Assembly: GCF_036127095.1 (NCBI RefSeq)
Contig: NZ_CP108006.1
Coordinates: forward strand, 930,001 to 994,000
DNA from: Streptomyces sp. NBC_00335
GTDB lineage: Bacteria > Actinomycetota > Actinomycetes > Streptomycetales > Streptomycetaceae
Reading direction: 5' to 3'
DNA: 64,000 nucleotides
How positions within the stretch are numbered: the first letter of the stretch is position 1; the number at the start of each line of letters is the position of its first letter. The notes under the pieces were generated by a model. It had not been told where the DNA came from and did not search any database. It saw only the letters and a program-made list of their open reading frames with translations. Shown here piece after piece: positions 1 to 64,000 of this stretch. Position numbers and translations under genes: made by a program.

Positions 1-1
1 C

Positions 2-430
2 GAATTCCTGGCCTGGATGGACAAGGCCTTCACCGGCGACGAGCAGCCGCTCCTCGCCGCACACCCCGAGCACTACGCGATGGGCACCGACGAGACCGGC
101 GCACGCGTGGTCGAGAACATCGGCCCCCACATCGCCTCCTTCTACATGGGCGGCTGGGGCACCGACGCACTGGACTGGGCCAAGGACGCGACCGAGCTCC
201 TCCCGGAGGCCGAATATCCCCGCAAGATGTCCTCGAACCTCTTCCTGACCGACGGCACCGTCGTCGGACGCGCCCTCATCCAGTTCGGCGACACCGCCGA
301 CGGTTTCATCTCGAACCTGTCTGTGTACTTCCCCGTCGCCTGCCCCGACGAAGTCCTGGACCACCACCTGCGGCACTACGCCGTCGAGTTCCGGAACTGG
401 ATCGTCGCCGCGGCGGAAGCCCGCGCCTGA
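2..430 (+). CDS. Unrecognised protein, C-terminal part (5' end outside window)
   Basis: The last 142 codons of a gene that enters from the left edge. The frame is open right up to base 2, with EFLAW encoded before the first Met at 17, so the true start is outside the window. The visible part is soluble and mildly acidic, with no signal peptide or membrane segment. It is rich in aromatic residues (ASFYMGGWGTDA, NLFLTDG, HHLRHYAVEFRNW). I do not recognise the family. The next gene remnant lies on the opposite strand 46 bp downstream, so the two converge. Confidence 0.7.
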   Translation, partial: EFLAWMDKAFTGDEQPLLAAHPEHYAMGTDETGARVVENIGPHIASFYMGGWGTDALDWAKDATELLPEAEYPRKMSSNLFLTDGTVVGRALIQFGDTADGFISNLSVYFPVACPDEVLDHHLRHYAVEFRNWIVAAAEARA

Positions 431-475
431 AGCACGACTGCTGCGGCGCCCGGCCCTGCGCCGGGCGCTGCCGAG

Positions 476-739
476 TCACGTCGTCTTGACGGGGAGCTGC
501 AGGTAGGAGGCACGGTCGCCACCCGTGTGGACGACGTGTCGTCCGCTGTTGGCGGGGGTGTACTCGCTGTTTCCCGGCATCATCGTGCCCAGGAGCGAGC
601 GGCCGCTGACGACGAGGCGGAGCTGCTCACCCGGTTGGAAGACGAGCCCGACCGGGAGCAGGTCGATCTCGAGGTCGACGACCTCGCCCGGTGAGAGCCT
701 TTCGATCCGGTCGAAGGTGTGGGCCGGTGGACCCGCGGC
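476..739 (-). pseudogene. 3' remnant of a CocE/NonD-family hydrolase
   Basis: Reading leftward, the frame ending at 476 encodes PPAHTFDR, then ERLSPGEVVDLEIDLLPVG, LRLVVSGRSLL and a tail ending LQLPVKTT. This is the C-terminal X-Pro dipeptidyl-peptidase-like jelly-roll domain of CocE/NonD serine hydrolases. Only about 88 codons remain. The alpha/beta-hydrolase domain with the catalytic Ser is absent, and no start codon or ribosome site precedes the fragment. The upstream break is near 730-745, where recognisable sequence stops. It is a decayed 3' end, not a short functional gene. Family assignment is from recalled motifs. Confidence 0.65.
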
Positions 740-1051
740 GAGGACCCGTCCGCATCCGGCCAGGACGGCGTCTGGACCGACAGCGGACCCTGCTGACCCG
801 ACACGGGCAGATCACGCGCGTGGCCGGGGTCCCGCTGACATCCTGGACCTGATCGAAACGCAGACCCTGCCCGGCCTCGCGTACGAGACCGTCAGCGCCG
901 ACGGTCCGCCGGGAGAAGAAGTGATCGCCTCGGCCAGGTGCGCTCCTCGGCACGGACGCCGTCAGGTCGCGACACTCACTCAGCTACGAGATATCCACCG
1001 ATATGAGGCTATATTCCACATCTCGGAGGGCTACGGCGTCGCGGCCCATGC
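740..1051. other. Non-coding stretch upstream of nhaC, possible gene debris
   Basis: About 310 bp with no convincing gene. A forward frame near 838-935 reads DILDLIETQTLPGLAYETV, which has plausible protein character but no start, ribosome site or recognisable family, so it may be another decayed fragment. The last 60 bp are noticeably more AT-rich (around 985-1022), as expected for the promoter of the following antiporter gene. I see no clear -35/-10 pair. Confidence 0.4.
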
Positions 1052-2599
1052 GTGAACGGGGCTGGGATGCGGGACGAGGAAGAAGGCGAACCACCGGGCC
1101 CTCCGGTGCGCGAGCCGTCCCTGCTCGACTCGATCGTGCCCCTGGTGGTGCTGGCCGTACTGGTCGCCGGGTCGCTGGCCCTGTTCGGGCTCGACGCACT
1201 GGACGGGCCGATCCAGGTGGCCCTGGTGCTGTGTGCGATGGCCGCGGCGCTGGTGGCGATGAAGAACGGCCATCCGTGGAGCGCGGTGCAGCAGGCGGGC
1301 CAGCGCGCCCTTTCCTCGATCACCAGCGCGGTGTTCATCCTCTTGGCGGTGGGCGCCCTGATCGGGGTGTGGAACCTTTCCGGGACGATCCCGACCTTGG
1401 TCTACTACGGCATCCAGGCGCTCTCACCGAGTTGGTACTACGCGGCCACGGCCGTCATCTGCGGCGCCATCGCCCTGAGCATCGGGAGTTCCTGGACGAC
1501 CGCGGGCACGATCGGCGTGGGGTTGGTCGGAGTCGCGGACATGCTCGGCGTGTCCACAGCGATCACAGCCGGCGCGGTGATCTCGGGCGCGTACCTCGGA
1601 GACAAACTCTCCCCGCTGTCGGAGACGACGGTTCTGACCGCCCAGATGGTGAAGGTCGACGTCCACGAGCACATCAAACGCCAGGCGTGGACGTCGTTGC
1701 CCGCGTTCGTCATCGCCTTCGCGGTCTTCCTGGTGATCGGCCTGGTCAAGAGTGCCGACGTGGTCAACCCGGTGGGAGAGGACATCGAGCTCGCCCGCCT
1801 CGGCGACATCTACCACATCACTCCCTTGAACCTCCTGCCGCTCGTCCTCCTGGCCTTCCTGTCGATCAAGAAGGTGCCGGCTTCGCTCGCCCTCATCGGC
1901 TCGGCCGTCTTCGCGGGCGTGCTCGGCGCGTTCCTGCAGCCCTCCGTGATGCGGGACTTCGTCGCCGGGTCCGGGAACGTCGTCCTTGAGTCGCTGAAGG
2001 GCATCTGGCTCGCCATGGCGAACGGGTTCTCCATCCGGTCCGGCATCCCGCTGATCGACCAACTGCTCTCACGCGGCGGCATGGACAGCATGCTCCTCAC
2101 CCTCTGGCTGATCATCGGCGCGGTCACCTTCGGTGCCGTGCTGGAGGAGTTCGGCCTCATCGCCCGGCTCGTGGACCCACTGATCCGCTCGGCGAAGAGC
2201 ACCGGCCGGCTGTTCCTCACCGTGTTCGCCTGCGCCTTCGGCCTGAACGTCGTCGCCGGTGACCAGTACATCGCCCTCGTTCTGCCCTCGCGGGTGTTCC
2301 GTCTGGAGTTCGAGAAGCGCGGGCTCGCGCCGACGAACCTGTCGCGTCTCTGCGCCGACAGCGGCACGGTCACCTCCGCGCTCGTCCCGTGGAACTCCTG
2401 CGGCGCGTTCATGGGAGCGGTGCTCGGCGTCCCCACTTTGACCTACGCCCCGTTCGCGATCTTCAACTACGCCAGCCCGGCCCTGAGCGTCCTCTACGGC
2501 ATCACCGGGTTCAAGATCGAGAAAGTCGCACCGCCCGAGGCCGGGTCCGTGACCGGCTCCGAGGGCGGGTCCGGGTCCGGGGCCTCCGTCGGCCCGTAG
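1052..2599 (+). CDS. nhaC: NhaC-type Na+/H+ antiporter
   Basis: Integral-membrane antiporter expected to exchange Na+ for H+ across the cytoplasmic membrane. The 515-aa product has about eleven hydrophobic segments and the family's signatures: a SIGSSWTTAGTIGV helix, then GAYLGDKLSPLSETT, and late NVVAGDQYIALVLPS and SGTVTSALVPWNSCGA blocks. Length fits NhaC. The GTG at 1052 gives the longest frame. An internal ATG at 1067 is an alternative, and neither has a strong Shine-Dalgarno. The C-terminal tail is Gly/Ser-rich. Only 43 bp separate it from the arcD-like gene, so nhaC, arcD and arcA probably form one unit for arginine-linked pH and ion homeostasis (inference). Confidence 0.88.
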   Translation: MNGAGMRDEEEGEPPGPPVREPSLLDSIVPLVVLAVLVAGSLALFGLDALDGPIQVALVLCAMAAALVAMKNGHPWSAVQQAGQRALSSITSAVFILLAVGALIGVWNLSGTIPTLVYYGIQALSPSWYYAATAVICGAIALSIGSSWTTAGTIGVGLVGVADMLGVSTAITAGAVISGAYLGDKLSPLSETTVLTAQMVKVDVHEHIKRQAWTSLPAFVIAFAVFLVIGLVKSADVVNPVGEDIELARLGDIYHITPLNLLPLVLLAFLSIKKVPASLALIGSAVFAGVLGAFLQPSVMRDFVAGSGNVVLESLKGIWLAMANGFSIRSGIPLIDQLLSRGGMDSMLLTLWLIIGAVTFGAVLEEFGLIARLVDPLIRSAKSTGRLFLTVFACAFGLNVVAGDQYIALVLPSRVFRLEFEKRGLAPTNLSRLCADSGTVTSALVPWNSCGAFMGAVLGVPTLTYAPFAIFNYASPALSVLYGITGFKIEKVAPPEAGSVTGSEGGSGSGASVGP

Positions 2600-2642
2600 C
2601 CGGCAGCCCCCACCACCGAGAGTCGTAGAGACGAAGGAAGCC

Positions 2643-4103
2643 ATGAGCAACGCCGAGACCAACGACGCGGCGGCGACCACCGCAGGCCGGCCGGCCGTCA
2701 AGTTGACGCTGCTGACACTGACCGCGATGGTGGTCGGCTCGATGGTCGGCGCCGGGGTGTTCTCCCTACCGCGCCGCTTCGCCCAGGAGACGGGGGTTGC
2801 GGGCGCCCTGATCGCCTGGGCGATCGCCGGTACGGGCATGCTGATGCTCGCGTTCGTGTTCCAGACCCTCGCGGTCCGCAGACCCGACCTCGACGCGGGC
2901 GTGTACGCCTACGCCAAGGCCGGGTTCGGGGAGTACCTCGGGTTCTTCTCCGCCTTCGGCTACTGGGCGAGCGCGTGCGTCGGCAACGTCACCTACTGGG
3001 TGCTCATCATGTCGACGATCGGCGCCATCTGGCCCGCGCTCGGCGACGGGGACACCCTCCTCGCCGTCATCCTCTCCTCGGTCGGCTTGTGGGCCTTCTT
3101 CCTGCTGATCCGCCGCGGGGTCAAAGAGGCGGCCGCGATCAACAAGATCGTGACCGTGGCGAAGGTCGTGCCCATCCTCGTCTTCGTCGTCCTCGCACTG
3201 TTCTGCCTCGACACCGACGTCTTCGCGGCCAACTGGGGCGGCGCCGACTACGCCGGTTCACTGTTCAACCAGGTCCGCGGGACGATGCTGGCCACCGTCT
3301 TCGTCTTCCTCGGTGTCGAGGGGGCGAGCGTCTACTCCCGGCACGCCAAGCGGCGCGAGGACGTCGGGCGCGCCACCGTCCTGGGATTCCTCAGCGTCTT
3401 CGCCGTCTTCGCCTCCGTCACCATCGTGTCCTACGGGATCATGCCGATGGCCGAGATCGCCGAGCTGCGCCAGCCCTCCATGGCCGGTGTCCTGGAGCAC
3501 GCGGTCGGCACCTGGGGGAAGGTCTTCGTCAGCGTCGGCCTGATCGTCTCCGTCCTCGGCGCCTATCTGGCCTGGACGCTCATGGCCGCGGAGGTGCTCT
3601 TCGTCGCCGCGAAGGACAAGGACATGCCTCGTTTCCTGGGGCGGGCCACCTCTGAGGACGTACCGGTTCCCGCGCTGTTGATGACCACGTCCCTGAGCCA
3701 GGTCGTCCTGGTCGTCACGATGTTCTCCGAGGACGCGTTCAACTTCGCGCTCGACCTCACCAGCGCGCTGAGCCTGATCCCCTTCCTGCTCGCCGCGGCC
3801 TTCGCCGTGAAGGTCGCCTCCGGGCCGGGCCGCGAGGAGACCGTCGGGCGGAGCACGCGCGGAGAGCTGGTGATCGCGGTGGTCGCCACGCTGTACACGG
3901 CGTTCCTGCTCTTCGCCGCCGGACTCAAGCTGGTCCTGGTCTCCTTCATCCTCTACGCCCCGGCGACGTTCCTGTTCGTCAAGGCGCGGCGGGAGCAGAA
4001 CCGGCGCCCGTTCTCCCCCGGCGAGGCCGTCATCTGTGCCGTCTCCATCGCCGGCGCTCTCGTGGGAGTGCTCGCTCTGGCCGTGGGCTGGATCGAGCTG
4101 TGA
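2643..4103 (+). CDS. arcD: Arginine/ornithine antiporter (APC superfamily, ArcD-like)
   Basis: A 486-aa amino-acid exchanger with about twelve membrane segments. The N-terminal GSMVGAGVFSLPRRFA segment is the APC substrate-binding helix 1 motif of basic amino acid/polyamine antiporters; GVEGASVYSRHAKRREDVGRAT is the conserved cytoplasmic loop after helix 6. The subfamily imports arginine in exchange for ornithine in the arginine deiminase pathway. GAAGGAAG at 2633-2640 is a good ribosome site for ATG 2643. The neighbouring deiminase supports the substrate. Exchange for citrulline rather than ornithine cannot be excluded, because no ornithine carbamoyltransferase is present here. Confidence 0.88.
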   Translation: MSNAETNDAAATTAGRPAVKLTLLTLTAMVVGSMVGAGVFSLPRRFAQETGVAGALIAWAIAGTGMLMLAFVFQTLAVRRPDLDAGVYAYAKAGFGEYLGFFSAFGYWASACVGNVTYWVLIMSTIGAIWPALGDGDTLLAVILSSVGLWAFFLLIRRGVKEAAAINKIVTVAKVVPILVFVVLALFCLDTDVFAANWGGADYAGSLFNQVRGTMLATVFVFLGVEGASVYSRHAKRREDVGRATVLGFLSVFAVFASVTIVSYGIMPMAEIAELRQPSMAGVLEHAVGTWGKVFVSVGLIVSVLGAYLAWTLMAAEVLFVAAKDKDMPRFLGRATSEDVPVPALLMTTSLSQVVLVVTMFSEDAFNFALDLTSALSLIPFLLAAAFAVKVASGPGREETVGRSTRGELVIAVVATLYTAFLLFAAGLKLVLVSFILYAPATFLFVKARREQNRRPFSPGEAVICAVSIAGALVGVLALAVGWIEL

Positions 4104-4120
4104 TCCGTACCTGACCCCCC

Positions 4121-4180
4121 GATCCCCGATCGGGTCGCCTGATCCCCGATCAGGTCGCCTGATCCCCGATCGGGTTGCCC
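4121..4180. repeat. Three tandem 20-bp repeats between arcD and arcA
   Basis: Three head-to-tail copies of a 20-bp unit, GATCCCCGATCGGGTCGCCT, at 4121-4140, 4141-4160 and 4161-4180. Copy 2 has one change (CAGG for CGGG) and copy 3 three near its end. Each unit contains the palindrome CCGATCGG or its variant, so the array is also a series of small inverted repeats. It lies entirely in the 110-bp gap before arcA and ends 33 bp before the arcA start. It could be an operator array, an mRNA structure or simple slippage. Confidence 0.9.
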
Positions 4181-4213
4181 GACCCCGGTTCATCCAACGA
4201 AAGGCGCAACGCG

Positions 4214-5473
4214 TTGAGCACCGACAGCACCCCCCGGCCCGCCTTCGGCGTCCACTCCGAGGTCGGCAGGCTCCGCAAGGTCCTGGTCTGCGCACCCGGG
4301 CTCGCGCACCGCCGCTTGACCCCCACCAATGCGGACGACCTGCTTTTCGACGACGTCATGTGGGTGGAGAACGCCCAGCGCGATCACGCGGACTTCGTCA
4401 ACAAGCTCACCCAGCGCGGAGTCGAGGTCGTCGAGCTGCACGACCTGCTCGCCGAGACCATGGCCATGGCCGAGGCCAGGTCCTGGCTCCTCGACCGGAA
4501 GATCACCGCCAACGAGGTCGGCCTCGGCCTCCTCGACGGCACCAGGGCCTTCTTGGAGACCCTCGCCCCGCGTGAGCTGGCCGACTTCCTGATCGGCGGG
4601 TTGTCGACCGCCGACCTGCCGGACGACTTCCGGTCCGGCTACGTGGCGCTCGCTCGCGAGGCGACCGGTGCGCGGGAGTACCTGATGCCGCCCCTTCCCA
4701 ACACCCTCTACACCCGCGACACCACCTGCTGGCTCTACGGCGGCGTCACGCTCAACCCGCTGTACTGGCCTGCCCGGCACGACGAAACCCTCCTGATGAA
4801 GGCGATCTACACCTTCCACCCCGACTTCAAGGCCTCCACCGTATGGTGGGGCGACCCCGAACAGAACTGGGGACAGGCCACGTTCGAGGGCGGCGACATC
4901 ATGCCGGTCGGCAACGGCGTCGTACTGATGGGCATGAGCGAACGCACCTCCCGCCAGGCCATCACCCAAGTCGCCGCCTCCCTGTTCAAGAACGGCGCCG
5001 CCCAGCACGTCATCGTCGCGGGCATGCCCAAGCTGCGGGCCGCCATGCACCTCGACACCGTCTTCACGTTCGCCGACCGCGACATCGTCACCCTCTATCC
5101 CAAGATCATGGACGCGGTGCACACCTTCTCCCTGCGCCCGAGCGACAAGCCCGTGGGCGTCGAGATCACGGACGAGGGATCGAGCCCGTTCGTCGACGTC
5201 GTGGCCAAGGGCCTCGGGCTGCCCCGGCTGACGGTCATCGAGACCGGCGGGGACGCGTACGCCTCCGAGCGCCAGCAGTGGGACAGCGGCAACAACGCGG
5301 TCGCCCTGGAGCCCGGCGTGGTCTTCACGTACGACCGCAACACGCAAACGAACACGCTGCTGCGCAAGGCCGGTGTCGAGGTCATCACCATCGTCGGTGC
5401 CGAACTCGGGCGCGGGCGCGGTGGCGGACACTGCATGACCTGCCCCCTCATCCGCGACGCCGTCTCCTTCTGA
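4214..5473 (+). CDS. arcA: Arginine deiminase
   Basis: Cytoplasmic enzyme hydrolysing L-arginine to L-citrulline and ammonia. The 419-aa protein matches the guanidino-group hydrolase fold: N-terminal [16 protein letters not shown], substrate loops NTLYTRDTT and [10 protein letters not shown], and the C-terminal catalytic block [14 protein letters not shown] with nucleophile Cys407. I place the start at TTG 4214 because AAAGG sits 9 bp upstream and the protein then begins at the usual place. The frame is open upstream through the tandem repeats. It follows the ArcD-like exchanger, but no arcB (ornithine carbamoyltransferase) or arcC (carbamate kinase) is in the window, so the local pathway stops at citrulline plus ammonia. 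Confidence 0.95.
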
Positions 5474-5504
5474 CGGGCCGGGCACCGTCGCCGCGCGGCC
5501 CGTC
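5472..5504 (+). terminator. Hairpin after arcA
   Basis: Inverted repeat GACGGGCCG (5472-5480) and CGGCCCGTC (5496-5504) with a 15-nt loop, beginning within the arcA stop codon. The stem is GC-rich without a T-run, as is common in Streptomyces. It probably ends the arginine transcript, and the next gene converges from the other strand. Confidence 0.6.
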
Positions 5505-5563
5505 GAATCCGCCGGGCCGCCCGGCGGTGGGGTGCGGGGGGCTGGTCGTCGCGTACGGCCGGG

Positions 5564-6010
5564 TCAGGCAGTCAGGCCCTCGTCCGCCTCTCGGTGCATA
5601 CCCGTGCACAGCGCCCAGATGACGAGGATGTTGATGGCGATGAGCACCAGGGCCCACAGGGGGTAGTACGGCAGCCACAGGAAGTTGGCGATCGCACCCA
5701 GCCCGGCGATGGAGACACCGAAGAAGCGCGCCCACAGGGCTCCGCTGATGACGGCGCAGCCGGCGAAGACGAGGACGATGCCCAGGATGAGGTGGATCCA
5801 GCCCCAGCCCGCCAGGCTGAACTCGAAGATGTAGTGCCGCGTCGCAAGGAACACGGTGTCCTTGGTGATGGCCGCGATCCCTTCGAAGATCGCCATCGCT
5901 CCACCGAAGATCATCAAGGCTGCTGCCATGACAGTGGTGCCGGATACGGGCGCGTGCCAGGGACTCGGGTGCGAGTTGCCTGCTCGGGGTCTGCTGGCGT
6001 CACTGGCCAT
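5564..6010 (-). CDS. DUF7144-type small membrane protein
   Basis: A protein of about 148 aa with a short polar N terminus and four membrane segments. The pattern MIFGGAMAIFEGIAAI, then WGWIHLILGIVLVFAG, GVSIAGLGAIANFLWLPYYP and a final LIAINILVIWAL helix is the DUF7144 architecture common in Streptomyces. I prefer the Met at 6010 because GGAG lies 6 bp upstream; a Met four codons earlier (6022) has no ribosome site. Function is unknown. It converges with arcA and diverges from the DUF1269 gene, so it is a single-gene unit. Family assignment from recalled sequence character. Confidence 0.75.
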   Translation of the reverse strand: MASDASRPRAGNSHPSPWHAPVSGTTVMAAALMIFGGAMAIFEGIAAITKDTVFLATRHYIFEFSLAGWGWIHLILGIVLVFAGCAVISGALWARFFGVSIAGLGAIANFLWLPYYPLWALVLIAINILVIWALCTGMHREADEGLTA

Positions 6011-6266
6011 TTCGGTCTCCATGGGTAGCAGAGCCGGCCGACCTCGTGTGCCGGGATCGGCGTGATCCCCTGTTTCAGCGTGTCACGGCGGCCATCCATC
6101 GGCATTCCGGACCACGACGTCTCCCCGTGTTCCCGCATTTCCGAGTGCCGGAGAGCCGGGGCTGAGCTCGTCGCCCGGCGCACGCGGCGGTGACGGGATG
6201 CTGAAGCCCCCACGGAGGCATAGCGTGCGTTCAGGCCCTGTCGCCACACCACACCGGGAGGCGTTC

Positions 6267-7519
<1,253 letters not shown>

Positions 7520-7530
7520 CGACCCGCCGT

Positions 7531-7563
7531 GGAGTGGAGCCAGGACGATCCTGGCTCCACTCC
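7531..7563. terminator. Perfect 15-bp-stem bidirectional hairpin
   Basis: GGAGTGGAGCCAGGA (7531-7545), a 3-nt loop CGA, then the exact reverse complement TCCTGGCTCCACTCC (7549-7563). It lies between the stop of the lectin remnant and the stop of the convergent cellulase gene, where a shared bidirectional terminator is expected. Confidence 0.9.
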
Positions 7564-7600
7564 GTCGTCCATCGCCGGGTGGACGGGACGTGACGATCGT

Positions 7601-10072
7601 TCAGGAGCAGAGCGCTCCGTTGAGCGTGTAGCGCGCCGGCATCGCGTTGGTACCCGAGTACGTCGCCTGGAAGCCGAAGCTCACGCTGCCGCCGGGTGCC
7701 AGTGTTGCGTTCCACCCGGTGTCCCGGGCGGTGACCGTGCTGCCCGACTGGCTCACCGTGGCGTTCCAGGCGTTGGTGATCCGCTGGTCACCTGCGAAGC
7801 TCCAGCCGACGGTCCACCCGGACACCGCCGAGGTTCCGGTGTTCTTCACCGTCACCGTCGCCGTGAAGCCGTTGCCCCAGGCGTTGTCGATCCGGTACGC
7901 CACCGCGCAAGAGGCCGCCGAAGCGTCGTCGTCCGCCTCCGCCGCCGTGAACGTCGCCGACTGCACGCCAGGACCACCGACCGCGAACGTCGCGCTGCCC
8001 GACGACGCGTCGGGGTCCTGCGCGGCGAGGACCGAAACCTGCTGCGCCGTCGCCCAGTCGGCCGGGGTGAACACCAGGGTCGCGGCTGCCGACAGATCCT
8101 CGTCGCCCGTGCTCCGGGCCACCGTCACCGTCACGTTCTGCGCGGGCGCTGCCGAAAGCCGCACGCCCACCCGTGCCGAGCCGCCCTCCGCGACCGTCAC
8201 GGCCGCCGGTGCGACCTGGACCACGGGCACCGCCGGAGCGCCGCGCCGCTCGGCCGCGAAGGCCGCCAGCCAGGCCAGCGAGGCGTTCCAGTTGATGGCC
8301 ACCTCGTTGGTGGAGTACGAGCCGATGTCGTCCACGTAGCACGCCGCCGGTGCGCAGCCCGCGAGCTTCTCCTTGGCCACCGGGTCCTCCAGCCCCGCGT
8401 TCGGCCCGCCCGCGAAGGAACCGGCCGGCGGGTGCGGCAGCGAGGCGTCGTTCTGGTGCGCCCAGAACCGGTGGTGCTGGTTCTCGGCGTAGCGGTCGCC
8501 GTAGCCGGTGACGTAGGAGAGGTCGAGTGCGTTTCGGCCGAGCAGGTAGTCCAGGGACTCCAATGCTCCGGCCCGGTAGCGTTGTTGCCCGGTGAGCTCG
8601 TATGCGACGGCCAGCACCATCGCGTTGTTGGTGACGGAGCTGTTGGAGCCCCAGACGTACGCGGTGGCGGGAAGCGGCACCGCGTAGCCCTGTCCGGCCA
8701 TGGTGGTCAGGTGGCCATCGGCGGCCGTGGTCAGCAGGCCGCGCAGCCGGGCCACGTCTGCGGCGGGCAGGGCCGCCCCGGGGACGGTGGCGAGGGTGAT
8801 CCGGCCGAGCGTCGCGGTGCCGCCCCACCAGAACCCGTCGACGGGCTTGGTGTGGTGCGCAGAGGAGGTGACGGAGTCCCGGTACTGTGACTCGCCGGTG
8901 GTGGCCAGGAGTTCCGCCGCCGCCCAGTAGAACTCGTCGGAGACGTCTGCGTCCTCGTACGCACCTCCGCCGGTGTTGTCGGTCGCGAGAGCAAGCACGT
9001 TCGGGTTGGCCTTGGCAGCCGTCCAGGCGCGGCGGGCCGCGTCCAGGCAGCGCGCGGCGAACGCGGCGTCGTACGGCGCGTACACCCGTGCACACTGTGC
9101 GGCCGAGGCCGCCAGGTTCAGCGTCGCGGCGGTCGACGGCTTGTGCAGCTCACGCTGCTCGGCATCGAGTTCGGGCCGGGTCGGCAGAGCGGTCCACTTG
9201 GCGTCGTGCATCTTGTGGAAGGCCATCCCGGCCATCGGCTTTCCCGCGGGAACCTGCATCCGCAGCAGGAACTCCAGTTCCCAGCGGGCCTCGTCCAGCA
9301 CGTCCGGCGTCCCGTTGCCACGCTCCGGCACCCGCAGCGTCGCACCTCCGAGCGCCGCGTCGCCGCCCGAACGGCCTGCTCGTTCAAAGGAGTTGACCAT
9401 TTCCCAGACGGAAATGCCCCCGTTGACCACGTACTTGCCTTGATCGCCCGCGTCGTACCAGCCGCCGCGCACGTCCAGTTGGTAGTCGCACACCCCGGCC
9501 TGGCAGGGGACGCTGGTGTCGCCCTTGTTCGGGGCGACGCCCAGGTGCCCGGCGGGGCGGGCGTAGGCGCTGCCGCCCGCCAGGGCGGCGTCGATCGCGA
9601 TTCCGCTGCGCTGCTGGTAGAAGAACGACATGCTGTCGGCGCGCAGTCCGTCGTACAGCGAAGCGGAGACGTCGAAGGGGTGGCTGGTCCGGCCGTCGAC
9701 GACCAGGGTGAAGCCAGCCCCTGTGCCGGTGTACGCACCGAAGTCCACCAGGTGCGTGGACTGGCCGGACGCCTGATCGGCCCCGCGCACCGTGGTGACG
9801 CCCGAGGCGGCCACCGTGCCGGAGGCGTCGCGCAGTTGCCAGGCGAGCGGGGCGGTCGCGGAGCTGGCCACGGTGGCCCGCTTGGGGCCGTCGGGCAGGT
9901 AGCCGAGCTGGTTGACCCGTACAGGCGTGTCGGCAGCGGCCGCCACGGTGGCGGCAGCCGCGACCGGAACGGTCAGGGCTGCCGTGGACAGGCCGCCGAC
10001 GGCCAGCGCGAGGCCGGCGAGCGCAGCGGCCGCGCGACGTGGCACGCCGCGGGCGGAGGTGACAGGAGGCAC
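7601..10072 (-). CDS. Secreted GH9 cellulase with CBM2
   Basis: 823-aa exported endoglucanase-type enzyme that would hydrolyse beta-1,4-glucan. Order: signal peptide (arginine-rich then Ala/Leu-rich, to about residue 45); CelD-type immunoglobulin domain ([18 protein letters not shown]); GH9 catalytic domain with [13 protein letters not shown] holding the catalytic Asp pair, [10 protein letters not shown], and a late [11 protein letters not shown] carrying the likely acid Glu; a Calx-beta-like linker ([16 protein letters not shown]); and a C-terminal CBM2 from about residue 723 ([17 protein letters not shown]). I choose GTG 10072, since GAGGAAGG lies 7 bp upstream. A perfect CebR box sits 32 bp upstream, implying cello-oligosaccharide induction. 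Single-gene unit. Confidence 0.93.
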
Positions 10073-10103
10073 GGTGAAGCCTTCCTCGGGGGGCGGCTTG
10101 GAG

Positions 10104-10117
10104 TGGGAGCGCTCCCA
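10104..10117 (-). promoter_or_regulatory. CebR operator (TGGGAGCGCTCCCA)
   Basis: A perfect 14-bp palindrome identical to the known binding site of CebR, the LacI-family cellulose/cello-oligosaccharide repressor of Streptomyces. It is 32 bp upstream of the GH9 cellulase start, so CebR would block transcription until cellobiose or cellotriose releases it. No cebR gene is in the window, so control is in trans. Confidence 0.93.
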
Positions 10118-10201
10118 ATCAAGCCAGGCGCCCGGCGGGAACGTCAAGGCGCCTTTCCGAAAAGGCGGTTGAGGGACCTTTCCCCGAGACCAGGCCGCGT
10201 T

Positions 10202-10483
10202 TCAGACACCCGGGGCGTGAGGGACGTTGCCGTAGTAGGCGTCCGGTCCGTGCTTACGGGTGAAGTGCCGCTCCAGCAGGTGCTTCGGCGGTTCGGAGGC
10301 TTCCCCGAGGCGGGACCCCAGCGCCAGCGTGTGCAGCGCCATCTCCGCCACGGCCTCGCAGACGATGGCGTTCTCCAGCGCCGCCTGTACGGGGATCGGG
10401 CGGCGCGCCTGAGCGAAGGCGACGGCGTGCGTCGAGTGCGTGTGGGTGACGCCGCCGATGGAGGGGAAGGCCCCGTAGAGGCA
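10202..10483 (-). pseudogene. araD: L-ribulose-5-phosphate 4-epimerase remnant
   Basis: The leftward frame reads [19 protein letters not shown], then [11 protein letters not shown], and jumps directly to [19 protein letters not shown] and [19 protein letters not shown]. These are two pieces of AraD: the zinc-binding HTHS segment and the C-terminal helix block. The intervening region, which in AraD carries the catalytic acid/base residues and a further zinc ligand, is missing as an in-frame deletion after PIPVQ, and everything before LYGAF is gone. The 5' break coincides with the 5' break of the PLC remnant on the other strand, so one rearrangement near 10485-10515 truncated both genes. Confidence 0.75.
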
Positions 10484-10490
10484 CCGATGG

Positions 10491-11252
10491 GTGTCGGTGG
10501 ACGGCCTGAGGCGTCCCCTGAGCCTGGACACGCACTGGTACGAGCGCAGCACCTGGTTGTGCTTCGGCAGCGACTGCTACCCGAGCGACGTCTACCTGTG
10601 CCACGGCGAATGCAAGACCTTCGCCGGAGTCACGTACGCGCTCCCGAGGCAGTCCTTCCACGGCACCATGCAGACAGTGGTCGACTTCCTGGCCTCCCAT
10701 CCGCAGGAGGTGGTGACCGTCTTCCTCGAGGATTACGTCAGCGCCGAGCAACTCCGGCAGTCACTCGGCAGGGTCCGCGGGATCGACCCGCTGCTGTTCC
10801 GGCCCGACGAGTGGGGCGTACGGCAGCAGGGCTGGCCGAAGGTGGCCGACCTCGTCACCACCGGCAAGCGTCTGATCGTCTTCTCGGACCGGTCCGACCG
10901 CGAGCACTTGGGCGTCATGTACGACAAGTCCTGGACCGTGAGCAACTACTGGAGCCTCGGCGACCTGGGCGACGACCTCGCGTGCGTCACCCGCTGGCCC
11001 GACGTGCCCCTGGACCGGCAGGAACCCGGATTCCGGCGGCTGTTCACGATGAGCCACCACCGCAACGTGCCCACGGTCCTCACCGCGTCCCTGGACAACG
11101 GGGCCAAGCTCAGGAACCGCATCGCGGAGCAGTGCCGGACCGCCAGCGGGGGCCGCACTCCGAACTTCGTCTCCGTCGACTTCCACCGCCTGTCCGACGG
11201 CAGCGGACACACCCCCGCCTCGATCGTCGCGGAACTCAACAAAGGCCCCTGA
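10491..11252 (+). pseudogene. 5'-truncated PI-PLC X-domain-like secreted phosphodiesterase
   Basis: About 245 codons of a phosphatidylinositol-phospholipase-C-like protein: [72 protein letters not shown] and a tail with PNFVSVDFH. The N-terminal signal peptide and the first catalytic His region (AHNA-type motif) that precede LDTHWYE in relatives are missing. Homology begins at about 10510, right at the junction with the araD remnant. A GTG at 10491 could start the truncated frame but no good ribosome site precedes it. A short functional form cannot be excluded, but loss of catalytic sequence makes that unlikely. Confidence 0.7.
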
Positions 11253-11593
11253 GAAGCGGCGGCGACCGGACCGCGAGCCGCGAATCCGTCACCCGCCGGA
11301 CCCTCACCCTACGGACTGAGCTGTGCCGGTCTGGCGCCGGACGTCGTCAGTGCCGGCCGGGTGTGAGCCTCCGCGGCACCGCGGCCACCGGTGACGACTC
11401 CGGGCCCCGGGCCGGGCCGAGGCCTGCGTCGGCCGTGGCCCGGCCGACCGGGCAGCGGAGCCGCCCTACACCGTGCGGCCGACTCGCCGTCCCCCCAAAG
11501 GGCCAACGGACCGCGTCCCCGGAGCGCCTGCGTGCCCCCCGGGGGGCACGCCTCGTTCCATGGGACGTCTCCCCCCACCGGAACGGCTGCTCC
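11253..11593. other. Gap upstream of the amidase, with a 20-bp perfect palindrome
   Basis: About 340 bp with no supportable gene. The notable element is a perfect 20-bp palindrome at 11531-11550 (CGTGCCCCCC followed by its exact reverse complement), 43 bp before the amidase start. It has no unpaired centre and could act as an operator or form a cruciform or RNA hairpin in the leader. The rest shows no recognisable promoter hexamers. Confidence 0.5.
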
Positions 11594-12424
11594 ATGACAT
11601 TCACACCGCACTCCCGGCTCACCCGCAGGGCTCTGGTATCCGCCGCGCTCGCGGTCGGAGCCGCCTCCATCCTGCCCACCGCCGCCGCCTCCCCGGCCAG
11701 GGCCTCCACCGGTCCCCGGGCATTCCAGCGCCGCGACGACCACCCGGCACCCGAGATCACCGACTGCGCCGGCTGGGGCGCCCGCGAGGCGTCCGAACCC
11801 GTCGTACTGCTCGCCTCGCGGCCCGAGAAGATCATCATCCACCACACGGCCACGGCCAACGTCACGGACTACTCGCGGGAGCGGGCCCTCAGACTCGCCC
11901 GTGCCATCCAGACGTACCACATGGACATGCAGGGCTGGATCGACACCGGCCAGCACTTCACCATCAGCAGGGGTGCCTTCGTCCTGGAGGGGCGGCACCA
12001 CAGCCTCGCCGCGCTGGACGCCGGGGCCCGGACGGTACGCGGCGCCCACTGCGTCGGCCAGAACGACGTGGCCATCGGCATCGAGAACGAGGGCACCTAC
12101 ATGACGGTGCAGCCTCCGCCGGCGCAGTTCTCCGTCCTCGCCGACCTGTGCGCCCGCGTGTGCCGCCAGTACGACGTGCCGGCCTCCGAGATCTACGGGC
12201 ACCGGGACTTCAACAGCACCGCGTGTCCCGGTGACACGCTCTACGCGCTGCTGCCGAAGCTGCGCGAGGACGTCGCCCGGCGACTCGGAAGCGCCGAGCC
12301 CGTGCCGCTGCCGCGCCGGCCCGAACACCCTCCTCTCGACTGGCCCGCCGACCCGGCGGCGGGGGCCGACGCTCACTCGGAGTACGTCCCGGAAGGCCTG
12401 CTGGGGTCTCCGCGCCACGGCTGA
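11594..12424 (+). CDS. Tat-exported N-acetylmuramoyl-L-alanine amidase (Amidase_2/PGRP)
   Basis: 276-aa zinc amidase predicted to cut the bond between muramic acid and the peptide stem in peptidoglycan. N-terminal RLTRRALVSAALAVGAAS is a twin-arginine signal peptide. The catalytic domain has EKIIIHHTAT (first zinc His), WIDTGQHFTISRGAFVLEGR, GIENEGTY, and YGHRDFNSTACPGD, giving the second His and the Cys ligand. Length and order fit small secreted PGRP-like amidases. The proline-rich C-terminal tail has no wall-binding domain. No obvious Shine-Dalgarno precedes the ATG at 11594; the reading rests on the signal peptide beginning there. It is an intact gene among several decayed ones. Confidence 0.9.
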   Translation: MTFTPHSRLTRRALVSAALAVGAASILPTAAASPARASTGPRAFQRRDDHPAPEITDCAGWGAREASEPVVLLASRPEKIIIHHTATANVTDYSRERALRLARAIQTYHMDMQGWIDTGQHFTISRGAFVLEGRHHSLAALDAGARTVRGAHCVGQNDVAIGIENEGTYMTVQPPPAQFSVLADLCARVCRQYDVPASEIYGHRDFNSTACPGDTLYALLPKLREDVARRLGSAEPVPLPRRPEHPPLDWPADPAAGADAHSEYVPEGLLGSPRHG

Positions 12425-12646
12425 CACGCACGGCGCCGACGGCTCACGTCACGGTTCGGTACGGTCGTCGCCCCCCAACGGCCCGACCGTCAGCAGCAAC
12501 CGCTCCGTGGGACCGGGGCTCCAGCCGGTCCGGGAGGTCCGGGGTGTCCGGGGTGTCCGGGAGGAATCGGAGGCTCTCCGGGGTGTGGCTCGCACGATTC
12601 GTCCCATGGCCGCCCCTCGGCGCATTCGTCGCACTGCGGAGGCGGA

Positions 12647-12686
12647 TCCACGGGTATCCACGGGTATCCACGGGTATCCACGGGTG
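12647..12686. repeat. 10-bp tandem repeat (TCCACGGGTA), about 3.8 copies
   Basis: Direct copies of the decamer CGGGTATCCA run from 12647 to 12686, ending in a partial copy. The repeat borders the broken end of the beta-propeller remnant, so it may mark the recombination or slippage point. A similar short GGTGTCCGGG iteration occurs about 100 bp to the left (around 12540-12568). Confidence 0.85.
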
Positions 12687-13003
12687 ACGTCGTCCCGCGT
12701 CCTGTTCTGCCCGTTCACCTCCCAGTCGTTGGTGCCGGGTACCGGCCTGCTGACGAGCTGATCCGGTGCGGGACCGGTGGATTCGAAGCCGCCGCCCGTC
12801 AGCACGCTGCCGGCCGGGCAGGACACCTTTGAGGTCCCCGGCACCGAGCCCAGGTCGATTCCGATGAGCGCGCCTTCGGGACTGTCGATGGTCGCGGAGA
12901 CGGAGTGGGTGGCGAGGTCGATGACGGATACCCCGTGCGCGCCGTTGGGGTGGCTGACGTACAGCCGGGCTCCGGTGGGGGAAACCGCCGTTTCCGCGGG
13001 TTC
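12687..13003 (-). pseudogene. YVTN-type beta-propeller protein remnant
   Basis: The leftward frame has no start but reads AETAVSPTGARLYVSHPNG, then GVSVIDLATHSVSATIDS, a typical YVTN/40-residue propeller blade. It continues into GTSKVSCPAGSVLTGGGFE and NDWEVNGQNRT, a Cys-containing domain seen in secreted Streptomyces proteins. It breaks at the 10-bp tandem repeat. No signal peptide, start codon or stop context remains, so this is an internal fragment of a secreted protein. I am confident of the blade, less so of the rest. Confidence 0.55.
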
Positions 13004-13317
13004 GTGTGACCGCCCGACCCCCTTGGCGCACCGGCTCGGGGGCCGGCCCGTACCGTCCCCTCACCCGAGGCTGGGGCATTGGGCCGCTCGTGGTCATCGT
13101 CTGATGGTCCTGGCTTATGCCCTGTTCTTCCTCGCCTACGCCGTCATCCTGGACCTCTGACCAGCCCGGATGCCCCGTACGCCATCACCGGCCGGTCCCC
13201 CCTGCGGTCGACACCCCCACCCCCGCGGGGGACCATGGAGTGACTGCGGCGCGTCGACGCGCGGGCAGGCACAGTGCCCGATCGTGCGCGTCAGGACCCC
13301 TGACGAGGAGTAGCACC

Positions 13318-13797
13318 ATGCACCGACGCCCGCACATCACCGCCGCTCTGATCGCACTGGGGATCTCTGCATTCGCCGCGGCGCCGACGGCGACCGCACT
13401 TCCCGCTGCGGCGCCCGCCGCCACCTGCACCGTGTCCGCCGCGGACCCGGCGGGGCGGGTCAGCCTCTCGGGCGAGGGGTTCGCGCAGGGCCAGGCCCTG
13501 TTGTCCTCGCCGGGTGCGGCGCCGACGACTTTCAACGTTCCCGACGGCGGGGCCTTCACGATCGGGAGCAAGCCCGACGACAGGTACGCGGTGACGCAGG
13601 CAGGGAGCACCACGCCGTGCACCGGCGGTGCCAAGCCCTCCACCACGCCGGGCACCACCTACAAGGCCGGGCTGACCGCGGGCTGGGACGCCGTGGCCGA
13701 CAACTGCGACGCCAGGCCCCCAGCCTCGGCGAACAAGGCGTTCTCGGACGGCTGGACCAAGGGTGCGGCCGTGGCGAAGGAGACCTTCTGCAAGTGA
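13318..13797 (+). CDS. Small secreted protein of unknown function
   Basis: 159 aa. GAGGAG at 13305-13310 fixes ATG 13318. Residues 1 to about 38 form a Sec signal (HRRPHITAALIALGISAFAAAPTATALPA). The mature part has four cysteines and begins with a short beta-rich domain (GRVSLSGEGFAQGQALLSSP). The C-terminal 45 residues (KAGLTAGWDAVADNCD, then KAFSDGWTKGAAVAKETFCK) carry two Cys that could pair. I do not recognise a named family. About 890 bp between the amidase and this gene hold only the propeller remnant and repeats. Confidence 0.75.
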   Translation: MHRRPHITAALIALGISAFAAAPTATALPAAAPAATCTVSAADPAGRVSLSGEGFAQGQALLSSPGAAPTTFNVPDGGAFTIGSKPDDRYAVTQAGSTTPCTGGAKPSTTPGTTYKAGLTAGWDAVADNCDARPPASANKAFSDGWTKGAAVAKETFCK

Positions 13798-13845
13798 GGG
13801 CGCGCCGCAATTCGGTGTTCTGGACGGCCCCGCCGCACGATCATG

Positions 13846-14430
13846 GAAGGGTCACCGCCACTCGATCGGCTTCAGCTGATTGCGGCGCCACCAGTCGGCA
13901 AGGGGGCCCTGGTGTTCGAAGACCCGGGCCTGCCGGATTCGTGGTGGGAGGCGCTGACCTCTTCGCTGGACGCCCTTGCCGCACGGCAGGCGCCACGGAT
14001 CGCGACACCGGACACCGTGACGATCACACAACCGTGACGATCACACAGGGGAAGGTGACCGCGACCCTCGGGGAGGTCTTCCCCAGCATCACCGATACGC
14101 GGATCGAGCGATGGGTACCGGCTCATGCGGATCTGACCTGGGCCAACGTGATGGGACCAGATTTCTCGATCATCGACTGGGAGGACTGGGGTACGGCTCC
14201 ACGGGGATTGGAAGCCGCAACGCTGTGGGGCAACGCGCTTGCCGTCCCGGCGCTCGCGGACCGCGTCCAGCAGGAACGGCGTGCGGACTTGGAGAGCCGG
14301 GACGGGAAGCCGATGTCGCTCTTCTTCCTGTCGAAGATCGTCGGGCTCCACGCATGCAACGAGGATCCGCTGCTGGTGCCGGCCCGAAAGGAGACCGATC
14401 GGCTGATGGCCGAGCTTCAGTTCCGACGGT
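13846..14430 (+). pseudogene. Aminoglycoside-phosphotransferase-like kinase, broken by a 17-bp duplication
   Basis: Frame 1 reads LIAAPPVGKGALVFEDPGLP, WWEALTSSLDALAA and TPDTVTITQ, then stops. The next frame continues GKVTATLGEVFPSITDT, WVPAHADLTWANVMGPDF, IIDWEDWGTAPRGLEAATLW and FLSKIVGLHACNEDPLLV. HADLTWANV is the Brenner catalytic motif and IIDWED the metal-binding Asp motif of APH-fold kinases. The frames are separated exactly by a 17-bp tandem duplication at 14014-14047; removing one copy restores one continuous frame. The N-terminal nucleotide-binding lobe is also missing, so the gene was truncated as well. Confidence 0.8.
14014..14047. repeat. Perfect 17-bp tandem duplication causing a frameshift
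   Basis: ACCGTGACGATCACACA occurs at 14014-14030 and is repeated immediately at 14031-14047. Seventeen is not a multiple of three, so it shifts the kinase pseudogene from frame 1 to frame 0, exactly the frames in which the two halves are found. Confidence 0.95.
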
Positions 14431-14621
14431 GTGGGTCGAGGGCGCGGAGCCAGCGCTTCGGAGGCCTCAGCTGCACAGATGCCGGACCCTCCGTCCTCCG
14501 CCTCAGCCCTAAGGCCTCTCCCCGCTACTGAACATCGAGGAGTGGCAGCCGCAGCACGCCGTCGGAGCCGACACCTCGGCGTTGGTCCCGACGGAAGGTC
14601 CACAAAGACGAGCGGCTACTT

Positions 14622-15053
14622 CTAGGCCCCTACCTGAAGGGTGCCGGCGCCGATGGCGCCTCGGAGGACGTGGGCGATCTCCTCGGGCTTGAGGTCGATG
14701 CCGTCGAGGCCCTCCACGGTCAGCGGGACTTCCTCCAGGGCATACGCGCCGCGTCCCTCGGCCCTGAACTCCGGCCCGGTGCGGTCCTCGAAGGACCACG
14801 TCGCGATGCGGGCGAGGTAGAAGAGCTGGCGCTCACCGTCGGACTCCATCGTGTGGAGGAGCCGGATGATGTCGGCCTTCCCTGCGATCTCCTCGTGGAT
14901 CTCCCGGTGGAGGGCAGCCTCGCGAGACCCGTCGCCGTGCTCGACGCCCCCGCCGGGGAGCACCCAGTACTCAGGGATGTCGGGCTTGGTACGGCGGATG
15001 ACCAGCATCGTGTCGTCAGCGGTGACGAGGACGGCGCGGACTCGTTCCTTCAT
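14622..15053 (-). CDS. Nudix hydrolase
   Basis: 143-aa Mg2+-dependent pyrophosphohydrolase of unknown nucleotide substrate. The Nudix box is complete: GGGVEHGDGSREAALHREIH followed by EEIAG, which supplies the metal-binding glutamates. The N-terminal RAVLVTADDTMLVIRRTKP is the usual first strand, and ERQLFYLARI follows. Length is normal for a stand-alone Nudix domain. It lies between two pseudogenes and appears intact. The 190 bp downstream to the kinase remnant hold nothing I can identify. Confidence 0.9.
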   Translation of the reverse strand: MKERVRAVLVTADDTMLVIRRTKPDIPEYWVLPGGGVEHGDGSREAALHREIHEEIAGKADIIRLLHTMESDGERQLFYLARIATWSFEDRTGPEFRAEGRGAYALEEVPLTVEGLDGIDLKPEEIAHVLRGAIGAGTLQVGA

Positions 15054-15083
15054 TTCGGTCTGTCTCCTTGCTTGTTGGTGGTC

Positions 15084-15555
15084 TCAGTGGAGCAGCCGGC
15101 CGCCATCGACGTGGACGGCGTTCGATCATGCCGGGGGTCAGGGCGTGGCAGGTGCGGTAGTGGGCGGTGAGGTTCACGTCGAGGCAGTAGCTCCAGGCGG
15201 CTTCGTCGGTGTCCTGCCAGGGGACGCGAGGGTGAGAGCCTGCGTTGTTCACCAGGATGCCGATGGGCCCGATCTCGGCGCGGACGAGATCGGCCATGCT
15301 CTGGACGGCGTCGGTATCGGTCAGGTCGGCGTTCACTGCGATGCCGGGGCTGCCGTCGCGCTCGAAGGCGGCGTGGAGGGCGTGGGCGTCGGGGACTTGG
15401 CCAAGGTGGTTCACCGCGACGGTCGCTCCGGCTGTCGCGAGCGTGCGCCCGATCTCGGCGCCGATGTCGGTGACCCCGCCCGTGACAAGGGCGGTGCGGC
15501 CTTGGAGCGGTCGGGCTTGGAGAGGGGGCTCAAGCAGGGGCAGTCTCGTGGCCAC
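15084..15555 (-). pseudogene. Short-chain dehydrogenase with out-of-frame internal deletion
   Basis: The first 140 codons are a good SDR N-terminal half: GRTALVTGGVTDIGAEIGRT (Rossmann TGxxxGIG-type loop), NADLTDTDAVQ, IGILVNNAGSHPRV (NNAG) and DVNLTAHYRTCHALTPGMIE. After GMIE the frame runs into nonsense, but the alternative frame a few bases on reads NAVHVDGGRLLH and stop (15084), which is the typical SDR C terminus. The segment with the catalytic Ser, Tyr and Lys is gone. So a deletion joined the two ends out of frame near 15115-15122. Confidence 0.85.
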
Positions 15556-15781
15556 GCACTACGGCCCGTACAACACCATCTGCGGAATCGGCATCACGGT
15601 CGGCAACCTCCTGACAGGCGTGGCACCGGACTTCGCGCACGATGCCGGAGTGCCGACACTGCCATGGGTGGCGCTGGGGTTGCTCGGCCTGGCCTGCGCA
15701 GTCGCGCTCTACGTCCTGCACCGGACGGGCCGTCTGTCACCCGCCCAGATCGGGGGAGGACGTCAGACCGTCGCCGCCTGA
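15548..15781 (+). pseudogene. 3' remnant of an MFS transporter
   Basis: A 77-codon fragment starting at the same spot where the divergent SDR remnant begins: VATHYGPYNTICGIGITVGN, then two hydrophobic stretches (LPWVALGLLGLACAVALYVL) and a short polar tail. This matches the last one and a half helices of drug-efflux-type MFS proteins. No start, ribosome site or upstream helices exist. The junction lies in the 8-bp palindrome GTGGCCAC (15548-15555). Confidence 0.7.
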
Positions 15782-15951
15782 CCGGAGCGAGGATGCACCG
15801 CTGTTTCCCTCCGTCAGTTCTTGTCGAGCAGCTGGCCAAGCCGTTCGGACCTCTCCGCCCCTGCGGCGGCCCCCCTCCACCGCCGACCCGTTGGCACCGG
15901 GCTTGCCCCGCATCAGCGTCAGGTTGGCCAGGGCGCCGGCGGCCCAGCACT

Positions 15952-16056
15952 GGGTGCCCGCCAACTACGGGCAGAACCACGACCGGCTCCGGTCCCTGAA
16001 GCGCCGCTACGACCCCGGAAACCTAGTTCCGCCTGAACCACAACATCACATCGTGA
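15952..16056 (+). pseudogene. 3' tip of a berberine-bridge-type FAD oxidoreductase, with 1-bp insertion
   Basis: The frame reads WVPANYGQNHDRLRSLKRRY then DPGNL, where a single extra A in CTAGTTC (around 16024-16025) shifts it. Removing that base continues FRLNHNITS and stop at 16056. YG-N-RL-LK-YDP-N-FR-N-NI is the conserved end (BBE motif) of FAD_binding_4 oxidases. Only about 35 codons of a roughly 450-residue protein remain. Confidence 0.75.
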
Positions 16057-16715
16057 TGCACGACGCCTGGGGCTACGCCGCCCAGGCTAATCCCTTAGAA
16101 GGCGGCTTAGAGCGAAGGTTCGGATACACCAGCCTCCTTGTTCCAGGCCGCCGCACACACCCTCTCGACCAGTATGGGTACGGTCATGAGTGCGTGCTCC
16201 TTCTTCTTTCACCGTCGTGTTCGCCACAGCCTTGCCGCGAGCCGGAGGGAGAAGTTCACTGACCACCGACCTGAGTGCCGCCTGCCCGCGGCGTGGGAGC
16301 TCGGTGCAAGGCGAGCTGGCTCCCCTTGCCGTACGTCTGCGCGCTCTCTTCGTCCCCTGGATCACCCCGAACGGCACTCGGGATCCACGGCCGTTCGTCG
16401 GCTCTCGAAGCGTTCAGACAGGTGCGCCCTCTGGCGAAGCCCTCCTGGCCAACACGGTGGTGCGCCGCGGTCGGCCTCGGCGTCGCCGCCTGCAGCTGTC
16501 CGACACTTCGGCAGTCGCGAGGCCATTGGAGCCCACGCGCCTCGACGCCACTTCGCCATCGAGCAGGGCAGCCGGAGGGGGACCCCGCGCGGGCCGCTGA
16601 CGCAGGCCGGGGCCATGCCCGTGCGGCGGTTGTGCCCGGCCCGTCCGCAACCCACTACTCGTGTGGGCGGGTCGGCCCACAGCCCCGCGAGCAATCCAAT
16701 GAACCAGGAGCCGAC
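16057..16715. other. About 660 bp without a recognisable gene
   Basis: Several open frames exist on both strands but none has a ribosome site, consistent third-position GC or a recognisable motif. Composition is less biased than in flanking genes, which suggests old decayed DNA. The last 60 bp contain the leader of the CelD-like gene. No repeats or insertion-sequence ends were seen. Confidence 0.5.
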
Positions 16716-17807
16716 GTGCCCACTCAACGCATCGACGTGCTGCACCCTGCCGACATGAGCCCGACAGACCTGCAGTTGTGGAGCGCGCTGCGGGCCAGGA
16801 CGGCGCCCGTCGCCAATCCCTTCATGAGCCCTGAGTTCTGCCAGAGGGTCGGCCGTGTCCGGCCGGGCGCCAGGGTGGCGGTCGTGCGCCAAGACGGCGA
16901 GCCCGCCGGCTTCTTCCCCTTCGAGCGGGGCCGGTGGGGCCGCGGCCGTGCGATCGGCCTGGGCGTTTCCGACTGCCAAGGCGCCGTCCTGCACCCCGAC
17001 GTGCACGTGGATCCGCACCAACTCCTGCGCGCCAGCTCCCTGAGCGTCTGGGAGTTCAACCATCTCGAAAGCGGCCAGGACCTGTTCCTGCCGTTCGCCA
17101 CAGGGCGATTCGCCTCCCCCGTCATCGATCTCAGCGGCGGCTACACCCACTACGAGAACCTGCTCCGATCACGCTCCCGCACGTTCCTGAAGTCGACCCT
17201 GGCACAGGACCGCCGGCTGGGACGCCGGGTCGGGCCGCTGAGGTTCGTGTTCGACGAACGAGATCCGGCGGCCTTGCGGACGCTGATGGAATGGAAATCC
17301 GCCCAGTACCGCCGTACAGGCCGGCGCGACCGATTCGCCCAGAATTGGATCAACAACCTGGTGAGCAACCTGGCCAGCACGGACACACCCGACTGTTCGG
17401 GCCTGCTATCGGTGCTCTACGCAGGCGACAGGCCTGTCGCCGCGCACTTCGGGCTGCGCTCACGCACCGTGCTGTCGTACTGGTTCCCCGCCTACGACCG
17501 GGGTTTCGCCCAGTTCTCCCCCGGTCTCGTTCTCCATCTCCGCATGATCGAGGCGGCTGCTGCCGCCGGCATCGAAATGCTCGACCTCGGCAGGGGGGAT
17601 GCCGCCTACAAGGATTCCCTCAAAACAGGAGAGCTGACGGTTCATGAAGGCGCTCTTCTGCGGCGCAGTCCCGGTGCGGCTCTCCACTGGTTCAGCCGCG
17701 AACCTGCACGTGCTGTCCGCCGCTTCGTGCGAGAGCGGCCCCAGCTCCGGACCGCAGCCGTACACATCCTGGAAGCAGTCGGCAAGACGCGTGACCGCCG
17801 CCCTTGA
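16716..17807 (+). CDS. GNAT-superfamily protein, CelD/BcsL-like
   Basis: 363-aa soluble protein with two tandem acyl-CoA N-acyltransferase-like halves, as in proteins annotated CelD/BcsL (cellulose biosynthesis) and FemAB-like enzymes. Visible features: N-terminal GEPAGFFPFERGRWG; central block SRTFLKSTLAQDRRLGRRVG; MEWKSAQYRRTGRRDRF; then GDRPVAAHFGLRSRTVLSYWFPAYD and LDLGRGDAAYKDSLKTG, typical of the second GNAT domain. AGGAG five bases before GTG 16716 sets the start. Substrate unknown; relatives are linked to exopolysaccharide modification. It stands alone after a long non-coding stretch. Confidence 0.82.
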   Translation: MPTQRIDVLHPADMSPTDLQLWSALRARTAPVANPFMSPEFCQRVGRVRPGARVAVVRQDGEPAGFFPFERGRWGRGRAIGLGVSDCQGAVLHPDVHVDPHQLLRASSLSVWEFNHLESGQDLFLPFATGRFASPVIDLSGGYTHYENLLRSRSRTFLKSTLAQDRRLGRRVGPLRFVFDERDPAALRTLMEWKSAQYRRTGRRDRFAQNWINNLVSNLASTDTPDCSGLLSVLYAGDRPVAAHFGLRSRTVLSYWFPAYDRGFAQFSPGLVLHLRMIEAAAAAGIEMLDLGRGDAAYKDSLKTGELTVHEGALLRRSPGAALHWFSREPARAVRRFVRERPQLRTAAVHILEAVGKTRDRRP

Positions 17808-18251
17808 GATGGAGCCACCCGTCGTCGAGTTCCATGAGCCACGTCCTGGCCGCAAGTCGCGGCGACGGCGTCAACACCGCGCATTGTCGACTGTCCACAG
17901 CGTCCCGCCCCGGCCTGCGGGACGGGCCGCAAGCCGACCTCAGCCTCGGGCGAGAGCTCACGCAGAACCGTCCATGACAGCCGGAAGGTCCCAGACCTGG
18001 CGCCCCCCCTTGGCGTCGCCCTGCTGGACGACACCCCTGAGCTTCCAAGTCAAGAATCTCACTACTCGCCAGTAGCGTCAGCAAAGGGTCAGCATTCGTC
18101 CGACCAGGCCTCGCCACACCTTGCCCTACGCGGGGCGCACCCCAAGATCAAAAACGCTGCCGGGAGACCCTAATGACGTCCACCGGGCCACGGAAACCGG
18201 AACGAAGCGAAAGTCTCCACCCTGATCCACTCCCGACAGCAGCGGCGCAGC
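17808..18251. other. Gap between CelD-like gene and pirin
   Basis: About 440 bp with no supportable gene on either strand. It separates a rightward from a leftward gene, so both transcripts must end here. I see no strong hairpin. Codon-like periodicity is absent. Confidence 0.5.
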
Positions 18252-19217
18252 TCAACGCACTCTCCCCCTGGGCTTCAGACGAGTTGGAGGCAGTTCCGGA
18301 GCCGGAATCGGAGCGCCGTCGTAGCCCTTGACCTCGCCGTAGCGGGTGCCGTTCATCCAGTCTTCGCGGAAGCCCGCGATGTCCTCCTGGGACCGTCCGA
18401 TCCAGTTCCAGAACATCACGATCTCCTCCTCGAACGGCTCTCCGCCCAGCAGCATCAGGCCCGCGTCCGAGACCGCGCGCAAGGGAAGGTCCGTGCGGCC
18501 GCAGCCGAGGTAGAGCATGGCGCCCGGGAGGAGCGGGACGCCGTCGACGTGGGCTTCGCCCGACATGGACAGGACCGCGTACTCGAAGTCCGGGTTCAGC
18601 GGGAGGCGGGTTTCCGTGCCCGACGCCAGGGTCAGGTCCGCGCCGACGATCGGGCTGTACGCGGTTCCGGGTGAGGTCGCCGTGTCCAGGGTGCCCAGGA
18701 TGACCGTCGCCGTCAGGCCCGGGGCGGTGACCTGCGGGAGGTCGGCGTGGTGCTGGAAGTGCGGGTCCACGTCGCGGTGGGCGTCCGGGAGGGCCACCCA
18801 CAGCTGCGCGCCGTGCAGGAGGCGGGCGTGCGGGCGCGGGCTCTCCTCGGAGTGGCTGATGCCCCGGCCGGAGGTCATCAGGCCGAGCTCGCGCGGGCGG
18901 ATCGTCGCCAGGCTGCCGACGCTGTCGCGGTGCAGCACCTCGCCCTCGTGGAGCCAGCTGACCGTCTGGAGGCCCGAGTGGGGGTGCGGGGCCACCGCCA
19001 TGCCGGGCTCGTCGGCGATGTCGTCGGGGCCGTAGTGGTCGACGAAGCACCAGGCGCCGACCATGCGGCGGCCCAGGTTCGGCAGGAGTCGGCGGACCTC
19101 GGTGGACTCGCCGAGTTTGACGGTGCGCGGGCTCAGGAGCTCGCGCACGGGCTCGGCGACGACGAACCCGCGGCCGCCGCAGGTGGAGAGAGCGGGCTGG
19201 CGATCGAGATTGCTCAT
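18252..19217 (-). CDS. Pirin-family bicupin
   Basis: 321-aa cupin-fold protein of the pirin family, many of which are metal-dependent quercetinases or regulatory proteins. N-terminal cupin signatures are GAWCFVDHYGPDDI, then VAPHPHSGLQTVSWLHEG and SEESPRPHARLLHGAQLW; the HPH pair and following Glu/His are the metal ligands. The C-terminal half (TLASGTETRLPL, LGGEPFEEEIVMFWNWIG) is the second cupin, ending in a family-typical EVKGYDG. I start at Met 19217 (MSNLDRQPAL). It diverges from the TPR gene across a 152-bp promoter region. Confidence 0.92.
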   Translation of the reverse strand: MSNLDRQPALSTCGGRGFVVAEPVRELLSPRTVKLGESTEVRRLLPNLGRRMVGAWCFVDHYGPDDIADEPGMAVAPHPHSGLQTVSWLHEGEVLHRDSVGSLATIRPRELGLMTSGRGISHSEESPRPHARLLHGAQLWVALPDAHRDVDPHFQHHADLPQVTAPGLTATVILGTLDTATSPGTAYSPIVGADLTLASGTETRLPLNPDFEYAVLSMSGEAHVDGVPLLPGAMLYLGCGRTDLPLRAVSDAGLMLLGGEPFEEEIVMFWNWIGRSQEDIAGFREDWMNGTRYGEVKGYDGAPIPAPELPPTRLKPRGRVR

Positions 19218-19369
19218 ACCGCACAACTTAGTCCCGGCGCCGCCGCCGAGGTCAGGGGAATGTGCGTACGGATCCACGTGTTGAGCAGCCCGACGGAACG
19301 ACGATCAGGGCAGCAGAGAGGGCCTTCCTCGGTACAGGACCGTACGGAGGAAGGCGAGGAAGGGATCCG

Positions 19370-19756
19370 ATGGACGTGAGCAGCGCGAGGGACGTGACGG
19401 GCGCGATCGACGCGCAGCAGGGCTACCTGGAGCACGGGACCACCGCCGAGCGCTGGGACCGCGGCCGGCTCTTCTTCGAGGCGAAGGAGTACGCGAACGC
19501 CGCCCGTGTCCTGCACGGCGTGGCGGCCGAGGCCCCCGAGCTGCTGGCTCCGCGGCTGCTGCTGGCCCGCGCCTACTACCACTCCGCGCAGCTTTCCAAG
19601 GCCGAGGGCGAGCTCCGCGGCGTTCTGGACCGCTGGCCCGTGGAGGACTACGCGCAGCTGATGCTCGGGCGGACGCTGGAGCGCCAGGGCCGGGCCGCCG
19701 AGGCGGCTGCGTACCTGCGGATCGCCGCCGCGATGGCCGGGGATTTCCCGGAGTAG
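19370..19756 (+). CDS. Tetratricopeptide-repeat protein
   Basis: 128-aa soluble helical protein with two to three TPR units: WDRGRLFFEAKEYANAARVL, LLAPRLLLARAYYHSAQLSK and YAQLMLGRTLERQGRAAEAA. Probably a protein-interaction module. GAGGAAGGG at 19356-19364 gives ATG 19370. It is the usual divergent neighbour of pirin genes in Streptomyces, which hints at a functional link, but its role is unknown. The gene is complete. Confidence 0.87.
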   Translation: MDVSSARDVTGAIDAQQGYLEHGTTAERWDRGRLFFEAKEYANAARVLHGVAAEAPELLAPRLLLARAYYHSAQLSKAEGELRGVLDRWPVEDYAQLMLGRTLERQGRAAEAAAYLRIAAAMAGDFPE

Positions 19757-19872
19757 GGGTGGCGGAGCCGCCCCGGGGCGGGGCCTCGGCGGGGGGCGTG
19801 TAACGCGCCGCCCACTCTCCCGGCCCCGCCCGTGCGGGACCGGGGGTGTCCCTCGGTTAGCCTGGGGTCAAT

Positions 19873-21078
19873 ATGAACCGTCTGACCACGCCCTTCGGCT
19901 CCTACGAGCTCGCCCGCTTCCCCGAGGACCCGCGCGACCGGCTCTTCGCATGGGACGCCGCCGACGAGTACCTGCTCCGCCACCTCGAATCCGGTACGGG
20001 TGAACGCGGCCCGGTGGATCTGGCCGGCGCCGGGCAGATCACGGTGATCGGTGACCGCTGGGGGGCGCTGACGACGGCGCTGGCCGCGCACCACCCCACC
20101 CAGATCACCGACTCCAGCCTGACCCGCTCCGCCACCGCCGCCAATCTGGACCGCAACGGCATCGGGACCGCCAAGAGCACCGTGACGCTGCTCACGACGC
20201 AGGACGCGGTGCCCGAGCGGATCGACGTGCTCCTGGTGCGGGTGCCCAAGAGCCTGGCGCTGCTGGAGGACCAGCTCTACCGCGTGGCCCCGCACGTGCA
20301 CGCGGGCACCGTGGTCGTCGGCACCGGCATGGTGAAGGAGATCCACACCTCCACCCTGCGGCTCTTCGAGAAGATCCTCGGTCCGACGAAGACCTCGCTG
20401 GCCGAGAAGAAGGCCCGGCTGATCTTCTGCACGCCCGGGAACCCCGGAGCCGCGCATCCCCGGACCGACGGTCCGTGGCCGGTGACCTACACCGTCGACC
20501 AGGACGCCGGGTCGGGCTCCGGGCTGACCGTGGTCAACCACGCCGGGATCTTCTGCGCGGACCGCCTCGACGTCGGCACCCGCTTCTTCCTCCAGAGCAT
20601 TCCGACCAACACCGACGGCGCCCGCGTCGTCGACCTGGGCTGCGGCAACGGCATCGTCGGCACGGCTGTCGCGGTGGCCGACCCGGAGGCCGAGGTCGTC
20701 TTCACGGACGAGTCGTACCAGGCGGTGGCCTCGGCCGAGGCCACGTACCGTGCCAACATCCAAGGACGCCTGGACCGCGCCGAGTTCATCGTCGGAGACG
20801 GCGTCTCGATGCTGCCGCCCGGTTCGGTGGACCTGGTGCTCTGCAATCCGCCCTTCCACTCCCACCAGGCGACGACCGACGCGACGGCGCTGCGGATGTT
20901 CGCGCAGTCGCGCAAGGCGCTGCGGCCGGGTGGCGAGCTGTGGGTGGTGGCCAACCGTCACATGGGGTACCACACCCACCTGCGCCGCCTCTTCGGCAAC
21001 AGCGAAGTCGCCGCGAGCGAGCCGAAGTTCGTGGTCCTGCGGGCGGTCAAGCGGCGCGAGCAGCCCCGCGGCGCGTGA
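19873..21078 (+). CDS. RlmG/RsmC-like class I methyltransferase
   Basis: 401-aa S-adenosylmethionine-dependent methyltransferase likely to act on guanine N2 of rRNA. It has a two-domain layout: a degenerate N-terminal methyltransferase-like domain (residues about 1-185) and a catalytic C-terminal domain with RVVDLGCGNGIVGTAVA (SAM-binding motif I), EVVFTDESYQAV (acidic motif II) and DLVLCNPPFHSHQ (motif IV NPPF, typical of N-methyltransferases on nucleic acid). RlmG and RsmC share this architecture; the choice between them is uncertain. Start ATG 19873 gives the usual N terminus. It is followed by a strong bidirectional terminator. Confidence 0.87.
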   Translation: MNRLTTPFGSYELARFPEDPRDRLFAWDAADEYLLRHLESGTGERGPVDLAGAGQITVIGDRWGALTTALAAHHPTQITDSSLTRSATAANLDRNGIGTAKSTVTLLTTQDAVPERIDVLLVRVPKSLALLEDQLYRVAPHVHAGTVVVGTGMVKEIHTSTLRLFEKILGPTKTSLAEKKARLIFCTPGNPGAAHPRTDGPWPVTYTVDQDAGSGSGLTVVNHAGIFCADRLDVGTRFFLQSIPTNTDGARVVDLGCGNGIVGTAVAVADPEAEVVFTDESYQAVASAEATYRANIQGRLDRAEFIVGDGVSMLPPGSVDLVLCNPPFHSHQATTDATALRMFAQSRKALRPGGELWVVANRHMGYHTHLRRLFGNSEVAASEPKFVVLRAVKRREQPRGA

Positions 21079-21098
21079 CCTGTCGCCTTCGCGCGAGG

Positions 21099-21138
21099 AG
21101 GCCCGCCGGTCCCGGAACACTCCGGGGCCGGCGGGCCT
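21099..21138. terminator. Bidirectional terminator between methyltransferase and acylase
   Basis: AGGCCCGCCGG (21099-21109) pairs with CCGGCGGGCCT (21128-21138); the intervening CCCGGAACACTCCGGGG can extend the stem. T-rich bases follow on the plus strand. It lies between two convergent stops. Confidence 0.85.
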
Positions 21139-21160
21139 TCTCGCTCAAGGGCCGAGGGCC

Positions 21161-23935
21161 TCAGCGGTGGGCGGGGAACTCCACCACCTGCTGATAGGTG
21201 GGCCGGTTCTGCCAGTTGATCTGCGGGTGGGCCAGGCCGCCCACCGGGCGCTGCACGATCGCGTCCGCGCACCACTGGTTGCCCGCGGCGCAGGTTCCGT
21301 CCGCCGGATACACGGCGGCGGGGGTGGCGGCCGCCGCCTGCTTGAGCGTCGCCGTCATGGCGTCGCGGCATCCGGAGAGCGAGCCGCCCCCGCAGTACGT
21401 CCGGGCCAGCGGTCCGGACACCGGGCGGCCGAGCACCGTACGCAGGTCCTTGTCCACGTAGCTCCACCAGCCGTACTGGAAGGCCGAGCCGGCGTGTGAA
21501 CCGGTCGGCCCGTGGCCCGCGTTGGGCGCCTCGTCGATGGTGAGCGAGGCGCGCAAGGCGTCGTAGAGCGGCGCCCCGAGGCCGGGCTTGAACTCGGCCT
21601 CCACGAGCAGCGGCCACCAGGCGTCCATGATCCGTACGGCGTCCGCGTGCGCGTACGTCTTCGAACCGCGTGCGGTCTCCTTGCGCTCGGTGCCCGCGGC
21701 CTGCCAGGCGGCGAGCTTGTCGATCGCGGCCCCGACGGCCGGATCGGTGACGGGCGCGCTGCGGAGCACGGCCAGCAGCTCGGGCAGCAGGTTCTCGGCG
21801 CGCAGGTCGGTGACGGCCGCGTCGGCCATGGCCTGGGTGAGCTTGGCCCGGGTCACCCCGCCGGCCGCGACGAGCGGTTTGACGCGCTGGTCGAGGAGGT
21901 CCCCGCGGTGCACGGAGCCCATCCCGAAGCCGGCCGCACCGTACCCCTTGGCCTGCTTGTTGTTCCAACTGATGTAGTAGTCCTGGCCGATGGACTGCGG
22001 GTGCTCTGACGGCGGGGTGTAGGCCGCGGTGTTGGCGGCCGGGTCGAAGTCCTGCCATTCGTAACCCTGCTTGCCCTGGATGGGCAGCGCCGCGTCGACT
22101 CCGGCCGGACGCACCGGGTTCGACCCGCTGTTGTAGTAGGCCGCTTCGCGCGAGTCGGCGTAGAACCAGTTGAAGGCGTAGCCGATGTGCCGGGCCGCCT
22201 CCTGGAAGGTGCGGGCGTCCTTCACGTAGGAGGGGTCGTTGAACATCTGGAAGCCGATGATCGAGTCGGCCTCGTGGCGGTACGTGGAGCGCAGCGCGGT
22301 GTAGGCCACGGGCTTGCCCGCGATGGTCGCGCGGTGCGTGACGATGCCGTAGTTCGTGCGCCAGACCCGCATCCGGTAGGAGCCGCCCGGGGTGGGGTCG
22401 GCGACGGAGGACTTCCAGGTGTTGGTGTGTTCCAGCTTCTCCATGGGCGTGCAGGTGCCGCGGTAGAGGTACGAGGTGCTCGCCCTGGTGGGGGCGCCGC
22501 CGCCGGACTCGCACAGTTCGACGGCGAAGGTGTCGGTGATGTCCTGGCCGGCCGAGGTGGCGCTCCAGGCGTAGTCCTGGCCGCGTCCGAGCTGTACGTA
22601 CATGCTGACGCCCGCGAAGGAGGCGCCGCGCGCGCTGATGCCCGGGCCCTGGAGCTCCTGGAGCATGAGGAGTTGGGGCGCGAGATAGCCGGTCTGCGGG
22701 CCGAAGACGGCGACCGGGTGGCCGCTCGCGGTCTTCGCGCCGGAGACGAGCAGGGCGTTGGACATGCTCTGCTTCAACGGCTTGGGCGGGGTGGCCGCGG
22801 CCGCCGTCGCGGCCGAGCCCGTACGGTCGTACACCAGCTGCTCGGCGGTGACCGAGCCGGCGTCGGGCAGCGCCGCGCCCTGCGGGTCGGCGGGCTTCTG
22901 CGTGTAGGGGAAGCTCGTCCCGTCGTGGACGGTGAGCACGGCTTCGGGGTCCTCGCGCTGGCGGAAGGACTCCCAGACCCGGGTCCCCTCCTCCAGGCCG
23001 TACGTCTGCTGCGCGGACAGCAGGGAGAGCGCGGCCTGGACTTCGCCGCCTCCGCCGCCGCCGAACAGGCCGCCCACGACGGAGGCGAGGGCGATCAGGT
23101 CGGTGAGCTTGAAGGGCTGGATCTCCCCGGCGTTGGTGATCGAGTTGATGTGCCCGGTCAGCACGTACTCGCCGGGGAAGTAGCGGCCGTTCTTGGACTG
23201 CACGCGGTAGGCGTTGATGCCGTCGATGTACGCCTGGGCGTCCTCCATCGCGAGCCGCCCGCGCTCGCCCTCCCCGGTCCGGATCCGGTCAACCTGGGCC
23301 TGGAGGTCCGCCTCGGTGTACGGGGCCTGCGGCCAGAACTGCTGCTCCAGGCCCTGGTTGGCGAGGGCGCCGCCCGCGAAGGGGGTGAGGTCGCCCCGGC
23401 CGACGTGCCGGAAGAGGTCCATCTGCCAGAGCCGGTCCTGGGCTGCCGCGTAACCGGCGCCGAAGGACGTCCCGTAGCGGGTGGTGCCCTTGATGTGGGG
23501 GACGCCGCTCTTCTTGTCCCGGGTGATGGTGACGTCGGAACGCGGGCTGCTGGTGGACTCGACCTGGTCGGCCGGGACGCCGAAGGAGGCGTCGTTGAAG
23601 AACTCGTTGACCTTGGCGTCGGTGAGGCCGGGATAGCCGGCCACCAGGGAGTCGTAGCGCGCCAGTTGGTCGGAGGTGTGGGCGGGCAGCGTGCCGAATG
23701 CCTTGTGGGCGAGGATCTGGGCGAGGGTGGCGTTGCCGCTCTGGCCGGGCGGCAGGATGTCCGCGCACTGCCCTGCGCAGTAGTCGGCGTAGTCGGCAAT
23801 GCCTGCGGGGGCGATGGCGATCGGGAGCGGCGCGGGAGCGCCGGCCGCCGGGGCGGCCGGTGTCAGAAGGGCCGCTCCGAGGGCGATGAGTGCGGTGGCG
23901 ACGGCAGTTCTCATGCGCGTGGTGGGGCGTCGCAT
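21161..23935 (-). CDS. Secreted S45-family penicillin/AHL acylase
   Basis: 924-aa precursor of an N-terminal-nucleophile amidohydrolase that hydrolyses acyl amides such as beta-lactam side chains, acyl-homoserine lactones or lipopeptides. Signal peptide at residues 1-33 (TRMRTAVATALIALGAALLTP). The alpha-chain region carries RDKKSGVPHIKGTTRYGTSF and YAAAQDRLWQMDLFRH. The autocleavage site and nucleophile appear at KQSMSNALLVSG (Ser392), followed by beta-chain motifs HPVAVFGPQTGY, DYAWSATSAGQDITDTF and a late AGSAFQYGWWSYVDKDL. GGAGGAG just upstream of ATG 23935 supports the start. It is larger than classical acylases (about 750-850 aa) because of an N-terminal extension. Substrate cannot be told from sequence. 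Confidence 0.9.
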   Translation of the reverse strand: MRRPTTRMRTAVATALIALGAALLTPAAPAAGAPAPLPIAIAPAGIADYADYCAGQCADILPPGQSGNATLAQILAHKAFGTLPAHTSDQLARYDSLVAGYPGLTDAKVNEFFNDASFGVPADQVESTSSPRSDVTITRDKKSGVPHIKGTTRYGTSFGAGYAAAQDRLWQMDLFRHVGRGDLTPFAGGALANQGLEQQFWPQAPYTEADLQAQVDRIRTGEGERGRLAMEDAQAYIDGINAYRVQSKNGRYFPGEYVLTGHINSITNAGEIQPFKLTDLIALASVVGGLFGGGGGGEVQAALSLLSAQQTYGLEEGTRVWESFRQREDPEAVLTVHDGTSFPYTQKPADPQGAALPDAGSVTAEQLVYDRTGSAATAAAATPPKPLKQSMSNALLVSGAKTASGHPVAVFGPQTGYLAPQLLMLQELQGPGISARGASFAGVSMYVQLGRGQDYAWSATSAGQDITDTFAVELCESGGGAPTRASTSYLYRGTCTPMEKLEHTNTWKSSVADPTPGGSYRMRVWRTNYGIVTHRATIAGKPVAYTALRSTYRHEADSIIGFQMFNDPSYVKDARTFQEAARHIGYAFNWFYADSREAAYYNSGSNPVRPAGVDAALPIQGKQGYEWQDFDPAANTAAYTPPSEHPQSIGQDYYISWNNKQAKGYGAAGFGMGSVHRGDLLDQRVKPLVAAGGVTRAKLTQAMADAAVTDLRAENLLPELLAVLRSAPVTDPAVGAAIDKLAAWQAAGTERKETARGSKTYAHADAVRIMDAWWPLLVEAEFKPGLGAPLYDALRASLTIDEAPNAGHGPTGSHAGSAFQYGWWSYVDKDLRTVLGRPVSGPLARTYCGGGSLSGCRDAMTATLKQAAAATPAAVYPADGTCAAGNQWCADAIVQRPVGGLAHPQINWQNRPTYQQVVEFPAHR

Positions 23936-24136
23936 ACGTGCTCCTCCGTGGGGGGCAGGAACCGGTCACGGGGAGGGTACTGGCAGGTGCTACCACTCAG
24001 TAAGATGAACGACCGTCACTTTTTGTCCGTACGGGGCCTCGCACCCCGGACATCCCGCGCCGGACCTCGCACGACGGACCTCGCGCGTGGGAAAACCCGT
24101 TGCCCCGGACCGACCCGCCGGGCGAAGCTCCACGGC

Positions 24137-24436
24137 ATGTCACAAAGCACCGCAGAGACCAGCACGCGCACCCGACGCGGCGTCACCGACCTCTTCGCCG
24201 CCGACGGCCGCCTGACGGCGATCCCGCGCAAGGCCGCCCGCCGCGAGCAGTTGCTCGCCCACCTCACCGAGACCCTCTTCGCGGCGGACCGCGCGTACAC
24301 CGAGCCGGAGGTGAACGGCCTGCTGCTCACCGTCCACGAGGACTGCGCGGCACTGCGGCGGTACCTGGTCATCGCCGGGCACCTCACCCGCACCCGCGAC
24401 GGCTCCGGCTACCGGCGGGCCACGACCACCCTGTAG
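24137..24436 (+). CDS. DUF2087-domain protein
   Basis: 99-aa small basic protein. The pattern LFAADGRLTAIPRKAARREQ, then LLAHLTETLFAADRAYTEPE, VNGLLLTVHEDCAALRRYLV and ending YRRA is the DUF2087 fold, a compact helical domain often found with winged-helix regulators; probably DNA-binding or regulatory. ATG 24137 follows GAAG by 9 bp. Its last 28 bp overlap the end of the convergent metallophosphoesterase gene, so the two mRNAs would be antisense at their 3' ends. Upstream 200 bp separate it from the divergent acylase. Confidence 0.82.
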   Translation: MSQSTAETSTRTRRGVTDLFAADGRLTAIPRKAARREQLLAHLTETLFAADRAYTEPEVNGLLLTVHEDCAALRRYLVIAGHLTRTRDGSGYRRATTTL

Positions 24437-25173
24437 TGGGTCGTCAGCCGGCCGTCCTCGCCGATCACGTGGAAGGCCACGGCCGGCGGCTCGTCCGCGT
24501 GGATGTACTCGTTTTCCCCGGACGCCGCCTCCCACGGGAGCCGCGTCGTGGACACCACGCCCGGCGCCACGAGTAGCGGCCGCCCCGCGAAGGTGGTCGC
24601 CGCGCCGGTGTGGGTGTGCCCGCACAGGAACGCCGTCAGGTGCGGGTGCCGCTCGGCCAGCGCCGCCAGCCGCTCCTCGCCGAACTGCCGGATGCCGTCC
24701 ACGTAAGGGATGTGCAGCGGGACGGGCGGGTGGTGGAAGGCGACCAGTACGGGCACCTCGCGCGGGGTGTCGGTGAGCACCCCGTCCAGCCAGGCGATCG
24801 TCGAGTCCTCCAGGTACCCGCGGTGTTCACCGGGCACGGACGAATCGCACACCGCGAGGACGAAGCCGTCACCGCGCAGCACTTGGTCGACCGGGGCCGC
24901 GGTCGGGCGCTCCTCCCCCAGCAGACCGCGCCGGAAGGCGGCGCGGTCGTCGTGGTTCCCGGGGCAGACGACCAGCGGATGGCGGGAACCGAGGGCCTTG
25001 CGCGCCTCCTCGTACTCCTCCGGGCGTGCGTGATCGGCGATGTCCCCGCTCACCAGCACCGCGTCCAGCTCGTACGGGAGCCCCTCCAGGTACTCCATGA
25101 CGACGCGGGTCCGCTCGGCGGCCCGCTCCCCGCCGTCGAGGTGGACGTCACTGAGGTGGGCTATCACGATCAC
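24409..25173 (-). CDS. Metallophosphoesterase, CpdA-like cyclic-nucleotide phosphodiesterase family
   Basis: 254-aa calcineurin-like phosphoesterase. All metal-site motifs are present in order: IAHLSDVHLDGG (DxH), LVSGDIADHARP (GD), VVCPGNHDDRAA (GNHD), LVAFHHPPVPLH and TAFLCGHTHTGA (GHTH). This order and length match the 3',5'-cyclic nucleotide phosphodiesterase (CpdA/GpdQ) branch, though the true substrate may differ. I choose GTG 25173 because GAAGGAG lies 9 bp upstream; the frame is open through the tandem-repeat DNA further upstream but has no ribosome site there. Convergent 28-bp overlap with the DUF2087 gene. Confidence 0.9.
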   Translation of the reverse strand: MIVIAHLSDVHLDGGERAAERTRVVMEYLEGLPYELDAVLVSGDIADHARPEEYEEARKALGSRHPLVVCPGNHDDRAAFRRGLLGEERPTAAPVDQVLRGDGFVLAVCDSSVPGEHRGYLEDSTIAWLDGVLTDTPREVPVLVAFHHPPVPLHIPYVDGIRQFGEERLAALAERHPHLTAFLCGHTHTGAATTFAGRPLLVAPGVVSTTRLPWEAASGENEYIHADEPPAVAFHVIGEDGRLTTHYRVVVARR

Positions 25174-25247
25174 GGGCGATGGCTCCTTCGGTTCGGAAGC
25201 TGGGATTGTATGCCCGCGGGGCCGCGGTCCGGCCTGGAGTCGGACGG

Positions 25248-25311
25248 CGATCCGCCGATCCGGCGATCCGGCGATCCGGCGATCCGGCGATCCGGCGACT
25301 CGGCAACTCGG
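25248..25311. repeat. Eight 8-bp tandem repeats (CGATCCGG)
   Basis: Octamers run without gaps from 25248: one variant (CGATCCGC), five perfect CGATCCGG copies (25256-25295), then two degenerate ones (CGACTCGG, CAACTCGG). The array lies between divergent genes, 75 bp upstream of the phosphoesterase start and 166 bp before the FAD oxidoreductase. Perfect copies suggest recent slippage; copy number probably differs between strains. Confidence 0.92.
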
Positions 25312-25476
25312 CTTCAAGTCCCCCACCCGGAAGCCGCGGTGAGGAAGCACTCGCGGACGAACGACTCAGCTGCTGCCGCTCCGGCGCGCCCCACCGCACC
25401 GGCCCGCCCCCCGACGTAGCGTGGGCCGCGGCCGATTGCCCACAGCCCCATCACCCTGAAGCGAAGGTGACCGCGC

Positions 25477-26724
25477 ATGAGGCGGGAACAGGGAAGCAGC
25501 CGGGACGTGATCGTGATCGGTGCGGGCGCCGCCGGTCTCGCCTGCACCGCGGACCTGCTGGCCGGAGGCCTGCGCGTCAGCCTGGTGGAAGCCTCGGACG
25601 CGGTCGGCGGGCGCATGCGCACCGACCGCTCCTCCGGCTTCGTCACCGACCGTGGTTTCCAGGTGCTCAACACCGCGTACCCGCAAGTCAAACGCCGCCT
25701 CGCACTCCGCCCCCTGCGCCTCAGGCCGTTCACGCCGGGCGTGCTCGTCCACACCGGCGGCGGCAACCTGCTGCGCTTCACGGACCCCACCCGGCGGCCG
25801 CGCGAGAGCCGCGATCTGCTGCCGGGCCGGCTGGCCACGGCCCGTGACCTCGCCGCGCTCGGATTGCTCACCGCGCAGGACGCGCTCCTGCCGCCGCGCC
25901 TCCTGCGCGCGCGGCCCGATCGGACGACCCTCACCGCGCTCGCCGAGGCCGGGCTCTCCGCCGATCTGGTCGAGACCTTCTTCAGGCCGTTCCTGTCCGG
26001 GGTGTTCCTCGAAGACGGCTTGGAGACCTCGTCCCGGTTCTTCCACCTGGTCTGGCGCAGCATGGTGCGCGGCACCCTGTGCCTGCCCGCCGACGGCATC
26101 GGAGCGGTCCCCGCCCAGCTCGCCGACCGCCTTCCGCCCGGTGTTCTCAGCACCGAAACCCCGATCGCCCGGCTGACCGGCGACGGGGTGGCCCTGGCGG
26201 ACGGTTCCGAACGCCGTGCCCGAGCCGTCGTCGTCGCCACCAACGCGGCAGCGGCGGTCCGGCTGCTGCCCGGGCTGAGCGTGCCCGGCGGCCGTACGGT
26301 CACCACCCTGTACCACGCCGCCGATCGCTCGCCGCTTCGGGAGCCCACCCTCGTGATCGACACGAAGCGCCGGTTCCTCAACACCTGCGTGCTCAGCGAG
26401 GTGCACCCCGGCTACGCCCCCGACGGCCGCGCACTCGTTGCCACCTCCGTCCTCGGGGCACCGGATCCCACGGAGGAGGCAGTGGTCCGGGCCGCGCTCG
26501 CCGAAGCGTACGGAGCCGACACGGACACCTGGCAGCTGGTGAACCGGCAAACGGTGCGCGACGCGCTTCCCGCCATGCCCCCGCCCCTTGCGCTGATCCG
26601 GACGACCAGGTTCGGCCCGCACCGGTACGTCTGCGGTGACCACAGGGCGACCGGCTCGCTCCAGGGCGCCCTGGCTTCCGGGTCCAAGGCCGCCCGCGAA
26701 GTCCTGGCGGACTTCGACCGATGA
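25477..26724 (+). CDS. FAD-dependent oxidoreductase (phytoene-desaturase/amine-oxidase-like)
   Basis: 415-aa flavoprotein. The N-terminal DVIVIGAGAAGLACTADLLA is the FAD Rossmann GxGxxG motif, with the Glu of the ribose site in VSLVEASDAVGGRMRT; the GGR(M)RT extension is typical of monoamine-oxidase/phytoene-desaturase proteins. The C-terminal HRYVCGDHRATGSLQGALAS is the second FAD-binding GD motif. ATG 25477 follows GAAGCGAAGG. Substrate unknown. It is immediately upstream (31 bp) of a MarR regulator and an MMPL pump, so the three may respond to the same hydrophobic compound (inference). Confidence 0.88.
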   Translation: MRREQGSSRDVIVIGAGAAGLACTADLLAGGLRVSLVEASDAVGGRMRTDRSSGFVTDRGFQVLNTAYPQVKRRLALRPLRLRPFTPGVLVHTGGGNLLRFTDPTRRPRESRDLLPGRLATARDLAALGLLTAQDALLPPRLLRARPDRTTLTALAEAGLSADLVETFFRPFLSGVFLEDGLETSSRFFHLVWRSMVRGTLCLPADGIGAVPAQLADRLPPGVLSTETPIARLTGDGVALADGSERRARAVVVATNAAAAVRLLPGLSVPGGRTVTTLYHAADRSPLREPTLVIDTKRRFLNTCVLSEVHPGYAPDGRALVATSVLGAPDPTEEAVVRAALAEAYGADTDTWQLVNRQTVRDALPAMPPPLALIRTTRFGPHRYVCGDHRATGSLQGALASGSKAAREVLADFDR

Positions 26725-26755
26725 ACCCGCCGGAATGCTTCTATACGCTGGCCCG

Positions 26756-27253
26756 GTGGCCAATACGGATGTGCGAAAGTCCAGCGGAGGTGTCCCCGAA
26801 GGGAACGGCGAGGTGGGCCTCCATGCGTTCGCCGTACAATTGAGGCGGCTGAACGGGGAGATCAACCGCCTGGTCCACGGATTCGCGCACGCCCAAGGGC
26901 TCCACCCCACGGACGTCCAGGCCCTGTCCGTCATCCTCGACAGCGCCGCACCCCTCACTCCCGGCCGTCTGCGCGAGCACCTCGGACTCACCTCGGGCGC
27001 CGTCACGGCCTGCCTCGACAGGCTGGAGCGCGCCGGCCACATCACCCGCTCCAGGGAGAGCGAGGACCGCCGCGTCATCCACATCCGCTACGCCGAACAG
27101 GGCAGGGCCGCGGCCCGCTCCTCCTTCACCCCGCTGGCCGAGGCCACCGACAGCGCCCGTCACCGGTTCAGCGAGGAGGAACTCGCGATCGCCCTGAGGT
27201 TCCTCGCCGCCATGAACGAGGAACTCGGCGACCTGCGGGCTCCGGGACGCTGA
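26756..27253 (+). CDS. MarR-family transcriptional regulator, probably leaderless
   Basis: 165-aa winged-helix repressor: LRRLNGEINRLVHGFAHAQG dimerisation helix, then TPGRLREHLGLTSGAVTACL recognition helix and RAGHITRSRESEDRRVIHIR wing, all standard MarR. I choose GTG 26756: a TATACG -10-like hexamer (26742-26747) ends 8 bp upstream and no Shine-Dalgarno is present, which fits a leaderless mRNA. An ATG at 26735 in the same frame is the alternative. It lies between the FAD oxidoreductase and the MMPL exporter, which has possible operator repeats in its promoter, so it probably represses the pump. Confidence 0.88.
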   Translation: MANTDVRKSSGGVPEGNGEVGLHAFAVQLRRLNGEINRLVHGFAHAQGLHPTDVQALSVILDSAAPLTPGRLREHLGLTSGAVTACLDRLERAGHITRSRESEDRRVIHIRYAEQGRAAARSSFTPLAEATDSARHRFSEEELAIALRFLAAMNEELGDLRAPGR

Positions 27254-27368
27254 TTTCCCGGCCGGCCCGCATCCGTACCGGCCCTTCCGGGGGAAGACGG
27301 GGGGTACGAGCGAGCGGCGGCCCTCCGGGACGTCCTCCAAAGATCGATCGCCTAATCTATTTCAGTCA

Positions 27369-27391
27369 TTGAGATTGTTAACTGTTGAGAT
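27369..27391. promoter_or_regulatory. Direct repeat in MMPL promoter, candidate MarR site
   Basis: TTGAGAT occurs at 27369-27375 and again at 27385-27391, spaced 16 bp start to start, flanking the palindrome GTTAAC. The surrounding 27345-27397 is an unusually AT-rich island in this genome, just upstream of the MMPL ribosome site (GGAG 27401). Position and spacing suit an operator for the adjacent MarR protein; not proven. Confidence 0.5.
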
Positions 27392-27408
27392 AGATCCACA
27401 GGAGCACC

Positions 27409-29538
27409 ATGTCCGCCTCACCACGGTCCACCCGGTGGCTGATCCCCGTCGTCCTGCTCGTCGCCTGGCTGCTCGTGGGGGGCGGACTGGGCCCGTACGC
27501 GGGCAAGCTCGGCGAGGTGGCCACCAACGATCAGACGGCCTTCCTGCCCCGCAGCGCGGAATCCACCCGGGTCGTCGAGGCGCAGAAGGCCTTCCGCCAG
27601 GACGAGAGCCTGCCCGCGATCGTGGTGTGGACCGCGAAGACTCCGGGCGGACAGCTGGGCCCCCGGCAACAGGAAGACGCCACACGGGCCCTGGCCGGGC
27701 TCGGCGACGCGGGGCGCGGCGACGCCGGTCTCGTGGCCGGCCCCTCCTCCCCCGCCATCCTCTCCGCCGACGGTCAGGCGCTCCAAGGCGTCGTACAGCT
27801 CCGGCCCGACCTCGGCGAGGAGCTGCCCCGCGCGCTGGAGGAGATCGCGGCGGCCGCGGCGACGGTCCCCGGGACCGTCGCGCAGGTGGCCGGCCCCGCG
27901 GCGACCCAGGCCGATCTCTCCGACGCCTTCGCCGGGATCGACGGACTCCTGCTGGGCGTCGCGCTCGCAGCCGTCCTGCTGATCCTCCTGCTGGTCTACC
28001 GCAGCCTGCTGCTGCCCGTGGTGATCATCATCGGGGCCGTGTTCTCCCTGGGACTGGCCTGCGCGATCGTCTACGTCCTCGCCGACCGCGGGATCGTCCG
28101 CGTCGACGGGCAGGTGCAGGGCATCCTCTCGATCCTCGTGATCGGCGCGGCCACCGACTACGCGCTGCTGCTCACGGCTCGCTTCCGCGAGGAGCTCCAG
28201 GCCCGCTCGGACCGGTTCGCCGCCGTACGGGCGGCCCTGCGCCGGTCGGTCGGCCCCATCACGGCGAGCGCGGGCACCGTCGCCCTCGGCCTGCTCGCCC
28301 TGCTGCTGAGCGACCTCACCAACAACCGTGCCCTCGGTCCCGTGGGAGCGATCGGCATCGTGTGCGCGGTGTTGAGCACCCTCACCTTCCTGCCGGCCGC
28401 CCTCGTCCTGCTCGGCCGCGCCGCCTACTGGCCGGCCAAGATCGGCCACACCGCCGCCGACGAGGGCACCGGAACCGGCACCGGCCACGGAATCTGGAAG
28501 ACCGTGGCTGCCCTCGTGGACCGTGCTCCGCGCAAGGTCTGGGCCCTCAGCCTCGTCGCCCTCCTGGCCTGCGCCGCCTTCGCACCCACGCTCAACGCCA
28601 AGGGCGTGCCGCTGGACGAGATCTTCGTGAACGACGCCCCGTCGGTGGCCGCCCAGCAGACCCTGAGCGAGCACTTCCCCGGAGGATCGGGCAATCCGGC
28701 CATCGTGATCGCGGACGCCGGCCGGATCGACCAGGTCACGCGGGCGGCCGAGGGTACCGAAGGCGTCGCCTCCGTCACCCCCCTCACCGCACCGGGACCG
28801 GCGGGCGGCCCCCCGCTCGTGGCGGACGGGAAGGTCCGCCTCAACGCCACGCTCGAAGCGCCCTCGGACAGCAGGTCGGCGCAGCAGACCGTCGTCCGAC
28901 TGCGTGAGGCGGTGCACGCCGTACCGGACGCGGACGCGATCGTCGGCGGCTACAGCGCGCAGCAGTACGACACCCAGCGCACCGCCGAGAACGACCGCAC
29001 CCTCATCATCCCGGTCGTCCTCGTGATCATCCTGATCATCCTCGCGGGGCTGCTGCGCTCGGTGCTGATGCCCCTGCTCCTCGTCGCCACCGTCGCCCTC
29101 AGCTTCGTCGCGACCCTGGGCATCTCCGCGATCGTGTTCCAGCAGCTCCTGGGGTTCAGCGGCACCGACTCCTCCGTCCCGCTGTACGGCTTCGTCTTCC
29201 TGGTGGCTCTCGGGGTCGACTACAACATCTTCCTGATGACCCGGGTCCGCGAGGAATCCCTTCGGCACGGCACGCGCCAGGGCGTACTGAGGGGGCTGGT
29301 GGCCACCGGTGGCGTGATCACCTCCGCGGGTGTCGTCCTCGCCGCCACGTTCGCCGCGCTCGGTGTCATCCCGCTGGCGTTCATGCTCCAGATCGCCTTC
29401 ATCGTGGCCTTCGGCGTGCTCCTCGACACGCTCGTCGTCCGGTCCCTCCTGGTGCCGGCGCTCGTCCGCGACATCGGCCCGGCCGCGTGGTGGCCCGGAG
29501 CGCTCAGCCGCACCACCGACAAGGACGATCAGCACTGA
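27409..29538 (+). CDS. MMPL-family RND transporter
   Basis: 709-aa inner-membrane exporter of hydrophobic molecules with the duplicated MMPL layout: helix 1 at residues 9-28, an extracytoplasmic loop, then five helices (LLLGVALAAVLLILLLVYRS to LSTLTFLPAALVLL), and a repeat of the same pattern in the C-terminal half. Key motifs are VIGAATDYALLLTARFREE in repeat 1 and FLVALGVDYNIFLMTRVREE in repeat 2; the DY pairs are the proton-relay residues. GGAG 4 bp before ATG 27409. Preceded by MarR; followed by a decamer repeat and hairpin. Confidence 0.93.
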   Translation: MSASPRSTRWLIPVVLLVAWLLVGGGLGPYAGKLGEVATNDQTAFLPRSAESTRVVEAQKAFRQDESLPAIVVWTAKTPGGQLGPRQQEDATRALAGLGDAGRGDAGLVAGPSSPAILSADGQALQGVVQLRPDLGEELPRALEEIAAAAATVPGTVAQVAGPAATQADLSDAFAGIDGLLLGVALAAVLLILLLVYRSLLLPVVIIIGAVFSLGLACAIVYVLADRGIVRVDGQVQGILSILVIGAATDYALLLTARFREELQARSDRFAAVRAALRRSVGPITASAGTVALGLLALLLSDLTNNRALGPVGAIGIVCAVLSTLTFLPAALVLLGRAAYWPAKIGHTAADEGTGTGTGHGIWKTVAALVDRAPRKVWALSLVALLACAAFAPTLNAKGVPLDEIFVNDAPSVAAQQTLSEHFPGGSGNPAIVIADAGRIDQVTRAAEGTEGVASVTPLTAPGPAGGPPLVADGKVRLNATLEAPSDSRSAQQTVVRLREAVHAVPDADAIVGGYSAQQYDTQRTAENDRTLIIPVVLVIILIILAGLLRSVLMPLLLVATVALSFVATLGISAIVFQQLLGFSGTDSSVPLYGFVFLVALGVDYNIFLMTRVREESLRHGTRQGVLRGLVATGGVITSAGVVLAATFAALGVIPLAFMLQIAFIVAFGVLLDTLVVRSLLVPALVRDIGPAAWWPGALSRTTDKDDQH

Positions 29539-29590
29539 CCCCACCGGCGGTCACGGCCCCCGGCGCTCCCCCGGAGCGGCCCGGAGCCGC

Positions 29591-29650
29591 CCGGACCCGC
29601 CCGGACCCGCCCGGACCCGCCCGGACCCGCCCGGACCCGCCCGGACCCGC
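29591..29650. repeat. Six perfect 10-bp tandem repeats (CCGGACCCGC)
   Basis: Six identical decamers run from 29591 to 29650, flanked by imperfect copies at 29581 and 29651. They sit in the 3' untranslated region of the MMPL gene and the last copy merges into the terminator hairpin. Probably replication-slippage DNA. Confidence 0.95.
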
Positions 29651-29677
29651 CCGGAGCATTGAACCGTGCTCCGGGCG
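29648..29677 (+). terminator. Hairpin after MMPL gene
   Basis: CGCCCGGAGCA (29648-29658), 8-nt loop TTGAACCG, then the exact complement TGCTCCGGGCG (29667-29677). An 11-bp perfect stem ending 15 bp before the next ATG, so it may terminate MMPL transcription or regulate the following oxygenase gene. Confidence 0.75.
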
Positions 29678-29691
29678 GGCAGGACACCACC

Positions 29692-30567
29692 ATGGACAAG
29701 TCCTCTGCCGGAGACCGGAACCTCCGGGCGCGGCTCGGCTCGACGCTGTTCAGCCGGGTGGCGGGACCATCCGGCCCCGCCAACCGCGCACGGATCCACA
29801 CGGCACCCGGACCCCGGTGGTTCGGCCCCGACCGCCCCATCCGTACGGTCCACGGCGACGCCTCGATGTTCATCGGAGGCCTCAGCGCCCTCCTGCTCCA
29901 GTCCCTGCACCCGCTCGCCATGGCCGCCGTGGCGGCGCACTCCGGCTTCCGCGGCGACCCGTGGGACAGGCTCCAGCGCACCAGCACCTTCCTGGCCGTC
30001 ACCACCTACGGCACGGCTCAGGACGCACAGCTCGCCGTCGACAGGGTCCGGGCGGTCCACGAGCGGGTGCGGGGCACCACGGCGGCGGGCGAGCCCTACT
30101 GCGCGGCCGATCCCCACCTGCTGGGCTGGGTGCACGCCGCGGAGGTCGACAGCTTCCTCCGTGCGCACGAGCGCTTCGGAGCACACCCGTTGAACGCGGC
30201 CGGATACGACGCCTACGTCGCCGACACGGCGCGCGTGGCAACGGCGCTCGGCGTGGTGGCCCCACCACGCGACCGGGCATCACTGCTGGCCCTTCTGGCT
30301 CAGTACCGGACGGAGCTGCGGGCCACGCCCGAAGCCCTCGACGCGGCGCGCTTCCTCCTGCGCCATCCGCCGGTGCCCCGGCCGGCCCGGGCCCCGTACG
30401 CCCTCCTCGCCGCGAACGCGATCGCCCTGCTGCCCCCGTGGGCCCCGGCCCTGCTCGGCCTGCGCCCCGCGACCGGCCCGGCGGGGACCTGCGTATCCGT
30501 GTCAGGGCACGCCCTGACCCGGACGATCCGGTGGGCGATGGCCCCACCGCCCCGACAGCCGCACTGA
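29692..30567 (+). CDS. DUF2236/MpaB-family oxygenase
   Basis: 291-aa member of the MpaB/Lcp (DUF2236) family of heme-linked oxygenases; Lcp cleaves polyisoprene. Family landmarks: VHGDASMFIGGLSALLLQSL near the N terminus, TTYGTAQDAQLAVDRVRAVH, then VHERVRG, and CAADPHLLGWVHAAEVDSFL with the conserved WVH. ATG 29692 with AGGA 7 bp upstream. No signal peptide. Physiological substrate unknown. Co-directional with the MMPL gene but separated by a hairpin. Confidence 0.85.
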   Translation: MDKSSAGDRNLRARLGSTLFSRVAGPSGPANRARIHTAPGPRWFGPDRPIRTVHGDASMFIGGLSALLLQSLHPLAMAAVAAHSGFRGDPWDRLQRTSTFLAVTTYGTAQDAQLAVDRVRAVHERVRGTTAAGEPYCAADPHLLGWVHAAEVDSFLRAHERFGAHPLNAAGYDAYVADTARVATALGVVAPPRDRASLLALLAQYRTELRATPEALDAARFLLRHPPVPRPARAPYALLAANAIALLPPWAPALLGLRPATGPAGTCVSVSGHALTRTIRWAMAPPPRQPH

Positions 30568-30782
30568 GCCCTCGCGCACGGGCCGGTTCGCCGAGCGGGT
30601 ACCTGCACACCGGCGACGGCGGTGGCTCCCTCCTGCACCCCTCCTGCGGGACCGGCCCGCCGACCTGCCGGCCCGAGGCCCCGGAACCGGAAGGGCTTCG
30701 CCCGCCCGCCCCGGGGGTAAGGGACGCGGACACCGGTGCGACGGGGGCCGCGGCGCGGAAGACGGGGTGACGGGGTGGGGGA

Positions 30783-30834
30783 ACGGGCAGGGGCGCGGGT
30801 ACGGGCAAGGGTGCGGGTACGGGCAGGGGCGCGG
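30783..30834. repeat. 18-bp tandem repeat, about 2.9 copies
   Basis: ACGGGCAGGGGCGCGGGT at 30783-30800, a copy with two changes at 30801-30818 and a partial copy at 30819-30834. It lies just upstream of the alpha/beta-hydrolase gene in a very G-rich strand, and may form G-quadruplexes. The remaining 293-bp gap has no gene. Confidence 0.85.
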
Positions 30835-30860
30835 ACGTCAGCGGGGCCGCGGGGCGCGGG

Positions 30861-32024
30861 ATGACGGCGCAGGGCCCGGCCCCCGCCCCGGCCAGGGGCA
30901 TGGTGACCCGAGTGCGCGCGGCCCTGGCCGGGGTCGGCGGTGCACTGGGGATCCTGATCGGGATCTACGCCGACGAGGCCCGCGCCGTACTCGCCTGGGC
31001 CGGGGCGCACGCCGTAGCGCCGGCCGGTGCAGCTCTCCTCGCCGCGTGCGCCGGTTTCGGCCTCGGACGGTGGAGCGGCGGCAGGGCGGGTTCGGCCGGC
31101 CGGGACGCGGGGCCGGTGGTGGTCGAGGGTTCCTTCGAGATCAGCGCCGACGACTTCGACGTGGACCTGCCGGCGGACCACATGGTCTTCGGCCGCCGGC
31201 TGCGCTACCTGGAGCGGGCCACGGCTTCGCGCGACCTGGTGGTCCTGCTGCACGGTCTGGGCACGGACGCCTCGGAGTTCCGCCCGTACATGGTCTCGGC
31301 CCGGCCGCACACCGTCGCGCTGACGGCCTTCGGTCACCATCCGGAGGAGGCGCGGGACGCGCGCTACCGGCCGATCGGCCTGGCCACGCACACCGAGTTG
31401 ATCGCGGGCGCCATCAGGGCGCTCGCCCGGCGCCACCCGGGCAAGCGGCTCGTGCTCGTGGGGTTCTCGTACGGGGCCGACACGGTCCTGCGCCTGGCCG
31501 AGCAGTGGGCGGAGCGGCCGGAGCAACGGCCCGCGCTGGCCGGGGTGTTGTTGTTGGATCCGAACATGAACCGCTCCACACTCCCCGTCACCCGGGCCCT
31601 GGCCGGGTTGGACCTGTCCGATCCGGCGGCGGCGCTGCGCGGAATCGTGGCGGGGACCCTGGACCTGGACGACTTCGCGAACTTCTGCGATTACCTGCAC
31701 CGGATCGCCGGGAAGGACCTGGCGCAGGTGTGCCGGCACGCCGGCGAGGTGTGGGAGGACGCGGAGGAGGTGGGGTCCTACGAGCGGTTCGTACGCCGGT
31801 GCGAGCGGCTGCGGTCGGTGTGCGGGGGGCCGGTGCGGATCCATTTCTCCACGCGCTTCGAGACGCACTTCAACGATCTGGTCGCACATGCGCGGCGGCG
31901 TGGCGTGCGGGGGGTGTTCGACCTGCGGCGGACCGATCACTTCGCGCTGTGCGCGGAGCCCGCGCTGCGGCCGCAGGTGGAGGCCCTGGTGGCGGGCGCT
32001 CCGGCCCCCGCTCCCGAGGGGTGA
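30861..32024 (+). CDS. Membrane-anchored alpha/beta hydrolase
   Basis: 387 aa. Two hydrophobic segments near the N terminus (VRAALAGVGGALGILIGIYA, about residues 17-36, and VAPAGAALLAACAGFGLG, about 51-68) precede an alpha/beta-hydrolase domain: DLVVLLHGLGTDASEF (oxyanion HGLG), LVLVGFSYGADTVLRLA (nucleophile elbow GxSxG, Ser) and RRTDHFAL (catalytic His). Substrate unknown. ATG 30861 gives the full first helix; an ATG 13 codons later (30900) is possible, and neither has a clear ribosome site. Single gene. Confidence 0.8.
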   Translation: MTAQGPAPAPARGMVTRVRAALAGVGGALGILIGIYADEARAVLAWAGAHAVAPAGAALLAACAGFGLGRWSGGRAGSAGRDAGPVVVEGSFEISADDFDVDLPADHMVFGRRLRYLERATASRDLVVLLHGLGTDASEFRPYMVSARPHTVALTAFGHHPEEARDARYRPIGLATHTELIAGAIRALARRHPGKRLVLVGFSYGADTVLRLAEQWAERPEQRPALAGVLLLDPNMNRSTLPVTRALAGLDLSDPAAALRGIVAGTLDLDDFANFCDYLHRIAGKDLAQVCRHAGEVWEDAEEVGSYERFVRRCERLRSVCGGPVRIHFSTRFETHFNDLVAHARRRGVRGVFDLRRTDHFALCAEPALRPQVEALVAGAPAPAPEG

Positions 32025-32102
32025 GCGCGGAGTGGGCCGGGCGGGGTACTCGTCCGCGGCGTCGTCCTCCCCGGGACCTGCGCAGACGCTACTCATAGAG
32101 GC

Positions 32103-32921
32103 ATGAGCAACGAGAATGCACCCCCCGATGCCCTGAAGGCGAAGCACCGTGCGATGTGGGCGCTGGGTGACTACCCCTCCGTCGCCTCGAACGTGGTCAA
32201 CGAGCTGGGTGGCGAGCTGGTCCGGGCCTGCGGCATCGAGCAGGGTGACCGCGTCCTCGACGTCGCGGCGGGCTCCGGCAACGCGTCCATCCCCGCGGCC
32301 CTCCTCGGCGCCGAGGTCATCGCCTCCGACCTCACGCCCGAGCTCCTGGAGGCCGGCCGCCGACTCGCGGAGACCCGCGGCGCCCGGCTGGACTGGCGGG
32401 AAGCGGACGCGGAAGCCCTGCCCTTCGCGGACGGCGAGTTCGACACGGTGATGTCCTGCGTCGGCGTCATGTTCGCCCCGCACCACCAGGAGACGGCCGA
32501 CGAACTGGTCCGGGTCTGCCGGCCGGGCGGCACCATCGGGCTGATCAACTGGACCCCCGAAGGGTTCATCGGGCAGATGTTCGCGACGATGCGTCCCTAC
32601 GCTCCACCGCCGCCGCCCGGTGTCCAGCCGCCGCCCCTGTGGGGCGACCCGGAACACGTGCGCACCCTGCTCGGGGACCGGGTGATCGACTTCGACGCCC
32701 GCCGGCAGACGCTGCGCGTGGACCGGTTCGCGCGGCCGGAGGAGTTCCGCGAGTACTTCAAGGCCTCCTACGGGCCGACCATCGCCACGTACCGCTTCGT
32801 GTCCGAGGACCCCGAGCGGGTGTCCGCCCTCGACGCGGCCCTCGACGACCTGGTCGCGCGGCACCTCGTCGACGGAGCCATGGACTGGGAGTACCTGCTG
32901 GTCACGGCCCGACGGGCCTGA
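32103..32921 (+). CDS. Class I SAM-dependent methyltransferase (UbiE-like)
   Basis: 272-aa soluble enzyme. SAM-binding motif I is DRVLDVAAGSGNASIPAALL, motif II VIASDLTPELLEAG, post-II EADAEALPFADGEFDTVMS, then RVCRPGGTIGLINWTPEGF. Small-molecule acceptor unknown. ATG 32103 is preceded only by GAGG; TACTCAT 10 bp upstream could be a -10 element giving a very short leader. Convergent with the MFS gene 42 bp downstream. Confidence 0.9.
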   Translation: MSNENAPPDALKAKHRAMWALGDYPSVASNVVNELGGELVRACGIEQGDRVLDVAAGSGNASIPAALLGAEVIASDLTPELLEAGRRLAETRGARLDWREADAEALPFADGEFDTVMSCVGVMFAPHHQETADELVRVCRPGGTIGLINWTPEGFIGQMFATMRPYAPPPPPGVQPPPLWGDPEHVRTLLGDRVIDFDARRQTLRVDRFARPEEFREYFKASYGPTIATYRFVSEDPERVSALDAALDDLVARHLVDGAMDWEYLLVTARRA

Positions 32922-32963
32922 AGTCCGCGCCGTCGGGTCCTCAGGCGCACGGTTCGCTACGGG

Positions 32964-34199
32964 TCACGCCGGCGGCTCCGCCCGCCGCAAGGAGCGGACC
33001 GCCGGGACCGACAGCAGCACCGCGAAGGTCACCACCGCGACCAGGGTGGACACGTACAGCAGCGTGCGTGCGCCGATGAGTTCGGCGACCGGGCCCGCCA
33101 GGGCCTGGCCGACGGGGAAGGCGATGAGGGACCCGGCGACGTCGTAGGCGTAGACCCGGTTCAGTACGGCCGCGGGGACCTGGGACTGGACGCTCGTGGC
33201 CCACATGACGCTCCAGAACGCCCAGGCGGCCCCGCCCACCACGAAGCACACGCACGTCGACCACAGTGGAAGGCCCAGGGCGTTGGAGAGGGGGAGGACG
33301 ACCCAGGCGAACATCGCGACCGCTCCGGCGGCCAGCGGCCGCTTCGGGCGGAACCGCATGCCGATCAGACCGCCCAGGACGTTGCCCGCCCCGAACGCCG
33401 TCCAGACCAGGCCGAGGCCGGTGGCCCCGTGCTCGTTCGCGACCAGGAGCGTGGTGAGGGGGCGCAGGGGACCGAAGGTCGTGATGCCGTTGACGGCCCA
33501 GGCCAGGATGACCACCCACAGCCAGGTACGGGAGCGGAACTCGTGCCAGCCTTCGAGGAGGTTGCGCCAGGTGGACGTCGTGCGGTCCGGGGTGGGCGCG
33601 GGGGCGAGCCGCAGCAGGAGGAGACAGGCGCCGCTGACGGCGAAGGTCGCCGCGTCGATGGTGAGGACCAGGGCTACGCCGAACACCGCGACCAGGACCG
33701 CGGCGATGGTCGGCCCGGCCATCGAGGCGATGGCCTCGGCGATGCGGATGGTGGCGTTGGCCCGCTGCAGGTCCTTCGCCACCTGGGGAACGATGCTGGC
33801 GACGCCGGGCTGGAACGCGGCCGAGGCGGTACCGCTTCCGGCCGCGAGGAGGAGCAGGAGCCAGAGCGGGGCGTGCCCGGTGCCGAAGGCGGTCGCGGCG
33901 GCTATCTGGAGGCAGCAGCGCGCGGCGTCCGCGCCGATCATCATGCGGCGGGGTGTGAAGCGGTCGGCGAGCACCCCGCCGAACAGGATGAGCACGGCGA
34001 ACGGGAGCATCTGCGCGGCCAGGACGAAGCCCACTCCGGTGGCTCCGTAGCCGAGTTGCACGACGCCGTACATCAGTGCCACCGGCAGCATGGCGTCACC
34101 GAGGAGCGAGACCAGACGAGCGGTGAAGTACAGCCGGAAGTTCTTGCTCCACAGTGGTGGCGCCGCCGCTTCCCCGACGGCGTCGGTGGTCAGGGTCAC
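32964..34199 (-). CDS. MFS drug-efflux-type transporter
   Basis: 411-aa major facilitator with about twelve helices, of the MFS_3/enterobactin-exporter-like branch: FRLYFTARLVSLLGDAMLP at helix 1, LFGGVLADRFTPRRMMIGAD (motif A) and AAGSGTASAAFQPGVASIVP at helix 4-5. GTG 34199 gives the normal N terminus. Likely an exporter of small hydrophobic compounds; specificity unknown. A TetR-type palindrome lies about 190 bp upstream but no regulator gene is adjacent. Confidence 0.87.
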   Translation of the reverse strand: MTLTTDAVGEAAAPPLWSKNFRLYFTARLVSLLGDAMLPVALMYGVVQLGYGATGVGFVLAAQMLPFAVLILFGGVLADRFTPRRMMIGADAARCCLQIAAATAFGTGHAPLWLLLLLAAGSGTASAAFQPGVASIVPQVAKDLQRANATIRIAEAIASMAGPTIAAVLVAVFGVALVLTIDAATFAVSGACLLLLRLAPAPTPDRTTSTWRNLLEGWHEFRSRTWLWVVILAWAVNGITTFGPLRPLTTLLVANEHGATGLGLVWTAFGAGNVLGGLIGMRFRPKRPLAAGAVAMFAWVVLPLSNALGLPLWSTCVCFVVGGAAWAFWSVMWATSVQSQVPAAVLNRVYAYDVAGSLIAFPVGQALAGPVAELIGARTLLYVSTLVAVVTFAVLLSVPAVRSLRRAEPPA

Positions 34200-34385
34200 G
34201 GTTGTTCCCTATCCGTGGAGTCGTGGAGACCTGGCCAGTTCGTCCGTTTCCTGACCACGTTTTGCGTCATTGAATCGATCACGAAGGCTAGAGGTCACCG
34301 AATGGGCGGAGCAAGTGGAATAGATCGCCTGAGTGACCGTCACCGCCCCTCGCGCAGAACCTCGGTGGCTCCCTGACCGGGGGTT

Positions 34386-34399
34386 TGAATGTTCATTCA
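34386..34399. promoter_or_regulatory. TetR-type palindrome without adjacent regulator
   Basis: TGAATGTTCATTCA, two 6-bp arms with a 2-bp centre, is the common operator form of actinobacterial TetR regulators. The 326-bp gap it lies in (34200-34525) contains no gene. It is 187 bp upstream of the MFS start, inside an AT-richer patch. No tetR gene is nearby, so the site may be read in trans or be left over from a lost gene. Confidence 0.6.
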
Positions 34400-34449
34400 T
34401 GCGGGGTGGCCGGGCACATGGTGGCCGGTGCATTCGGCGCTACGCACGG

Positions 34450-34498
34450 GGACGGCCCCTGCCCACCCGGCCGGGGCCGGGGTGAACAGGGGCCGTCC
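34450..34498 (-). terminator. Long-stem hairpin after the protease operon
   Basis: GGACGGCCCCTG (34450-34461) and CAGGGGCCGTCC (34487-34498), a perfect 12-bp stem with a 25-nt GC-rich loop. It begins 27 bp after the stop of the small gene that follows the protease. Confidence 0.75.
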
Positions 34499-34525
34499 GT
34501 GCGCCCTCTCACTCCTCGCAGAGGG

Positions 34526-34978
34526 TCAGCACTCGTACCGTGTCGTGTGCTTGAACGTGGACGAGGCGCCCTGGAAGCCGTACGTCCCGCGGTAGGACGG
34601 CGGGTTCTGGTACTCGCCGACGATGATGACGGAGTCGGCGCACGAGCCCGGCCCCGACCGCTTGGCCTCCAGTCTCAGCTGCTCCCCGAAGGAGCCGCCC
34701 GTGATGTCCCACGGAGCGCCGCAGATGCCCGAGGTGATCCGGCCGCCCGTGACCACGTACGGGTAGGTGTTCGGGTTGTAGGTCACTTCCATGTCGAACG
34801 TGGTCGGGCCGTTGTGGAGCTGGAGCTTCGTGGTGGTCGAGACGGCTTGCGCCGATGCCTCCCGGGCCGGCGCGAAGGCTTCGTCGCGGGTCTTCACCTC
34901 GGCTCCCTGCGAGTTCAGGAAGCGGTGCTCACGGCCGGTCTGCCGGCCCTTCGACGTCTTCTGTGCGTGAACGGTCAT
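34526..34978 (-). CDS. Uncharacterised protease-operon partner
   Basis: 150 aa, no signal peptide or membrane segment. The first 50 residues are basic and polar (TVHAQKTSKGRQTGREHRFL); the rest is a predicted beta-sandwich with Tyr/Thr-rich strands (TTFDMEVTYNPNTYPYVV), TGGRITSGICGAPWDITGG and a final YRGTYGFQGASSTFKHTTRY. Three Cys residues, one at the very end. I do not recognise the family. It follows the trypsin-like protease by 49 bp on the same strand, with AGGA about 9 bp before the start, so the two are probably cotranscribed; it might be a substrate, partner or inhibitor. Confidence 0.75.
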   Translation of the reverse strand: MTVHAQKTSKGRQTGREHRFLNSQGAEVKTRDEAFAPAREASAQAVSTTTKLQLHNGPTTFDMEVTYNPNTYPYVVTGGRITSGICGAPWDITGGSFGEQLRLEAKRSGPGSCADSVIIVGEYQNPPSYRGTYGFQGASSTFKHTTRYEC

Positions 34979-35027
34979 GCGGAGAGTCCTCTCCGGATTG
35001 CTGACGGTGGTCAGGAACCCTTTCCTG

Positions 35028-36191
35028 TCAGGCGAGTTGCTCGGCGATCTCGACACGCAGCAGGGTCCGGACGTTCTCGATGTGGTTGGCCACGGTGATG
35101 ACCTGGGATCCGGCGAAGAGCAGACCCAGCGCGACACCGTCCTGGGAGGTCACCAGCGAACCGGAGTCGCCGCCCGCGGAGATGTTGGTCGTCAGGATCT
35201 GGTCCTTGAAGCGCGCGGTGCCCGCCGCCCCGTAGTTCACGTCGATCGTCGCGTCGACCGAGACGATCCGGCCGAAGGTGACGTTCGTCGTCCTGCCGGT
35301 CTTCCGGACGAGGTCGCCCACGGCCACGTTGGCCTTGCGCCGCCAGGCCCGCGGTACGCCGCTGAAGTACTGGTCCCGGGTCGCGTCCTGGAACTCGACC
35401 GCGCCCAGCGCCGCGTCCACGATGTTGTTGTGCCGCTCCACGGGGATCAGCGGGGCGAACTGGAGGGTGATGAACCGGTCCAGCGTCGCGATCCGGTCGG
35501 CGGGATCCCGTCCGCCGTCGAAGGTGCCCGGCTGGACGATGGCGCTTCCCGCCGGAGCCTGGTTCGAGTCCGCCAGCACGTGGTTGTTGCTGAGGATGTA
35601 GAACCTCGCGGGCGTGCCGAGCCCCGGGCCCGGCGGGTCGGTGGAGGCACCGGGAAGGAAGTCGTACACCACGCTGCCGAGCGTGCCGGCCGTCACCCGT
35701 ACGTTGCCGACCGAGAAGCCGGATGGACACGGCCGCATCCTGCGCCTGAGCAACTGCGGCTCGAACAAGCCGACTCCGGAGCCTTCTTGGAGCATCGGCT
35801 GCCCGTGCGAGAGCTGCGTCGACCAGTCGCGTGCGCTGCCGTCTGCCCGGTAGGCGAGGTCGTCCTGCTCGATCATCGTCCGGCGCGGCTGCTGGGCGCG
35901 CTGGGCAAAGACGTGGCCGACCGCGATCACGTCGGTCGGAGTGCCGTCGTCCATCTGCCGCGGCACGACGTCCCGTTCGGGGAGCATCGACTCGGGCACC
36001 TTCTGGTTCACGAAGACCAGCAGTGCGGGCTCGCCGGTCGGCTGTCCACCGGTCCACTTCACACCGTGGCCGAAGCCGACGACGTTGGACATCGGTGCCT
36101 GCGGATGCATGAAGTCGGCGAGTGCCTGGCGGCGGGAGCTTTCGCTCACCTGCCCGCCGGTGGGTCCTCGCATCATGTCGGGTCGGCTCAT
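35028..36191 (-). CDS. Trypsin-fold serine protease, cytoplasmic type
   Basis: 387 aa without a signal peptide. The chymotrypsin-like triad is complete in the C-terminal half: His204 in YILSNNHVLAD, Asp259 in NNIVDAALGAV and Ser343 in NISAGGDSGSLVTS. The first 190 residues form an extra domain (PALLVFVNQKVPESMLP) as in NAL1-like S1 peptidases. I start at Met 36191, before SRPDMMRGPTGG, with a GGGGTGG ribosome-like run upstream. Being apparently intracellular and paired with the small gene downstream suggests a role other than digestion. Upstream is a 404-bp AT-richer gap. Confidence 0.85.
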   Translation of the reverse strand: MSRPDMMRGPTGGQVSESSRRQALADFMHPQAPMSNVVGFGHGVKWTGGQPTGEPALLVFVNQKVPESMLPERDVVPRQMDDGTPTDVIAVGHVFAQRAQQPRRTMIEQDDLAYRADGSARDWSTQLSHGQPMLQEGSGVGLFEPQLLRRRMRPCPSGFSVGNVRVTAGTLGSVVYDFLPGASTDPPGPGLGTPARFYILSNNHVLADSNQAPAGSAIVQPGTFDGGRDPADRIATLDRFITLQFAPLIPVERHNNIVDAALGAVEFQDATRDQYFSGVPRAWRRKANVAVGDLVRKTGRTTNVTFGRIVSVDATIDVNYGAAGTARFKDQILTTNISAGGDSGSLVTSQDGVALGLLFAGSQVITVANHIENVRTLLRVEIAEQLA

Positions 36192-36595
36192 GCCGACCAC
36201 CCCTTCTCTCGCTCGTACGCGCATCGCGTACGGCCCCAGGGCGGTGCACGGCAGCATCCGCGCGCCGGTATCACCGTCCGCGCGTCCCCACCTGCCACGT
36301 CTTGATGCCCTCGGGGCCATGTCGTCGGTCCGCCGCCCGCACGGAACCCGACTGATGTGGACCGGCAACCAGAGCGCCGGTTCCGATGAGGCGACGGACC
36401 CGCCGACCAGTGCGCGGTCACGGCGTCCGGCATCCCCGTCATATGTACGGTCCGGCGGGCCTCTCCCTCGCCCGGCCGGTACGACAGGTCTATGCCCAAC
36501 TGCCCGTCAAGTCAAGGCGTTCAGAGCGTAATTGCGTTTTTCAAGCCGTTCTGTGGATGTTGACCTTGTATGGGAAAATTGTCGGACCCCGGAGG
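36192..36595. other. 404-bp gap upstream of the protease
   Basis: No gene found. The right half (about 36500-36590) is distinctly AT-rich for this genome, with runs such as GCGTTTTTC and GGGAAAATTG, and probably contains the protease promoter and the 3' end of the winged-helix regulator transcript. I see no clear hairpin. Confidence 0.5.
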
Positions 36596-37147
36596 CTACG
36601 GGTGGTCGGGCACGTACTTGTAGCCCACGCGCCGCACCGTGGAGATGCGGCCCCGGTGGGCGGGGCCGAGCTTGCGGCGCAGCCGGGCCACGTGGACGTC
36701 GACGGTGCGGCCGTCGCCGACGTGCCCGTAACCCCAGATGGTCGAGATGAGCGCCTCCCGTGTGTGGACCGTGTGCGGGTGGGCCACGAAGTGGGACAGG
36801 AGGTCGAACTCCAGGTAGGTGAGCTCCAGTTCGCGGCCGGCGACCTCGACCAGCCGGCGTTCCCGGTCGACCTGAATGGCGTCGCCGGAGCGTACGGGCT
36901 CGAGGCGGGAGGCCGGTTCCGGATCGGGAGCCCGCTGCGGCCCGGGATCCAGGGGACGCATCTCCGGGCGCACACCGTGCGAGTTCATCAGCGCCACCGG
37001 GTCCACGTTCGCCGGCAAGAACACCAGGTATCCGATGCGGCCGCCGTGCGTTCCGTCGGCGGGGACGGCGGTCGGATGGTCACCGACCAGCTGGAGTCGG
37101 GAGGCCGGGAAGCGGCGGGTGGCGGGTGCGGGGAGCGCGGTGGTCAT
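36596..37147 (-). CDS. OmpR/PhoB-type winged-helix regulator without receiver domain
   Basis: 183 aa. The C-terminal 95 residues are a canonical OmpR-type DNA-binding domain: LTYLEFDLLSHFVAHPHTVH, TREALISTIWGYGHVGDGRT, VDVHVARLRRKLGP and TVRRVGYKYVP. No phosphoacceptor receiver domain precedes it; instead there is a short N-terminal domain (GGRIGYLVFLPANVDPVALM). Met 37147 has AAGGGG 8 bp upstream. It is preceded by operator A and a cysteine-containing leader peptide, and diverges from the sulfur genes, so it is probably a sulfur- or redox-responsive regulator (inference). Confidence 0.87.
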   Translation of the reverse strand: MTTALPAPATRRFPASRLQLVGDHPTAVPADGTHGGRIGYLVFLPANVDPVALMNSHGVRPEMRPLDPGPQRAPDPEPASRLEPVRSGDAIQVDRERRLVEVAGRELELTYLEFDLLSHFVAHPHTVHTREALISTIWGYGHVGDGRTVDVHVARLRRKLGPAHRGRISTVRRVGYKYVPDHP

Positions 37148-37354
37148 GATGAGCCCCTTCGGCTGCTCGGAGTGAACTACGGATGCCGGGCGTTCGGCCA
37201 CGACAGGGCAGGGCGGATCCATGACGGATCCGGCGGGGTGGCTCAGAGGGGTCGACGCCAGGAGGACCGCCACCGGGAGGAGAGGGTGGCGTACGGAGCG
37301 AAGCGGCGGCCGGATCGCCCGCGCGCGGAGTGGAAATGCCCTGCCGGAGAAGCC

Positions 37355-37438
37355 TTAGACGGGTCGGCAGACGGCGCTGGCGACGAGACGGAGGTCAACG
37401 TGCCTGCGGCGTACGAGCAACGGCTGCGACGGGGGCAT
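37355..37438 (-). CDS. Leader peptide A (RRHVDL type)
   Basis: 27-codon ORF encoding a peptide that ends RRRHVDLRLVASAVCRPV. The RRHxDLxRVxSxxC signature is that of short Streptomyces ORFs annotated as putative leader peptides next to sulfur and cysteine genes. It starts 42 bp from operator A and ends 207 bp before the winged-helix regulator. A single Cys codon lies near the end, as expected for a translation-sensing attenuator. The following leader contains an inverted GGATCC pair and other GC-rich repeats that could pair. Confidence 0.75.
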   Translation of the reverse strand: MPPSQPLLVRRRHVDLRLVASAVCRPV

Positions 37439-37480
37439 GGGCACATCGTGAGGTGCCCGACGGGCCCTCGTCAATACTTT

Positions 37481-37497
37481 CCTATCAATTAGATAGG
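37481..37497. promoter_or_regulatory. Operator A of a three-site palindromic family
   Basis: CCTATC-AATTA-GATAGG, a perfect 6-5-6 inverted repeat, flanked by TTT and GAA. It lies upstream of leader A on the minus strand. In that orientation CTATTC directly precedes it, as a -10 would. Sites B and C share the same 6-5-6 layout, with CCTAYC and GRTRGG arms and a GGGAAA edge. The 324-bp gap 37439-37762 holds operators A and B and no gene. Confidence 0.8.
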
Positions 37498-37650
37498 GAA
37501 TAGGAGCCGTCCGGTCGCACCTCCGGCGACCACCGACCCCGGCCGTGCCGGCCGGTGGGTCTCCTGACCTTGCGTCATCTCTCATCTCAAGACCGGACTG
37601 TCCGCCATGCGGTCAGGCACTTGCCGGGAAGGCCGCTTCGGGCAAGTATC

Positions 37651-37667
37651 CCTATCAATCCGATGGG
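37651..37667 (+). promoter_or_regulatory. Operator B, upstream of the flavin monooxygenase
   Basis: CCTATC-AATCC-GATGGG followed by AAA. TTGCCG (37621-37626), an 18-bp spacer and AGTATC (37645-37650) form a plausible promoter whose -10 touches the operator, so a bound protein would block RNA polymerase. Same layout as operator C. Confidence 0.75.
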
Positions 37668-37762
37668 AAAGGTGGGGATCCGGTGAAGCGCGGTTCGAGC
37701 ACCTCCCGCGCCACCCGGCGAGCCACCGGCCGAAGCCCCAACAATCTTCCGGAGTAGTCGAC

Positions 37763-37840
37763 ATGACCACCGCCACCCCCCATGGCACCGCTGTCCGCCC
37801 AGCCCCAGCGCCACGCGGCGACGCCCGGGTGTGTCGGTGA
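37763..37840 (+). CDS. Leader ORF B, overlapping the monooxygenase start
   Basis: 25-codon ORF, ATG 37763 with CGGAG 8 bp upstream, ending GDARVCR and TGA at 37838-37840. Its penultimate codon is Cys. The stop overlaps the GTG start of the monooxygenase (GTGA), so translation of the enzyme may depend on finishing the leader, that is on charged Cys-tRNA. It lacks the RRHxDL signature of leaders A and C. An arbitrary small ORF is possible but the ribosome site and overlap argue against it. Confidence 0.6.
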   Translation: MTTATPHGTAVRPAPAPRGDARVCR

Positions 37841-39051
37841 CTCCCATGCCGACGACACCGAGCACCATCGGCCGTCGGTCCGCCGACGAGCAGCGCCGGG
37901 CGGCGCTCCTGCGTACCGCCGACGACGTGGCGGACGATCTCGCCGCGGACGCCATCTTCCGCGACCGGGCGGGCAGGCCGCCGACCGACGAGGTGGCCCG
38001 GCTCCGGGAGGCCGGTCTGCTGACCGGCCTCACCCCGCCCGGGCCGGGCCGGGGAGCGGACTGGCGTACCGGATGCACCGTCATCCGGAAGCTCTCCACG
38101 GCGGACAGCTCCGTCGGCGACGTACTGGCCCGCCACTACGTGCACGCGTGGAGCGGACGCTTCTACGCGAACCACCACCACGCGACCGACCTCGAAGAGC
38201 AGTCGGTGCGCGAGCAGTGGCTGTGGACCGGCGCCATCCGCACCCCGGAGCCCGACGACGACACCGGCGGGCCGGACCTCACGCTGCAGCCCCGCAACAC
38301 CGGCTACGTGCTGAGCGGGCGCCGTTTCGTGGATACGGCGGTGGCCGTCGCCGACCAGATCGTGGTCGACGCCGTCTGCGCGGTGACCGGTGACGTCCTG
38401 GTCGTACGGATCCCACCCGGCGTTCCGCGCATGACCATCGAACCCGCCCACGACCGCCTCGGGCAGCGCGTGGTCGGCGCCGGCGAGGTGGCCTTCGACC
38501 GGGTCACCGTCACGCCCGGACAGGTGCTGGGCCGCCGCCCGTACGACGAGGAGCCGGCCGCTCCCTTCACCTCGCTCGCCGATCCGGTGCTCCGGCTGGC
38601 CCTGTGCCACGTCGGCCTCGGGATCGTCGAGGGCGCCCTCACCGAAGCGCGCGACCTCAGCAGGGGCGGCCACGCATACCGACTGCCCGGTGCGGACCCC
38701 GACCTCTTCCTGACGTACGGGGAACTCGCCTCCGCCGCCCAGACGGCCACCGCCGTGGTGGACCGGGCGACCGAGGTGATGGCGCGGGCCCTCGACACCG
38801 GTGCGCAGCTCGACGCCGAGGAACCCGCGGGCATCGCCGCCCTGGTCGCCACGGCCGAGACGGTGACGTCGAAGGCCGCCCTGCACGTCACGGCGCGCGT
38901 GCTGGAACTCGCCGACGCTCCCGGGCTGGACCGCTTCTGGCGCAACGCCCGCGTCCTGACGGCCCACCACCCTGCCGCGCACCGTCTGCGCTCCATCGGC
39001 GAGCACTACCTCAACGGCTCCCACCGTGCGGTGGCGGCGGCCTTCCACTGA
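37837..39051 (+). CDS. DszC/SfnB-like acyl-CoA-dehydrogenase-fold flavin monooxygenase
   Basis: 404 aa. Acyl-CoA dehydrogenase fold as in SfnB, DszC and related FMN-dependent monooxygenases of organosulfur use: helical N domain (RLREAGLLTGLTPPGPGRGA), mid beta domain (TGYVLSGRRFVDTAVAVADQ, PAHDRLGQRVVGAGEVAFDR) and C-terminal helices ending HRLRSIGEHYLNGSH. The catalytic Glu of true acyl-CoA dehydrogenases is not evident. I take GTG 37837; ATG 37846 is an alternative. Located beside Rrf2 and a sulfonate-binding protein and behind operator B, it likely oxidises a sulfur compound. Confidence 0.83.
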   Translation: MTPMPTTPSTIGRRSADEQRRAALLRTADDVADDLAADAIFRDRAGRPPTDEVARLREAGLLTGLTPPGPGRGADWRTGCTVIRKLSTADSSVGDVLARHYVHAWSGRFYANHHHATDLEEQSVREQWLWTGAIRTPEPDDDTGGPDLTLQPRNTGYVLSGRRFVDTAVAVADQIVVDAVCAVTGDVLVVRIPPGVPRMTIEPAHDRLGQRVVGAGEVAFDRVTVTPGQVLGRRPYDEEPAAPFTSLADPVLRLALCHVGLGIVEGALTEARDLSRGGHAYRLPGADPDLFLTYGELASAAQTATAVVDRATEVMARALDTGAQLDAEEPAGIAALVATAETVTSKAALHVTARVLELADAPGLDRFWRNARVLTAHHPAAHRLRSIGEHYLNGSHRAVAAAFH

Positions 39052-39159
39052 CCCGAGGCACCGCGCGGGGTGCTGATCCCCGGCCGCGGGGCGGGTGCTC
39101 GTACCCGCCCCGTGGCCGGCGGCGCACCCGCGGCGGACGCCGGGCGCGCAGGCATGCGG

Positions 39160-39165
39160 GATAAT
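39160..39165 (+). promoter_or_regulatory. -10 element of leaderless rrf2 mRNA
   Basis: GATAAT ends 6 bp before the Rrf2 ATG (39172) with no ribosome-binding sequence between, so transcription should start at or next to the A of the ATG. This is the standard pattern of leaderless actinobacterial genes. Confidence 0.75.
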
Positions 39166-39171
39166 GGCCAC

Positions 39172-39630
39172 ATGCGGATCTCAGCCAGGGCGGACTACGC
39201 GGTACGTGCCGCACTGCAGCTTGCCGCGTCACAGGATGACGGGCCGCTGAAGGCCGAGGCCATCGCCGACGCCCAGGACATCCCGCACAAGTTCCTCGAA
39301 GGCATCTTGAACGACATGCGCCGGGGCGGTCTCGTGCTGAGCCAGCGCGGGGGCAACGGCGGTTACTGGCTGGCCAAGCCCGCCCAGTCGATCAGCATCG
39401 CGGACGTCATCCGCGTCGTGGACGGACCGCTCGTCTCGGTGCGCGGGGTTCGCCCGCCCGATCTGACGTACACGGGCCCCGCGCAGGCTCTCCTCCCCCT
39501 GTGGATCGCACTTCGGGCCAACGTCCGCGAGATCCTCGACGGCGTGACGCTCGCGGACGTCGCATCGTCCGATCTGCCCCCCGACGTGTCCGCCCTGTCC
39601 CGCGCTCCCGACGCCTGGACCAATCCCTAG
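39172..39630 (+). CDS. Rrf2-family regulator lacking Fe-S cysteines (CymR-like)
   Basis: 152-aa winged-helix repressor. MRISARADYAVRAALQLAA is the Rrf2 N terminus; IPHKFLEGILNDMRRGGLV the recognition helix; GGNGGYWLAKPAQSISIADV the wing. The protein contains no cysteine at all, so it cannot bind the Fe-S cluster of IscR or NsrR types. Cysteine-free Rrf2 proteins such as CymR sense sulfur status through protein partners. It sits between the monooxygenase and the sulfonate-binding gene, near three copies of one palindrome, and is the best candidate to bind them (inference). Leaderless start at 39172. Confidence 0.9.
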   Translation: MRISARADYAVRAALQLAASQDDGPLKAEAIADAQDIPHKFLEGILNDMRRGGLVLSQRGGNGGYWLAKPAQSISIADVIRVVDGPLVSVRGVRPPDLTYTGPAQALLPLWIALRANVREILDGVTLADVASSDLPPDVSALSRAPDAWTNP

Positions 39631-39756
39631 CCCTCGCCGCACCCCTGTCCCACCCTCACCCCACCCCTGCCCCACCTGCGGTTTCTCATATTTCGAGATT
39701 CAACCGTCCAGAATGTGGTCAGTCTCTTGGGGCGCGCCTTCCTGTCTGCCAATATG

Positions 39757-39773
39757 CCTACCAACCAGGTGGG
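39757..39773 (+). promoter_or_regulatory. Operator C, upstream of leader C and ssuA-like gene
   Basis: CCTACC-AACCA-GGTGGG followed by AAAA. TTGGGG (39727-39732), an 18-bp spacer and AATATG (39751-39756) form the promoter, the -10 abutting the operator exactly as at site B. Confidence 0.75.
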
Positions 39774-39802
39774 AAAACTAGGAATCAGGGGGTGAGGTGG
39801 CC

Positions 39803-39901
39803 GTGCAGACACTGCAGCGCGCCGGCCGGATCCCGTCCCTGACCTCCCGCCGGCACATCGACCTGGTCCGTACGTCCAGCGCCATCTGTCAGCCTTCCTG
39901 A
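39803..39901 (+). CDS. Leader peptide C (RRHIDL type)
   Basis: 32-codon ORF whose C-terminal part reads SRRHIDLVRTSSAICQPS, a textbook match to the RRHxDLxRxSSAxC leader signature and closely similar to leader A. GAGG lies 5 bp before GTG 39803; an in-frame GTG at 39797 is possible. It begins 30 bp after operator C and precedes the sulfonate-binding gene by 253 bp that contain a hairpin. Likely couples Cys supply to downstream transcription or translation. Confidence 0.8.
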   Translation: MQTLQRAGRIPSLTSRRHIDLVRTSSAICQPS

Positions 39902-39964
39902 CACCGGCCGCAGGGCCCGGTACCCCGCGCAGGGCACTGCCGGGGCACTGAGCAGCCCCTCGCC

Positions 39965-39991
39965 GTCGGCCGGCCCGGCCCCTCGGCCGAC
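39965..39991 (+). promoter_or_regulatory. Possible attenuator hairpin downstream of leader C
   Basis: GTCGGCCG (39965-39972) pairs with CGGCCGAC (39984-39991), 8-bp stem and 11-nt loop, 64 bp after the leader stop and 163 bp before the ssuA-like start. No T-run follows. Position suits an attenuator or a ribosome-controlled fold; alternative pairings in this GC-rich DNA are likely. Confidence 0.45.
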
Positions 39992-40154
39992 ATCACCGCC
40001 CGCGCGCTCCCGTGATCCCGCCGCCCACGGCCGGGAACGGCTGCCGCACGTGCCGACGCCTCCGCGCCGCCGTCTCCGTACCGCCTCGTCCCCGTACTTG
40101 CCATCTCCGCATCACCGCATCTCCCCCGACCACCACCCGTGAAAGGACACCTCC

Positions 40155-41270
40155 GTGTCTGCCGCAAGACCGCTCACCACCCTGCGTGCCATCGCCCTGA
40201 CCGCTGCGCTCCCCCTGCTGCTCACCGCCTGCGGCTACGGTTCCGAGGCCAAGAAGGACGACGCTCCCGCGAAGGAGAACGTCGCCGCCGACGCCGGCAA
40301 GAAGCTGTCCGCCTCCGAGGTCCGCATCGGCTACTTCCCCAACCTGACCCACGCCACCGCGCTGGTCGGTCTCCAGGAAGGCCTGATCGCCAAGGAACTC
40401 GGCGCCACCGCCATCAAGCCGCAGTCCTTCAACGCCGGCCCGTCCGAGATCGAAGCCCTCAACGGTGGCTCTCTCGACATCGGCTTCATCGGCCCCTCCC
40501 CCTCGATCAACGCCTACGTCAAGTCCAAGGGCTCCAACCTGCGGATCATCTCCGGCTCCGCCTCCGGCGGCGTCAAGCTGGTCGTGAACCCGGCGAAGAT
40601 CAAGACCCTGGACGACCTCAAGGGCAAGAAGATCGCCACCCCCCAGAAGGGGAACACCCAGGACGTCGCGTTCCTCAACTGGATCGCCGAAAAGGGCTGG
40701 ACGGTCGACCCGGAGTCCGGCAAGGGCGACGTCTCCGTCGTCCGCACCGACAACAAGGTCACCCCCGACGCCTTCAAGTCCGGCTCCATCGACGGCGCCT
40801 GGGTCCCCGAGCCCACCGCCTCCAAGCTCGTCTCCGACGGCGGCTCCGTCCTCCTCGACGAAACCACCCTGTGGCCCGACAAGAAGTTCGTGATCACGAA
40901 CATCATCGTGTCCCAGAAGTTCCTCAAGGAGCACCCCGACGTCGTCGAGGCCGTGCTCAAGGGAACCGTGAAGACCAACGAGTGGATCAACGCCAACCCG
41001 GACAAGGCCAAGGCCTCCGCGAACGCCAAGCTCGCCGCCGAAGGCGGCAAGCCCCTCGACGCCAAGGTCATCGACCCCGCCTGGCCCAGCATCCTCATCA
41101 CCAACGACCCCCTCGCCGCAACCCTCAAGACCCAGTCCGAGTGGGCCGTCAAGGCCAAGCTCATCGAGAAGCCCGACCTGAGCGGCATCTACGACCTGAC
41201 GCTCCTGAACAAGGTCCTCAAGGCCGCCGGCCAGCCCGAGGTCTCCGACGCCGGACTCGGCGCCAAGTAG
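40155..41270 (+). CDS. ssuA: Sulfonate-type ABC transporter substrate-binding lipoprotein (SsuA-like)
   Basis: 371-aa surface lipoprotein. Signal with lipobox ALPLLLTACGYG (Cys about residue 26), then the NMT1/SsuA-type binding fold: VRIGYFPNLTHATALVGLQE, NAGPSEIEALNGGSLDIGFI, GPSPSINAYVKSKG and FKSGSIDGAWVPEPTASKLV. It would capture alkanesulfonates or taurine and deliver them to SsuBC. GTG 40155 follows GAAAGGA. No ATPase or permease gene follows; instead a terminator and an arylsulfatase. The import partners must be elsewhere, or substrate differs. Control by operator C and leader C is likely. Confidence 0.9.
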   Translation: MSAARPLTTLRAIALTAALPLLLTACGYGSEAKKDDAPAKENVAADAGKKLSASEVRIGYFPNLTHATALVGLQEGLIAKELGATAIKPQSFNAGPSEIEALNGGSLDIGFIGPSPSINAYVKSKGSNLRIISGSASGGVKLVVNPAKIKTLDDLKGKKIATPQKGNTQDVAFLNWIAEKGWTVDPESGKGDVSVVRTDNKVTPDAFKSGSIDGAWVPEPTASKLVSDGGSVLLDETTLWPDKKFVITNIIVSQKFLKEHPDVVEAVLKGTVKTNEWINANPDKAKASANAKLAAEGGKPLDAKVIDPAWPSILITNDPLAATLKTQSEWAVKAKLIEKPDLSGIYDLTLLNKVLKAAGQPEVSDAGLGAK

Positions 41271-41284
41271 CACACGCTCCGCCC

Positions 41285-41318
41285 GTGCGACGGCCGTCCT
41301 CCCGGACCGCCGTCGCAC
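41285..41318 (+). terminator. Hairpin after the ssuA-like gene
   Basis: GTGCGACGGC (41285-41294) and GCCGTCGCAC (41309-41318), a perfect 10-bp stem with a 14-nt loop that itself can pair, 14 bp after the stop. It would partly or fully end transcription before the arylsulfatase. Confidence 0.7.
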
Positions 41319-41465
41319 CGGCGTTCGCGCCGCGGATCCCACCGGCATACCGCTGCGGGAGGTCACCGGGCTGCGCACGACGTTCCCCGGCCGGGACCGG
41401 ACACCCTGCACCCGCGCCCTGCTCGCTGCCGCGCCCCCGCCCTCCGTCTCGAAGGAGCTCCCCTC

Positions 41466-43814
41466 GTGACCAGCCCGACCACCCCCACGCCCCCCGCCAC
41501 CCCGAACCGCCGTGATCCCTACGACGGCTTCGCCGGACGCGTGGGCCGTACCTTCGCCGAGTCCGTGCCGTCCTGGCAGCCGCCGCGCCGGCCCGCGGGC
41601 CGTGCCCCGAACGTCGTCGTGGTCCTCGTCGACGACATGGGCTACAGCGACATCGGCCCCTTCGGCTCGGAAGTCCCCACCCCCGTACTCGACGAACTGG
41701 CCGAGGGCGGCCTGCGCCTGGCCAACTACCACACCATGCCGCTGTGCTCACCCGCGCGCGCCGCACTGCTCACGGGTCTCAACCCGCACCGCGTCGGGTA
41801 TTCGACGGTCGCCAACTTCGACCCCGGTTTCCCCGGTTACGGCATGGAGGTCGGCGAGGACGTCCCCACCCTGGCCGAGCTCCTGCACGACGCGGGCTAC
41901 GCCACCTACGCCGTCGGCAAGTGGCACCTGACCCGCGACTCGGCCTCCAACGCCGCCGATGACCGGCGCAATTGGCCCCTGCAGAAGGGCTTCGACCAGT
42001 ACTACGGCGTACTGGAGGGCCTGACCAGCCTCTTCCACCCGCACCAACTGGTCCGCGACAACAGCCCGCTGGACATCGACGAACTGCCCGACGGCTACTA
42101 CTACACCGACGACATCACCGACCAGGCCATCTCCATGGTGAAGTCGCTCCGCGCACACGACCCCGACAAGCCGTTCTTCCTCTACGTGGCGCACAACGCC
42201 GTCCACGGCCCCCTCCAGGCGAAGCCCGCGGACATCGCACGTCAGCGCGGTCGCTACGACGGCGGCTGGGACGCCCTTCGCCGGACCCGCTTCGCCCGCC
42301 AGATCGCCGACGGCCTCTTCCCCGAGGGGACCGCCCTGCCGGACCGCAACTCCGAGGCGGGCTTCGACGTAGGCCCCTGGGATGAGCTGACGCCCGCGCA
42401 ACAGCGCCGCTACGCGCGCTACATGGAGGTGTACGCGGCGATGGTCGACAACATCGACCAGAACCTCGGCCGGCTCACCGTGACCCTGCGCGCCCTCGGC
42501 GAACTCGACAACACCATCATCGTCTTCACCTCCGACAACGGCGGAACCGGAGAGGGCGGCGCCGAGGGCACGCGCAGCTACTTCAGCCGCTTCGTCCACC
42601 AGCCCGTCCCGGACGACTGGAACGAGGACGTGGACCGGGACACCGACCTCATCGGCGGCCCGCAGAGCCTGGTGCACTACCCGCGCGGCTGGGGCATGGC
42701 CTCCAACACCCCCTTCCGGCTCTACAAGGGCCAGACCCACGCGGGCGGCGTGCGGGTGCCGTTCGTCATCTCCTGGCCCGAGGGCCTGCGCCGGGCCGAC
42801 GGCGACAGCGGGGTCCGCCAGCAGTACCAGTACGTCACCGACATCACCCCCACCCTCCTGGAGCTCGCGGGCGTACGGCGCCCGGAGCTGTGGCGCTCGC
42901 GGCCGGCCCAGGAACCGGACGGCGTCAGCTTCGCCCCCGTGCTGCACGACGGGCGGGCGCCCAGCGCCCACACCGAGCAGTACTGCGAGATGTCGGGCAA
43001 CCGCAGCTACTACCGCGACGGCTGGAAGCTGGTGACCCTCCACCGCCCCGGAACGCCGTACGACGACGGCGAATGGGCGCTGTACGACCTGCGCACCGAC
43101 CCGACCGAAACCCTGGACGTCGCCCGGGACCACCCGGAGGTGGTGAAGGAACTGGCAGCGGCCTGGGAGTCGGCTGCCTGGCGCAACGGCGTCTTCCCCC
43201 TCGCCGACGGCAGCGGCGCACTCGCCCGGCGGGGCCCCGCCGAGGAACGCTTCCACCGCCCCCTCACCCTGCTGGCGGGCACGCCCGAGCTGGAGCGCTA
43301 CCGCTCCTCCCGGCTCATCTCCTTCCGCTCCTTCGACATCACCGTCGAACTCGACGAACACGCCGCCCCGGACCAGGGCGTGCTGGTCTCGCACGGCGAC
43401 CAGGGCGGCGGCTACAGCCTGTACGTGGAGGACGGGCGGCTGCGGTTCGCCTACAACGAGTACGGAGAACTGCACGAGACCGACGCCGGTCCACTGCCCG
43501 CGGGCCGCCGGACGATCACGCTCTCGGCCGAGGCGGTGGAGGGCCTGCGCTGGGAGTTCCGCATCCTGCTCGACGGGGTGGAGACCGGCCGGTCGACCAG
43601 CGTGCACCAGCTCATCGGCATGGCCCCGCTGCAGGGCATCAGCGTGGGCGTGGACCGCAGGTCCCCGGTCTCCTGGCCGGTCTACGAACGCCACCGCAGC
43701 TTCCGCTACACCGGCGGCCTGCGCTCGGTGACCTACACCCCCGGCACGCAGGCGCCCTACGACCCGGCGCTCGTGGCCCGTGCACTGCGGGAGGCGGCGG
43801 CCGCCTTCGAGTGA
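41466..43814 (+). CDS. Arylsulfatase (formylglycine-dependent)
   Basis: 782-aa sulfatase that would release sulfate from aryl or alkyl sulfate esters. APNVVVVLVDDMGYSD contains the metal-binding DD; the modified residue is Cys94 in PLCSPARAALLTG (CxPxR, converted to formylglycine by FGE); YAVGKWHL supplies Lys/His; IIVFTSDNGGTGEG carries the second metal-site Asp/Asn; NTPFRLYKGQTHAGGVRVP follows. The last 200 residues are a beta-rich domain typical of large bacterial arylsulfatases. No signal peptide, so probably cytosolic. GAAGGAG 7 bp before GTG 41466. Fits the sulfur-scavenging role of the block; it converges with an MFS gene 19 bp away. Confidence 0.95.
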   Translation: MTSPTTPTPPATPNRRDPYDGFAGRVGRTFAESVPSWQPPRRPAGRAPNVVVVLVDDMGYSDIGPFGSEVPTPVLDELAEGGLRLANYHTMPLCSPARAALLTGLNPHRVGYSTVANFDPGFPGYGMEVGEDVPTLAELLHDAGYATYAVGKWHLTRDSASNAADDRRNWPLQKGFDQYYGVLEGLTSLFHPHQLVRDNSPLDIDELPDGYYYTDDITDQAISMVKSLRAHDPDKPFFLYVAHNAVHGPLQAKPADIARQRGRYDGGWDALRRTRFARQIADGLFPEGTALPDRNSEAGFDVGPWDELTPAQQRRYARYMEVYAAMVDNIDQNLGRLTVTLRALGELDNTIIVFTSDNGGTGEGGAEGTRSYFSRFVHQPVPDDWNEDVDRDTDLIGGPQSLVHYPRGWGMASNTPFRLYKGQTHAGGVRVPFVISWPEGLRRADGDSGVRQQYQYVTDITPTLLELAGVRRPELWRSRPAQEPDGVSFAPVLHDGRAPSAHTEQYCEMSGNRSYYRDGWKLVTLHRPGTPYDDGEWALYDLRTDPTETLDVARDHPEVVKELAAAWESAAWRNGVFPLADGSGALARRGPAEERFHRPLTLLAGTPELERYRSSRLISFRSFDITVELDEHAAPDQGVLVSHGDQGGGYSLYVEDGRLRFAYNEYGELHETDAGPLPAGRRTITLSAEAVEGLRWEFRILLDGVETGRSTSVHQLIGMAPLQGISVGVDRRSPVSWPVYERHRSFRYTGGLRSVTYTPGTQAPYDPALVARALREAAAAFE

Positions 43815-43833
43815 CGACGGCGGCCGGCCGGGC

Positions 43834-45027
43834 TCAGGATGCGGGCCGCACGGTCCGCATCCGCCCGTAGGCATACACGCACCCCGCGAGCGCGAGGTCC
43901 GACAGCAGCATGAAGCCGATCGAGTACGAGTCCTTCGCGCTGTAGATCGCGCCCATCACCAGCGGGGGCACGAAGCCCCCGAGGCCGCCCATCGCTCCGA
44001 CGATGCCCGTCACGCTGCCCACCTGTGGCTGCGGCGTCACCTGCGAGACCAGGGCGAAGACACTGCCGCTGGCCGTCCCGAGCCCGGCCGCCATCAGGAG
44101 CAGGGCGCACGTGCCGACGGGGTTCATCGCCGGGTCGAAGGCCTGCACGATCGCGAGGAGGGCCACCAGGCCCAGAGCCCCGGCCGTGACCTGCGCCGGG
44201 TGGATCCGGTCCGACAGCCAGCCGCCGATCGGCCGGAAGACCACCGTGACCAGGGCGAATCCCGCCGCCTTGGTACCGGCGTCGGTCGCGGACAGCCCGT
44301 ACCAGGTCTTCAGGTACGTCGGCAGGTACACCCCGAACGCGACGATCCCCCCGAAGCCGATCGCGTAGAGCGCGGCCAGCTCCCACGTCACCCGAAGGCG
44401 CCCCGCGCCGCGTAGGCGCGAGGCGAGCGAGGCCGTCGGTACGGGCCTGTCCGGCCGGTCCCTGAGCAGCAGGGCAGCCAGGACGGCGTACGCGGCGAGC
44501 GCCAGGGCCACCACGAGGAAGGGCAGGTCGGGGTCGTGCTTGGCGATGCGCGGTGTGACGTACCCGGACAGTGCGACACCGCCCATGCCCATCCCGAAGA
44601 CCCCGAGCGCGAAGCCCCGCCGGGCGGGCGGGAACCAGGAGTTGACGAGCGGGATGCCGATCGCGAACGTCGTGCCGCCCAGACCCAGCAGGAAGCCCAC
44701 CACGAGCGTCAGAGCGTAGCTCTGGCGTGCCGGGATCAGCAGCAGCACGGGCACGATGGTGAGCGCGGACACCACCGGGAACATCAGCCTCGCGCCGTAG
44801 CGGTCGGTCAGCGCTCCCACCGGGATCCGCCCGAGCGACCCGACCAGCACCGGCACCGCGACGAGCAGCGACTGCTGGAAGGAGGAGAGATGGAGCCGGT
44901 CCTTGTAGTCGCCGGCCAGCGGCGCGATCAGGTCCCACGCCCAGAAGGTGAGCGTGAACCCGAGCGTCGCCAGGGCCAGATTGCGGTACCCGGCGGACGA
45001 GGGCCGCGACGTCGACGTGGAGTCCAT
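43834..45027 (-). CDS. NarK/NNP-like MFS transporter
   Basis: 397-aa major facilitator with twelve helices. VGSLGRIPVGALTDRYGARL is the motif A loop in the form typical of nitrate/nitrite porters; the fourth/fifth helix block GLGGTTFAIGIPLVNSWFP and GVFGMGMGGVALSGYVTPRI also resemble that family. It may import nitrate or an organic anion; proximity to sulfur genes leaves a sulfonate or sulfate-ester substrate open. Start Met 45027 (DSTSTSRPSS). Divergent from TetR across 282 bp that contain a palindrome. Confidence 0.8.
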   Translation of the reverse strand: MDSTSTSRPSSAGYRNLALATLGFTLTFWAWDLIAPLAGDYKDRLHLSSFQQSLLVAVPVLVGSLGRIPVGALTDRYGARLMFPVVSALTIVPVLLLIPARQSYALTLVVGFLLGLGGTTFAIGIPLVNSWFPPARRGFALGVFGMGMGGVALSGYVTPRIAKHDPDLPFLVVALALAAYAVLAALLLRDRPDRPVPTASLASRLRGAGRLRVTWELAALYAIGFGGIVAFGVYLPTYLKTWYGLSATDAGTKAAGFALVTVVFRPIGGWLSDRIHPAQVTAGALGLVALLAIVQAFDPAMNPVGTCALLLMAAGLGTASGSVFALVSQVTPQPQVGSVTGIVGAMGGLGGFVPPLVMGAIYSAKDSYSIGFMLLSDLALAGCVYAYGRMRTVRPAS

Positions 45028-45231
45028 CCCGTCAGTCAAGACGCCCCGGGTCGTCCGGTCGCGCAGGACTGCGCCAAAAGGACCACGGACGCCGACCCCG
45101 GCAGGGCCTCCGGTCTCCCCTTGCACCGGACGCCGTTCGCCTTCGACCGGCGCCACGTGACTCCGCCCGGGCCTCTCCATCGCCATCGACTTGGCGGAGG
45201 GAGACCGACCATCGCAACGCCTCTTGCATGT

Positions 45232-45251
45232 TCTATGCCATACACCATAGA
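45232..45251. promoter_or_regulatory. Inverted repeat in the tetR promoter
   Basis: TCTATG (45232-45237) and CATAGA (45246-45251) flank an 8-bp centre in a short AT-rich patch. It lies 58 bp upstream of the TetR start and 205 bp from the MFS start, a fitting operator for autoregulation. The rest of the 282-bp gap has no gene. Confidence 0.6.
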
Positions 45252-45309
45252 TTACCGACAGGTAGCTCACGCGGTGGGCCGCGTCGTCGTCGCGAGGGTG
45301 GTGGAGCGG

Positions 45310-45903
45310 GTGAGTCCGCGCAAGAGTGACAGCCGTGACCGGATGGTCCTCAGCACTGTTGCCCTGCTGCCCGAGTACGGTGCGAGCGGCACCAGCATCG
45401 ACCGGGTCCTCGCCCACAGCGGAGCCCCTCGGGGCTCGGTGTACCACCACTTCCCCGGCGGGCGGACTCAGCTCATCGACGAGGCGGTGGCGCTGGCCGG
45501 GGACTTCATCTCGGGGCTGATCGACACCAAGACGCAAACCGGTGATCCGGTGGATGCCATCGACGCGTTCTTCGTGCTGTGGCGCGACCGGCTCGTGGAG
45601 AGCGGCTTCCGGGCCGGCTGCCCGGTCGTGGCGGTGGCCGTGGAGACCAACGACGAGGCCCCTCAGCTCGCCCGCTCCGCCGCCGCGGTCTTCGCCCGCT
45701 GGCAGGAGGCCTTCGCGGCCCTGTTCGTCCGGCACGGCCTGACCGAGGAACGCAGCCGCAGGCTGGGCTCCTTCGTCATCGCCGCGGTCGAAGGCGCGGT
45801 GATCATGTGCCGGGCCGAGCAGAGTGCCGCCCCGATCGAGGCGGCCGCCGCCGAGATCCACGACCTGCTCGTGTACGCCCTGCGCGACCGCCGCGAGGCC
45901 TGA
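45310..45903 (+). CDS. TetR-family regulator
   Basis: 197 aa. The N-terminal domain is a TetR helix-turn-helix: SDSRDRMVLSTVALLPEYGA, SGTSIDRVLAHSGAPRGSVY and HHFPGGRTQLIDEAVALAG. The C-terminal ligand domain (GFRAGCPVVAVAVETNDEAP, RLGSFVIAAVEGAVIMCRAE) matches the TetR_C LmrA/YxaF-like group. I start at GTG 45310 (VSPRKSDSRDR); several upstream in-frame starts exist but add basic residues without ribosome sites. It probably controls itself, the divergent MFS or the thioesterase downstream through the nearby palindrome. Confidence 0.88.
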   Translation: MSPRKSDSRDRMVLSTVALLPEYGASGTSIDRVLAHSGAPRGSVYHHFPGGRTQLIDEAVALAGDFISGLIDTKTQTGDPVDAIDAFFVLWRDRLVESGFRAGCPVVAVAVETNDEAPQLARSAAAVFARWQEAFAALFVRHGLTEERSRRLGSFVIAAVEGAVIMCRAEQSAAPIEAAAAEIHDLLVYALRDRREA

Positions 45904-45958
45904 CCCCGCCCCGCCACAACCCGAACTCGCTTCACCTGCATCGTCCGAAGGAGCCGCC

Positions 45959-46015
45959 ATGCCCTCGCTCGATCGTCAGGACAACGACTTCGTCCTCGAC
46001 CCCGGCGACGGAGAG
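45959..46015 (+). pseudogene. 5' scar of an enoyl-CoA hydratase gene
   Basis: GAAGGAG precedes ATG 45959, which opens PSLDRQDNDFVLDPGDGE, closely matching the first residues of Streptomyces enoyl-CoA hydratase/isomerases. The match stops after 19 codons and the frame runs straight into the ribosome site of the thioesterase. Because it is in frame with the thioesterase, translation from 45959 would add 28 residues to that protein. Confidence 0.6.
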
Positions 46016-46042
46016 CAAGCACCTCATCCAAGGAGAACGACC

Positions 46043-46486
46043 GTGACCACCACCGACCTGACCGCCCTGTCCGGCCTGGAGCTGATGCGCTGGGTCCAGA
46101 CCGAACGCCCGGCCGACATCCCCTCCATCGGCCGCCTGCTCGGCATGCGCTTCGACGAGGTCGAGCACGGCCGCATCGTCGTCTCCCTCGACACGCGCCC
46201 CGACTTCGCCAACCCCCTCGGCACGGTCCACGGAGGCATCGCCGCCACCCTCCTCGACTCCGCCATGGGCTGCGCCGTCCACACCACCCTGCCCGCCGGC
46301 ACCGGCTACACGACCCTCGAACTCAAGGTCAACTACATCCGTGCCGCCCGCACCGACGGTCAGGTACTCACCGCAGAGGGCAAGGTCATCCACGCCGGAC
46401 GCCGCACCGCCACCGCCGAGGGCAAGGTGCTCGACGACCAGGGCAAGCTGATCGCCCACGCCACCACCACGTGCATGATCTTCTGA
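46043..46486 (+). CDS. PaaI-family hotdog thioesterase
   Basis: 147-aa single hotdog domain acyl-CoA thioesterase. RPDFANPLGTVHGGIAATLL has the conserved HGG with upstream Asn of the PaaI active site, followed by DSAMGCAVHTTLPAGTGYTT, LELKVNYIRAA and GRRTATAEGKVLDDQGKLIA. It hydrolyses aromatic or medium-chain acyl-CoAs. I use GTG 46043 with AGGAG 7 bp upstream; a longer product from ATG 45959 is possible. Follows TetR by 139 bp on the same strand. Confidence 0.88.
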   Translation: MTTTDLTALSGLELMRWVQTERPADIPSIGRLLGMRFDEVEHGRIVVSLDTRPDFANPLGTVHGGIAATLLDSAMGCAVHTTLPAGTGYTTLELKVNYIRAARTDGQVLTAEGKVIHAGRRTATAEGKVLDDQGKLIAHATTTCMIF

Positions 46487-46581
46487 ACGGCTGGGGTTTC
46501 CCGCGTGCTGCCCGGCAACCGTCGGTCGAACTCTGATTCGACTACCCTGCTGGAGCTGTCACACGTGAACGAAGGACGCAT

Positions 46582-47235
46582 ATGGCTCGCCCCTACAGCC
46601 CCGGACCGAAACAGTTCGTCTTCGCCGTCGGTGACGGCAACGACCAACAGGTCTCCGTGGGCGACCCTCAGGAAGCCTACGTAGCCTTCTCCGCGTTCTT
46701 CCGTGGTCGGGATTCCGAGACCTACACCATCATTGACGAGCCGTCGGGGCAGAGTTTGGTCCTCATGCCCGGGCAAGGTGTGATCTCCCGGATCAAGGAT
46801 GCGGACCAACCTCGATCGGAATACCTCCAGGTCGACAGGGGCAATCGCTACCTTCCGAGCGCGATGCTGTTCTTCGAGAACGGATATGCCGGCCTCGACC
46901 GGTTCGGCCAGTGGTTCTCCGACCTCGCCGACCTCGACGCGTCCCCGGAGACTCGCGGTGCCGCCCGCGCCGCCACGATCACGACGGAAGCGGCGGCGAT
47001 CGAAGAAGTCGCCCGGATCTGGGCGGATTCGGGCTACGTGGACCCGAGCGACCGGTACTACGTCTTCTTCGACTCGCACGGCGTCGACGATGACCGAGCA
47101 GAGCGGGCCGAACTGCTCAAGTTGATCGAGTTCCTCGGTATCGAGCGAGTCGACGCCCCGGCCGAGGCCGCCGGGGGCGAAGTCTGGGTGCGCACCGACA
47201 CGCGTCTCGACGTCGAGTTCGCACGATGGTCGTGA
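46582..47235 (+). CDS. Uncharacterised protein sharing a domain with the next gene
   Basis: 217 aa, soluble. Residues about 10-115 (QFVFAVGDGNDQQVSV, AFSAFFRGRDSETYTIIDE, RSEYLQVDRG, ENGYAGLDRFGQW) resemble the C-terminal domain of the neighbouring DUF6357 protein, with the shared pattern F-F, TIxDExxG, EYxV, G-A-LD-GxW. The C-terminal half has acidic helices (RIWADSGYVDPSDRYYVFFD). No known family recognised. ATG 46582 follows GAAGGA. It overlaps the next gene by 10 bp, so the two are translationally coupled and probably act together. Confidence 0.75.
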   Translation: MARPYSPGPKQFVFAVGDGNDQQVSVGDPQEAYVAFSAFFRGRDSETYTIIDEPSGQSLVLMPGQGVISRIKDADQPRSEYLQVDRGNRYLPSAMLFFENGYAGLDRFGQWFSDLADLDASPETRGAARAATITTEAAAIEEVARIWADSGYVDPSDRYYVFFDSHGVDDDRAERAELLKLIEFLGIERVDAPAEAAGGEVWVRTDTRLDVEFARWS

Positions 47236-48497
47236 ACGACATCGTTTTCACGCGCGGGAGCGGCTGGATGCCGAACGTGATCCGCGAGGACGGCGAGCTG
47301 AAGCTGACGCTCGGTGCCGGGGCCGACGCCAACCACGATCCCCGCACGTTCGCGTTCCCGATCAGCGAAGCCCATCTCGCGGTGATCCGGGAGGACCTGG
47401 CCAGGCACCTGCTGCTGTGGAGTGCGGTCCTTCCGCTGTGCGACGCCGCCGGAACCCGGGGCCGGCTCGACGAGAACGCCGCCGTCGCGCTCCTGGACCC
47501 GATCCTCCTTGCCGCGCCCGCGGACCTCGACGCGCTCTTCCGGCGCATCCCGTGGGACAGGAGCCGGCTCATCGCCCACGGGGCCGACATCGCTCTGCTT
47601 GAACGCGGTCAGGTGTGCGCGGCGATGCGCGGGGCGACGGAGACGTCGAACGGGAAGCGGGCGCAGGAGTACCACGCGGACCGCCGTCGCGCCGAGCGCG
47701 GAGCCGTACTCGGTCCACTCGACGCCGCGATGCTGAGGTACACGGGCCAGTACGCACACGGCTCGACGGTTCCCAGGCGGATGCCCGATGCCGTCGACCC
47801 CGCGCTGCTGCCCGAGGTCACGCGGGTGATCGCCACCGCGGAGCAGGCGTGCGCCGGAATGCGGATCGGCCGCGATCCGCGCCGGGGAAAGCGCGCCACG
47901 GACAAGCGCGACTGGGATCGGATGCGGACGACGGTCGAAGCGGCCGTGCGCCGTACGCACCCTGCGCTCGTCGATGACGCGGTGCGCACCGTGAGCTTCC
48001 TGATGTGCTCGGAGGCCGCGGACCGCTCCAGGAGCACACCGATGGAGGATGACGAGGAGGCTGCCGGCCACCGCGCCGACTCCGGCGGGAGTGTGGGGAA
48101 GACGGCCCTGTCGTTCACCGACGACAAGGGCGTCGAGAAGAAGTGGCTGCGGGACGGTCCCCGCACTGCCTCCGCGGAGTTCTGGGAGTTCGTCGGCGAC
48201 CGCTCTGCCGCGGACAACGAAGTGTTCACCATCGAGGACGAGGAGATGGGCGAAGGGATCCAGCTCCACTTCTACGCGGACTCCATCGCCCGGGTCACGA
48301 CGCTGCGCAAGGGTGACGGCGGGTCGGATCCGGAGTACCGGGTCGAGTACGGCCTGGTCGACGGGATCGGCGCGTACCGGAACCTGGTGAGCACCTTCGT
48401 CCGCGGCGGCTGCGCCGCACTCGACCAGCACGGTCCCTGGATGCCGGATGCCGCCGAGTTCGAGCGCGCGCGCAGGCGGCGGCGCGAAGCCCGGTAG
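47226..48497 (+). CDS. DUF6357-family protein
   Basis: 423 aa, soluble. Conserved N-terminal NDIVFTRGSGWMPNVIREDG and GAGADANHDPRTFAFPISEA, a helical middle (LLLWSAVLPLCDAAGTRG, GKRAQEYHADRRRAERGAVL) and the C-terminal beta domain (NEVFTIEDEEMGEGIQLHF, PEYRVEYGLVDGIGAYRN, GGCAALDQHGPWMP). I recall this as DUF6357, function unknown. ATG 47226 or GTG 47232 (GTGA overlap with the previous stop) starts it. Its C-terminal domain appears homologous to the preceding protein. Confidence 0.75.
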   Translation: MVVNDIVFTRGSGWMPNVIREDGELKLTLGAGADANHDPRTFAFPISEAHLAVIREDLARHLLLWSAVLPLCDAAGTRGRLDENAAVALLDPILLAAPADLDALFRRIPWDRSRLIAHGADIALLERGQVCAAMRGATETSNGKRAQEYHADRRRAERGAVLGPLDAAMLRYTGQYAHGSTVPRRMPDAVDPALLPEVTRVIATAEQACAGMRIGRDPRRGKRATDKRDWDRMRTTVEAAVRRTHPALVDDAVRTVSFLMCSEAADRSRSTPMEDDEEAAGHRADSGGSVGKTALSFTDDKGVEKKWLRDGPRTASAEFWEFVGDRSAADNEVFTIEDEEMGEGIQLHFYADSIARVTTLRKGDGGSDPEYRVEYGLVDGIGAYRNLVSTFVRGGCAALDQHGPWMPDAAEFERARRRRREAR

Positions 48498-48539
48498 ATA
48501 CGCGTCGTCCGGCCGACGTTCGATGCGCAGCCTTGCTCG

Positions 48540-50003
48540 TCAGGCGTCGGCGAAGAGGGGGTCGTACGGCGTACCCGCGCGGCGGCCGGCCATGAAGGAG
48601 AGGAAGTCGCCGACGAAGGCGCTCTTGCCGTGGGCGCCGCCGGTGGTGACGAGGTCGCGGTGGAAGGCGGTACGGAAGAGGGTTCGGTACTCGTCCGCGT
48701 CGATGCTCCCGTTGCCGTCCTGGTCGGTGGCGTCGAAGAGGACCTCGGCAACCCGGATGAGCGCGGGTCCGGCGAGGGAGGGGACGGCGGTCGCGTACTC
48801 TTCGGCGCTGACGCGGCCGTCGCCGTCCGTGTCGAGGGCGGCCTGGAGTTCGCGCCACCAGGCGGCGAAGGCATCGTAGAGCCGGGTCTCCTCGGGCTCG
48901 TCCAGGTCGAGTCGGGTGGAGAGTTCGCGGGCCATGGCCGCGAGGTCGGGCCAGTCGAGGTGGCCGTCGCCCGTCTGGTCCAGCACCTGTCGGAAGAACT
49001 CCTCCGCCGAGCGTCGGTTCTCGTCCGTTCCCCTCGGGGGTGCCGGTTCGAAGTCGGCGTCGCCGCTGAGCGGTGTGAGGAGGCGGAGCAGGGCCGATGC
49101 CCGCTTCATGCGGGCGCGCAGGGCGGTCAAGGTGCGGGCACGGGGGTCATCGCTGTCGGGCGAGAGCGAGAGGGCTTCGATGATGCTCTCGGCGTTGATC
49201 CAGCCCTCGGGCAGGAATCGGGTGAGCCCCGCAGCGAGGTACGCGCCCTGCATGAGGGTCGCGGCGCCCGGCATCTCGGGCAGGCCGGACCGGCGCCGGT
49301 AGGGCTCGGGGAGCGAGGCGACGGTGATCGCGCCCAGGAGCGGACCGACCACGGCGCGGCCGGCCGCCCACAGCGTCGGCGCGCCGTCGAGCAGCGCGGG
49401 AGCGGGAAGGTGGTCGAAGAGCCGGTAGAGGATGACGCGGACCGCCTCGGTGTTCTCCAGCTCGTTCTCGACGACCCGGTCGAAGTACCGCCAGAAGTCG
49501 TTCAGGTCCTCGGGGAGTTCCGCGGCGTCGCCGTCGAGCGCGGCGAGGTACGCACGGTACTCGGCGTACATCCGCTCCATCGTGTCCTGGTCGAGCGGCT
49601 GGCCGCTCAGCCGGCACATGGTGACGGCGCTCTCGAAGAGGGTGGCGACCACCCAGGCGCGGGTCGCGCGGTCCATGGCGTCGTAGGCGCGCCCGCGGGA
49701 GTCGGATCCGCTCATGCGGGCGTGCAGCCGGTTGAGCCGGGCGGCCTCCCGTTCGCGTTCCGCCGGGTCGGCGGCGAACATGCGCCGCATGCTGAGGAAG
49801 GTGTTGCGCAGTCGGCGCCAGGGATGGGTGACGAAGGTGGAGTTGTCGGCGAGGGCGGCGCCGATCTGCGGGTGAGCTGCCTCCAGGACGGTGGCGCGGA
49901 TGATGGCCAATGCCCAGCGCGGGTCGTCGAAGAAGGCGCCGAACTGCGAATCCGGCCCGAACAGGGGCGCCTCATCGGCCGTTCCGGTGGTGTCGGTGAT
50001 CAA
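48540..50003 (-). CDS. DUF2236 (MpaB/Lcp-like) oxygenase fused to EF-hands
   Basis: 487 aa. The N-terminal 320 residues follow the DUF2236 pattern: NTFLSMRRMFAADPAERERE, RLNRLHARMSGSDSRG, and DRATRAWVVATLFESAVTM, where the usual WVH is WVV, so the second conserved His is replaced by Val. The C-terminal part has EF-hand loops at about 342 (DQTGDGHLDW), 391 (DTDGDGRVSAEE) and 427 (DQDGNGSIDADE). I choose TTG 50003 with GGAG 7 bp upstream. Its start overlaps the stop of the cis-prenyltransferase (TTGA), so the two are coupled. A polyprenyl-type substrate is inference. Confidence 0.82.
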   Translation of the reverse strand: MITDTTGTADEAPLFGPDSQFGAFFDDPRWALAIIRATVLEAAHPQIGAALADNSTFVTHPWRRLRNTFLSMRRMFAADPAEREREAARLNRLHARMSGSDSRGRAYDAMDRATRAWVVATLFESAVTMCRLSGQPLDQDTMERMYAEYRAYLAALDGDAAELPEDLNDFWRYFDRVVENELENTEAVRVILYRLFDHLPAPALLDGAPTLWAAGRAVVGPLLGAITVASLPEPYRRRSGLPEMPGAATLMQGAYLAAGLTRFLPEGWINAESIIEALSLSPDSDDPRARTLTALRARMKRASALLRLLTPLSGDADFEPAPPRGTDENRRSAEEFFRQVLDQTGDGHLDWPDLAAMARELSTRLDLDEPEETRLYDAFAAWWRELQAALDTDGDGRVSAEEYATAVPSLAGPALIRVAEVLFDATDQDGNGSIDADEYRTLFRTAFHRDLVTTGGAHGKSAFVGDFLSFMAGRRAGTPYDPLFADA

Positions 50004-50878
50004 GACGGGTCTCCGTTCGTCCGGGCGGGCACGCCGCCGAAGCGGCGGTCGCGGCGCCGGTAGGTGTGCAGGCAGGCGAGGAAGTCGGGGGCGCGGAAGT
50101 CCGGCCAGAGCACCTCGGGGAAGACCCACTCGGCGTAGGCGACCTGCCAGAGCATGAAGTTGGAGATGCGCTGCTCACCGGAGGTACGGACGACCAGATC
50201 CACGTCGGGAGTGTCGGGGAAGGGCAGGTGGTCCGCGAAGAGGCGTTCGGTCACCTCGTCGGCGGGCGTCCCGCTGAGGATCAGCGACCTCGCGGCCTCC
50301 ACGATGTCCCGGCGCCCCCCGTGGTCGAAGGCGACGGTCAGCGTCATCCCCCGGTTCTCGGCGGTCAGGAGCGCCACGTCCTCGAAGTCCTGGGCCAGTG
50401 CCCGGGGGATCCGCGGGTCGCTGACCCCGAGGAAGCGGCAGCGGATACCGCGCGCGAGCAGCAGCGGTGCATGCTTGCGCACGACCCGCCGCACCAGACT
50501 CATCAGGAATTCGACTTCGCTGCCGGGGCGGTTCCAGTTCTCGGTGGAGAACGCGTACAGGCTGAGCCACTCCACGCCGGCGGCCCGAGCCGCCTCGATG
50601 ACATCGATGACCGCGGCCTCGGCCGCCCGGTGACCCGCCGTACGGGGAAGCGAACGCCGTTGCGCCCAACGCCCGTTGCCGTCCATGACGCAGGCCACAT
50701 GCCGCGGCCCCGCACGCAACGCCCGTTCCTCCTGCCAGTGCCCACCGGGTCCGCTGCCGCTCTGTGGCCCGTCCGGCGGACCCTCCATCACCGCACGTGC
50801 GCGCGGGACTCCGCGGTCCGTCACGCCCGGCCCCGCCCCGTCCGGAGCGGCGTGACCAGCCGTACCGTGCTCTTTCAC
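50000..50878 (-). CDS. uppS: Isoprenyl (undecaprenyl-type) diphosphate synthase
   Basis: 292-aa cis-prenyltransferase that extends allylic diphosphates with isopentenyl diphosphate. Family signatures: RHVACVMDGNGRWAQRRSLP (catalytic Asp66), RTAGHRAAEAAVIDV, GVEWLSLYAFSTENWNRPG, DHGGRRDIVEA, DVDLVVRTSGEQRISNFMLW and EWVFPEVLWPDF. GTG 50878 gives a 55-residue N-terminal extension; ATG 50788 would give a more typical length. Chain length cannot be read. Streptomyces normally has another housekeeping UppS, so this copy may be specialised, in line with its coupling to the DUF2236 gene. Confidence 0.92.
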   Translation of the reverse strand: MKEHGTAGHAAPDGAGPGVTDRGVPRARAVMEGPPDGPQSGSGPGGHWQEERALRAGPRHVACVMDGNGRWAQRRSLPRTAGHRAAEAAVIDVIEAARAAGVEWLSLYAFSTENWNRPGSEVEFLMSLVRRVVRKHAPLLLARGIRCRFLGVSDPRIPRALAQDFEDVALLTAENRGMTLTVAFDHGGRRDIVEAARSLILSGTPADEVTERLFADHLPFPDTPDVDLVVRTSGEQRISNFMLWQVAYAEWVFPEVLWPDFRAPDFLACLHTYRRRDRRFGGVPARTNGDPS

Positions 50879-51045
50879 GCCCACCCCGCCTCGCCCGATC
50901 CCCACCAGCGCATTCCGCCCCCGGAGTCTGGCAGGGCGAAAGGGCCGTGATCGGCCGAACGAGTGGCCATCACCTTTGACCCGTACGTTCGATTCCGTCC
51001 GCGTGGTGAAGCAGCGGACTCGCTCGCGCACGGGTCTTTCAAGGT

Positions 51046-52953
51046 TCAGAGTCGATGTTCGGAAGGCTTCTCCTTCCCACTCCCCGGTGCGGGCAGGGGG
51101 AGGGAGAACCAGACGGCTTTGCCCTCGGCCGTGGGCAGGGTGCCCCAGGCCTCAGCGAGGGAGTCGACCAGGAGCAGTCCCCGTCCGGACTCGGCGTCGT
51201 GCGGGGCGAACCTCGCCTGCGGGAGTACGGGGCTTCCGTCGCACACTTCGACGCTGAGTTCGCGCCCCGCCTGTCTCACGCGCAGCCGGACCGGGCCGCA
51301 GCTGTGGTTCACCGCGTTGGAGAGGAGTTCCGACGCGAGCAGGCACGCGGTGTCGCACAGCTGGTCGTCGCCCCTCCCCCACACGCCGAGGGTGGAGCGC
51401 AGGAAACGGCGGCCGGCGCCGACGCTGCTGGGCTGGGCGGGCAGCACCACGCTCTGCGAGGTCACCGGTGAATCGGGGATGTGAACGAGGAGCAGGGTGA
51501 CGTCGTCCGCGTAGTCGTCGGCGTCGGGGAGCATCTCGCCGAGGAGGCAGTCGGCCATCACTTCCAGGCCGTCGACATGGGTGCAGGTCTTGCCCAGTGC
51601 CGAGGACAGCCGGTCGACTTGTTCCTCGATGTCGCTGCCCGGGGTTTCGACCAGTCCGTCGGTGTAGAGGGCGAGGACCGAGCCGGGTTCCACGGCGTGG
51701 CGGCTCTCGTGGTGTGGTACCTCGCCGACGCCGAGCGGCACGCTGACGTCGACGGCGAGGCGACTCACCTGGCCGTCGGGGGCGGCGAGGAGCAAGGGGA
51801 GGTGCCCGGCCGAGCAGACGGTCAGCTCCGCGGCGTCCGCATCGACGACCAGGTAGCAGCAGGTGACGAACTGATCCGGGAGTTCGCTGACCACCGCGTC
51901 GAGGGCGCGCATCAGCTGCCAGGGCGGCATGCCGGTCTTGGCCAGCGCGTGTGAGGCCGAGCGGAGTTGGCCCATGACGGCGGCGGCCTCCAGTCCGCGG
52001 CCCATGACATCGCCGATCATGACACCGACGCGGCCGCCTCCCAGGGGGATCAGGTCGAACCAGTCGCCGCCCACACCCGCGCCCTGGCGAGCCGGAAAGT
52101 ACCGGCTCGCCGTCGGCATCCCCGGGACCGCCGCGGGCGATCCCATGAGGCTGCGCTGCAGGGTGAGGGCGACGTGGCGCTGCTGTTCGTAGAGTTCGGC
52201 GAGCTTGTCCTCGGCGGCCTTGCGGTCGCTGACGTCGCGGATGGCGGCCGACACGAGCGTTCCGTCCGGGGTTTCCAGGGGGCTGAGGCTGATCTCGACG
52301 GGGAACTCGCGCCCGTCCCGGCACAGCCCGTGCAGTTCCAGCCCGGCGCCCATGGGTCTGACCTGGCGGTCGACGAAGTAGCCCTGCCGGAAGTGGGAGT
52401 GATGACCGCGGAACCTCTCCGGGACGAGGATCTCGACGGGCCGGCCCAGGAGATCTGCCCGGGTGTGACCGAAGAGTGCTTCCGTCTGGGCGTTGACGAG
52501 TTGGATCGTGCCGTGGTCGTCGACGATGACCATCGCGTCGGGGGCGGCCTCCAGGAGTGCCCGGAACAGCTCCTCGGCCGCCTTGCGCTCGCTCACGTCG
52601 CGTACGGCCGCGGAGATGAGCAGGCCGTCGGCGGTCTGCAGGGGGCTGAGGCTGATCTCGACGGGGAACTCGCGCCCGTCCCGGCACAGCCCGTACAGCT
52701 CCAGGCCCGCCCCCATGGGCCGGACCTGACGGCTGGCCGCGTAGCCGAGCCGGTGGCTCGGGTGGAGCCCGCGGAAACGCTCGGGTACCAGGACGTCGAT
52801 GGACCGGCCGAGCAACTCCTGCCGGGGGTGGCCGAACAGTGCTTCCGTCTGGGCGTTCACCAGCCGGATCACACCCGCGTCGTCCACGATCACCATCGCG
52901 TCCGGTGCCGCTTCCAGAAGGGCGCGGAAGGGTTCCTCGGTCGTTGTCGTCAT
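51046..52953 (-). CDS. PAS-PAS-SpoIIE phosphatase-HATPase signalling protein
   Basis: 635 aa. Two PAS domains (residues 9-129 and 130-250) that are near copies; then a PP2C-type SpoIIE phosphatase domain (about 265-480: [61 protein letters not shown]); then an RsbW-like HATPase (about 505-630: [35 protein letters not shown]). Such proteins dephosphorylate anti-anti-sigma factors and bind them or kinases, controlling alternative sigma factors. Start Met 52953. Cytoplasmic, no membrane segments. No anti-anti-sigma gene adjoins. Confidence 0.93.
52204..52929 (-). repeat. Intragenic tandem duplication of a PAS-coding unit (363 bp)
   Basis: Segments 52567-52929 and 52204-52566 encode PAS domains with the same beginning ([17 protein letters not shown]) and long identical runs such as [12 protein letters not shown] and [17 protein letters not shown]. 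The period is 121 codons. DNA identity is high over long blocks, so the duplication is fairly recent or kept alike by gene conversion. Confidence 0.9.
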
Positions 52954-53082
52954 GTCGCGCCTAGCACTCGCCGAACACCACCGAAAGCGACATCCGATCA
53001 CGCCCTCACACGTCACCTCACCTGTTGACTGGAACATGTGCGCAAATGACCGGGTGCGACCACGGGCAGGAGCCGGCCGCGA

Positions 53083-53736
53083 TCACTGATCCGCGAGGAG
53101 GCCGGGCAGTCCGCGCATGTCGTCGAAGACGACGGTGCCGGGGCCTTCGAGGCGGTCCGCGGGAACCATCCCCCCGGCGTAGGCGAACGCTCGCATGCCT
53201 GCGGCTCGGGCTGCTTGAAGACCGTACTGGCTGTCCTCGACCACGGCGCATGCCTCAGGCGCGATCCCCATCCGTCGCGCGGCGTGGAGGAACAGATCCG
53301 GGGCCGGTTTGCCGTGCTTGACCTCGGTGGCGCTGAAGATGCGGCCTTCGAAGCGCGGGTGGAGACCGGTGAGTCCCAGTGTGAAACGCATCTTGTCGTG
53401 GCTCCCGCTGGATGCCACGCAGGTGGGGAGACCCGTGAGGGCATCGAGGGCGTCGACGATGCCGGGGACGGGGGTGAGTTCGGCGGCGAGCGCATCGCGG
53501 TAGAGGGGCTCGAACTCCTCCTCCCAGTCGGCCGGCAGGCCGTACCCGAGGTGGGCCTCTATCTCCTTCGTCATCGACTGACTCGAACGGCCCATGAACC
53601 GGTCGACGATCTCGGCTTCGGTGAGGCTCCATCCCAGCTTGGCCAGGACGAGTGCATCCACGCGCACCGCGATGCGTTCGCTGTCGACCAGCACGCCGTC
53701 GCAGTCGAATATGACGAGTTCAATGGGGTGGGCCAT
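53083..53736 (-). CDS. HAD-superfamily phosphatase (phosphoglucomutase-like subfamily)
   Basis: 217 aa. Motif I VIFDCDGVLVDSERIA (nucleophile Asp), cap-domain MGRSSQSMTKEIEAHLGYGL, motif II TCVASSGSHDKMRF (Ser), motif III KHGKPAPDLFLHAARRMG (Lys) and motif IV CAVVEDSQYGLQAARAAGM (Asp). Subfamily IA with helical cap, like beta-phosphoglucomutases and sugar-phosphate phosphatases. Start Met 53736 (AHPIELVIFD). Substrate unknown. Upstream DNA carries a short GGACCCACGGCC-type iteration (53763-53799). Confidence 0.9.
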   Translation of the reverse strand: MAHPIELVIFDCDGVLVDSERIAVRVDALVLAKLGWSLTEAEIVDRFMGRSSQSMTKEIEAHLGYGLPADWEEEFEPLYRDALAAELTPVPGIVDALDALTGLPTCVASSGSHDKMRFTLGLTGLHPRFEGRIFSATEVKHGKPAPDLFLHAARRMGIAPEACAVVEDSQYGLQAARAAGMRAFAYAGGMVPADRLEGPGTVVFDDMRGLPGLLADQ

Positions 53737-53846
53737 CCCCGCAGGATAAGTGGGCTCTCCCAGGACCCACGGCCCGGGACCCACGGCCCTGGACCCACCG
53801 CACGGGGGCGGAGGGCCTCTTGCGCGACCGCCGCCGAACCGTTTTG

Positions 53847-53860
53847 GTGACTCCCGTCAC
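53847..53860. promoter_or_regulatory. CRP-like palindrome upstream of the NRAMP-like gene
   Basis: GTGA-CTCCCG-TCAC, a perfect GTGA-N6-TCAC inverted repeat, the core form bound by CRP/FNR-family proteins including Streptomyces Crp. It lies 30 bp upstream of the transporter start, overlapping where a promoter would be. Confidence 0.5.
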
Positions 53861-53889
53861 TCAGGGGGCGAACGGGAAGGCAGCCACAC

Positions 53890-55167
53890 ATGGCGGACAC
53901 CACGCGGACGGACACCGTGGGAAGCGAAAACCACGCTCCGCGCAAAGCGAGTTGGCGATCCATCGGCCCCGGAATCGTCGTGGCGGCGACCGGCGTCGGG
54001 GCCGGCGACCTCGTTGCCACGCTCCTCGCGGGCAGCAAGTTCGGCTACACACTGCTGTGGGCCGCGGTCATCGGATGCCTCGTCAAGATCTCGCTCGCCG
54101 AGGCGGCCGGCCGCTGGCACCTCGCGACCGGCCGTACCCTCTTCGACGGCTGGCACAGCCTCGGCTCCTGGACCACCGTCTACTTCGCGGGGTACGTCGT
54201 CATCTGGGGCTTCGTCTACGGCGCCGCCGCGATGTCCTCCAGTGCGCTCCCGCTGGCCGCGCTCTTCCCGGACGTCATGGACCTCAAGCTCTGGGCCGTG
54301 CTGTGCGGTCTGGCCGGGCTGGTCTTCGTCTGGTTCAACAGGTACGCCGTCTTCGAGAAGGTCATGACCGTCCTGGTCGGCGTGATGTTCCTGGTCACCG
54401 TGTACCTCGCGATCCGCGTCACGCCCCGGCTCGACGCGGCCTTCGCCGGCCTCGCGCCCGTACTGCCGGACGGGTCGCTGGTCTACACGCTCGGGCTGAT
54501 CGGCGGCGTGGGCGGCACGATCACCCTCGCCGCGTACGGCTACTGGGTGAACGCGAAGGGCTGGACGAACACGAGCTGGATGAAGGTGATGCGGCTCGAC
54601 AACCGCGTCGCCTACCTCACCACCGGGATCTTCGTGGTGGCCATGCTCATCGTCGGGGCCGAGCTGCTGCACTCGTCCGGCGTGGCCCTGGCCAAGGGCG
54701 ACAAGGGGCTGCTCGATCTGAGTGCCGTCCTGGAGGAGCGCTACGGAAGGGGGACCGCCAAGCTCTTCCTGGTCGGGTTCTTCGCCACGTCCTTCACGTC
54801 CCTGATCGGCGTGTGGCACGGAGTGAGCCTGATGTTCGCCGACTTCGCCGCGAAGTTCCGGCCGTCGCTCGTCCCGGCCGGGACGAACCCGGCGAGGTCC
54901 CTGCCCTTCCGGGTCTATCTGCTCTGGCTCACCTTCCCGCCCATCAGCCTGCTCTTCCTGGACCAGCCCTTCGGGCTCATCGTCGTGTACGGAGTGATCG
55001 GCGCACTCTTCATGCCCTTCCTCGCCCTGACGCTGCTGTGGCTGCTCAACTCCTCGCGCACACCGGTCCAGTGGCGCAACGGCCTGCTGAGCAACGCGAT
55101 GCTGGGGGCCGCCGGCCTGTTGTTCGTGGTGCTGTGCGTCCAGCAACTGTGGGACCTGCTCCGGTAG
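53890..55167 (+). CDS. NRAMP-fold transporter lacking the canonical metal motifs
   Basis: 425 aa, about eleven helices in NRAMP order. Helix 1 reads IGPGIVVAATGVGAGDLVAT, where metal-transporting NRAMPs have DPGN; helix 6 reads LGLIGGVGGTITLAAYGYW, where they have MPH. Both metal-coordinating motifs are thus absent while the surrounding helices are kept. It belongs to a divergent NRAMP-related branch of uncertain substrate. ATG 53890 starts it 30 bp after a CRP-like palindrome. No mntR or dtxR gene adjoins. Single-gene unit. Confidence 0.85.
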   Translation: MADTTRTDTVGSENHAPRKASWRSIGPGIVVAATGVGAGDLVATLLAGSKFGYTLLWAAVIGCLVKISLAEAAGRWHLATGRTLFDGWHSLGSWTTVYFAGYVVIWGFVYGAAAMSSSALPLAALFPDVMDLKLWAVLCGLAGLVFVWFNRYAVFEKVMTVLVGVMFLVTVYLAIRVTPRLDAAFAGLAPVLPDGSLVYTLGLIGGVGGTITLAAYGYWVNAKGWTNTSWMKVMRLDNRVAYLTTGIFVVAMLIVGAELLHSSGVALAKGDKGLLDLSAVLEERYGRGTAKLFLVGFFATSFTSLIGVWHGVSLMFADFAAKFRPSLVPAGTNPARSLPFRVYLLWLTFPPISLLFLDQPFGLIVVYGVIGALFMPFLALTLLWLLNSSRTPVQWRNGLLSNAMLGAAGLLFVVLCVQQLWDLLR

Positions 55168-55321
55168 CGCTCACGCAGCAGCTGCGGAACCGAGCATGGC
55201 ACCCCCTGCACACCGTCGCCTCTCGGCAGGTTGCACGAACTCCGGCCCCACGGCTTGCCGCGATTGCGCAGAGACGGGCTTCGAACCGTGCTCCAGGATG
55301 TGCGATCAAACAAGGTGTGAG

Positions 55322-55338
55322 CCGGATGTGACATCCGG
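55322..55338. promoter_or_regulatory. 17-bp perfect palindrome upstream of the secreted hydrolase
   Basis: CCGGATGT-G-ACATCCGG, 8-bp arms about a single central base, 28 bp before the GTG start of the secreted hydrolase. Placement fits an operator over the promoter or transcription start. I do not know the cognate regulator. Confidence 0.65.
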
Positions 55339-55366
55339 TTCACCGTGACGACATGGGGAGTCGACC

Positions 55367-56209
55367 GTGCTCTGGAGAAAACTGCTCGTCCCTCTGACCT
55401 CGCTCGTGCTGGTGCTGACGGCCTCCGCCGGCGCGGGTGCGGCAGCGGCGCCCGCCGGTTCCGCTTCCGAAGCGGTCGCGGCCGACTACGGTGCTCCCGG
55501 CCCCTACGCCACCGCCGTGGAAGTCGGGGTCGTGACCACCCTCTACTACCCGCGCGACATCGCGACCAGCAACCGCCGCCACCCCGTCATCGTGTGGGGA
55601 AACGGCACCTTCGCCTTCCCCGTCGTCTACCGCGACCTGCTGCTGCACTGGGCCGGCCAGGGCTTCATCGTCGCCGCCGCCAACACCCCCCAGTCGAACC
55701 TCGGCGTCTCCATGCGCGCCGGCATCGACCTGCTCACGCGCCGGAACGCCGATCCCGGCAGCGCCTTCCACGACCACGTCGATCTGGAGCACATCGGCGC
55801 GTCCGGCCACTCGCAGGGCGGAGCCGCCGCCATCGTCGTCGGCGCGGACCCGCGCATCGACACCATCCTGCCCATCCAGCCCGGGCCGCTCGCCAACATC
55901 AACGAGGTGCACGTACCCGCACTCCTCCTGGCCGGACAGAAGGACAGCATCGTCTTCCCCTTCCTGGTCAGGGCCTTCTACGACGCCGCCGACCACATCC
56001 CGGCCGTCTACGGGGAACTGCGCGGCGCCGACCACTTCACGGTCGTGGGCGACCCCGGCCCGTTCGCCGCGCCCACCACCGCCTGGTTCAAGGCGCACCT
56101 GATGGGAGATCAGGCCGCGCGTGCCCAGTTCTTCGGGGCCGGCTGCGGGATCTGTACCGACAGCGGCACCTGGTCCGACGTCCGTCGCAACGGCCTCGTC
56201 GCCCAGTGA
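55367..56209 (+). CDS. Secreted alpha/beta hydrolase (cutinase/PETase-like family)
   Basis: 280 aa. Signal peptide residues 1 to about 27 (WRKLLVPLTSLVLVLTASAG). Catalytic core: HPVIVWGNGTFAFPVVYRDL, HIGASGHSQGGAAAIVVGAD (nucleophile Ser in GHSQG), LLLAGQKDSIVFP (Asp) and LRGADHFTVVG (His). Arrangement matches actinobacterial polyester hydrolases and chlorophyllase-like enzymes that cut cutin or acyl esters. Two Cys near the end (GAGCGIC) may form a disulfide. GGGGAG 6 bp before GTG 55367. A carboxylesterase gene follows 123 bp on. Confidence 0.85.
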   Translation: MLWRKLLVPLTSLVLVLTASAGAGAAAAPAGSASEAVAADYGAPGPYATAVEVGVVTTLYYPRDIATSNRRHPVIVWGNGTFAFPVVYRDLLLHWAGQGFIVAAANTPQSNLGVSMRAGIDLLTRRNADPGSAFHDHVDLEHIGASGHSQGGAAAIVVGADPRIDTILPIQPGPLANINEVHVPALLLAGQKDSIVFPFLVRAFYDAADHIPAVYGELRGADHFTVVGDPGPFAAPTTAWFKAHLMGDQAARAQFFGAGCGICTDSGTWSDVRRNGLVAQ

Positions 56210-56332
56210 CCCGTCCCCGGAGACTTCTTCCGCCCTGACCGGTGGCCGACCCGATCCGCACGTCGCCGCCCGCCCCCGTCCCCGACGCCGTACGGCCGGG
56301 GCGGGCGGCCCTCCTCACACGAAAGGACTGCG

Positions 56333-57733
56333 ATGGATCTCATCGCGACCACCGGGCAGGGCAAGGTCCGGGGCCGTTTCCACAACGGGATCGCCACCTT
56401 CCTCGGCATCCCGTACGCCGCTCCGCCCTTCGGCCCCCACCGCTTCCGCGCTCCCGCCCCGGTCGAGCCCTGGGAAGGGGTGCGAGACGCGCTGGAGTAC
56501 GGGCCCACCGCCCCCAAGCGCCCCTACCGTCCGCCCCTCGACCGGCTGATACCCGACCCCTCCATCGCCGGGGACGACTGTCTCAACCTCAACGTCTGGA
56601 CGCCGTCCGCCGGCGAGGGCCGGCTGCCGGTCATGGTCTGGATCCACGGTGGTTCCCTGCGCAACGGCTCGGCGAGCCTGCCGCTCTACGACGGGGCCGC
56701 CTTCGCCCGCGACGGAGTGGTCCTCGTCTCCGTCAACTACCGGCTCGGCGTCGAGGGGTTCGGGGTCTTCCCCGACGCCCCCGCCAACCGGGGCCTCCTC
56801 GACCAGGTCGCGGCCCTGCTCTGGGTCCGCGACAACATCGCCTCCTTCGGTGGGGATCCGGCGAACGTCACCGTGTGCGGGGAGTCCGCCGGGGCGATCA
56901 GCATCGCGGCCCTCATGACCAGCCCCGCCGCGTCCGGACTGTTCCGCCGGGCGATCCTGCAGAGCGGCCCCCCGCACACGGTGTCGCGCCGCGAGGGCGC
57001 GAAGGCGGTGCGGGCGATGGCGAAGAGACTGCGGATCCCGGCCACCGCCGAGGCGTTCGCCGGCGTGGACCGGGACCTGCTGCTGGACGCGCAGGCAGCG
57101 GTGGTCGACCGGTCGGACCCCATCGGCGGCGGTCCCGGGTTCCACATCGTGGCCGACGGCGACCTCGTACCCGCCGACCCGCCCCTTCCCCGGGCCGACC
57201 TGCTGCTGGGATGCAACCGGGAGGAGTACCGGCTGTGGTTCGTACCCGGCGGCACGGTGGACCGCGTCAGCCGGCTCACCCTGCGGCTCGCCCTGCTCAA
57301 GTTCCGTGTCCCGCGGCGGGTGGCACGGCTGTACGGAGCCACCCGACCGCACGCCAAACCCGGTGAGCTCCTCGGGGAGATGGCCACCGACCTGCTGCTG
57401 CGGGGCCCCCTCAACCGCCTGGCCGACTCCCGGCCCGACCGCACCTTCGTCTACGAGTTCGCCTGGCGCTCGCCCGTGATGGGGCTCGGCGCGTGCCACG
57501 CGCTGGAACTCGGCTTCGTCTTCGACAACCTGCGCGCCGCCGAGGGCCTGACCGGGCCGGACGCCCCCCAGCCACTGGCGGACGCCATGCACCGCGCCTG
57601 GGTCGCCTTCGCCGCCACGGGAGACCCGGGCTGGCCGGGCTGGAACGCGGACCGGCCCGTCATGGTCTTCGACCACCCCGGCTCCGGCCCGGTCCTCGCG
57701 CCCCGGCACGAGGAACTCCGCGCCTGGCTGTGA
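56333..57733 (+). CDS. Type B carboxylesterase
   Basis: 466 aa, no signal peptide. Carboxylesterase/lipase family B: GKVRGRFHNGIATFLGIPYA, EDCLNLNVW-type block DDCLNLNVWTP, oxyanion VMVWIHGGSLRNGS, nucleophile NVTVCGESAGAISIAALM (Ser), NREE for the acid and GACHALELGFVF for the His. Slightly short for the family (about 490-550 aa). GAAAGGA 9 bp before ATG 56333. Hydrolyses carboxylic esters; substrate unknown. It may serve downstream of the secreted hydrolase. Confidence 0.92.
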   Translation: MDLIATTGQGKVRGRFHNGIATFLGIPYAAPPFGPHRFRAPAPVEPWEGVRDALEYGPTAPKRPYRPPLDRLIPDPSIAGDDCLNLNVWTPSAGEGRLPVMVWIHGGSLRNGSASLPLYDGAAFARDGVVLVSVNYRLGVEGFGVFPDAPANRGLLDQVAALLWVRDNIASFGGDPANVTVCGESAGAISIAALMTSPAASGLFRRAILQSGPPHTVSRREGAKAVRAMAKRLRIPATAEAFAGVDRDLLLDAQAAVVDRSDPIGGGPGFHIVADGDLVPADPPLPRADLLLGCNREEYRLWFVPGGTVDRVSRLTLRLALLKFRVPRRVARLYGATRPHAKPGELLGEMATDLLLRGPLNRLADSRPDRTFVYEFAWRSPVMGLGACHALELGFVFDNLRAAEGLTGPDAPQPLADAMHRAWVAFAATGDPGWPGWNADRPVMVFDHPGSGPVLAPRHEELRAWL

Positions 57734-57746
57734 CCGCCGACGGGCG

Positions 57747-58895
57747 TCATCCGGCGATGCCACGGTGATCCGCGGGCCCGGCCAGGTCCCTGGCGACGAG
57801 CGCTGCCTGGATCAGCCGGGCCTGTGCGGGAACCGCGAGGTCGAGGCCGGTCAGCGTGCTCACTCGCTGCAGCCGGTAGTCCAGGGTGTTGCGGTGCACG
57901 CACAGATCCGACGCCGTCCGGCGGCGGTTGAGCCCGTGCTCCACGAACACGCGCAGCGTCTCGAGCAGAAAGGGGTGCTCCTCCAAGGGGTCGAGCTTGG
58001 CCGCCAGCCGTACGAGGCCGTCCCCGGGGCGCGCGATCTGGTGCTCCAGCAGCACGTCGTCGAGGCGGTAACACCCGGGCGGGCGTCCCAGGCGCAGTAC
58101 GAGGTCCAGTACGCGGCCGGCCTCCTGCGCCGCCGCCGGGACGGCGGCCGGGACGGCGGAGCGGGCGGCGGCGGCGCGCACGCTCTGCCCCACGTCCTGC
58201 TCCAGCCGGGCCACCAGGCCGGGCACGTCGGTACCGCCCGGCAGCAGGGCGATCCAGGAGACGTGGTCCATCAGCACGGGGATCCCGGTGAAGGCGTCGA
58301 GCGAGGACTGCACCAGCCTCGTCGGCGGGTCGGACTCGAACGCGAAGGCGACCACCTCGTGCTCGCCCACCACCGACACCCGGGCCACGTCGGCCAGCTC
58401 CTCGTACGGCCGTCCCGCCAGCAGGGCGCCGAGCAGGGCCCGGCGTACCCGCTTGTCCTCGCTGTGGAGGTCCTCCTGGGCGTTCTGGTGGGCGAGGACG
58501 ACCGCGGGCAGCGCGGCGTGCAGGCAGGCGAGGAGCCTGCCGCCCGCTCCGGCCAGCTCTCCGGGCTCCGCGACCTCGGTCAGCGTCTGCCACCACACCT
58601 CGGCGCCGATCAGGTACGCGGTGATCACCGCTTCGAGGGGGACGCGCTCCTCGGCCCGGCGCGCCGACCACTCGATGAGCCGGGTCAGGTCGCCCGGACC
58701 CATCGACCCCCCGCCCCCGTCACGCAGGGCCCTGAGCAGCAGCGCGTGCACCGCCTCGATGGAGCGCGCGACCTCGCCCTGGAGGGTGGCGCGGGGCAGT
58801 GCCCCGTAGAACGGCGCCTCCGCCGCGCAGCGCGCGACCACGACGGCGGTGAGGTCACCGACGCGGGCGGCCATCCGGGCGTGCAGGTCCGACAT
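57747..58895 (-). CDS. PucR-family regulator (HTH_30), copy 1
   Basis: 382 aa. N-terminal sensory region (MAARVGDLTAVVVARCAAEA, EERVPLEAVITAYLIGAEVW) as in RsbRD_N-type PucR proteins, a GGDEF-like middle domain, and a C-terminal HTH_30: EHPFLLETLRVFVEHGLNRR, RTASDLCVHRNTLDYRLQRV. Start Met 58895 (SDLHARMAAR). It lies 104 bp downstream of the acyl-CoA ligase on the same strand and probably shares its transcript. A second PucR of the same build sits on the other side of the ligase. Confidence 0.88.
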   Translation of the reverse strand: MSDLHARMAARVGDLTAVVVARCAAEAPFYGALPRATLQGEVARSIEAVHALLLRALRDGGGGSMGPGDLTRLIEWSARRAEERVPLEAVITAYLIGAEVWWQTLTEVAEPGELAGAGGRLLACLHAALPAVVLAHQNAQEDLHSEDKRVRRALLGALLAGRPYEELADVARVSVVGEHEVVAFAFESDPPTRLVQSSLDAFTGIPVLMDHVSWIALLPGGTDVPGLVARLEQDVGQSVRAAAARSAVPAAVPAAAQEAGRVLDLVLRLGRPPGCYRLDDVLLEHQIARPGDGLVRLAAKLDPLEEHPFLLETLRVFVEHGLNRRRTASDLCVHRNTLDYRLQRVSTLTGLDLAVPAQARLIQAALVARDLAGPADHRGIAG

Positions 58896-58999
58896 CGGCG
58901 CATCGTCACACCGCCCCGGCCGTGCCGTCAATCGCGGCTCCCGGTCCGGCGACGGGGGCCGTGCGCGCGGCGTGTGCCCGAACCGCTCGCGGCGCGCGT

Positions 59000-60532
59000 T
59001 CATGCGCAGGCTTCTCGCAGCTCGCGCTTGAGCACCTTGCCGCTGGGGCCCAGGGGCAACTCGGGGAGGAAGCGTACGATCCGCGGGTACTTGTGCCGGC
59101 CCAGGCGCTCCCGGCTCCAGGCCACGAGCTCTTCCTCGGTGACTTCGTCGCGCAGCACCACCACGGCGCAGACCTCCTCGCCCCGGGCCGGATCGGGCAG
59201 TCCGATGACGGCGACCTCGGCGACGGCGGGGTGGCGGGCGAGCACCTCCTCGACCTCGCGGGGGTAGACGTTGTAGCCGCCCCGGATGATGAGGTCCTTC
59301 TTGCGGTCGACGATGGTGAGGAAGCCGTCCTCGTCGCGCACGCCCAGGTCGCCGGTGCGGAACCAGCCGTCGACCAGGACCGCGGCGCTCGCCTCGGGGT
59401 CGTCGAGGTAGCCGGCGAAGACGTTGTGCCCGCGGATGACCACCTCGCCGACCTCACCGTCCGGCAGGAGCGCTATGTGCCGCTCCCGCTCGGGGTCGGC
59501 GATCGCGGCCTCGACGCCCCACACGGGGTGGCCGACGGTCCCGGGACGGCGGCCGGTGGTGCGCTGGTTGAAGGTGGCGGCCGGGGAGGTCTCGGTGAGC
59601 CCGTAGCCCTCCAGGATCTCGGTGCCGAAGGCCGCCTCGAAGCGCTCCAACAGGGCGACCGGGAGCGCCGCGCCGCCGGAGACGCACACCCGGAGCGCCG
59701 CGGGGCGTCGTTGGTCGTCCGCGGTGGCCCCGGTGAGAGCGTGGTACATCGTCGGGACCCCCATGAATACGGTGACCCGCTCGTGGATCATGGTGTCCAG
59801 GGCGGCCTGGCCGCTGAAGCGGGGCAGCAGGACGAGGGTGGCACCGGCGCGCAGGGTGGCGTTCATCGCGCAGCTCTGTCCGTAGCTGTGGAACAGCGGC
59901 AGACAGCCCAGCACGGTGTCGTCGGGTGTCAGGCCGAGCAGGTCGCCCGCGCAGACGGTGGCGTTCATGACCAGGTTGAGGTGGGTGAGCCGGGCCCCCT
60001 TGGGCCGGCCCGTGGTGCCGCTGGTGTAGAGGATGGCGGCGGTCTCTGTCGCCGTCACCGTCGCCGTCTCTGTCTCTGTCGCCGTCTCTGTCTCTGTCGC
60101 CGTCGCCGTCCGCTCGGCCGCGTAGGGCAGCCGTTCCTCTCCGGCACCGACCTCAAGCACCTCGATGCCCGCCGCGACGGCGGCCGACTGCGCCACCGGC
60201 CGCAGGGCCCCTCCGCTGACGAGCGCTCTGGCGCCGCTGTGCCGCAGTACGTACGCCACCTCGTCGGCCACCATCAGTGCGTGCACCGGTACCACGGTCG
60301 CGCCGGCCGCGAGGACCGCGTAGTAGGCGCGGGGGAAGTCCGCGGTGTTCGCCAGCAGCACCGCCACCCGGTCGCCGGGGCCGATCCCGCGGGCCCGGAG
60401 GACGGCGGCGAAGCCCAGGACCTCGTCCCACAGGCGCGCGTAGGTGAGGCGCAGCTCCCCCTCGACGACGGCGATGCGGTCGGGGTGGCGGCGGGCCGAG
60501 TCGGAGAGCAGGGTGGCGACGCTGAGCTGCAC
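59000..60532 (-). CDS. Acyl-CoA synthetase (AMP-binding, class I adenylate-forming)
   Basis: 510 aa. ATP-binding ILYTSGTTGRPKGARLTHLN (motif A3), EGYGLTETSPAATFNQRT (A5), VDGWFRTGDLGVRDEDG (A7), KDLIIRGGYNVYPREVEEVL (A8) and PLGPSGKVLKREL (A10 Lys). It activates a fatty or aromatic acid as CoA thioester. Between about residues 142 and 166 lies a Thr/Glu/Ala run from an in-frame microsatellite, just before A3. Start 60532 (MQLSVATLLSD). Flanked by two PucR regulators, one divergent, one downstream. Confidence 0.93.
   Translation of the reverse strand: MQLSVATLLSDSARRHPDRIAVVEGELRLTYARLWDEVLGFAAVLRARGIGPGDRVAVLLANTADFPRAYYAVLAAGATVVPVHALMVADEVAYVLRHSGARALVSGGALRPVAQSAAVAAGIEVLEVGAGEERLPYAAERTATATETETATETETATVTATETAAILYTSGTTGRPKGARLTHLNLVMNATVCAGDLLGLTPDDTVLGCLPLFHSYGQSCAMNATLRAGATLVLLPRFSGQAALDTMIHERVTVFMGVPTMYHALTGATADDQRRPAALRVCVSGGAALPVALLERFEAAFGTEILEGYGLTETSPAATFNQRTTGRRPGTVGHPVWGVEAAIADPERERHIALLPDGEVGEVVIRGHNVFAGYLDDPEASAAVLVDGWFRTGDLGVRDEDGFLTIVDRKKDLIIRGGYNVYPREVEEVLARHPAVAEVAVIGLPDPARGEEVCAVVVLRDEVTEEELVAWSRERLGRHKYPRIVRFLPELPLGPSGKVLKRELREACA
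60041..60110 (-). repeat. In-frame minisatellite within the acyl-CoA ligase gene
   Basis: Hexamer-based repeats of GTCTCT and GTCGCC; two perfect 18-bp units GTCTCTGTCTCTGTCGCC lie at 60066-60083 and 60084-60101. Each step is a multiple of 6 bp, so copy-number changes keep the frame and only vary the Thr-Glu/Thr-Ala linker upstream of the ATP-binding loop. Confidence 0.92.
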
Positions 60533-60684
60533 GGTGGCTCCTTCATGCGGGTGGTGGCGGCACCGTCAGAATCGGGGACGGGTCCACTGCGCGGCCATGT
60601 GCATCCGCACACCGTTCGTACCGTCCGTCTGGGCGTAGGCACCCGGGCTTCCGCGCGGACGGTGCATATGCCTAACCTGCTGCC

Positions 60685-61866
60685 ATGAACGACGAGGAGC
60701 GGACGCTGCGTCGGCAGCTTGCGACGGCTCTGCTCGCGGACATCGGCCGCCTCACCGATGCCCTGACCGCCGACATCCGCGCGCACAGCCCCTTCTACGC
60801 GTCCGGCCGGACCGTCTCCCATGCGGATCTGCGGGTGACCTGCCGCCGCAACGTGGAACTGGCGCTCAACGATTTCGGCGAGCTGCCGTCCGGCGGCCGC
60901 CACATCGAGGCCGCCGCCACCGAGACCGGACGGCTCCGCGCCGAGCAGGGCGTCCCGCTGGCCACCGTGCTCCAGGCGTTCCGGCGCGGCGGCCGGGTCA
61001 TCTGGCAGGCGCTGGCGGACCGGATGCGCGACCGGCCGCCGGCACAGCAGGCGATGCTCGGCGACATCGCCGGCGCCCTGTGGGAGACCATCGACCGGTT
61101 CTCGTCCGCCATGGCCGACGCGTACGGACTCACCACCGTGGAGTTGCAGCACCGGGAGGACTCCCGGCGCGGATCCCTCTTCGAGGCGTTGCTCGACGGG
61201 CGCGGCAGCGACCCGGCGGTGGCCGCCGCGGCGGCCACGGCCCTCGGGGTGCCCTCGCGCGACCTGTACGCCGTGGTCGTCGTCGCCCAGAACCCGGCGT
61301 CGCCGGCCGAGCCGGGGCCCGCGCTGGAAGCTGCCGGGCTGTGGTCGTTCTGGCGGCCGCGCACGGAGGTCCTCGCCGGCCTGGTGCGGCTCGGCTCCAC
61401 AGTGCCCGAGGAGTTGACGCGGATCCTCCGGGGGGCGGTGCGCTGCGCCGCGGGGATTTCGCCGCCGTTCGAGGAGCTGACCGCGGCCGACCGGGGGCTG
61501 CGGCTGGCGGGGCGTGCGCTCGCGACCCTCCCGCAGGGCACCGGGCAGGTCGCGGCGCTCGACGACCGGCTGGTGCACGCCGTGCTCTGCGCCGACCCGG
61601 AGATCGCTCGACGAACGGTGGGGCGCTATCTCGACGGTGTCCTGCGCAGCGGTTCGGAGAGGGCTGTGCTGCTGGAGACGCTGCGCGTCTGGCTCGACGA
61701 GGGCTGCTCGGCCTCCCGCACCGCCGAGCGGCTCTACTGCCACCGCAATACGGTGCGGGGCCGCATCGGACGCATCGCCGAACTGACCGGCTGGTCGGCG
61801 GAATCCGGCGAGGCCCGGCTGGGCTGGGCGCTCGCCCTGCGGGCACTGGGAGGAGCAGCGACCTGA
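60685..61866 (+). CDS. PucR-family regulator (HTH_30), copy 2, probably leaderless
   Basis: 393 aa. Same plan as the other copy: sensory RsbRD_N-like region (LRRQLATALLADIGRLTDAL, EQGVPLATVLQAFRRGGRVI), GGDEF-like middle (SLFEALLDGRGSDPAVAAAA) and HTH_30 end (LLETLRVWLDEGCSASRTAE, LYCHRNTVRGRIGRIAELTG). ATG 60685 has no ribosome site; TAACCT ends 6 bp upstream and could be the -10 of a leaderless mRNA. Divergent from the acyl-CoA ligase over 152 bp, so it is the likely activator of that gene. Confidence 0.88.
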   Translation: MNDEERTLRRQLATALLADIGRLTDALTADIRAHSPFYASGRTVSHADLRVTCRRNVELALNDFGELPSGGRHIEAAATETGRLRAEQGVPLATVLQAFRRGGRVIWQALADRMRDRPPAQQAMLGDIAGALWETIDRFSSAMADAYGLTTVELQHREDSRRGSLFEALLDGRGSDPAVAAAAATALGVPSRDLYAVVVVAQNPASPAEPGPALEAAGLWSFWRPRTEVLAGLVRLGSTVPEELTRILRGAVRCAAGISPPFEELTAADRGLRLAGRALATLPQGTGQVAALDDRLVHAVLCADPEIARRTVGRYLDGVLRSGSERAVLLETLRVWLDEGCSASRTAERLYCHRNTVRGRIGRIAELTGWSAESGEARLGWALALRALGGAAT

Positions 61867-61936
61867 GTACGAACGATCGGGCAACTGAGTACGAAACCCA
61901 GGGCACTTACGGCACCCGGGGCGGTTCAATGGACCC

Positions 61937-62119
61937 ATGGTCGATACGAACAGCGCGCAGACGCAGGCCTCATCGGCACGGCGCACGAGGCCGTGCCAGT
62001 GGTGCCGGCGCCCCGTACCGCAGCGCTTCCTGCTGATGCCCAAGCTCCACTGCAACAGGAACCACTGGCTGAACGACGTGCGCGACAATTTCTGGCGCAA
62101 GCTGTTCGAGCACGGCTGA
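61937..62119 (+). CDS. 60-aa zinc-knuckle-like microprotein
   Basis: A small basic protein with Cys20 and Cys23 (CQWC) and Cys39 and His43 (CNRNH), a CX2C-X15-CX3H spacing that could hold one zinc ion. The N terminus is polar and the C terminus (WLNDVRDNFWRKLFEHG) amphipathic and aromatic. It resembles the CxWCxxPxP-type small zinc proteins of actinomycetes but I cannot name it. ATG 61937; no Shine-Dalgarno, TTCAAT 7 bp upstream might be a -10. It converges with the flavoprotein gene 35 bp downstream. Confidence 0.65.
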   Translation: MVDTNSAQTQASSARRTRPCQWCRRPVPQRFLLMPKLHCNRNHWLNDVRDNFWRKLFEHG

Positions 62120-62154
62120 GCGCCCGCCCATGACACTGCGAGCGCCCCGCCAAC

Positions 62155-63585
62155 CTAACTACGGTACGTCTCCAGCAGCCGCAGCCAGATCTCGCTGATC
62201 GTCGGGAACGCCGGAACCGCGTGCCACAGCCGCTCGATCGGGACCTGACCCGCGACCGCGATGGTCGCCGCGTGCAAGAGTTCGGCCGCGCCCGGTCCGA
62301 CGAAGGTGACGCCGAGCAGGATCTCGCGGTCCAGGTCCACCACCATGCGGGCCCGCCCCCGGTAGCCGTCTGCGTACAGACCCGCTCCGGAGACCTTGCC
62401 GAGGTCGTAGTCCACGGCCCGGACCCGGTGGCCGGCGCGCTCCGCCTCCGCGAGGGTCAGGCCCACCGATGCGGCCTCCGGGTCGGTGAACACGGCCTGC
62501 GGGAGGGCTTCCGTGTCGGCGGTCGCCGCGTGCGCGCCCCAACGACCGGTGTCGAGCGGCGTGTTGCCCGCCGCCCGGGCGGCGATGACGGCGCCCACGA
62601 TCCGGGCCTGGTACTTCCCCTGATGGGTGAGCAGGGCCCGGTGGTTCACGTCGCCCACCGCGTACAGCCAGTCGATCCCCGGGACCCGGCAGCTGTCGTC
62701 CACCGCGATCCACCCGCCCGGAGTGAGGCCGACGGTGTCCAGGCCGATGTCCTCGGTGCGCGGGGAGCGCCCCGTCGCCACCAGCAGCTCGTCGCCCTCC
62801 AGCGTCTCGCCGCCTTCGAGCAGCACGGTGACGGGCCCGGTCGAGCCGTCCCGTACGACGGACTCGACGGCCACTCCCGTACGGACCACCGCGCCGGCAT
62901 CGCGCAGCGCCTCGGCGACCAGCTCCCCGGCGAAGGGCTCCATGCGCGGCAGCAGCCCGGACCCCCGTACGAGCAGGGTCACTTGGGAGCCGAGGGCCTG
63001 CCAGGCCGTGGCCATCTCCGCGGCCACCACCGACCCGCCGACGATCAGCAGCCGGCCCGGCGCCGCCCGCGCCGACGTGGCCTCGCGGCTGGTCCACGGG
63101 CGGGCGTCCCCCATGCCCGGCAGGTCCGGGATCACGGCCCGGGTGCCGGTCGCGACGACGACCGCGTGCCGGGCGGAGAGCACGTGGTGCTCCCCCTCCG
63201 GGCTGGTGACGGCGACCTTGCGGACTCCGTACAGCCGCCCGTGGCCCCGGTACACGTGGGCGCCGACCGACTCCAGCCAGTCGATCTGGCCGTCGTCCTT
63301 CCAGCTCCCGGTCCAGTAGTCCCGGTGCGCGAACACCGCTTCCGCGTCCAGGGGACCGGCCACGGCCTCCGCGAGACCGGGCACCCGGCGCGCGTCGGCC
63401 CGGGCCAGCGCCGGGCGCAGCAGCGCCTTGCTGGGGACGCAGGCCCAGTACGAGCACTCGCCGCCCACCAGCTCGCTCTCGACCAGCGCCGTGCTCAGCC
63501 CGGCGGCGCGGGTCCGGTCCACGACGTTCTCGCCGGCCGGCCCCCCGCCGAGGACCACTACGTCGTACTCCACCGCTTCGCTCAT
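62155..63585 (-). CDS. Pyridine-nucleotide disulfide oxidoreductase (lipoamide dehydrogenase/MerA-like)
   Basis: 476-aa FAD/NAD(P)H flavoprotein. FAD motif YDVVVLGGGPAGENVVDRT; redox-active disulfide GGECSYWACVPSKALLRP; NAD(P) motif RLLIVGGSVVAAEMATAWQA, where the usual second Gly positions read SVVA; second FAD motif DWLYAVGDVNHRALLTHQGK; and a C-terminal dimerisation domain (AVFTDPEAASVGLTLAEAE) ending HAVPAFPTISEIWLRLL, where the usual His-Pro-Thr active-site dyad motif is present as FPTISE. Physiological acceptor unknown; dihydrolipoamide, mycothione or quinones are options. Operon-like order with the thioredoxin upstream on the same strand. Confidence 0.9.
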   Translation of the reverse strand: MSEAVEYDVVVLGGGPAGENVVDRTRAAGLSTALVESELVGGECSYWACVPSKALLRPALARADARRVPGLAEAVAGPLDAEAVFAHRDYWTGSWKDDGQIDWLESVGAHVYRGHGRLYGVRKVAVTSPEGEHHVLSARHAVVVATGTRAVIPDLPGMGDARPWTSREATSARAAPGRLLIVGGSVVAAEMATAWQALGSQVTLLVRGSGLLPRMEPFAGELVAEALRDAGAVVRTGVAVESVVRDGSTGPVTVLLEGGETLEGDELLVATGRSPRTEDIGLDTVGLTPGGWIAVDDSCRVPGIDWLYAVGDVNHRALLTHQGKYQARIVGAVIAARAAGNTPLDTGRWGAHAATADTEALPQAVFTDPEAASVGLTLAEAERAGHRVRAVDYDLGKVSGAGLYADGYRGRARMVVDLDREILLGVTFVGPGAAELLHAATIAVAGQVPIERLWHAVPAFPTISEIWLRLLETYRS

Positions 63586-63624
63586 CGGGCCAGTCTCACC
63601 GCACGACGGGGGCCCGTCACGTAA

Positions 63625-64000
63625 TCAGGCGTCCGGCGTGCCGGGCTCCTCGGCCGTGGCACCGGCGGCGCCGGCCTGCTCGGCGGCGATCTTCGTGCGG
63701 ACCTCGTCCATGTCCAGGGCGCGGGCCTGGGTGATGAGGTCGGTCAGCGCCGCCTCGGGCAGTGCGCCGGGCTGCGAGAAGATCGCGACCTGATCCCGGA
63801 CGATCATGAGGGTCGGGATCGAGCTGATCTGGAAGGCCGCGGCCAGCTCCTGCTGCGCCTCGGTGTCCACCTTGGCGAAGAGCAGGTCGGGATTGGCCTC
63901 GGCGGCCTTCTCGTAGACCGGGGCGAACTGCAGGCAGGGGCGGCACCAGCCCGCCCAGAAGTCGATCAAGACGAACGAGTTCTCGCTCACCGTCTGGTCG
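63625..64000 (-). CDS. Thioredoxin-like protein (5' end outside window)
   Basis: The visible 124 codons hold the thioredoxin core: SFVLIDFWAGWCRPCLQFAP with the WCxPC active site (WCRPC), LLFAKVDTEAQQELAAAFQI and the cis-proline loop SSIPTLMIVRD. The frame continues through DQTVSENS to the window edge, so a few more residues precede; GTG at 63990 is inside the protein, not the true start. The C-terminal extension (about 25 Ala/Glu-rich residues) is longer than in TrxA. 39 bp separate it from the flavoprotein gene; a shared redox role is inference. Confidence 0.9.
   Translation of the reverse strand, partial: DQTVSENSFVLIDFWAGWCRPCLQFAPVYEKAAEANPDLLFAKVDTEAQQELAAAFQISSIPTLMIVRDQVAIFSQPGALPEAALTDLITQARALDMDEVRTKIAAEQAGAAGATAEEPGTPDA

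Follow-up and report, generated by a model that had tools for sequence, protein, structure and literature searches.

The locus raises the question of what three palindromes, each placed in front of a short reading frame with a cysteine codon, do in a block of organosulfur genes. The window analysed is a stretch of 64,000 nt from Streptomyces sp. NBC_00335 (contig NZ_CP108006.1, 930,001-994,000; genome 9.0 Mb), whose numbering is used throughout. The observation itself, comprising palindromes, leader ORFs and gene order, is confirmed, and its interpretation as a two-layer control by an Rrf2 regulator and cysteine leaders is partly supported. A CymR-like Rrf2 regulator combined with cysteine-responsive leaders is the best reading, and we hold with moderate confidence, which applies to the explanation as a whole including the leaders, that the operators, rrf2 and sulfur genes of this block make up a local sulfur regulon. 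Its components are as follows.

36596..37147, minus strand: winged-helix regulator
37355..37438 (read 37438-37355), minus strand: leader A, 27 aa, MPPSQPLLVRRRHVDLRLVASAVCRPV, ending VCRPV
37445..37474, minus strand: predicted promoter A, -35 TTGACG (37474-37469), N18, -10 CACGAT (37450-37445)
37481..37497, minus strand: putative operator A, CCTATCAATTAGATAGG, on the upstream side of the -35 for the divergent winged-helix gene
37578..37614, plus strand: double element of promoter B, E1 37578-37592, E2 37600-37614
37621..37649, plus strand: predicted promoter B, TTGCCG, N17, AAGTAT
37651..37667, plus strand: putative operator B, CCTATCAATCCGATGGG, over the predicted transcription start
37763..37840, plus strand: leader B, 25 aa, MTTATPHGTAVRPAPAPRGDARVCR, ending VCR, stop and next start overlapping in GTGA
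37837..39051, plus strand: DszC/SfnB-like flavin monooxygenase, acyl-CoA dehydrogenase fold, conserved GTG start at 37837
39172..39630, plus strand: Rrf2-family regulator, 152 aa, ATG start
39684..39720, plus strand: double element of promoter C, E1 39684-39698, E2 39706-39720
39727..39755, plus strand: predicted promoter C, TTGGGG, N17, CAATAT
39757..39773, plus strand: putative operator C, CCTACCAACCAGGTGGG, over the predicted transcription start
39803..39901, plus strand: leader C, VQTLQRAGRIPSLTSRRHIDLVRTSSAICQPS, ending ICQPS
39902..40154, plus strand: long C-rich, G-poor stretch from leader C to the transporter gene (C 0.49, G 0.27)
40155..41270, plus strand: SsuA-family sulfonate-binding lipoprotein
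41466..43814, plus strand: sulfatase

Profile matches agree with the first-pass annotation, which had placed the leaders in front of a winged-helix regulator, a flavin monooxygenase and an SsuA-like lipoprotein. The sole Pfam match of the winged-helix protein is PF00486 (E 9.7e-23), an OmpR-type C-terminal DNA-binding domain; a receiver domain has no match in Pfam. The monooxygenase scores below the cut-offs of both NF043015 (141.1 bits, cut-off 850) and TIGR04022 (135.2 bits, cut-off 430.9) and is, judged by these profiles, a relative of the DszC/SfnB equivalogs and not a member. The lipoprotein is a member of TIGR01728 (202.3 bits, cut-off 163.5), and the sulfatase (PF00884, E 6.3e-61) possibly shares an operon with it. 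The Rrf2 regulator described within the block as cysteine-free indeed holds no Cys in the translation of 39172-39630. Likewise, a pattern search located the three palindromes at 37481, 37651 and 39757 as exact matches of CCTAYC-N5-GRTRGG, and the flank given earlier as GAA or AAA reads GAA, AAA and AAA at A, B and C, respectively; the consensus derived from orthologous loci is better given as CCTA-N9-TAGG.

The three predicted promoters are conserved (12 aligned rows at A, 19 at B) and meet the operator in two ways. Promoter A, which the first-pass annotation leaves undescribed, starts 6 bp downstream of its operator on the minus strand, and this distance from the operator end to TTGAC is kept in 47 of 49 A-type promoters; by its position in the sequence, operator A lies in the place of an activator. 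At B and C a single base separates the -10 element from the operator. The TTG-type -35 elements claimed for B and C in the first-pass annotation are present, whereas the spacer is 17 and not 18 bp and the -10 element stands one base off the operator instead of touching it. Because the operator has two fixed geometries, plain repression cannot cover all three promoters; 91 of 176 palindromes lie outside both promoter rules used. A further feature, not contained in the earlier description, is the double element E1-E2, which immediately precedes the -35 at B and C and is probably the binding place of a separate activator. Its E2 half is found 51 bp upstream of the operator in 16 of 19 B regions and at 51 bp (48 loci) or 52 bp (2 loci) in 50 of 57 C loci, with two more C loci having it at other distances (52 of 57 detected in total). 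As a search tool the E1-E2 pattern with three mismatches was discarded as too loose (680 and 638 matches vs 245 and 253).

The leader ORFs downstream of these promoters, described earlier as a short Cys-codon ORF after each site, are conserved together with their cysteine. A leader A peptide with Cys is present in 11 of 12 aligned loci, a count taken without the Cys codon in the selection rule; the twelfth (L146) reads in frame into the regulator. Leader A is predicted to be leaderless, since only 6 nt separate the -10 element from its ATG. In leader B the last codon but one encodes Cys in 14 of the 15 distinct loci where the short ORF exists, and in 7 distinct loci leader and monooxygenase form one fused frame. 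Leader B has no match in NCBIfam or Pfam, and the suspicion raised thereby that it is not a real ORF was dropped after this comparison of loci. Of the 57 C loci, 52 yielded a readable leader C, the other five having no RRHxDL frame by the rule used and being left out of the count; this leader holds Cys in 52/52, encoded by TGT in 51. Leaders lie preferentially behind operators: 65 of 82 are found at most 350 nt downstream of one, compared with 3.2 expected from coverage. RRHxDL leaders elsewhere in the genome, where the palindrome is absent, also precede sulfur genes, namely those for a sulfatase, cysteine synthase, cysteine dioxygenase, a nitrite/sulfite reductase-family protein and an alkanesulfonate monooxygenase-like protein.

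What the leaders sense is a separate matter, as one Cys codon per leader is the rule and a single Cys codon is a weak tRNA sensor. Leaders A and C are different except for a shared RRH[IV]D[LF]-x7-C, in which the distance from motif to Cys is identical, and the motif is kept while its codons change synonymously (in leader C the first Arg is CGC in 29 and CGT in 23 cases, the second CGC in 25, CGG in 19, CGT in 6 and CGA in 2, and Leu is mostly CTC or CTG). Because the peptide is kept despite these changes, the nascent chain is implicated besides the supply of Cys-tRNA. TnaC is an arrest peptide with Rho-dependent attenuation. By analogy, the leaders might be arrest peptides of this kind, whose RRHxDL...C chain senses free cysteine or a related metabolite within the ribosome and not Cys-tRNA supply; the two systems would share a conserved peptide near the leader end and a C-rich stretch behind it, and differ in the peptide itself. 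Following leader C, C exceeds G in all 47 intervals measured, drawn from the 52 loci with leader C read; in the same loci the coding strands show the same bias in weaker form (SsuA 50/50, DszC 60/64, Rrf2 72/80), and 39902..40154 is a possible Rho-loading stretch. Against a purely peptide-based sensor, the bases near the Cys of leader C are conserved as well (GCC in all 48 Ala codons, besides the TGT codon), so that a role at the RNA level is possible. An arrest peptide of this kind is a possible but rather doubtful alternative.

Control might also reside in the transcription layer only, the leaders being ordinary small ORFs for mRNA stability or translational coupling and insensitive to cysteine. 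The coupling of leader B to its gene, the fusions at B and the single fusion at A, the rule of one Cys codon and the failure to find conservation of an RNA switch all agree with this. RNAalifold, applied to 9 of the 12 aligned rows for A and to 12 of the 52 leaders for C, gave no consensus structure after leaders A (z -0.3) and C (z -0.6) relative to column shuffles, and hairpin attenuation is therefore not supported; Rfam families at 36500-41500 had no match up to E 1. However, Cys is retained at C and B as counted above while its neighbours vary, most of all at B, leaders of the same family precede sulfur genes elsewhere in the genome, and related cysteine-rich leaders of mycobacteria are reported to respond to cysteine (Canestrari 2020, as cited in PMC9094748). 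We therefore regard cysteine-insensitive leaders as unlikely and retain the cysteine-responsive leader as second layer of the preferred reading.

The first layer depends on which protein binds the palindrome. Its absence from orthologous loci had been set in advance as a refutation of Rrf2 control; the exact palindrome is present in 70 of 131 distinct orthologous Rrf2 loci with 99 sites (control pattern: 20 sites) and lacking in 61, and the proposal is thus not refuted. The scan for co-occurrence of site and Rrf2 suggested in the first-pass annotation showed that 43 of the 56 genomes with an Rrf2 orthologue and 6 of the 45 without contain the relaxed pattern (101 sampled; p = 1.2e-10, a value inflated by common descent of the related genomes and obtained with a pattern built from rrf2-locus sites, some within genomes then tested), and the control pattern gave p 0.41. 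Thirteen of the 56 lack the relaxed pattern, with weaker forms visible in some. The palindrome is absent from all 23 loci of a ca. 45-55% identical Rrf2 paralogue, and where the orthologue is 64-70% identical, 16 of 19 loci are without a nearby site even by the relaxed rule; the locus display showed one-mismatch sites only where an AAA/GAA or TT flank was present. Away from rrf2, sites precede genes for a DszC-like monooxygenase (L211), a sulfatase (L233), a GST-domain protein (L212) and TauE sulfite exporter-like proteins (L226, L229), the TauE-like assignment being Pfam-tested in L222, where the site adjoins rrf2. An SsuE-family gene near the L204 site was dropped as a target, as the A-type promoter of that operator apparently points the opposite way. 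Together with the sulfonate-binding protein behind C, the target types are by sequence those of sulfur supply, as looked for in a CymR-like regulator, and the earlier linking of palindrome, Rrf2 gene and sulfur genes is borne out by orthologous-locus conservation, co-occurrence and the extra sites.

Alternatively, the palindrome might be the target of the local winged-helix protein or of some other factor, with Rrf2 as a mere neighbour. The winged-helix gene adjoins operator A, and several orthologous loci show a series of winged-helix, DszC and Rrf2 genes with the operator in front. Yet of 101 genomes only 6 are listed with a close local copy (at least 70% identity) and a few others with longer copies at 53-57%, whereas some relative at E 1e-30 occurs in 94 of 101 and therefore cannot explain the pattern. 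The palindrome tracks the Rrf2 orthologue, and a two-fold symmetric 17-bp site fits an Rrf2 dimer. Due to its narrow distribution, the winged-helix protein is judged a very improbable binder.

That the palindromes arose by chance in AT-richer promoters has a negligible probability and is refuted by conservation at orthologous loci, along with genome-wide rarity and co-occurrence, even though three sites make a small sample, and of 100 window shuffles (mean 1.38 matches) one reached the six strand-matches that the window itself contains with one mismatch allowed, every one of them at A, B or C. In the whole genome the exact pattern has five strand-matches, A, B, C and C1:2470587, compared with three for the reversed-pattern control; the site at C1:2470587, between two divergently placed ORFs, was treated as chance, given that the control also gave three. 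A search for a wider regulon with TCCTA-N9-TAGGRA and one mismatch gave 9 strand-matches vs 53 for the reversed control; three of the nine lie at A and B, and the other six were not trusted.

Rrf2 thus remains the preferred binder. The protein belongs to the Rrf2 superfamily (TIGR00738 109.6 bits, cut-off 73.3; PF02082 E 5.1e-33), and the CymR structures 3t8r and 2y75 are among its nearest solved sequences. Rrf2 regulators with an Fe-S cluster, such as IscR, NsrR and RirA, have conserved Cys ligands. These are absent here, and because most orthologues hold no Cys (105 of 119 and 18 of 19, duplicates included; 6 of 23 among paralogues), a Cys-ligated cluster is not expected. IscR is nevertheless instructive as an Rrf2 regulator able to repress and to activate. 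It resembles the present case in one Rrf2 having operators in repressing and activating positions, as predicted here, and differs from it in that the window Rrf2 is Cys-free and its targets are organosulfur genes. CymR of B. subtilis and S. aureus is the Rrf2-family master repressor of cysteine metabolism with sulfur and sulfonate targets (PMC3828012, PMC2869319), and the B. subtilis protein carries no Fe-S cluster (PMC9338935). A complex with CysK controls DNA binding by CymR. The likeness to CymR is one of family, of sulfur and sulfonate target genes and of nearest structures; in contrast, the window protein is under the CymR equivalog cut-off (NF047409 90.7 bits, cut-off 195), its operator has two geometries and a leader lies under each of three promoters. 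Another actinobacterial Rrf2 protein, IGTS8_peg394 of Rhodococcus qingshengii IGTS8, is a CymR/Rrf2 candidate sulfur regulator seen in dibenzothiophene cultures; section 12 of the paper describes sulfur genes as not adjacent and gives neither operator nor leader, and the likeness is one of description (PMC8557817).

For the leaders, a close parallel is provided by the leaderless polycysteine short ORFs of mycobacteria (Canestrari 2020), which share the short cysteine ORF, the leaderless start (predicted for A) and sulfur genes downstream, and differ in their run of Cys compared with mostly one Cys plus RRHxDL in the window (cited in PMC9094748). The window leaders score at most 23.3 bits compared with the cut-offs of 45 bits for Ms4527A and Ms5788A. 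Leaders A and C reach the cut-off of 27 for NF042934 'putative leader peptide' as single proteins (28.0 bits for A, 26.4 and thus below in a genome search; 38.1 bits for C, scored on 39797-39898), to which the linked operator and the fixed spacing are additions here. Among the matches listed in open-licence PMC text, which mostly leaves subscription papers outside, no description of the Rrf2 operator and leaders was found.

Based on these data we propose the following scenario. The Rrf2 protein encoded in the block, presumably governed by an effector, would bind CCTA-N9-TAGG. At B, whose transcript would carry the DszC-like monooxygenase and probably rrf2 itself, and at C, whose transcript would carry the sulfonate-binding protein, Rrf2 bound over the predicted start would shut out RNA polymerase under sulfur sufficiency, with E1-E2 serving the separate activator. 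At A, with the operator upstream of the -35, Rrf2 probably contacts RNA polymerase and thereby would activate the winged-helix gene. A second layer would act on each transcript by the short leader peptide with its Cys codon near the end. When cysteine is plentiful, leaders A and C would be completed and the C-rich interval exposed to Rho or a similar stop; when cysteine is scarce, the ribosome would stall at the Cys codon and the operon be expressed. Leader B would be translationally coupled to the monooxygenase, and due to the GTGA overlap a stall at its Cys would more likely lower than raise monooxygenase expression. Only tentatively, and with considerable doubt, do we extend this to an undescribed actinobacterial regulator with two geometries, RRHxDL arrest leaders, Rho termination and E1-E2 as a third, activating layer.

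A small DNA-binding protein and cysteine leaders thus appear to jointly control organic-sulfur genes of soil Streptomyces in an arrangement conserved in many species. If this is true, organosulfur use in Streptomyces would have a defined regulator with its operator and targets, and single-cysteine RRHxDL leaders, which are curated only as 'putative leader peptide', could be put to the test at this locus.

The block at 36596–41270 encodes, in order, a winged-helix regulator, a flavin monooxygenase resembling DszC and SfnB, an Rrf2-family regulator of 152 residues and an SsuA-family lipoprotein, and a sulfatase gene comes next. Its relevant features are the following.

36596–37147, minus strand: winged-helix regulator
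39172–39630: Rrf2 regulator
37481: palindrome A, exact match to CCTAYC-N5-GRTRGG, before the winged-helix gene
37651: palindrome B, exact match to the same pattern, before the monooxygenase gene
39757: palindrome C, exact match to the same pattern, before the lipoprotein gene
37578–37614: double element E1–E2 at B
39684–39720: double element E1–E2 at C
37438–37355, minus strand: leader A, short ORF with a Cys codon
37763–37840, plus strand: leader B, short ORF with a Cys codon
39803–39901, plus strand: leader C, short ORF with a Cys codon

The sulfatase gene is followed, on the minus strand at 43837–45252, by a gene for a NarK-like major facilitator superfamily transporter, which scores 194.9 bits where the NarK cut-off is 311.7. 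Some relative of the winged-helix regulator occurs in 94 of 101 sampled genomes; one, at 4856–5223 of the comparison locus L295, is 64% identical over part of the protein and is encoded close to a gene which we take, from its sequence, to be glutamine-synthetase-like.

The first-pass annotation had proposed that the Rrf2 protein binds the palindrome and that the Cys-codon leaders add a second layer of sulfur control. The three palindromes indeed lie where it placed them, and the exact pattern has just one further match in the 9.0 Mb genome; the reversed pattern has three. An Rrf2 orthologue (E ≤ 1.5e-58, plus one split copy in genome G040, where locus L091 shows two adjoining matches on opposite strands) is present in 56 of the 101 sampled genomes of the genus, the window genome counted. 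Comparison of 57 loci from the other sampled genomes (two of which carry two copies) and 80 named loci yielded a better consensus, CCTA-N9-TAGG, in many cases with GAA or AAA directly after it. It occurs exactly in 50 of the 80 named and 23 of the 57 sampled loci and in none of 23 paralogue loci (ca. 45–55% identity to the Rrf2 protein), while the control ATCC-N9-GGAT was found in 13, 7 and 4 loci, respectively. After removal of seven duplicates and addition of the window, 70 of 131 distinct loci contain 99 sites versus 20 control sites in 20 loci, so that conservation of the palindrome at orthologous loci is borne out. The sites lie mostly ca. 550 bp after or 1.3–2.6 kb before the Rrf2 start.

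The expected co-occurrence with this Rrf2 protein was likewise found, a relaxed pattern matching in 43 of the 56 genomes that have an orthologue and in 6 of the other 45 (p = 1.2e-10 by Fisher's test, to be read with the caveat that related genomes are not independent of each other and that the pattern was derived from rrf2-locus sites partly in the genomes counted). The reversed-pattern control matched in 22 of 56 and 14 of 45 genomes (p = 0.41). Six of the genomes that lack an orthologue have a match; in two of them it falls at or upstream of a gene, for a dihydrodipicolinate-synthase-family protein at L206 and for a nitronate monooxygenase at L223, as would be expected by chance. In other genera of the family, orthologues of 74–82% identity are present in three sampled genomes (G107, G111 and G132); of the three loci read, L288 and L289 carry the exact CCTA-N9-TAGG and L287 carries none.

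At 16 of 19 rrf2 loci encoding 64–70% identical orthologues the site is absent, and some of these genomes have a single site elsewhere. Among the sites inspected away from rrf2, that at L233 precedes a sulfatase, that at L211 a DszC-like monooxygenase, and those at L226 and L229 proteins whose starts resemble that of the TauE/SafE sulfite exporter match encoded after a site beside rrf2 at L222. At L212 the site is followed by a leader with HIDLxRVCSA and then by a protein with a GST C-terminal domain, and similar protein starts lie downstream of the site at L214, L216, L220 and L225. The operator form CCTAGYGAANNGGTRGG stands directly before the HIDLxRVCSA leader at L212, L213, L214, L216, L219, L220 and L225; these loci belong to genomes with an Rrf2 orthologue, and the GST domain was confirmed in L212.

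The proposed outline holds; the geometry and the number of layers were incompletely described. Two operator geometries and an additional double element are present. Promoters B and C run −35, N17, −10, one base, operator, which puts the operator over the predicted start site. At 49 A-type promoters, promoter A among them, the operator is separated from TTGAC by 6 nt in 47 cases and by 7 nt in two, and TTGAC is followed, mostly after 18 nt (39/49), by CACGAT, CAGGAT or the like. Judged from promoter spacing, the fixed 6-bp distance between operator and −35 at A is the place of a putative activator. Since the leader ATG lies 6 nt past the −10, the mRNA of leader A is predicted to be leaderless. 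By strict rules, 49 of 176 deduplicated palindromes are of the A type, 36 of the B/C type and 91 of neither.

The double element, missed in the first reading, precedes the −35 of promoters B and C and consists of E1 (TCTC-N7-GAGA), 7 bp and E2 (GTCC-NNN-AT-NN-GRNC). E2 stops 6 bp short of the −35, just where the operator sits at A. Its start precedes operator C by 51 bp in 48 loci and by 52 bp in two (50 of 57 loci), and operator B by 51 bp in 16 of 19. If up to one mismatch is allowed, the genome has four copies of the pair (control, none): at B, at C, ahead of a leader that belongs to an alkanesulfonate-monooxygenase-like gene, and at one more place.

The Cys-codon ORFs are conserved before all three genes. 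Leaders of the form RRHxDL...C lie on the same strand within 350 nt downstream of an operator (at most one mismatch) in 65 of 82 cases, compared with 3.2 expected from coverage. Leader C is readable at 52 of 57 loci, with the Cys at a fixed position in all 52; its codon (39887–39889 in the window) is TGT in 51, whereas in the named loci matched coding stretches contain 54 TGT and 190 TGC, which suggests a preference for a rare codon or an RNA-level constraint. Three codons separate Cys and stop in 47 of the 52, and 7, 8 or 33 in the other five. In RRHID[LF] the codons vary while the residues stay, the two Arg, His and Asp being nearly invariant, and this part is thus conserved as a peptide; the bases near the Cys are also conserved, for which a role of the RNA could account. 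Leader A reads M[PS]PSQPLLVRRRHVD[LF]R...CRP in 11 of 12 aligned loci, and at L146 it continues in frame into the winged-helix gene. Leader B matches no NCBIfam or Pfam family. After removal of duplicates, 14 of 15 distinct loci with a short ORF show a penultimate Cys codon and a GTGA overlap (L124 has neither), with both TGT and TGC in use and lengths of 23–29 residues; at seven loci leader B is fused in frame, its start being that of the monooxygenase, and at three the rule applied found no leader start.

RNAalifold detected no conserved RNA structure after leaders A (9 rows) and C (12 rows). The interval after leader C is C-rich and G-poor: C exceeds G in all 47 loci in which it was measured, with means of 0.47 for C and 0.27 for G; at L194 its composition is odd (C 0.23, G 0.12). 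C generally exceeds G in the coding strands of these loci too (SsuA 50/50, DszC 60/64, Rrf2 72/80), albeit more weakly (0.37/0.31, 0.39/0.36 and 0.38/0.33). Given the C-rich interval and the lack of conserved structure, we prefer a putative Rho-type step after leader C to a hairpin attenuator. A ribosome stalled at the Cys codon of leader B would cover the next start, and expression of the monooxygenase would then be more likely to fall than to rise.

The regulator belongs to the Rrf2 family by profile match and lacks any Cys that could hold an Fe-S cluster. Its closest solved structures by sequence are 4cic and then those of CymR; it scores under the NCBIfam CymR cut-off and is predicted to work most like CymR. 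No description of this regulon was found among the papers listed in searches of the open-licence literature. The initial observation is correct, and its support goes beyond what the window alone could show.

A search of the window genome with the leader family NF042934 (150 of 290 candidates scored) gave at least 12 matches at E < 1e-3, at least nine of them over the cut-off and two being leaders A and C; in ten of 14 control genomes matches came up when E values as high as 10 were admitted, all of them below the cut-off. For the ten other matches the first long ORF downstream was taken, L238 and L242 being without assignment. These ORFs encode a sulfatase, a cysteine synthase, a cysteine dioxygenase, a nitrite/sulfite reductase-family protein, two luciferase-like monooxygenases (one alkanesulfonate-monooxygenase-like), a dicarboxylate-type symporter and one product without family assignment. 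Genome scans for exact CCTAYC-N5-GRTRGG and for TCCTA-N9-TAGGRA with one mismatch placed no operator at any of these ten leaders, and the leader layer is thus wider than the Rrf2 layer.
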